10,605 nt of DNA, taken from the NCBI GenBank assembly GCA_017541565.1, contig JAFXYU010000267.1, forward strand, positions 1-10,605, in the 5' to 3' direction. The notes below the pieces were generated by a model. It was not told the DNA's origin and made no database searches. It saw only the letters and a list, made by a program, of their open reading frames with translations. The position numbers were made by a program, and so were the translations under genes. Position 1 is the first letter of the stretch. Every line of letters starts with the position of its first letter. This DNA is from a bacterium (lineage in GTDB: Bacteria > Cyanobacteriota > Vampirovibrionia > Gastranaerophilales > Gastranaerophilaceae). Below, piece by piece: positions 1 through 10,605 of the stretch.

Positions 1-38
1 AAAATGCTTACCTCGTTTTATTCTCCCGGAGATGGATT
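1..38. repeat. Direct repeat, left copy (terminator arm plus tRNA-Gln 3' end)
   Basis: Bases 1-38 are identical to bases 205-242, and the match breaks at base 39 (g) against base 243 (c). The copy contains one arm of the terminator hairpin (6-21) and the last 15 or so bases of the tRNA-Gln gene (23-38, minus-strand sense). No tRNA body follows it, so this is a tRNA 3'-end remnant. Such remnants arise by site-specific integration at tRNA ends or by local duplication, and the sequence does not distinguish these. The repeat may extend to the left of the window. Confidence 0.85.
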
Positions 39-180
39 GTCTTGCTCACTCGCGTTGAACGGCAATTCCGTGCTTTGTTTACAGTGCTATGCACTTTCAA
101 CAAAGGCACTCCAGCCTCCGCTCGTTCGCGCTCGAACCGGACAAGGCTCCGCCTTGTGGTGGTTCTGTTTCTACTTCCCG
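39..180. other. GC-rich, hairpin-dense spacer without a gene
   Basis: This stretch is clearly richer in GC than the rest of the window and is packed with inverted repeats. A near-perfect outer pair at 70-79 and 99-109 encloses a perfect 5-bp hairpin (83-87 with 91-95). A 5-bp hairpin lies at 124-128 and 133-137, and a perfect 7-bp hairpin with a 3-nt loop at 141-147 and 151-157. A 60-codon open frame runs through it but has no ribosome binding site and overlaps the tRNA/terminator repeat, so I do not call a gene. It could be a non-autonomous repeat element or a structured intergenic repeat; its identity is unknown. Confidence 0.5.
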
Positions 181-186
181 ACATAG

Positions 187-225
187 ATAAAACGAGGTAA
201 GCGGAAAATGCTTACCTCGTTTTAT
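187..225 (-). terminator. Rho-independent terminator of tRNA-Gln
   Basis: Bases 187-202 and 210-225 form a perfect 16-bp stem with a 7-nt loop. The stem ends in A/T tracts, so the minus-strand transcript finishes in a TTTTAT run after a GC-containing stem. It starts 2 nt beyond the tRNA-Gln 3' end. The symmetry means it could also work on the plus strand. Confidence 0.8.
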
Positions 226-242
226 TCTCCCGGAGATGGATT
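205..242. repeat. Direct repeat, right copy (inside terminator and tRNA-Gln)
   Basis: This is the intact partner of the repeat at bases 1-38, offset by 204 bases. It covers the loop end and proximal arm of the terminator and the acceptor/T-arm 3' end of tRNA-Gln. Here the tRNA body continues, so this is the parental copy. Confidence 0.85.
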
Positions 243-297
243 CGAACCACCGTTGGAAGAGCCAGAATCTTCAGTCCTGCCACTAGACGATCCGGGA
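227..297 (-). tRNA. tRNA-Gln (anticodon CUG)
   Basis: On the minus strand the 7-bp acceptor stem TCCCGGA (291-297) pairs perfectly with TCCGGGA (228-234), followed by discriminator G (227). The D-arm carries GTCTAGTGG. The anticodon stem GAAGA/TCTTC closes the loop TTCTGGC with anticodon CTG (263-265 on the plus strand), and the T-loop is TTCGAATC. The gene is 71 nt long with no encoded CCA. The D-arm resembles tRNA-Glu, which is common where Gln-tRNA is made by transamidation (GatCAB); that link is inference. A strong terminator follows immediately. Confidence 0.93.
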
Positions 298-335
298 TTA
301 CTCTCAACAAAAATATAATAACCCAAATAAAAACA

Positions 336-364
336 AGGCGCAAGACAAAAATTGTCTTGCGCCT
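336..364 (-). terminator. Rho-independent terminator after the secreted 168-aa protein gene
   Basis: A perfect 13-bp stem (336-348 with 352-364) has a 3-nt loop. In the minus-strand transcript it is followed by TGTTTTTATTT. It lies about 20 bases past the stop codon of the gene at 384-890 and separates it from tRNA-Gln. The GC-rich middle of the stem supports a strong terminator. Confidence 0.9.
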
Positions 365-383
365 CGTTCTTAACATTTATACC

Positions 384-890
384 TTATTTCGATTTATTCC
401 ACCAATGTTTTTTCTTGGTTTTTTCTTGGTCTTTGATAACAGTTACTTCATCCTTTGCGTCATAAAAGTTTGTTGCGCCATACGCATTTGCACGAGAGAT
501 ATCAGCAACTCCTTTCTCGTATGTCATTGAACCTCTCATTTTTTGTACTTCTTCCGAAGTTTCCCCGTTGCCGTTTACATCATTTGCAAACTTGTTTTTC
601 CAAAGAGTTTGAGTATCCATTCTTCCGAAACCGAAAGTGTTATCGTAATCTTTGAATTTATAGTCAACATTGTTCATTTCACCTGTTGAGTTTTCATACA
701 ATTTTCTTGTCAAATCCTGCTGTTCAGGGTTTGCATAATTTTGTTTAACGGTGTTTGATGCCGGGTCTTTCCCCAAAAAGTGCATTCTGCCGATACCGTC
801 TGTATAAATTGTAGATTCTGCCATTGCGGAAGCCGTAGCCACTACAAAAGCGGTCATTAAACTTAATGAAACAATTAATTTTTTATTCAT
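384..890 (-). CDS. Secreted protein of unknown function (168 aa)
   Basis: I do not recognise a family. Residues 1-24 form a classical signal peptide: basic start (MNKK), hydrophobic core, then a cleavage site AMA|E at 24/25. The mature protein is about 144 residues, soluble and polar, with no membrane segment and no cysteine. Two phrases echo each other: DGIGRMHF near residue 35 and FGFGRMDT near residue 90. The C-terminus is strongly basic and tryptophan-containing (KKKHWWNKSK), which could contact membrane or peptidoglycan; that is a guess. The start is supported by AAGGAG 8-9 nt upstream of ATG. It has its own promoter (912-939) and terminator (336-364), so it is a single-gene unit although it follows the OmpH-like gene. 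Confidence 0.8.
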   Translation of the reverse strand: MNKKLIVSLSLMTAFVVATASAMAESTIYTDGIGRMHFLGKDPASNTVKQNYANPEQQDLTRKLYENSTGEMNNVDYKFKDYDNTFGFGRMDTQTLWKNKFANDVNGNGETSEEVQKMRGSMTYEKGVADISRANAYGATNFYDAKDEVTVIKDQEKTKKKHWWNKSK

Positions 891-911
891 GATTTGTGTC
901 TCCTTGATTAC

Positions 912-939
912 ATTATACTGGAATTATAGCATAAAGCAA
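912..939 (-). promoter_or_regulatory. Promoter of the secreted 168-aa protein gene
   Basis: On the minus strand there is a perfect -10 TATAAT (912-917) and a -35 TTGCTT (934-939) separated by 16 bp. A second TATAAT (923-928) just upstream carries a TGC extension and may be an alternative -10. The expected leader is about 15-20 nt and includes the AAGGAG ribosome binding site. Confidence 0.6.
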
Positions 940-974
940 TATAAAAGAGTATATCATTTATAAAATCTTAAAAT

Positions 975-1403
975 TTATTTTACATTAATCTCATTTGTGA
1001 TGTCTTTTCCGCCATACAGAACAACGCTTTTTGCAAAAACATAATCATAATCCTCTTTCTGCGCCTTCTTTGCAATCTCGTCTTTTATGTTTTTTTCTAT
1101 CGTACCGAGTTTTTCATTGTATTCACTTTCAATTGCGTTTCTTTTTGCGTTAAATTCTTTTGTATATTTTTCCTCAAGTTTTGCAATTTTGTTTGCATCT
1201 GTTTCGTTTGCAATTTCACCTCGGGCATTAACGAGAATTTTATCAAGTTCTTCCAATTTCTTTTTATGCTCAACTTTTAATTGCTTTACCTGAGAAGAAT
1301 TTGAAACAATCGTCTGCAAATCCACTACCGCAATATCCTCTGCCATAACACATCCTCCCGTTAAAATTGCCGCCGCTATCAGGACATAAAAACTTTTCTT
1401 CAT
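975..1403 (-). CDS. OmpH/Skp-family periplasmic chaperone
   Basis: OmpH/Skp proteins are small periplasmic trimers with coiled-coil arms that hold unfolded outer-membrane proteins on the way to the BAM complex. The 142-aa product fits this: a signal peptide (1-21, likely cut VMA|E), then IAVVDLQTIVSNSSQV, the conserved first strand and helix of the family. A long charged helical stretch (about 38-115) rich in Lys and Glu follows, and the end is VVLYGGKDIT, matching the family's closing strand. Length is typical (about 140-180). A Cys at residue 18 lies in LTGGC, but the -3 residue is Thr, so lipoprotein processing is less likely than ordinary signal peptidase cleavage. A GAGG motif lies 7-8 nt upstream of ATG. 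Presence of this gene implies an outer membrane. Confidence 0.85.
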   Translation of the reverse strand: MKKSFYVLIAAAILTGGCVMAEDIAVVDLQTIVSNSSQVKQLKVEHKKKLEELDKILVNARGEIANETDANKIAKLEEKYTKEFNAKRNAIESEYNEKLGTIEKNIKDEIAKKAQKEDYDYVFAKSVVLYGGKDITNEINVK

Positions 1404-1422
1404 AATTTACCTCACTTTGTCT

Positions 1423-1451
1423 ACTATCGATTCTTGTTTAAAGCGAAGCAA
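1423..1451 (-). promoter_or_regulatory. Possible promoter of the OmpH-like gene
   Basis: On the minus strand a -35 TTGCTT (1446-1451) and a -10-like GATAGT (1423-1428, 4 of 6 consensus) are separated by 17 bp. The -35 matches the one proposed for the next gene. It would give a short leader of roughly 13 nt, just covering the ribosome binding site. Moderate support only. Confidence 0.4.
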
Positions 1452-1478
1452 AAATATATTCCCCTGCAGGCTGATTTT

Positions 1479-3830
1479 TTAATTTTCTCCGTAATAATTA
1501 TCAAGACGTGCTAATATACGCGCATCACGCTCCTGCATATCTTCATAAGGATTAAGAGTGTACAAAATTTCCTTAATGTATTCACCATTTTCGTTTTTAT
1601 TTTTGGGATCTATCTCTTTTAGTTCATTATAATATTTTAGATAATTCATTTTTAACGACTGTGTTCGGGGTAGTTCTCTGAATTTAAAAATGTTATTGGC
1701 AATTTCTACATCATTTTTTCCTTTTCTGCCCTGAATTAATAGTATTTCATAAAAAGATACAAGTGTTTCTATCGGTAACTGATACATCGTCTCATCGTTG
1801 GACACACGATAAAGTTCATCTGCCATAGCCTGCTCCATTGCAATCAATCTTAATTTTGAGTCAGCCATGAACATGTTTTTACCAATTTCGATAAACGGAG
1901 CCACTTTCGTTTTTGTTGTTCTTTGGCACATTCTTTGTTTAATGTTTTCCGGCGAAAGACCTTTTGCTGTCAATTCATATTCTTCCTTCGTCCAAGTGAT
2001 ATTATACATTTCATAAGGATTTACAAATATTCTCATTTGTCGTGCAACTTCACTTGCATATATTTCGCCTATTTCTTGAGGTAAAAAGAAGCCCAATCTT
2101 TGCTTTAACTGGTTATAAACTGAAATTATTCCTCTTTCTTTTTCAATGTTTTCATATTGCTGCCAATAGGGTTTAACTTTTGATTCTAATTTTTCAGGCA
2201 GATTATCCATAAAATTTTGGAAATATTTTATCTTTACATCTTCAGGATATGCACTTTTCTCCGAAAACACCATTAATAATGACCTTCCGTAGGATGAAAA
2301 ATACCTTTCGATTTCTTGCATCTCTTCGTCAGATAATCCATTCGTAAATAAAAAGTAATTATAACCAAGTTTTTGACCCTCTTCTTCCGACAAATCTCTC
2401 TTAAATTCTTCATACTGTCTTGCCATTCTCACTGTATTTATAGGATTTTTTATAGAATTAGTCTCTGCTCCTTGCTTCAGCATAGCTATCAATGTATCCA
2501 TCGGGAATGTATATACATCAGCCGACATACCTTTCGAATACAGTTCATTTGCAATGGCAACGCTGAGCGCTCTTTCTATCTTAGTTATGTGGTTATGTAT
2601 TTCTGTACCCTCTGCACTGTTAATGTATGGTGACATGATTTCATATATAGATTTATTTTCTTTCATCAATTGAGTACACTCTTTTATTGCCTCCGGAGGC
2701 ATTATTTCCGTGTAAAAATTCGTCATATCCTTTATGTATGACTTAGGCAAAAGATTATTTGGATCATACGTTTTTTTAATAGTCACTGCGAAATCTTCTT
2801 TGTAATCAATAACTTTTTCTGTCTTTACAGCCTCTTGAATTTGAGTTTTTTCTTTAGCCGCAACCTCGGCTGCTTTTGTTCTTTCTTCTGCACGCTTTTC
2901 ATGCTCCAACATTTTTATTCTGTACGCTCTGTTTCTCAATATTTCCTGTTTCACATCCTCAACCTGACCGCTTTGAAGCGCATCTTCTACTCTTGATTGT
3001 GCATCTCTTATTTTTTCACCGAAAATTTCCGCCATATCTCTATGAGTTGCCCAAAATTCAGTCATAACCCTGGACTGAAATTCGCTGAACTCTTCTGATG
3101 AATACAATAAATCAACAGGCTTGAATATCTGCTGTTCTTTCAAAAATGCGGACAATTCCTTGATAAGTTCAGGATAATGATTCCACGCATCTATCATTGC
3201 AAATCGGATTGGCTCACGCTCAAGGCGCATTTTTTGGATAAGTTCCGTTCTTTCCTCCGGCGACATTTCACGCCATCTGACAGTCAGCCTTCTGACTCTT
3301 TTTAAGTGAACGGTATCCTTATCCCTTTCGGACAGATTTGCATAAAATTTCTCAATATTTTTCTTCATCCAAAGAACAAAAACATCTTTGTCCTTTAAAT
3401 TTGAAGTTCCGACCGCTATTCTTTTTTTGGTTAACTTAGCCTCTCCAACCACATTTTCGGTTTTGCTTTTTCTTTTTTGCGTCCTTACAAAACTCTTATA
3501 ATCCGAAAACAAATCGTCTTCTGAATCTATACCTGCAGCATATTCAAGTTTTTCGTTATATGAAAGTGAATTCCACCAATTATCACGTCCTTCACACCTT
3601 CTTGAAAGAATTTCAAACCGCTGCTCCTCTGTAAGACTGTTCCAATACTTATACTGAGCCTCAGAAATTTTTAGACCGAATGCATCAGAATATCCTTCTC
3701 TTGTGAATCTGAGTGAATTTTGATATGCAACGTCAGGAAGATAAATTTCCAGCGCCTTCAAAGTTGATGAATGTACATATTGACCGTCAGGATTTCTTCT
3801 TTTGTATTCCGTTTTGATATCCGGATTCAA
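1479..3830 (-). CDS. Large repeat-containing protein of unknown function, probably the C-terminal part of an interrupted gene
   Basis: This is a 783-codon open frame I cannot assign to a known family. Its only reachable start is TTG at 3828-3830, with no Shine-Dalgarno sequence. The preceding in-frame codons are TAA-CAT-GAC, and the TAA ends the upstream 155-aa frame. Visible structure: four short repeats of the form aromatic-x-x-[Leu/Met]-[Ser/Thr] followed by charged residues (62-74, 85-97, 162-174, 185-197; for example WWNSLSYNEKLEY); a highly charged Lys/Glu/Ala helix, possibly coiled coil (about 300-340); and a duplicated module of about 75 residues (378-452 and 625-695) sharing [PS]PE-x-IK and A-x-A-x-ELY...Y-x-x-P-x-[DE]TL. 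There is no signal peptide or transmembrane helix. It is probably an intracellular scaffold or an unusually exported protein; function unknown. Confidence 0.7.
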   Translation of the reverse strand: MNPDIKTEYKRRNPDGQYVHSSTLKALEIYLPDVAYQNSLRFTREGYSDAFGLKISEAQYKYWNSLTEEQRFEILSRRCEGRDNWWNSLSYNEKLEYAAGIDSEDDLFSDYKSFVRTQKRKSKTENVVGEAKLTKKRIAVGTSNLKDKDVFVLWMKKNIEKFYANLSERDKDTVHLKRVRRLTVRWREMSPEERTELIQKMRLEREPIRFAMIDAWNHYPELIKELSAFLKEQQIFKPVDLLYSSEEFSEFQSRVMTEFWATHRDMAEIFGEKIRDAQSRVEDALQSGQVEDVKQEILRNRAYRIKMLEHEKRAEERTKAAEVAAKEKTQIQEAVKTEKVIDYKEDFAVTIKKTYDPNNLLPKSYIKDMTNFYTEIMPPEAIKECTQLMKENKSIYEIMSPYINSAEGTEIHNHITKIERALSVAIANELYSKGMSADVYTFPMDTLIAMLKQGAETNSIKNPINTVRMARQYEEFKRDLSEEEGQKLGYNYFLFTNGLSDEEMQEIERYFSSYGRSLLMVFSEKSAYPEDVKIKYFQNFMDNLPEKLESKVKPYWQQYENIEKERGIISVYNQLKQRLGFFLPQEIGEIYASEVARQMRIFVNPYEMYNITWTKEEYELTAKGLSPENIKQRMCQRTTKTKVAPFIEIGKNMFMADSKLRLIAMEQAMADELYRVSNDETMYQLPIETLVSFYEILLIQGRKGKNDVEIANNIFKFRELPRTQSLKMNYLKYYNELKEIDPKNKNENGEYIKEILYTLNPYEDMQERDARILARLDNYYGEN
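1746..2699 (-). repeat. Duplicated ~75-residue module within the large protein
   Basis: Residues 378-452 (2475-2699) and 625-695 (1746-1958) align by eye: PPEAIKE with SPENIKQ, AIANELYSKG with AMADELYRVS, and VYTFPMDTLI with MYQLPIETLV. Spacing between the landmarks is closely similar. Divergence is high, so the duplication is old. Confidence 0.5.
3240..3647 (-). repeat. Four WxxL[ST]-type protein repeats
   Basis: This segment encodes residues 62-197 of the 783-aa frame. Aligned by eye the repeats are YWNSLTEEQRFEI, WWNSLSYNEKLEY, FYANLSERDKDTV and RWREMSPEERTEL. Each starts with an aromatic or basic-plus-aromatic pair, has Leu/Met-Ser/Thr at positions 5-6, and continues as an acidic/basic helix start. 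The pattern superficially resembles the last helix of HMG-box proteins (W-x-x-L-S-x-x-E-K), but no other part of an HMG box is evident. Confidence 0.55.
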
Positions 3831-3839
3831 GTCATGTTA
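3828..3839 (-). other. In-frame stop joining two frames of one likely gene
   Basis: Reading on the minus strand, the 155-aa frame ends GAT-TTG-TAA and the same frame continues CAT-GAC-TTG-AAT-CCG into the 783-aa frame. No frameshift separates them, only one TAA. An ATG overlapping this stop (3833-3835) is out of frame and closes after two codons. No ribosome binding site precedes the TTG. The simplest reading is a nonsense mutation in a gene of about 941 codons; programmed readthrough or translational restart is possible. Confidence 0.65.
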
Positions 3840-4304
3840 CAAATCCATATTAACATCATATAAGGTCATTGCCTCAATAAAAAATTTTTTCAAAAGATAA
3901 ACCGTAAAATCACTCCCGTCATTTAAAATACTGTCTTCATACAGGTCTTTAAATTCTCGGTATATACCCAAAAGTCCGTTATGCGCTTTTGTATCCTTTA
4001 TGGATTTGAGGTATATAAAAAGTTCCTCATTCGGAAACAATCTTTGAACATCCTCAATATTTTTCGCTTCATTGAGTTTCTCATACGCTTTGCTCTGAAG
4101 TTCAAGAGGAGTAAATGCAAACTTATCAACCACCTGACTTAAAAAATCCTTAATCGTTGTCGGAAAGCGTTTTTCGTGAAATTCATAAAATCTCACCATG
4201 CTTTTGTCGACACGAGCCACACCGAAAGAAGGCTGAAATGTTTTATTTTTATTATATCTTGTGTGATTTATATTGTAATATCCTGTTATACTGTTTACTT
4301 GCAT
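3837..4304 (-). CDS. Tagged protein of unknown function (155 aa), probable N-terminal piece of an interrupted gene
   Basis: The family is not recognised. It opens with MQVNSITGYY and then FQPSFG at residues 23-28, the N-terminal signature shared with the products at 5465-6766 and 10025-10246. Residues 74-155 align with residues 105-187 of the 433-aa protein: NEAKNIEDVQRLFP against NECETIEDVRKLYP, and later a hydrophobic helix ending in TLYDVNMD against TLSDVQAD. The two therefore share a domain. The frame stops at one TAA and continues directly in the same frame into the 783-aa gene, so this is probably the head of a longer protein. AGGGA lies about 8 nt upstream of the ATG. There is no signal peptide or transmembrane helix. 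Confidence 0.7.
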   Translation of the reverse strand: MQVNSITGYYNINHTRYNKNKTFQPSFGVARVDKSMVRFYEFHEKRFPTTIKDFLSQVVDKFAFTPLELQSKAYEKLNEAKNIEDVQRLFPNEELFIYLKSIKDTKAHNGLLGIYREFKDLYEDSILNDGSDFTVYLLKKFFIEAMTLYDVNMDL

Positions 4305-4367
4305 TAGTTTTCCCTGTCTAATGTTTTAAAAACCTCTAAAAAAATTTTTTGCTACTTAGTTTTATGT

Positions 4368-4379
4368 TAATATTCAATT
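4368..4379 (+). promoter_or_regulatory. -10-like element placing the transcript start at the aminotransferase ATG
   Basis: TAATAT (4368-4373) ends 6 bp before the ATG at 4380, and no Shine-Dalgarno sequence is visible upstream of that ATG. A start 6-7 bp downstream of a -10 would fall on the A of the ATG, giving a leaderless mRNA. No convincing -35 is seen, so confidence is low. Confidence 0.3.
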
Positions 4380-5468
4380 ATGAAGATTGCGCAGTTCAAA
4401 GTTGAAGAATGGATGAACAGGTACGAAAGTTCGGCAAAGTATGACCTTACAACTACTTGTATTAAACCTTTGTCAATACAGGATTTATGCGGTTTTGCTC
4501 CGCCGGAGATTTTAACAAAACCGCTTACCTACGGAGATATTACCGGTTCTGACAAATTAAAAGGCGAAATTGCCAAACTATATTCAAACACCGAACTTAA
4601 AAATATTACGATTACGCACGGTGCAATCGGAGCAAATCAACTTGTATTTCTTTCGCTACTGGAAAAAGGTGACGAAGTTGTATCAATCGTTCCTACATAT
4701 CAACAACATTATTCTATTCCGGAAGCCTTTGGTGCAAACGTTAAACTACTTTTTTTGAAAGAATCAAATAACTGGCTTCCGAATATAGAGGAATTGGAAA
4801 ACGCTGTTACGAGAAAGACAAAGTTGCTCTGTTTAAACAATCCAAACAACCCCACAGGCGCGGTAATACCCGACGAAATGCTCAAACAAATTGCGGAAAT
4901 TGCTCAGGAAAATAATATATGGGTTCTTTCTGATGAAGTATACAGAGGTCTTAACCTTGAAGGAAATCCTTATTCGGTTTCTTTTGCGGATATTTACGAA
5001 AAGGGTATTTCTGTCGGCAGCATGTCTAAAACGTATTCTCTCCCCGGATTAAGAGTAGGATGGATTGCAGCGAGAGAAGATTTGATTGATGATATAAACA
5101 AACAAAGACAGTATAATACAATCAGCGTAAGTATTTTGGATGATTATTTTGCGTCAGTTGCTCTTAAAAACAAGGATTGGATTGCGGAAAGAAATTTTAA
5201 AATACTGAAAGAGGGATATTCCATATTAAAAGACTGGACGGAATTTGAACCATATATCAAGTGTATACTTCCTCAAGGCGGAACGACGGCTCTTTTAAGG
5301 CTTAGAAAAAATATTCCTTCTAAAAAATTCTGTTATGATTTGCAAAAAGCAACAGGAGTCGCGCTTCTTCCAGGTGAAACAATGGAAATGGAAGGACATG
5401 TCCGTTTGGGATTTTGTGCGGAAAACCTTAAAGAGGCATTGATTACGATTTCAGAATTTCTGAGTTAA
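4380..5468 (+). CDS. Class I/II PLP-dependent aminotransferase (fold type I)
   Basis: This 362-aa enzyme is of the aspartate aminotransferase superfamily. It would move an amino group between an amino acid and a 2-oxo acid, or act on a related amine, using pyridoxal phosphate in the cytoplasm. Visible signatures are NNPNNPTG (153-160) with the cofactor/substrate Asn, SDEVYRG (184-190) with the Asp and Tyr that bind the PLP ring, and SMSKTYSLPGLRVGW (214-228) with the Schiff-base Lys217. Arg342 in HVRLGF is the likely substrate-carboxylate arginine. The opening FKVEEWMNRYE resembles the subgroup that includes capreomycidine synthase-like enzymes and uncharacterised relatives, so the substrate is unknown. 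I keep the ATG at 4380 because this N-terminus looks conserved, although it lacks a ribosome binding site. It is a lone plus-strand gene between two related tagged genes. Confidence 0.88.
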   Translation: MKIAQFKVEEWMNRYESSAKYDLTTTCIKPLSIQDLCGFAPPEILTKPLTYGDITGSDKLKGEIAKLYSNTELKNITITHGAIGANQLVFLSLLEKGDEVVSIVPTYQQHYSIPEAFGANVKLLFLKESNNWLPNIEELENAVTRKTKLLCLNNPNNPTGAVIPDEMLKQIAEIAQENNIWVLSDEVYRGLNLEGNPYSVSFADIYEKGISVGSMSKTYSLPGLRVGWIAAREDLIDDINKQRQYNTISVSILDDYFASVALKNKDWIAERNFKILKEGYSILKDWTEFEPYIKCILPQGGTTALLRLRKNIPSKKFCYDLQKATGVALLPGETMEMEGHVRLGFCAENLKEALITISEFLS

Positions 5469-6766
5469 TTTGTTGTTGCATTGTCTTTTGTTTCCGCAAA
5501 AATAGCATCTGTTGCTTGTTTTAGAATTTCATCGGCTACTTCCGTGTTTATTTTATAATTTTCAATATTTTCATTCAAAGTTTCTTTAAAACGCTGCCTT
5601 CTCTCTTCCGTCCAGAAGCATTTGAAGAAAATATTTTTATAACTCTGTTCAATTTTTTCTATATCACGAGCCATGGCTTCAAGGTCAAACTTAGATTTAT
5701 ATTCCTTATACCCCGAAGAATTTAATACGTTTCGGTATGAATCCAAAGTTCTTGACATTTTATACAGCCTTTTCAACAGACGATCCTGTTTCTGATTAAA
5801 TTTACCGTCCTCTTCAATATAGGTAGAAATGGGGTTGTTGGTTTTTATTTCTCTGTTTCCGTTTGTATATTTAACAACCAAATATGTATCAATCAACTTG
5901 TCGGTTTTATATATTGATGCTTCCGGAAACATTGTTTTATGCCAGACTGCCGGTATTTTTTTCCATTGCTCGCTCATCGGACCCGTTAACCAGTACAATT
6001 CCTTTTTCAAACCGCTTTCTTGCCATGTCTTTGTCATTATTTCAGATTTAATCTCATTTGTATCTTTTTCTTTACATGAAACTATTTTTTCATTCATACT
6101 TTCCGAATATTTAACTAACGACCTTAATTTCGGTTCTAAAATATTAAATGCTTTACCATATTTTCTAAAATAATTATATCCGCGTATAACATCACCATTC
6201 CCAACATCTGCCTGAACATCACTAAGTGTCAAAAATTTCAGGTAATTCTGCTTTATCATATCAATAATGACTTTTTCCGGATTACCGCTGTCAATCATTT
6301 TTTGCGAAATGGATGTCGTTTTGTAACCGTATTTATCAAAAAAATTACGATTTATTCTTTCAAATCCTTCTATATCAATATCGTTGGGATTAATTTCCGG
6401 ATACAACTTTCTTACATCTTCAATAGTTTCACATTCATTCAGCCCCGAATAATATTCTTCAACGGTTTCACTTATTTTAAAATTATTTTCTTGAATATTT
6501 GTTTTAAGTTTGTTATAAAGACCTTCGGGTATTTTACCGTCACACTTTTCCAGTCTTTGCTTTAAAGATTGTTTGTATTCTTCAATATTAACAAATTCAT
6601 TGGTTATTGTGTATTTTCTGGCAGCAAGATATGAACCGTAAAGTCCGGTAATAGTCGATGTTACAAGACCTGCTGTCTTTGTAAGTTCTTGTGGGGATAC
6701 GCTTTTAAAACTGATACGAGAACGATAATTCCGTGATTGTACATTGTTTACGGCATTAATTTGCAT
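5465..6766 (-). CDS. Tagged protein of unknown function (433 aa)
   Basis: I do not recognise the family. It begins MQINAVNNVQ and has ISFKSV at 19-24, the same N-terminal signature as the products at 3837-4304 and 10025-10246. Residues 31-49 (TAGLVTSTITGLYGSYLAA) are mildly hydrophobic and could be a membrane-associated helix. Residues 105-187 match the 155-aa protein (ETIEDVRKLYP region). Tryptophan-rich phrases occur at 258-275 (YWLTGPMSEQWKKIPAVW), and FWTEERRQRF nearer the C-terminus resembles the repeats of the 783-aa product. The rest is charged and helical. AAGGA lies about 9 nt upstream of the ATG and a consensus -10 lies at 6793-6798. Its stop overlaps the convergent aminotransferase stop. 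It may belong to the same lineage-specific family as the interrupted gene; function unknown. Confidence 0.8.
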   Translation of the reverse strand: MQINAVNNVQSRNYRSRISFKSVSPQELTKTAGLVTSTITGLYGSYLAARKYTITNEFVNIEEYKQSLKQRLEKCDGKIPEGLYNKLKTNIQENNFKISETVEEYYSGLNECETIEDVRKLYPEINPNDIDIEGFERINRNFFDKYGYKTTSISQKMIDSGNPEKVIIDMIKQNYLKFLTLSDVQADVGNGDVIRGYNYFRKYGKAFNILEPKLRSLVKYSESMNEKIVSCKEKDTNEIKSEIMTKTWQESGLKKELYWLTGPMSEQWKKIPAVWHKTMFPEASIYKTDKLIDTYLVVKYTNGNREIKTNNPISTYIEEDGKFNQKQDRLLKRLYKMSRTLDSYRNVLNSSGYKEYKSKFDLEAMARDIEKIEQSYKNIFFKCFWTEERRQRFKETLNENIENYKINTEVADEILKQATDAIFAETKDNATTN

Positions 6767-6792
6767 GCTGGTAATTCCTTTATTAGTACCTA

Positions 6793-6798
6793 ATTATA
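6793..6798 (-). promoter_or_regulatory. -10 element upstream of the 433-aa protein gene
   Basis: A perfect TATAAT lies on the minus strand 26 bp before the ATG, with the AAGGA ribosome binding site between. No good -35 is seen at 16-18 bp. It suggests that this gene is transcribed separately from gatD. Confidence 0.4.
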
Positions 6799-6843
6799 CA
6801 ACTCCCGTAAAAATTATTTTTGCTATTTATAAATGCTGATTTC

Positions 6844-6864
6844 ACAAATCTTAATAAGATTTGT
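6844..6864 (-). other. AT-rich hairpin over the gatD stop codon
   Basis: Bases 6844-6852 and 6856-6864 form a perfect 9-bp stem with a 3-nt loop that spans the gatD stop codon. No U-run follows on the minus strand, so it is at best a weak terminator or a 3'-end stabiliser. No better terminator is visible between gatD and the 433-aa gene. Confidence 0.4.
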
Positions 6865-7555
6865 TAACTAAACTGTTATGGCAAAGAGTTTCGGTTTTGT
6901 CACCTAAGGGCGGAAGTTTTTCACCAAGGGCAAGTTCTATCAAAAAATCTGCAAACTGCGGATTTTTGGGTAAAAATGAACCGTGAAGATACGTTCCGAA
7001 TACGTTTTTATATCTTGCACCTTCCGTTTTGTCCGCTCCGTTGTTTCCGTTTCCAGTAATAACCGTTCCGATTGGTTTTGTGTCACCGTTTAAGTATGTA
7101 AGTCCGCTATGGTTTTCAAATCCGACAAGAGTTTTTGGAGTCACCATATTAGTTTCAACCGTAACATTCCCAATAAATCTTTTATTTCCTGCGACCGTAT
7201 AAGCGTCCAAAAGACTTATACCGGAGAGTTTTTCACCTTCTCTCGGCTGATAATAATGTCCGAAAAGTTGATATCCGCCGCAAATACCCAGAAAAACAGC
7301 ACCTCTGTCACGTTCATTAATCAAAAACTCTTTATGCTTCTGCAAATCTTTTGAAACCTCTATTTGCTGCAAATCTTGTCCGCCGCCCATAAAATATAGG
7401 TCATGCTCACAAATAGAATCAACCTGATTAATCTCATCAACAATAACTTCGATTCCGCGCCACTCACATCTTTTTTTTAGTGCAATAATATTTCCGATGT
7501 CACCGTAAATATTTAAAAGTTTTGGATAAAGATGTCCGATTTTCAGAGTCTTCAT
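6851..7555 (-). CDS. gatD: Lipid II isoglutaminyl synthase, glutaminase subunit GatD
   Basis: GatD supplies ammonia from glutamine to MurT, which amidates the alpha-carboxyl of D-Glu in lipid II to D-isoglutamine. The 234-aa product is a CobB/CobQ-type class I glutamine amidotransferase. It starts with IGHLYPKLLNIYGDIGN, typical of GatD; MGGGQD follows at 56-61; the nucleophile Cys92 sits in GICGGYQLFG; and the catalytic His191 sits in YLHGSFLPKNP. An Arg near 126 matches the position proposed for glutamine binding. Length is close to the usual 240-260. The ATG overlaps the recO stop as ATGA, and AAGGA lies 9 nt upstream, indicating translational coupling. murT, normally adjacent, is not found on either side here. 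Confidence 0.93.
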   Translation of the reverse strand: MKTLKIGHLYPKLLNIYGDIGNIIALKKRCEWRGIEVIVDEINQVDSICEHDLYFMGGGQDLQQIEVSKDLQKHKEFLINERDRGAVFLGICGGYQLFGHYYQPREGEKLSGISLLDAYTVAGNKRFIGNVTVETNMVTPKTLVGFENHSGLTYLNGDTKPIGTVITGNGNNGADKTEGARYKNVFGTYLHGSFLPKNPQFADFLIELALGEKLPPLGDKTETLCHNSLVNKSY

Positions 7556-8316
7556 AGTGAAAGTTCCTTCACAAGTTTTGCAGATTTTTGACGCTTATTA
7601 GTATGAGTTTTTATATATTCGTCAAGAAGATCAAAACAAACCTGACAAACTTTTTCTGTTGCTTTTTGGTCATACTCGCTTTCAAAATTGAAATCAAATT
7701 GGAGCATCGCCTGTAAAAAATCTCTTATTTTGTGGTGCATTTTAAGTTTCACACCGAGAGGTTCGCAGCACTCTTTGCAAACTACTCCGCCCATTTGGGT
7801 TGAAAAATACATATCTTCGTCTACAATTCTTTCTCCGCAGCACAAACAGGTATCAAGTTCTACGCAAAATCCCATAATAAGAAGCATTTTTAACTGGAAC
7901 TTGATTGCGGCAATCAACATATCTTTTTTTTCTTTGGAGTCGGATATTCTGTTCAAAGCCTTGTATAAAAGTTCGTAAATTTCAGCGGAAGCAGTCTCCG
8001 AACCCTCGCCAAAATTCATAACAACTTCGGATACATAAGTGGAAAGAGTTAACTTGTCAATATCTTCCCTCGTTTTTCTAAAGTGGTTAACGGTTTGCGC
8101 CTGCAAAATTGTATCCATAGAACGCCCTTTGAGAAGTTGAAGCGTGTTGGCAACCAATAAATCCATTCTTGCTCCCAACTTACTCTTTGGCTTTTTAATC
8201 CCTTTTGCTACTCCCTTAATTAAACCGTTATCTTTGGAATACATAACAATAATCTTATCCGCGTCGTTAAGATTGTACGACTTGAGATTTATTGCTTCCG
8301 TAACATAGTTATTCAT
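7552..8316 (-). CDS. recO: DNA repair protein RecO
   Basis: RecO works with RecR (and RecF) to load RecA onto SSB-coated single-stranded DNA in gap repair. The 254-aa product has the expected order: an N-terminal OB-fold (about 1-80) with EAINLKSYNLNDADKIIVM and the basic KGIKKPKSKLGARMD stretch, a helical middle, and a four-cysteine zinc site (C157/C160 in CLCCGE, C180/C183 in CKECC) of the type found in many RecO proteins. The following helical tail is rich in Lys. Length is normal (240-260). It overlaps the pilT end by 8 bases and the gatD start by ATGA, so it sits in the middle of a tightly packed operon. Its own ribosome binding site is weak, consistent with coupling to pilT. Confidence 0.95.
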   Translation of the reverse strand: MNNYVTEAINLKSYNLNDADKIIVMYSKDNGLIKGVAKGIKKPKSKLGARMDLLVANTLQLLKGRSMDTILQAQTVNHFRKTREDIDKLTLSTYVSEVVMNFGEGSETASAEIYELLYKALNRISDSKEKKDMLIAAIKFQLKMLLIMGFCVELDTCLCCGERIVDEDMYFSTQMGGVVCKECCEPLGVKLKMHHKIRDFLQAMLQFDFNFESEYDQKATEKVCQVCFDLLDEYIKTHTNKRQKSAKLVKELSL

Positions 8317-9406
8317 AATATGCTTTTGTTCCCTGATAAACTCCCCTGAAAATCTTTTCTAATGCGGATTCGTCATTTGAATTATGCAATGCCTCTTCCT
8401 GCGAAATATACTCTTTATCAACAAGTTGTGCAAGTGAAGTGTTCAACGAAATCATATTGTCTATTGTATTATCATTCAAGAGTTCATAGATTTCATCCGT
8501 ATTATCTTTGTTTATATAATCTCGAATGGTTGGAGTTACAACCATAATCTCGCATGCCGGGAATCGTTTCTGATATTTTTCCGAAAATACCAATTTCTGT
8601 GCGATTGTTGCACGCAAGGTATCTGACAATTGTTTTCTGACAAGATATCTGTTAGACTCCTCAAACATATTAACAATTCGGTTTATGGTCTGAACCGCAT
8701 CATTTGTGTGAAGTGTTGATAAAACAAGATGTCCCGTTTCCGACGCTTTTAGAGCCGCAGCCATAGTTTCCTGATCGCGGATTTCTCCTATGAATATAAC
8801 ATCCGGATCTTGTCTCAGAGCATATTTTATGCCATCAGAGAAACTTTCTGTGTCAACACTGACCTGACGTTGGGAAATAATGCTCTTTTTGCACCCGAAA
8901 ACATATTCAATAGGATCTTCAATAGTCACAATATGTTTTGATGTGTTTGTGTTAATTTCATCTATCAAAGATGCTATTGTTGTAGATTTTCCGCATCCGG
9001 TAGGACCGGTGACGAGAATAATTCCGTTTTGCTCTTTTATTATTTCGCTCAATATGGGCGGAAGTGAAAGTTCATGAATTTGAGGAATGCTGTATGAAAT
9101 ATTTCTTACTACAAGACCGGGCTGACCGATTTGACGGTTGTAGTTAATTCTGAACCTTGAACAGCCTTTAATTTCGTACATAAAATCTACATCACACATT
9201 GTTAGAATTTTGTCTTTTATTGCCGTCGGTGAAATTTCAAGAATTGCTTCATCCAAATCCTCTTTTGTCAAAGGATCCATGTTTATTTTTTTTATAAAAC
9301 CATTCTTTCTTATATAGGGTGAGTGCCCGACTTTAAGGTGTTCATCGGAAGCACCTGTTGCTACTGCACTTTTTAAAAACTGTATTATATCAAACTTTTC
9401 ACTCAT
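8309..9406 (-). CDS. pilT: PilT-family type IV pilus retraction ATPase
   Basis: PilT is a hexameric cytoplasmic ATPase that depolymerises type IV pili, driving twitching motility, adhesion or DNA uptake. The 365-aa product carries the family's landmarks: GASDEHLKVGHSPYIRKNG (18-36) from the N-terminal PAS-like domain, Walker A GPTGCGKST (134-142), Asp box TIEDPIEY (161-168), Walker B VIFIGEIRD (203-211) and His box STLHTNDA (230-237). The C-terminal region has an ISQEEAL-type ending. The position of the AIRNLIRE motif, important for retraction in characterised PilT, reads TIRDYINK, so only Ile and Arg are kept. GAGGAG lies 8 nt upstream of the ATG. It is first in the operon with recO and gatD. 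A PilB-like role is less likely, as the long N-terminal domains of PilB are absent. Confidence 0.92.
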   Translation of the reverse strand: MSEKFDIIQFLKSAVATGASDEHLKVGHSPYIRKNGFIKKINMDPLTKEDLDEAILEISPTAIKDKILTMCDVDFMYEIKGCSRFRINYNRQIGQPGLVVRNISYSIPQIHELSLPPILSEIIKEQNGIILVTGPTGCGKSTTIASLIDEINTNTSKHIVTIEDPIEYVFGCKKSIISQRQVSVDTESFSDGIKYALRQDPDVIFIGEIRDQETMAAALKASETGHLVLSTLHTNDAVQTINRIVNMFEESNRYLVRKQLSDTLRATIAQKLVFSEKYQKRFPACEIMVVTPTIRDYINKDNTDEIYELLNDNTIDNMISLNTSLAQLVDKEYISQEEALHNSNDESALEKIFRGVYQGTKAYYE

Positions 9407-9427
9407 TCGGATATCTCCTCATATAAA

Positions 9428-9456
9428 ATCGTACCATCATAGAAAACTTTTGACAA
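9428..9456 (-). promoter_or_regulatory. Promoter of the pilT-recO-gatD operon
   Basis: On the minus strand a -35 TTGTCA (9451-9456, 5 of 6) and a -10 TACGAT (9428-9433, 4 of 6) are separated by 17 bp, and a TGG directly before the -10 gives an extended -10. It lies between the upstream terminator (9483-9499) and the GAGGAG ribosome binding site of pilT. Confidence 0.6.
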
Positions 9457-9482
9457 CAAAATTACAAAAGTTCAAAATAAAA

Positions 9483-9499
9483 ATCGGCTTAATGCCGAT
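9483..9499 (-). terminator. Rho-independent terminator after the Cys-rich small protein gene
   Basis: Stem ATCGGC/GCCGAT (9483-9488 with 9494-9499) has a 5-nt loop and is followed on the minus strand by TTTTATTTTG. It lies about 20 bases past the stop at 9522 and insulates the pilT operon. Confidence 0.85.
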
Positions 9500-9521
9500 C
9501 TTGAAAAACTTTTTAAATTTA

Positions 9522-9875
9522 CTAGCAAGAATAACTGCAACAACCGCCGGAGAAACTTCCGCCCGAAGATGCGATTGAACCGCAAGATTCACCGCTGCCT
9601 GAGAAAGCAATTGAGCCGCAGGATTCGCCTGAACCTTCGTATGATACAAATTCTCCGGACTCTCCGAATGCAATAATATCAGCATCCGTAGGACCTGAAT
9701 AGAAACTGCATGTATCAAGTCCGCCATCTGCAATCCCTGTTGATATTAAAGATGTATTATTTGAAATTAAACTTGTATTATCTGAAATCAATCCGCCTTC
9801 ATGTGCCGGAGTTACGGTACCGAGAAGTTTAGCGCAATTTGATGATTCTTCATTTTTACAGTAGGCTGCTAACAT
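9522..9875 (-). CDS. Small Cys/Gly/Ser-rich repeat protein (117 aa), unknown function
   Basis: The family is not recognised. The N-terminal half contains a 7-residue tandem, LISDNTS-LISNNTS-LISTGIA (29-49). The C-terminal half contains a 12-residue tandem, GSGESCGSIAFS-GSGESCGSIASS (81-104), and ends GGCCSYSC. There are eight cysteines (6, 14, 56, 86, 98, 112, 113, 117), few basic residues and no classical signal peptide. The first residues (MLAAYCKNEESSNCAK) are polar. The layout, a leader-like front and a repeated Cys/Ser/Gly tail, is compatible with a ribosomally made modified peptide precursor, a metal-binding protein or a disulfide-rich surface protein. No modifying enzyme or transporter lies in the window, so no choice can be made. 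AAGGA lies 7-8 nt upstream of the ATG and a strong terminator follows. A 98-codon frame overlapping it is a shadow. Confidence 0.7.
   Translation of the reverse strand: MLAAYCKNEESSNCAKLLGTVTPAHEGGLISDNTSLISNNTSLISTGIADGGLDTCSFYSGPTDADIIAFGESGEFVSYEGSGESCGSIAFSGSGESCGSIASSGGSFSGGCCSYSC
9564..9635 (-). repeat. 36-bp tandem repeat encoding the 12-residue Cys repeat
   Basis: Two adjacent 36-bp units encode GSGESCGSIA(F/S)S. They differ at several, mostly synonymous, bases, so selection seems to have kept the protein repeat rather than this being a fresh slippage event. Confidence 0.75.
9729..9791 (-). repeat. 21-bp tandem repeat encoding LIS(D/N)NTS
   Basis: About two and a half copies of a 21-bp unit encode LISDNTS, LISNNTS and LISTGIA. 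The DNA units differ by a few bases. Confidence 0.65.
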
Positions 9876-9968
9876 TTATGTATCCTTATTAACATTTCTT
9901 ACATATATATAAAGTTTTAAAAAAAATCCTAATTTCAAGACTTATTTTTTTTGTTACAAATATTAACA

Positions 9969-9997
9969 TTCGCTTAAAAAATAAGTGTAATTATGAT
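9969..9997 (+). promoter_or_regulatory. Possible promoter of the 73-aa tagged protein gene
   Basis: A -10 TATGAT (9992-9997, 5 of 6) is preceded at 17 bp by a poor -35, TTCGCT (9969-9974). It sits 28 bp before the ATG in the divergent intergenic stretch. Support comes mainly from the -10. Confidence 0.35.
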
Positions 9998-10024
9998 ACT
10001 TTATCCATGGGAAAGGTATGAAAA

Positions 10025-10246
10025 ATGCAAATAGATAAAATTAATTCAACGAATTTCAACGGAGGAATTGTTGTTCCTGCCGCAATAAATACAAAAAATA
10101 AGTATCTGTATAATCAGGTTCTTGACGTGATAAAGGAAAATCATGTTTCCGCAATCATCTCAAACAGAGGTTTTGACTTCTCATCCGTAACTGACAAGAT
10201 TATAGCAGAACTCAAAAATTTAGGAATAGCATTTTTGAAAAAATAA
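10025..10246 (+). CDS. Small tagged protein of unknown function (73 aa)
   Basis: It starts MQIDKINSTNFNGG, the clearest example in the window of the N-terminal signature also seen at 3837-4304 and 5465-6766. The remaining about 58 residues look like a compact alpha/beta unit: strand VVPAA, helix YLYNQVLDVIKENH, strand SAIISN, helix VTDKIIAELKNLG and strand IAFLKK. There are no cysteines and no signal peptide. AAAGG lies about 8 nt upstream of the chosen ATG; an ATG 7 bases earlier opens only a six-codon frame. A clear terminator follows at once, so it is monocistronic. Function unknown; short length and an independent transcription unit argue for a real small gene. Confidence 0.75.
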   Translation: MQIDKINSTNFNGGIVVPAAINTKNKYLYNQVLDVIKENHVSAIISNRGFDFSSVTDKIIAELKNLGIAFLKK

Positions 10247-10276
10247 CCGGAGCTTTAAAAGTCCGGTTGTTTTTTT
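10245..10276 (+). terminator. Rho-independent terminator after the 73-aa protein gene
   Basis: Stem AACCGGA/TCCGGTT (10245-10251 with 10262-10268) can extend inward through CTTT/AAAG and is followed by seven T (10270-10276). It overlaps the TAA stop codon. Confidence 0.88.
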
Positions 10277-10286
10277 ATAATGCATC

Positions 10287-10316
10287 TGTGGTGAAGACTC
10301 TTATCTTTGCACCACA
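10287..10316 (-). other. Hairpin past the pilin-like gene
   Basis: TGTGGTG (10287-10293) pairs with CACCACA (10310-10316), and AAGA (10294-10297) with TCTT (10304-10307) across a 2-nt bulge. It follows the minus-strand pilin-like stop but has no U-run on that strand, so it may be a weak or factor-assisted terminator, or may work with the A-tract of the opposing terminator. Confidence 0.35.
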
Positions 10317-10322
10317 AGATTG

Positions 10323-10605
10323 TTATTGATAAATAATCTTCATACCGTTATCAAAAATTGAACCGGCACAGAAAAAACCTCCGGTAACATTATCTTTGTT
10401 ACATTTTTCACTATGGTCACGCCATGGAACATAACTGGGATTGAAACTACCACTCCTCAACCAAGATCTGCTTGTTCCCATGGGTTCTAAAGAGCCGTCA
10501 TTCATAAGTACAAAATTAAATACATCTTTTCCCATTCTGTTGGGGCCTTGTGATGCATTAATATCAACAAAAACATCACCAATTGTCTGATTGTGCGGAA
10601 TATCC
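10323..10605 (-). CDS. C-terminal part of a pilin/pseudopilin-like protein (partial)
   Basis: The frame is open to the window edge, giving 93 visible residues that begin DIPHNQTIGDVFVDIN and end FDNGMKIIYQ. The phrase VDINASQGPNRMGKDVFNF, followed by NDGSLEPMG, resembles the C-terminal domain of type IV pilin-like (prepilin-type) proteins that I recall from Gastranaerophilales: an acidic D-x-N-x-x-x-G-P-N loop and then a strand. Two cysteines (about visible residues 68 and 79) could form a disulfide like the pilin D-region. The N-terminal prepilin helix that would prove the assignment lies outside the window. An internal ATG (MGKDVF) is not a likely start because coding continues upstream. 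The neighbouring pilT makes a pilus link plausible. Confidence 0.55.
   Translation of the reverse strand, partial: DIPHNQTIGDVFVDINASQGPNRMGKDVFNFVLMNDGSLEPMGTSRSWLRSGSFNPSYVPWRDHSEKCNKDNVTGGFFCAGSIFDNGMKIIYQ

Follow-up and report, generated by a model that had tools for sequence, protein, structure and literature searches.

The window analysed here, the whole stretch of 10,605 nucleotides from a member of the Gastranaerophilaceae, contains three open reading frames (ORFs) whose products begin with a similar short leader, and a further frame that most likely continues one of them:

4218..4304, minus strand: leader of the 155-aa ORF, residues 1-29 (MQVNSI ... SFGV), with the start block at M1-I6 and the F block at F27-V29
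3837..4304, minus strand: 155-aa ORF, read as the first part (N-terminal) of a longer gene; stop at 3837-3839, in frame
1479..3830, minus strand: 783-aa ORF, in the same frame as the 155-aa ORF and directly after its stop
6701..6766, minus strand: leader of the 433-aa protein, residues 1-22 (MQINAV ... ISFKS)
5465..6766, minus strand: 433-aa tagged protein, body mostly helical, family unknown
10025..10063, plus strand: leader of the 73-aa protein, residues 1-13 (MQIDKINSTNFNG)
10025..10246, plus strand: 73-aa tagged protein, member of a small family

The ORF list bears out the three leader-bearing frames and the starts assigned to them in an earlier sequence-only reading. Sequences resembling a Shine–Dalgarno site lie upstream of all three ATGs (as judged by eye), and nowhere else in the window does the DNA pattern for M-[K/N/Q/H/D/E]-[I/V]-x-x-[I/V] begin a frame longer than 30 codons. 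Judged from its sequence, the 155-aa ORF is a fragment, the in-frame stop splitting a longer frame, and the 783-aa ORF, for which no Pfam or NCBIfam family scored over the cut-off, is most likely the remainder of the gene; of the 21 closer relatives matched, 19 have this gene as a single open frame of 935-1000 aa. The protein database contains 16 homologues of the 433-aa protein, 476-496 aa long (alignment identity 29-37%), which mostly start with M[IV][KN]x[IV]. The F-x-[GAS] found at F20 of the 433-aa protein was not found at that place in these homologues. A fold search of the 433-aa model against PDB gave no match at E <= 0.001, and a profile search of the family against PDB gave three matches, the best with E 0.046 and the others weaker. 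The family of the 73-aa protein was matched in 18 of the 65 genomes of the genus, its own genome counted.

The leader consists of a start block, M-[K/Q/R/N]-[I/V]-x-x-[I/V], at the extreme N-terminus, and of a second block, [S/N/T]-F-x-[G/A/S], close to the body, separated by a linker rich in Asn/Gln/Ser and poor in acidic residues. The sequence-only reading had described it as MQ[IV][ND]x[IV] followed by a Phe-containing tract. In 1.2 Mb from six genomes of the same genus (ORFs of at least 100 aa, internal methionines as control), the literal expression is real, being found at 3/1036 ORF starts and 0/5010 internal methionines (p 0.005), but too narrow to define the tag, for which it was rejected, as position 2 is K/Q/R/N; the Phe-containing tract proved to be a second block of the form F-x-[G/A/S], which matters as much as the start. 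In the same sample, M[QNKD][IV]xx[IV] opened 33/1036 ORFs and followed 15/5010 internal methionines (odds ratio 11, p 3e-15), and the same start together with F-x-[GAS] was found at 14/1036 and 2/5010, respectively (odds ratio 34, p 1e-9). In G044, a genome from another family, neither the broad start (7/361 vs. 12/1622) nor its combination with F-x-[GAS] (1/361 vs. 3/1622) was significantly more frequent at ORF starts.

A two-block weight matrix, trained each time without the genome group under test and used at a threshold of 7, selected 41 of 1679 ORF starts and one of 6306 internal methionines in the held-out groups, although this hold-out was not blind, because the seed expression was written after examples had been seen. 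Leaving out G044 and G000, whose contigs in the sample had been chosen partly for containing pattern matches, the figures were 31/1149 and 0/4468. About 3% of the starts in the sampled genus (31/1149) therefore bear a single address-like leader, which extrapolates to some 50 per 2-Mb genome, a lower bound because first ATGs alone were counted. DNA-pattern counts made across 289 genomes of the class are not used as proof, because base composition confounds them. The suggestions that the N-terminal motif is commoner than expected by chance, and that many Gastranaerophilales proteins start similarly, are thus confirmed, the leader being common in the genus and present also in another family of the order. 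It is almost certainly a real feature under selection.

Of 68 matrix matches above 5, ten were removed by eye as likely false, leaving 58 tagged proteins; an eleventh was removed (leaving 57) for the counts of signal peptides, linker composition, polar windows, composition filter and gene proximity. When these 58 proteins, which had been selected by the motif, were aligned, the majority consensus contained the leader M-x-I-x-x-I..F and one Gly only, mean column identity was 7%, and the Pfam domains differed, four proteins being 5'-nucleotidases and four AAA ATPases. The bodies are therefore unrelated, as had been proposed, and one homologous domain shared by all of them does not account for the leader. 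The Fic protein L047:1377 and some other scanned proteins were picked by eye rather than by the matrix, and one untagged control set contains at least one protein now judged tagged (L021:924). Three pairs of tagged genes were adjacent to one another, with 1.8 expected, and clustering was rejected.

The leader is modular, and its two blocks are kept by selection in several protein families of this genus; as far as the aligned leaders tell, orthologues keep both blocks while the linker diverges. In the family of the 155-aa ORF, M[KRNQ][IV] is kept in 21/23 and I/V/L at position 6 in 23/23 readable in-genus orthologue leaders (the truncated L199 left out), with very different linker lengths. In the 73-aa family, M[KRQY][IV]..I and F-x-[GA] are both kept in all 15 re-located in-genus homologues (17 loci; for three of the 15, the count starts at an internal ATG); leader and body mostly stay in register here, so that within this family the leader is inherited as any sequence is. 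The leaders of the 5'-nucleotidases have F[KR] in 49/51 cases (mean 15, maximum 32 in shuffles). A further tagged family, of 326 aa, has the appearance of a polytopic, helical membrane protein; its blocks are kept in a homologue (L058:14654-15694, 40% identical) that belongs to a different family of the order. In an alignment of 49 members, chosen by hand among 120 homologues listed, a second F-x-[GAS] occurs in an internal loop in 49/49 (F 49/49, K/R 42/49, G/A/S 49/49); with a stricter expression, the internal copy was recovered in just 29 of the 120, although the expression may be at fault. In the 326-aa model, F173 of the internal motif falls within a stretch of pLDDT <50, and a fold search against PDB gave no match at E <= 0.001. 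An internal duplication was considered but is not supported: hhalign of the two halves gave E 0.17 and nothing similar beyond the motif.

Compared with the proteome, the linkers are depleted in Asp (0.36x), Glu (0.40x), Leu (0.45x) and Ala (0.49x) and enriched in Asn (3.4x), Ser (1.5x) and Thr (1.3x), while Pro (0.8x) is not enriched and Lys (0.98x) and Arg (1.18x) are not depleted. Acidic residues amount to 5.0%, whereas internal polar windows have 17.3% and the N-terminal polar windows of untagged proteins 14.4%. The mean net charge of the leader is +2. The low confidence of the models (pLDDT <50 over residues 1-57 of the 433-aa protein; low pLDDT over residues 1-9 of the 326-aa protein, F11 lying just outside) suggests that these N-terminal stretches are probably disordered. 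By a simple hydropathy rule, none of 57 tagged proteins has a signal-peptide-like start, compared with 251 of 1548 untagged ones. Proteins with 5'-nucleotidase architecture are usually exported. The idea that the tag replaces a Sec signal of relatives was rejected, because 5'-nucleotidase homologues in other families, inspected by eye, have no clear Sec signal but other polar extensions or tag-like starts; of the 20 stretches compared, six were without a readable start (filter) and several others had internal-looking starts only.

The sequence-only reading, which suggested a signal for sorting, modification or partner docking, is supported in part: the element itself is borne out, its role is a putative one. 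The leader is probably an address label, and this label possibly serves export. The best explanation we can offer, with a probability of roughly 0.4, is that the leader marks the tagged proteins for export by a type III apparatus of flagellar origin, through which they would be secreted. The start block would present a probably retained Met followed by hydrophobic residues at positions 3 and 6, and would be read separately from the F-x-[G/A/S] block across a flexible linker. The putative reader of both blocks is the type III export gate, which is encoded almost universally in the order, even where the canonical flagellar copy is missing; no Sec signal would be needed for the cargo to leave the cytoplasm. 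This reading is supported by the N-terminal position and bipartite build of the leader, by the probably disordered N-terminal stretches of the two models, by the fit of linker composition and near-universal machinery, and by the lack of signal-peptide-like starts although 5'-nucleotidases are among the tagged proteins. In addition, a filter based on the same composition, with thresholds set after the composition of the tags was known, selected 50 of 1434 untagged proteins of these genomes, and exported flagellar proteins are among them (Flagellin_N 5, FlgE/F/G-type 4, FlgD 2, FlgK 1; 12 unless any was counted twice). The 50 also include some tagged proteins that the matrix had missed, and plainly cytoplasmic families (UPRTase, sigma-70, GGDEF), and the passage of the latter weakens the argument.

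The FlhA family was found in 235 and FliP in 232 of the 289 genomes of the class, and both are present in G000 and most sampled relatives; in many genera of family f1, FlhA and FliP are represented by the lower-scoring class only. Two genomes without a full-length FlhA retain a FliP match and DNA-pattern matches (G143, 8 vs. 0 in the control; G249, 3 vs. 1), so that assembly gaps are indistinguishable from loss. The tag is frequent in the sampled genomes of the order and nearly absent in two genomes sampled outside it. Genome G080 (family f8), without FlhA, gave no tags above 5 among 193 ORFs, which favours export, but G057 (family f9) has FlhA and two FliP matches, yet only 2/199 starts above 5, one of them above 7, which argues against it. 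Also unfavourable are the position of the tagged genes, which lie close to type III genes no more often than untagged ones do (4/57 vs. 128/1587 within five ORFs of 20 hand-chosen query genes), and the flagellin, hook and rod proteins, on which the two blocks were not found by eye.

The cited passages of Arnold et al. (2009, PMC2669295) treat four residues, Leu, Glu, Asp and Ala, as depleted in type III signals. Enrichment in Ser, Thr and Pro and depletion in basic residues are also expected of such signals. Like the effector signals described there, the leader is extremely N-terminal, polar, poor in Asp/Glu/Leu/Ala and borne by unrelated bodies; in contrast, its Pro and basic-residue contents do not follow the published lists, it has two sequence blocks kept within families, and secretion is putative here. 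According to the cited part of PMC8983047, type III signals have no common peptide sequence, which also weakens the export reading, and early flagellar subunit signals are built, as the leader is, from two distinct elements kept apart by a spacing region, one of them at the very N-terminus. Unlike those signals, the start block is only partly hydrophobic, with polar and hydrophobic residues alternating. The early-flagellar gate recognition motif is F-x-x-x-hydrophobic, from which F-x-[G/A/S] differs; by eye and without a count, FKSLY and FNGGI among the tags fit it, while FRAVS and FKGLN do not. The leader would share with Sec signal peptides the role of an N-terminal address, but has no hydrophobic core.

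The main rival reading, only slightly less probable, takes the two blocks for a short linear docking motif, by which unrelated proteins, soluble or membrane-bound, would gather at one intracellular hub (a scaffold, a membrane site or a chaperone), with no export involved. The 326-aa family, whose halves are alike in the motif alone, would fit such a role with its N-terminal and internal copies, and a membrane-like protein with an internal second motif is odd as an exported substrate. The AAA ATPases and other bodies of cytoplasmic look, and the gene positions described above, point the same way, the frequency of AAA ATPases also weighing against export. On the other hand, F[KR][GAS] was rejected as a general internal motif (259 occurrences after residue 50 of untagged proteins, 275 of the reversed pattern), the stricter expression found few internal copies in the 326-aa family, the conserved N-terminal Met block would be needless for a simple linear motif, and the docking partner is a putative one.

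An unlikely alternative is that the basic, acid-poor stretch binds the membrane surface or aids translation initiation or stability, with no specific receptor. The positive charge of the leader agrees with this, as does K/Q/R/N at position 2, residues after which methionine aminopeptidase leaves the initiator Met in place; but a physical effect needs neither an F[KR] kept in nearly all the diverged 5'-nucleotidase leaders nor a pair of fixed blocks with linkers of widely differing length. Even the in-register leader of the 73-aa family and the lack of a significant excess of simple expressions in G044 leave it very improbable that the leader is the start of one homologous domain or a chance occurrence at protein starts, given unrelated bodies that share the leader alone and the held-out counts.

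Many carriers lack a known domain, and their site of action and partners may be best approached through the leader. If the export reading were true, the leader would provide an inventory of what this hardly cultured gut lineage secretes, and would make a type III signal readable from sequence. A more speculative extension, which we regard as improbable, is that the gate of Gastranaerophilales is now a general, non-flagellar secretion route, with the two-block leader on at least about 50 proteins per genome and a stand-alone FlhA_C-like protein as receptor. Incomplete flagellar gene sets have been reported in some members of the order, and would in that case be this secretion system. The cytoplasmic domain of FlhA is a docking platform for subunits, and strong matches to the stand-alone protein with a region resembling this domain were confined, in the genomes searched, to the order.

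The three open reading frames (ORFs) in which the sequence-only reading had seen a shared N-terminal tag were borne out, starts included, in the window DNA:

3837-4304, minus strand: ORF of 155 aa
5465-6766, minus strand: ORF of 433 aa
10025-10246, plus strand: ORF of 73 aa

None of them matched a Pfam or NCBIfam family at cut-off. The window is the whole of contig C127 of a draft genome (G000; 1.77 Mb, 80% complete, 308 contigs). In a sample of 1.2 Mb from six genomes of the same genus (G033, G005, G015, G009, G020 and G011), the expression M[QNKD][IV]xx[IV] occurred at 33/1036 starts vs 15/5010 internal methionines and, when followed by F-x-[GAS] within 45 residues, at 14/1036 vs 2/5010. The literal MQ[IV][ND]x[IV] gave 3/1036 vs 0/5010, and a looser expression 24/1036 vs 36/5010. 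The motif, whose frequency at protein starts had been proposed as a check, is thus in excess in the genus sample; in 0.4 Mb of a genome from another family (G044) there was no significant excess (7/361 vs 12/1622 and, with F-x-[GAS], 1/361 vs 3/1622), although isolated clear cases were present.

A weight matrix of two blocks with a free gap was trained with the tested genome group left out and applied at a threshold of 7.

Starts scoring above 7 with the two-block matrix
G000 (20 contigs, several selected for containing pattern hits): 8 of 130
G033: 7 of 370
G044: 2 of 400
G005: 11 of 259
G015 and G009: 3 of 198
G020: 6 of 182
G011: 4 of 140

Over all groups, 1/6306 internal methionines exceeded the threshold; it should be noted that the seed expression was made after inspection of examples, and therefore the hold-out test is not blind. 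The matrix prefers Q/K/R/N at position 2, I/V at 3, N/S/Q at 4, P at 5 and I/V at 6, while the F block has P/V/T/I and then S/N ahead of F, and K/N/R/Q and then G/A/S behind it. No description of such a leader was found in the portion of the open-licence full text covered.

The proteins behind the leader are indeed otherwise different, as originally described. The majority consensus of 58 tagged proteins (picked by motif) consists of the leader M-x-I-x-x-I..F and one Gly only, with a mean column identity of 7%, and their Pfam domains (E <= 1e-4; 25 of 45 families listed) include 5'-nucleotidase (4), AAA (4), M16 peptidase (2), GT2, HEAT, DSP-type phosphatase and others. Sixty random untagged proteins gave mainly housekeeping or enzyme families among the 25 of 91 listed. 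Single scans of tagged proteins added HNH (23.8 bits, cut-off 21.4), Fic, RHS repeats, a domain resembling glucan-water dikinase and a borderline match to alpha-amylase. In the tagged GT2 protein, the domain runs from residue 37 on, with the tag ahead of it.

Tag linkers are enriched in Asn (3.4-fold), Gln (2.4-fold), Tyr and Ser; Asp, Glu, Leu and Ala are scarce in them. Acidic residues make up 5.0% of the linkers. In untagged proteins their share is 17.3% in internal and 14.4% in N-terminal polar windows, and in the tagged proteins themselves it is 17.9% in polar windows past residue 80. A Sec-like start was found in 0/57 tagged vs 251/1548 untagged proteins, and 46 of the 57 have no predicted membrane segment. 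Structural models gave pLDDT under 50 over residues 1-57 of the 433-aa protein, and at residues 1-9 and 158-175 of a tagged 326-aa protein, whose internal F173 lies inside such a stretch and F11 just outside one.

Selection on the leader can be seen in several families. Of 34 genomes of the genus (g1), 25 carry two 5'-nucleotidase matches and the remaining nine one; the 54 copies at 30 fetched loci have N-terminal extensions 33-49 aa long, 51 of them distinct, and of these 51, F[KR] occurs in 49 and F[KR][GAS] in 35. Shuffling the residues past the third (2000 rounds) gave F[KR] in a mean of 15.2 and a maximum of 32 extensions, and the reversed [KR]F occurs in 8 of the 51. These tagged 5'-nucleotidases (L030:4993-8156 and loci L115-L144) lack a Sec-like start and stand in tandem wherever a locus shows both; homologues from family f7 carry a Tyr/Pro/Gln-rich N-terminal extension in place of the tag. 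For the 326-aa family, 825 of the scored homologues reach E <= 0.001; in the 120 listed, K stands at position 2 in 103, V at 3 in 102 and N at 4 in 105. In 119 of them an F..Y motif occurs between residues 9 and 22, F and Y being themselves part of the search expression, with F commonest at residue 11 (88); F11 and Y15 are invariant in a 49-row alignment.

The 155-aa family, matched in 33/65 genomes of the genus, has leaders of 23-52 aa in 23 readable orthologues, with M[KRNQ][IV] in 21, I/V/L at position 6 in all 23, and F-x-[AGS] ahead of the body in 19 by the strict expression (by eye, the other four read FLG, FLG, FGT and FEG). The 73-aa family is present in 18/65 genomes including G000; both blocks were found in 15/15 re-located loci (of 17), three of them with an internal ATG taken as the start. 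For the 433-aa protein, 15/16 homologues carry M[IV][KN]x[IV] at their start or close to it, and 0/16 have F-x-[GAS] at the position of F20, which counts against conservation of the leader. The conserved F opening the body (F58; LF[AES][SN] in many homologues) could be the F block or a separate feature.

The 155-aa ORF covers only part of a longer gene. A stop at 3837-3839 (minus strand) ends it, and a 783-aa ORF (1479-3830) resumes the same frame from 3830. Intact copies occur among relatives: in 19 of 21 other genomes matched at E <= 1.1e-26 there is a single frame of 935-1000 aa (269 and 698 aa in the other two), and weaker matches lie within frames of 731-774 aa. The stop may be a genuine disruption of the gene or an error of sequencing. 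Against 5.8 billion proteins, the 155 aa alone retrieved only itself among 20 candidates, which the length window of the search can explain.

A candidate reader of the leader is a flagellum-derived type III gate. FlhA (PF00771) was found in 56/57 relatives and 235/289 genomes of the class, and FliP (PF00813) in 232/289; none of the genomes with a match to either belongs to f8 or f13. Scores of both fall into a higher and a lower class. In the higher-class locus L113 (G036), FlhA is above the NCBIfam cut-off and adjoins FlhB. The lower-class L082:2979-5063 (G005) is under the FlhA and SctV cut-offs and stands with FliE, FliF-like and FliH-like genes, and the lower-class locus of G044 with rod-type proteins, a transglycosylase, FliE, FliF and a FliI-like ATPase. 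FlhA and FliP of the lower class, accompanied by FliE and FliF-like genes and in G044 by rod-type genes, make up a second, divergent flagellum-type gate (L082:2979-8995, L052:9518-19997, L106:17349-19439), which nearly every sampled genome of the order has. It seems to be the sole gate in many genera of the window genome's own family, f1, which have lower-class FlhA only and a single lower-class FliP among the matches listed, the class of unlisted second matches being deduced from best scores and counts. Soo et al. (2014; PMC4040986) report that of nine Gastranaerophilales only three have complete flagellar sets.

A third protein (some 490 aa) combines a separate N-terminal part with an FlhA_C-like region (137 bits to FlhA). 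Searched against the 289 genomes, with coverage known for part of the matches, it gave E <= 1.5e-78 in 192 of 193 matched genomes of the order (the exception being G262) and 7e-37 or weaker in 17 out-of-order matches; the match in G000 is a fragment. At L073:13918-15384 and L098:18224-19690, its neighbours appear by eye BamA- and Skp-like.

In 200 kb of G080 (f8, without FlhA), 0/193 ORFs scored above 5 with the matrix, and in 200 kb of G057 (f9, with FlhA) 2/199 did, one of them above 7. Within the genomes sampled, the tag is therefore a Gastranaerophilales feature, and presence of the gate alone does not predict it.

We tentatively favour, at a probability of about 0.4, a type III export leader; a docking motif for an intracellular hub is almost as likely. 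The best independent hint for export is that a composition filter modelled on the tags, and set after their composition was known, retrieved exported flagellar proteins encoded in these genomes (12 of its 50 hits according to Pfam, provided that there is no double counting). However, of 50 tagged proteins with 100 aa or more the filter passes only 20, and it also lets through UPRTase, sigma-70 and GGDEF proteins. Compared with published type III signals (PMC2669295), the tags agree in part: they match in depletion of Leu, Glu, Asp and Ala and enrichment of Ser and Thr, but differ in Pro and basic residues.

Three observations against export keep the docking motif in contention. Tagged genes do not cluster near type III genes (4/57 vs 128/1587 untagged); the f9 genome has FlhA and few tags; and the 326-aa family appears polytopic, with a second motif in an internal loop. 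This F-x-[GAS] (residue 173 of database protein P0019) is present in 49/49 aligned members from the set P0019-P0138, with K/R at +1 in 42, and hhalign found nothing else common to the two halves of the protein.

Two further products of the window may be mentioned. The one at 384-890 (minus strand), like that at L042:8331-8792, has by eye a Sec-type start, and its likely mature start, TIYTD[GD]IGRMHF[LM]GK, resembles the F block of the tag. The other, at 9522-9875 (minus strand), is a Ser/Gly-rich protein with repeats such as LISDNTSLIS and a Cys-rich end, and a similar start occurs in G033 (L038:16870-17220).
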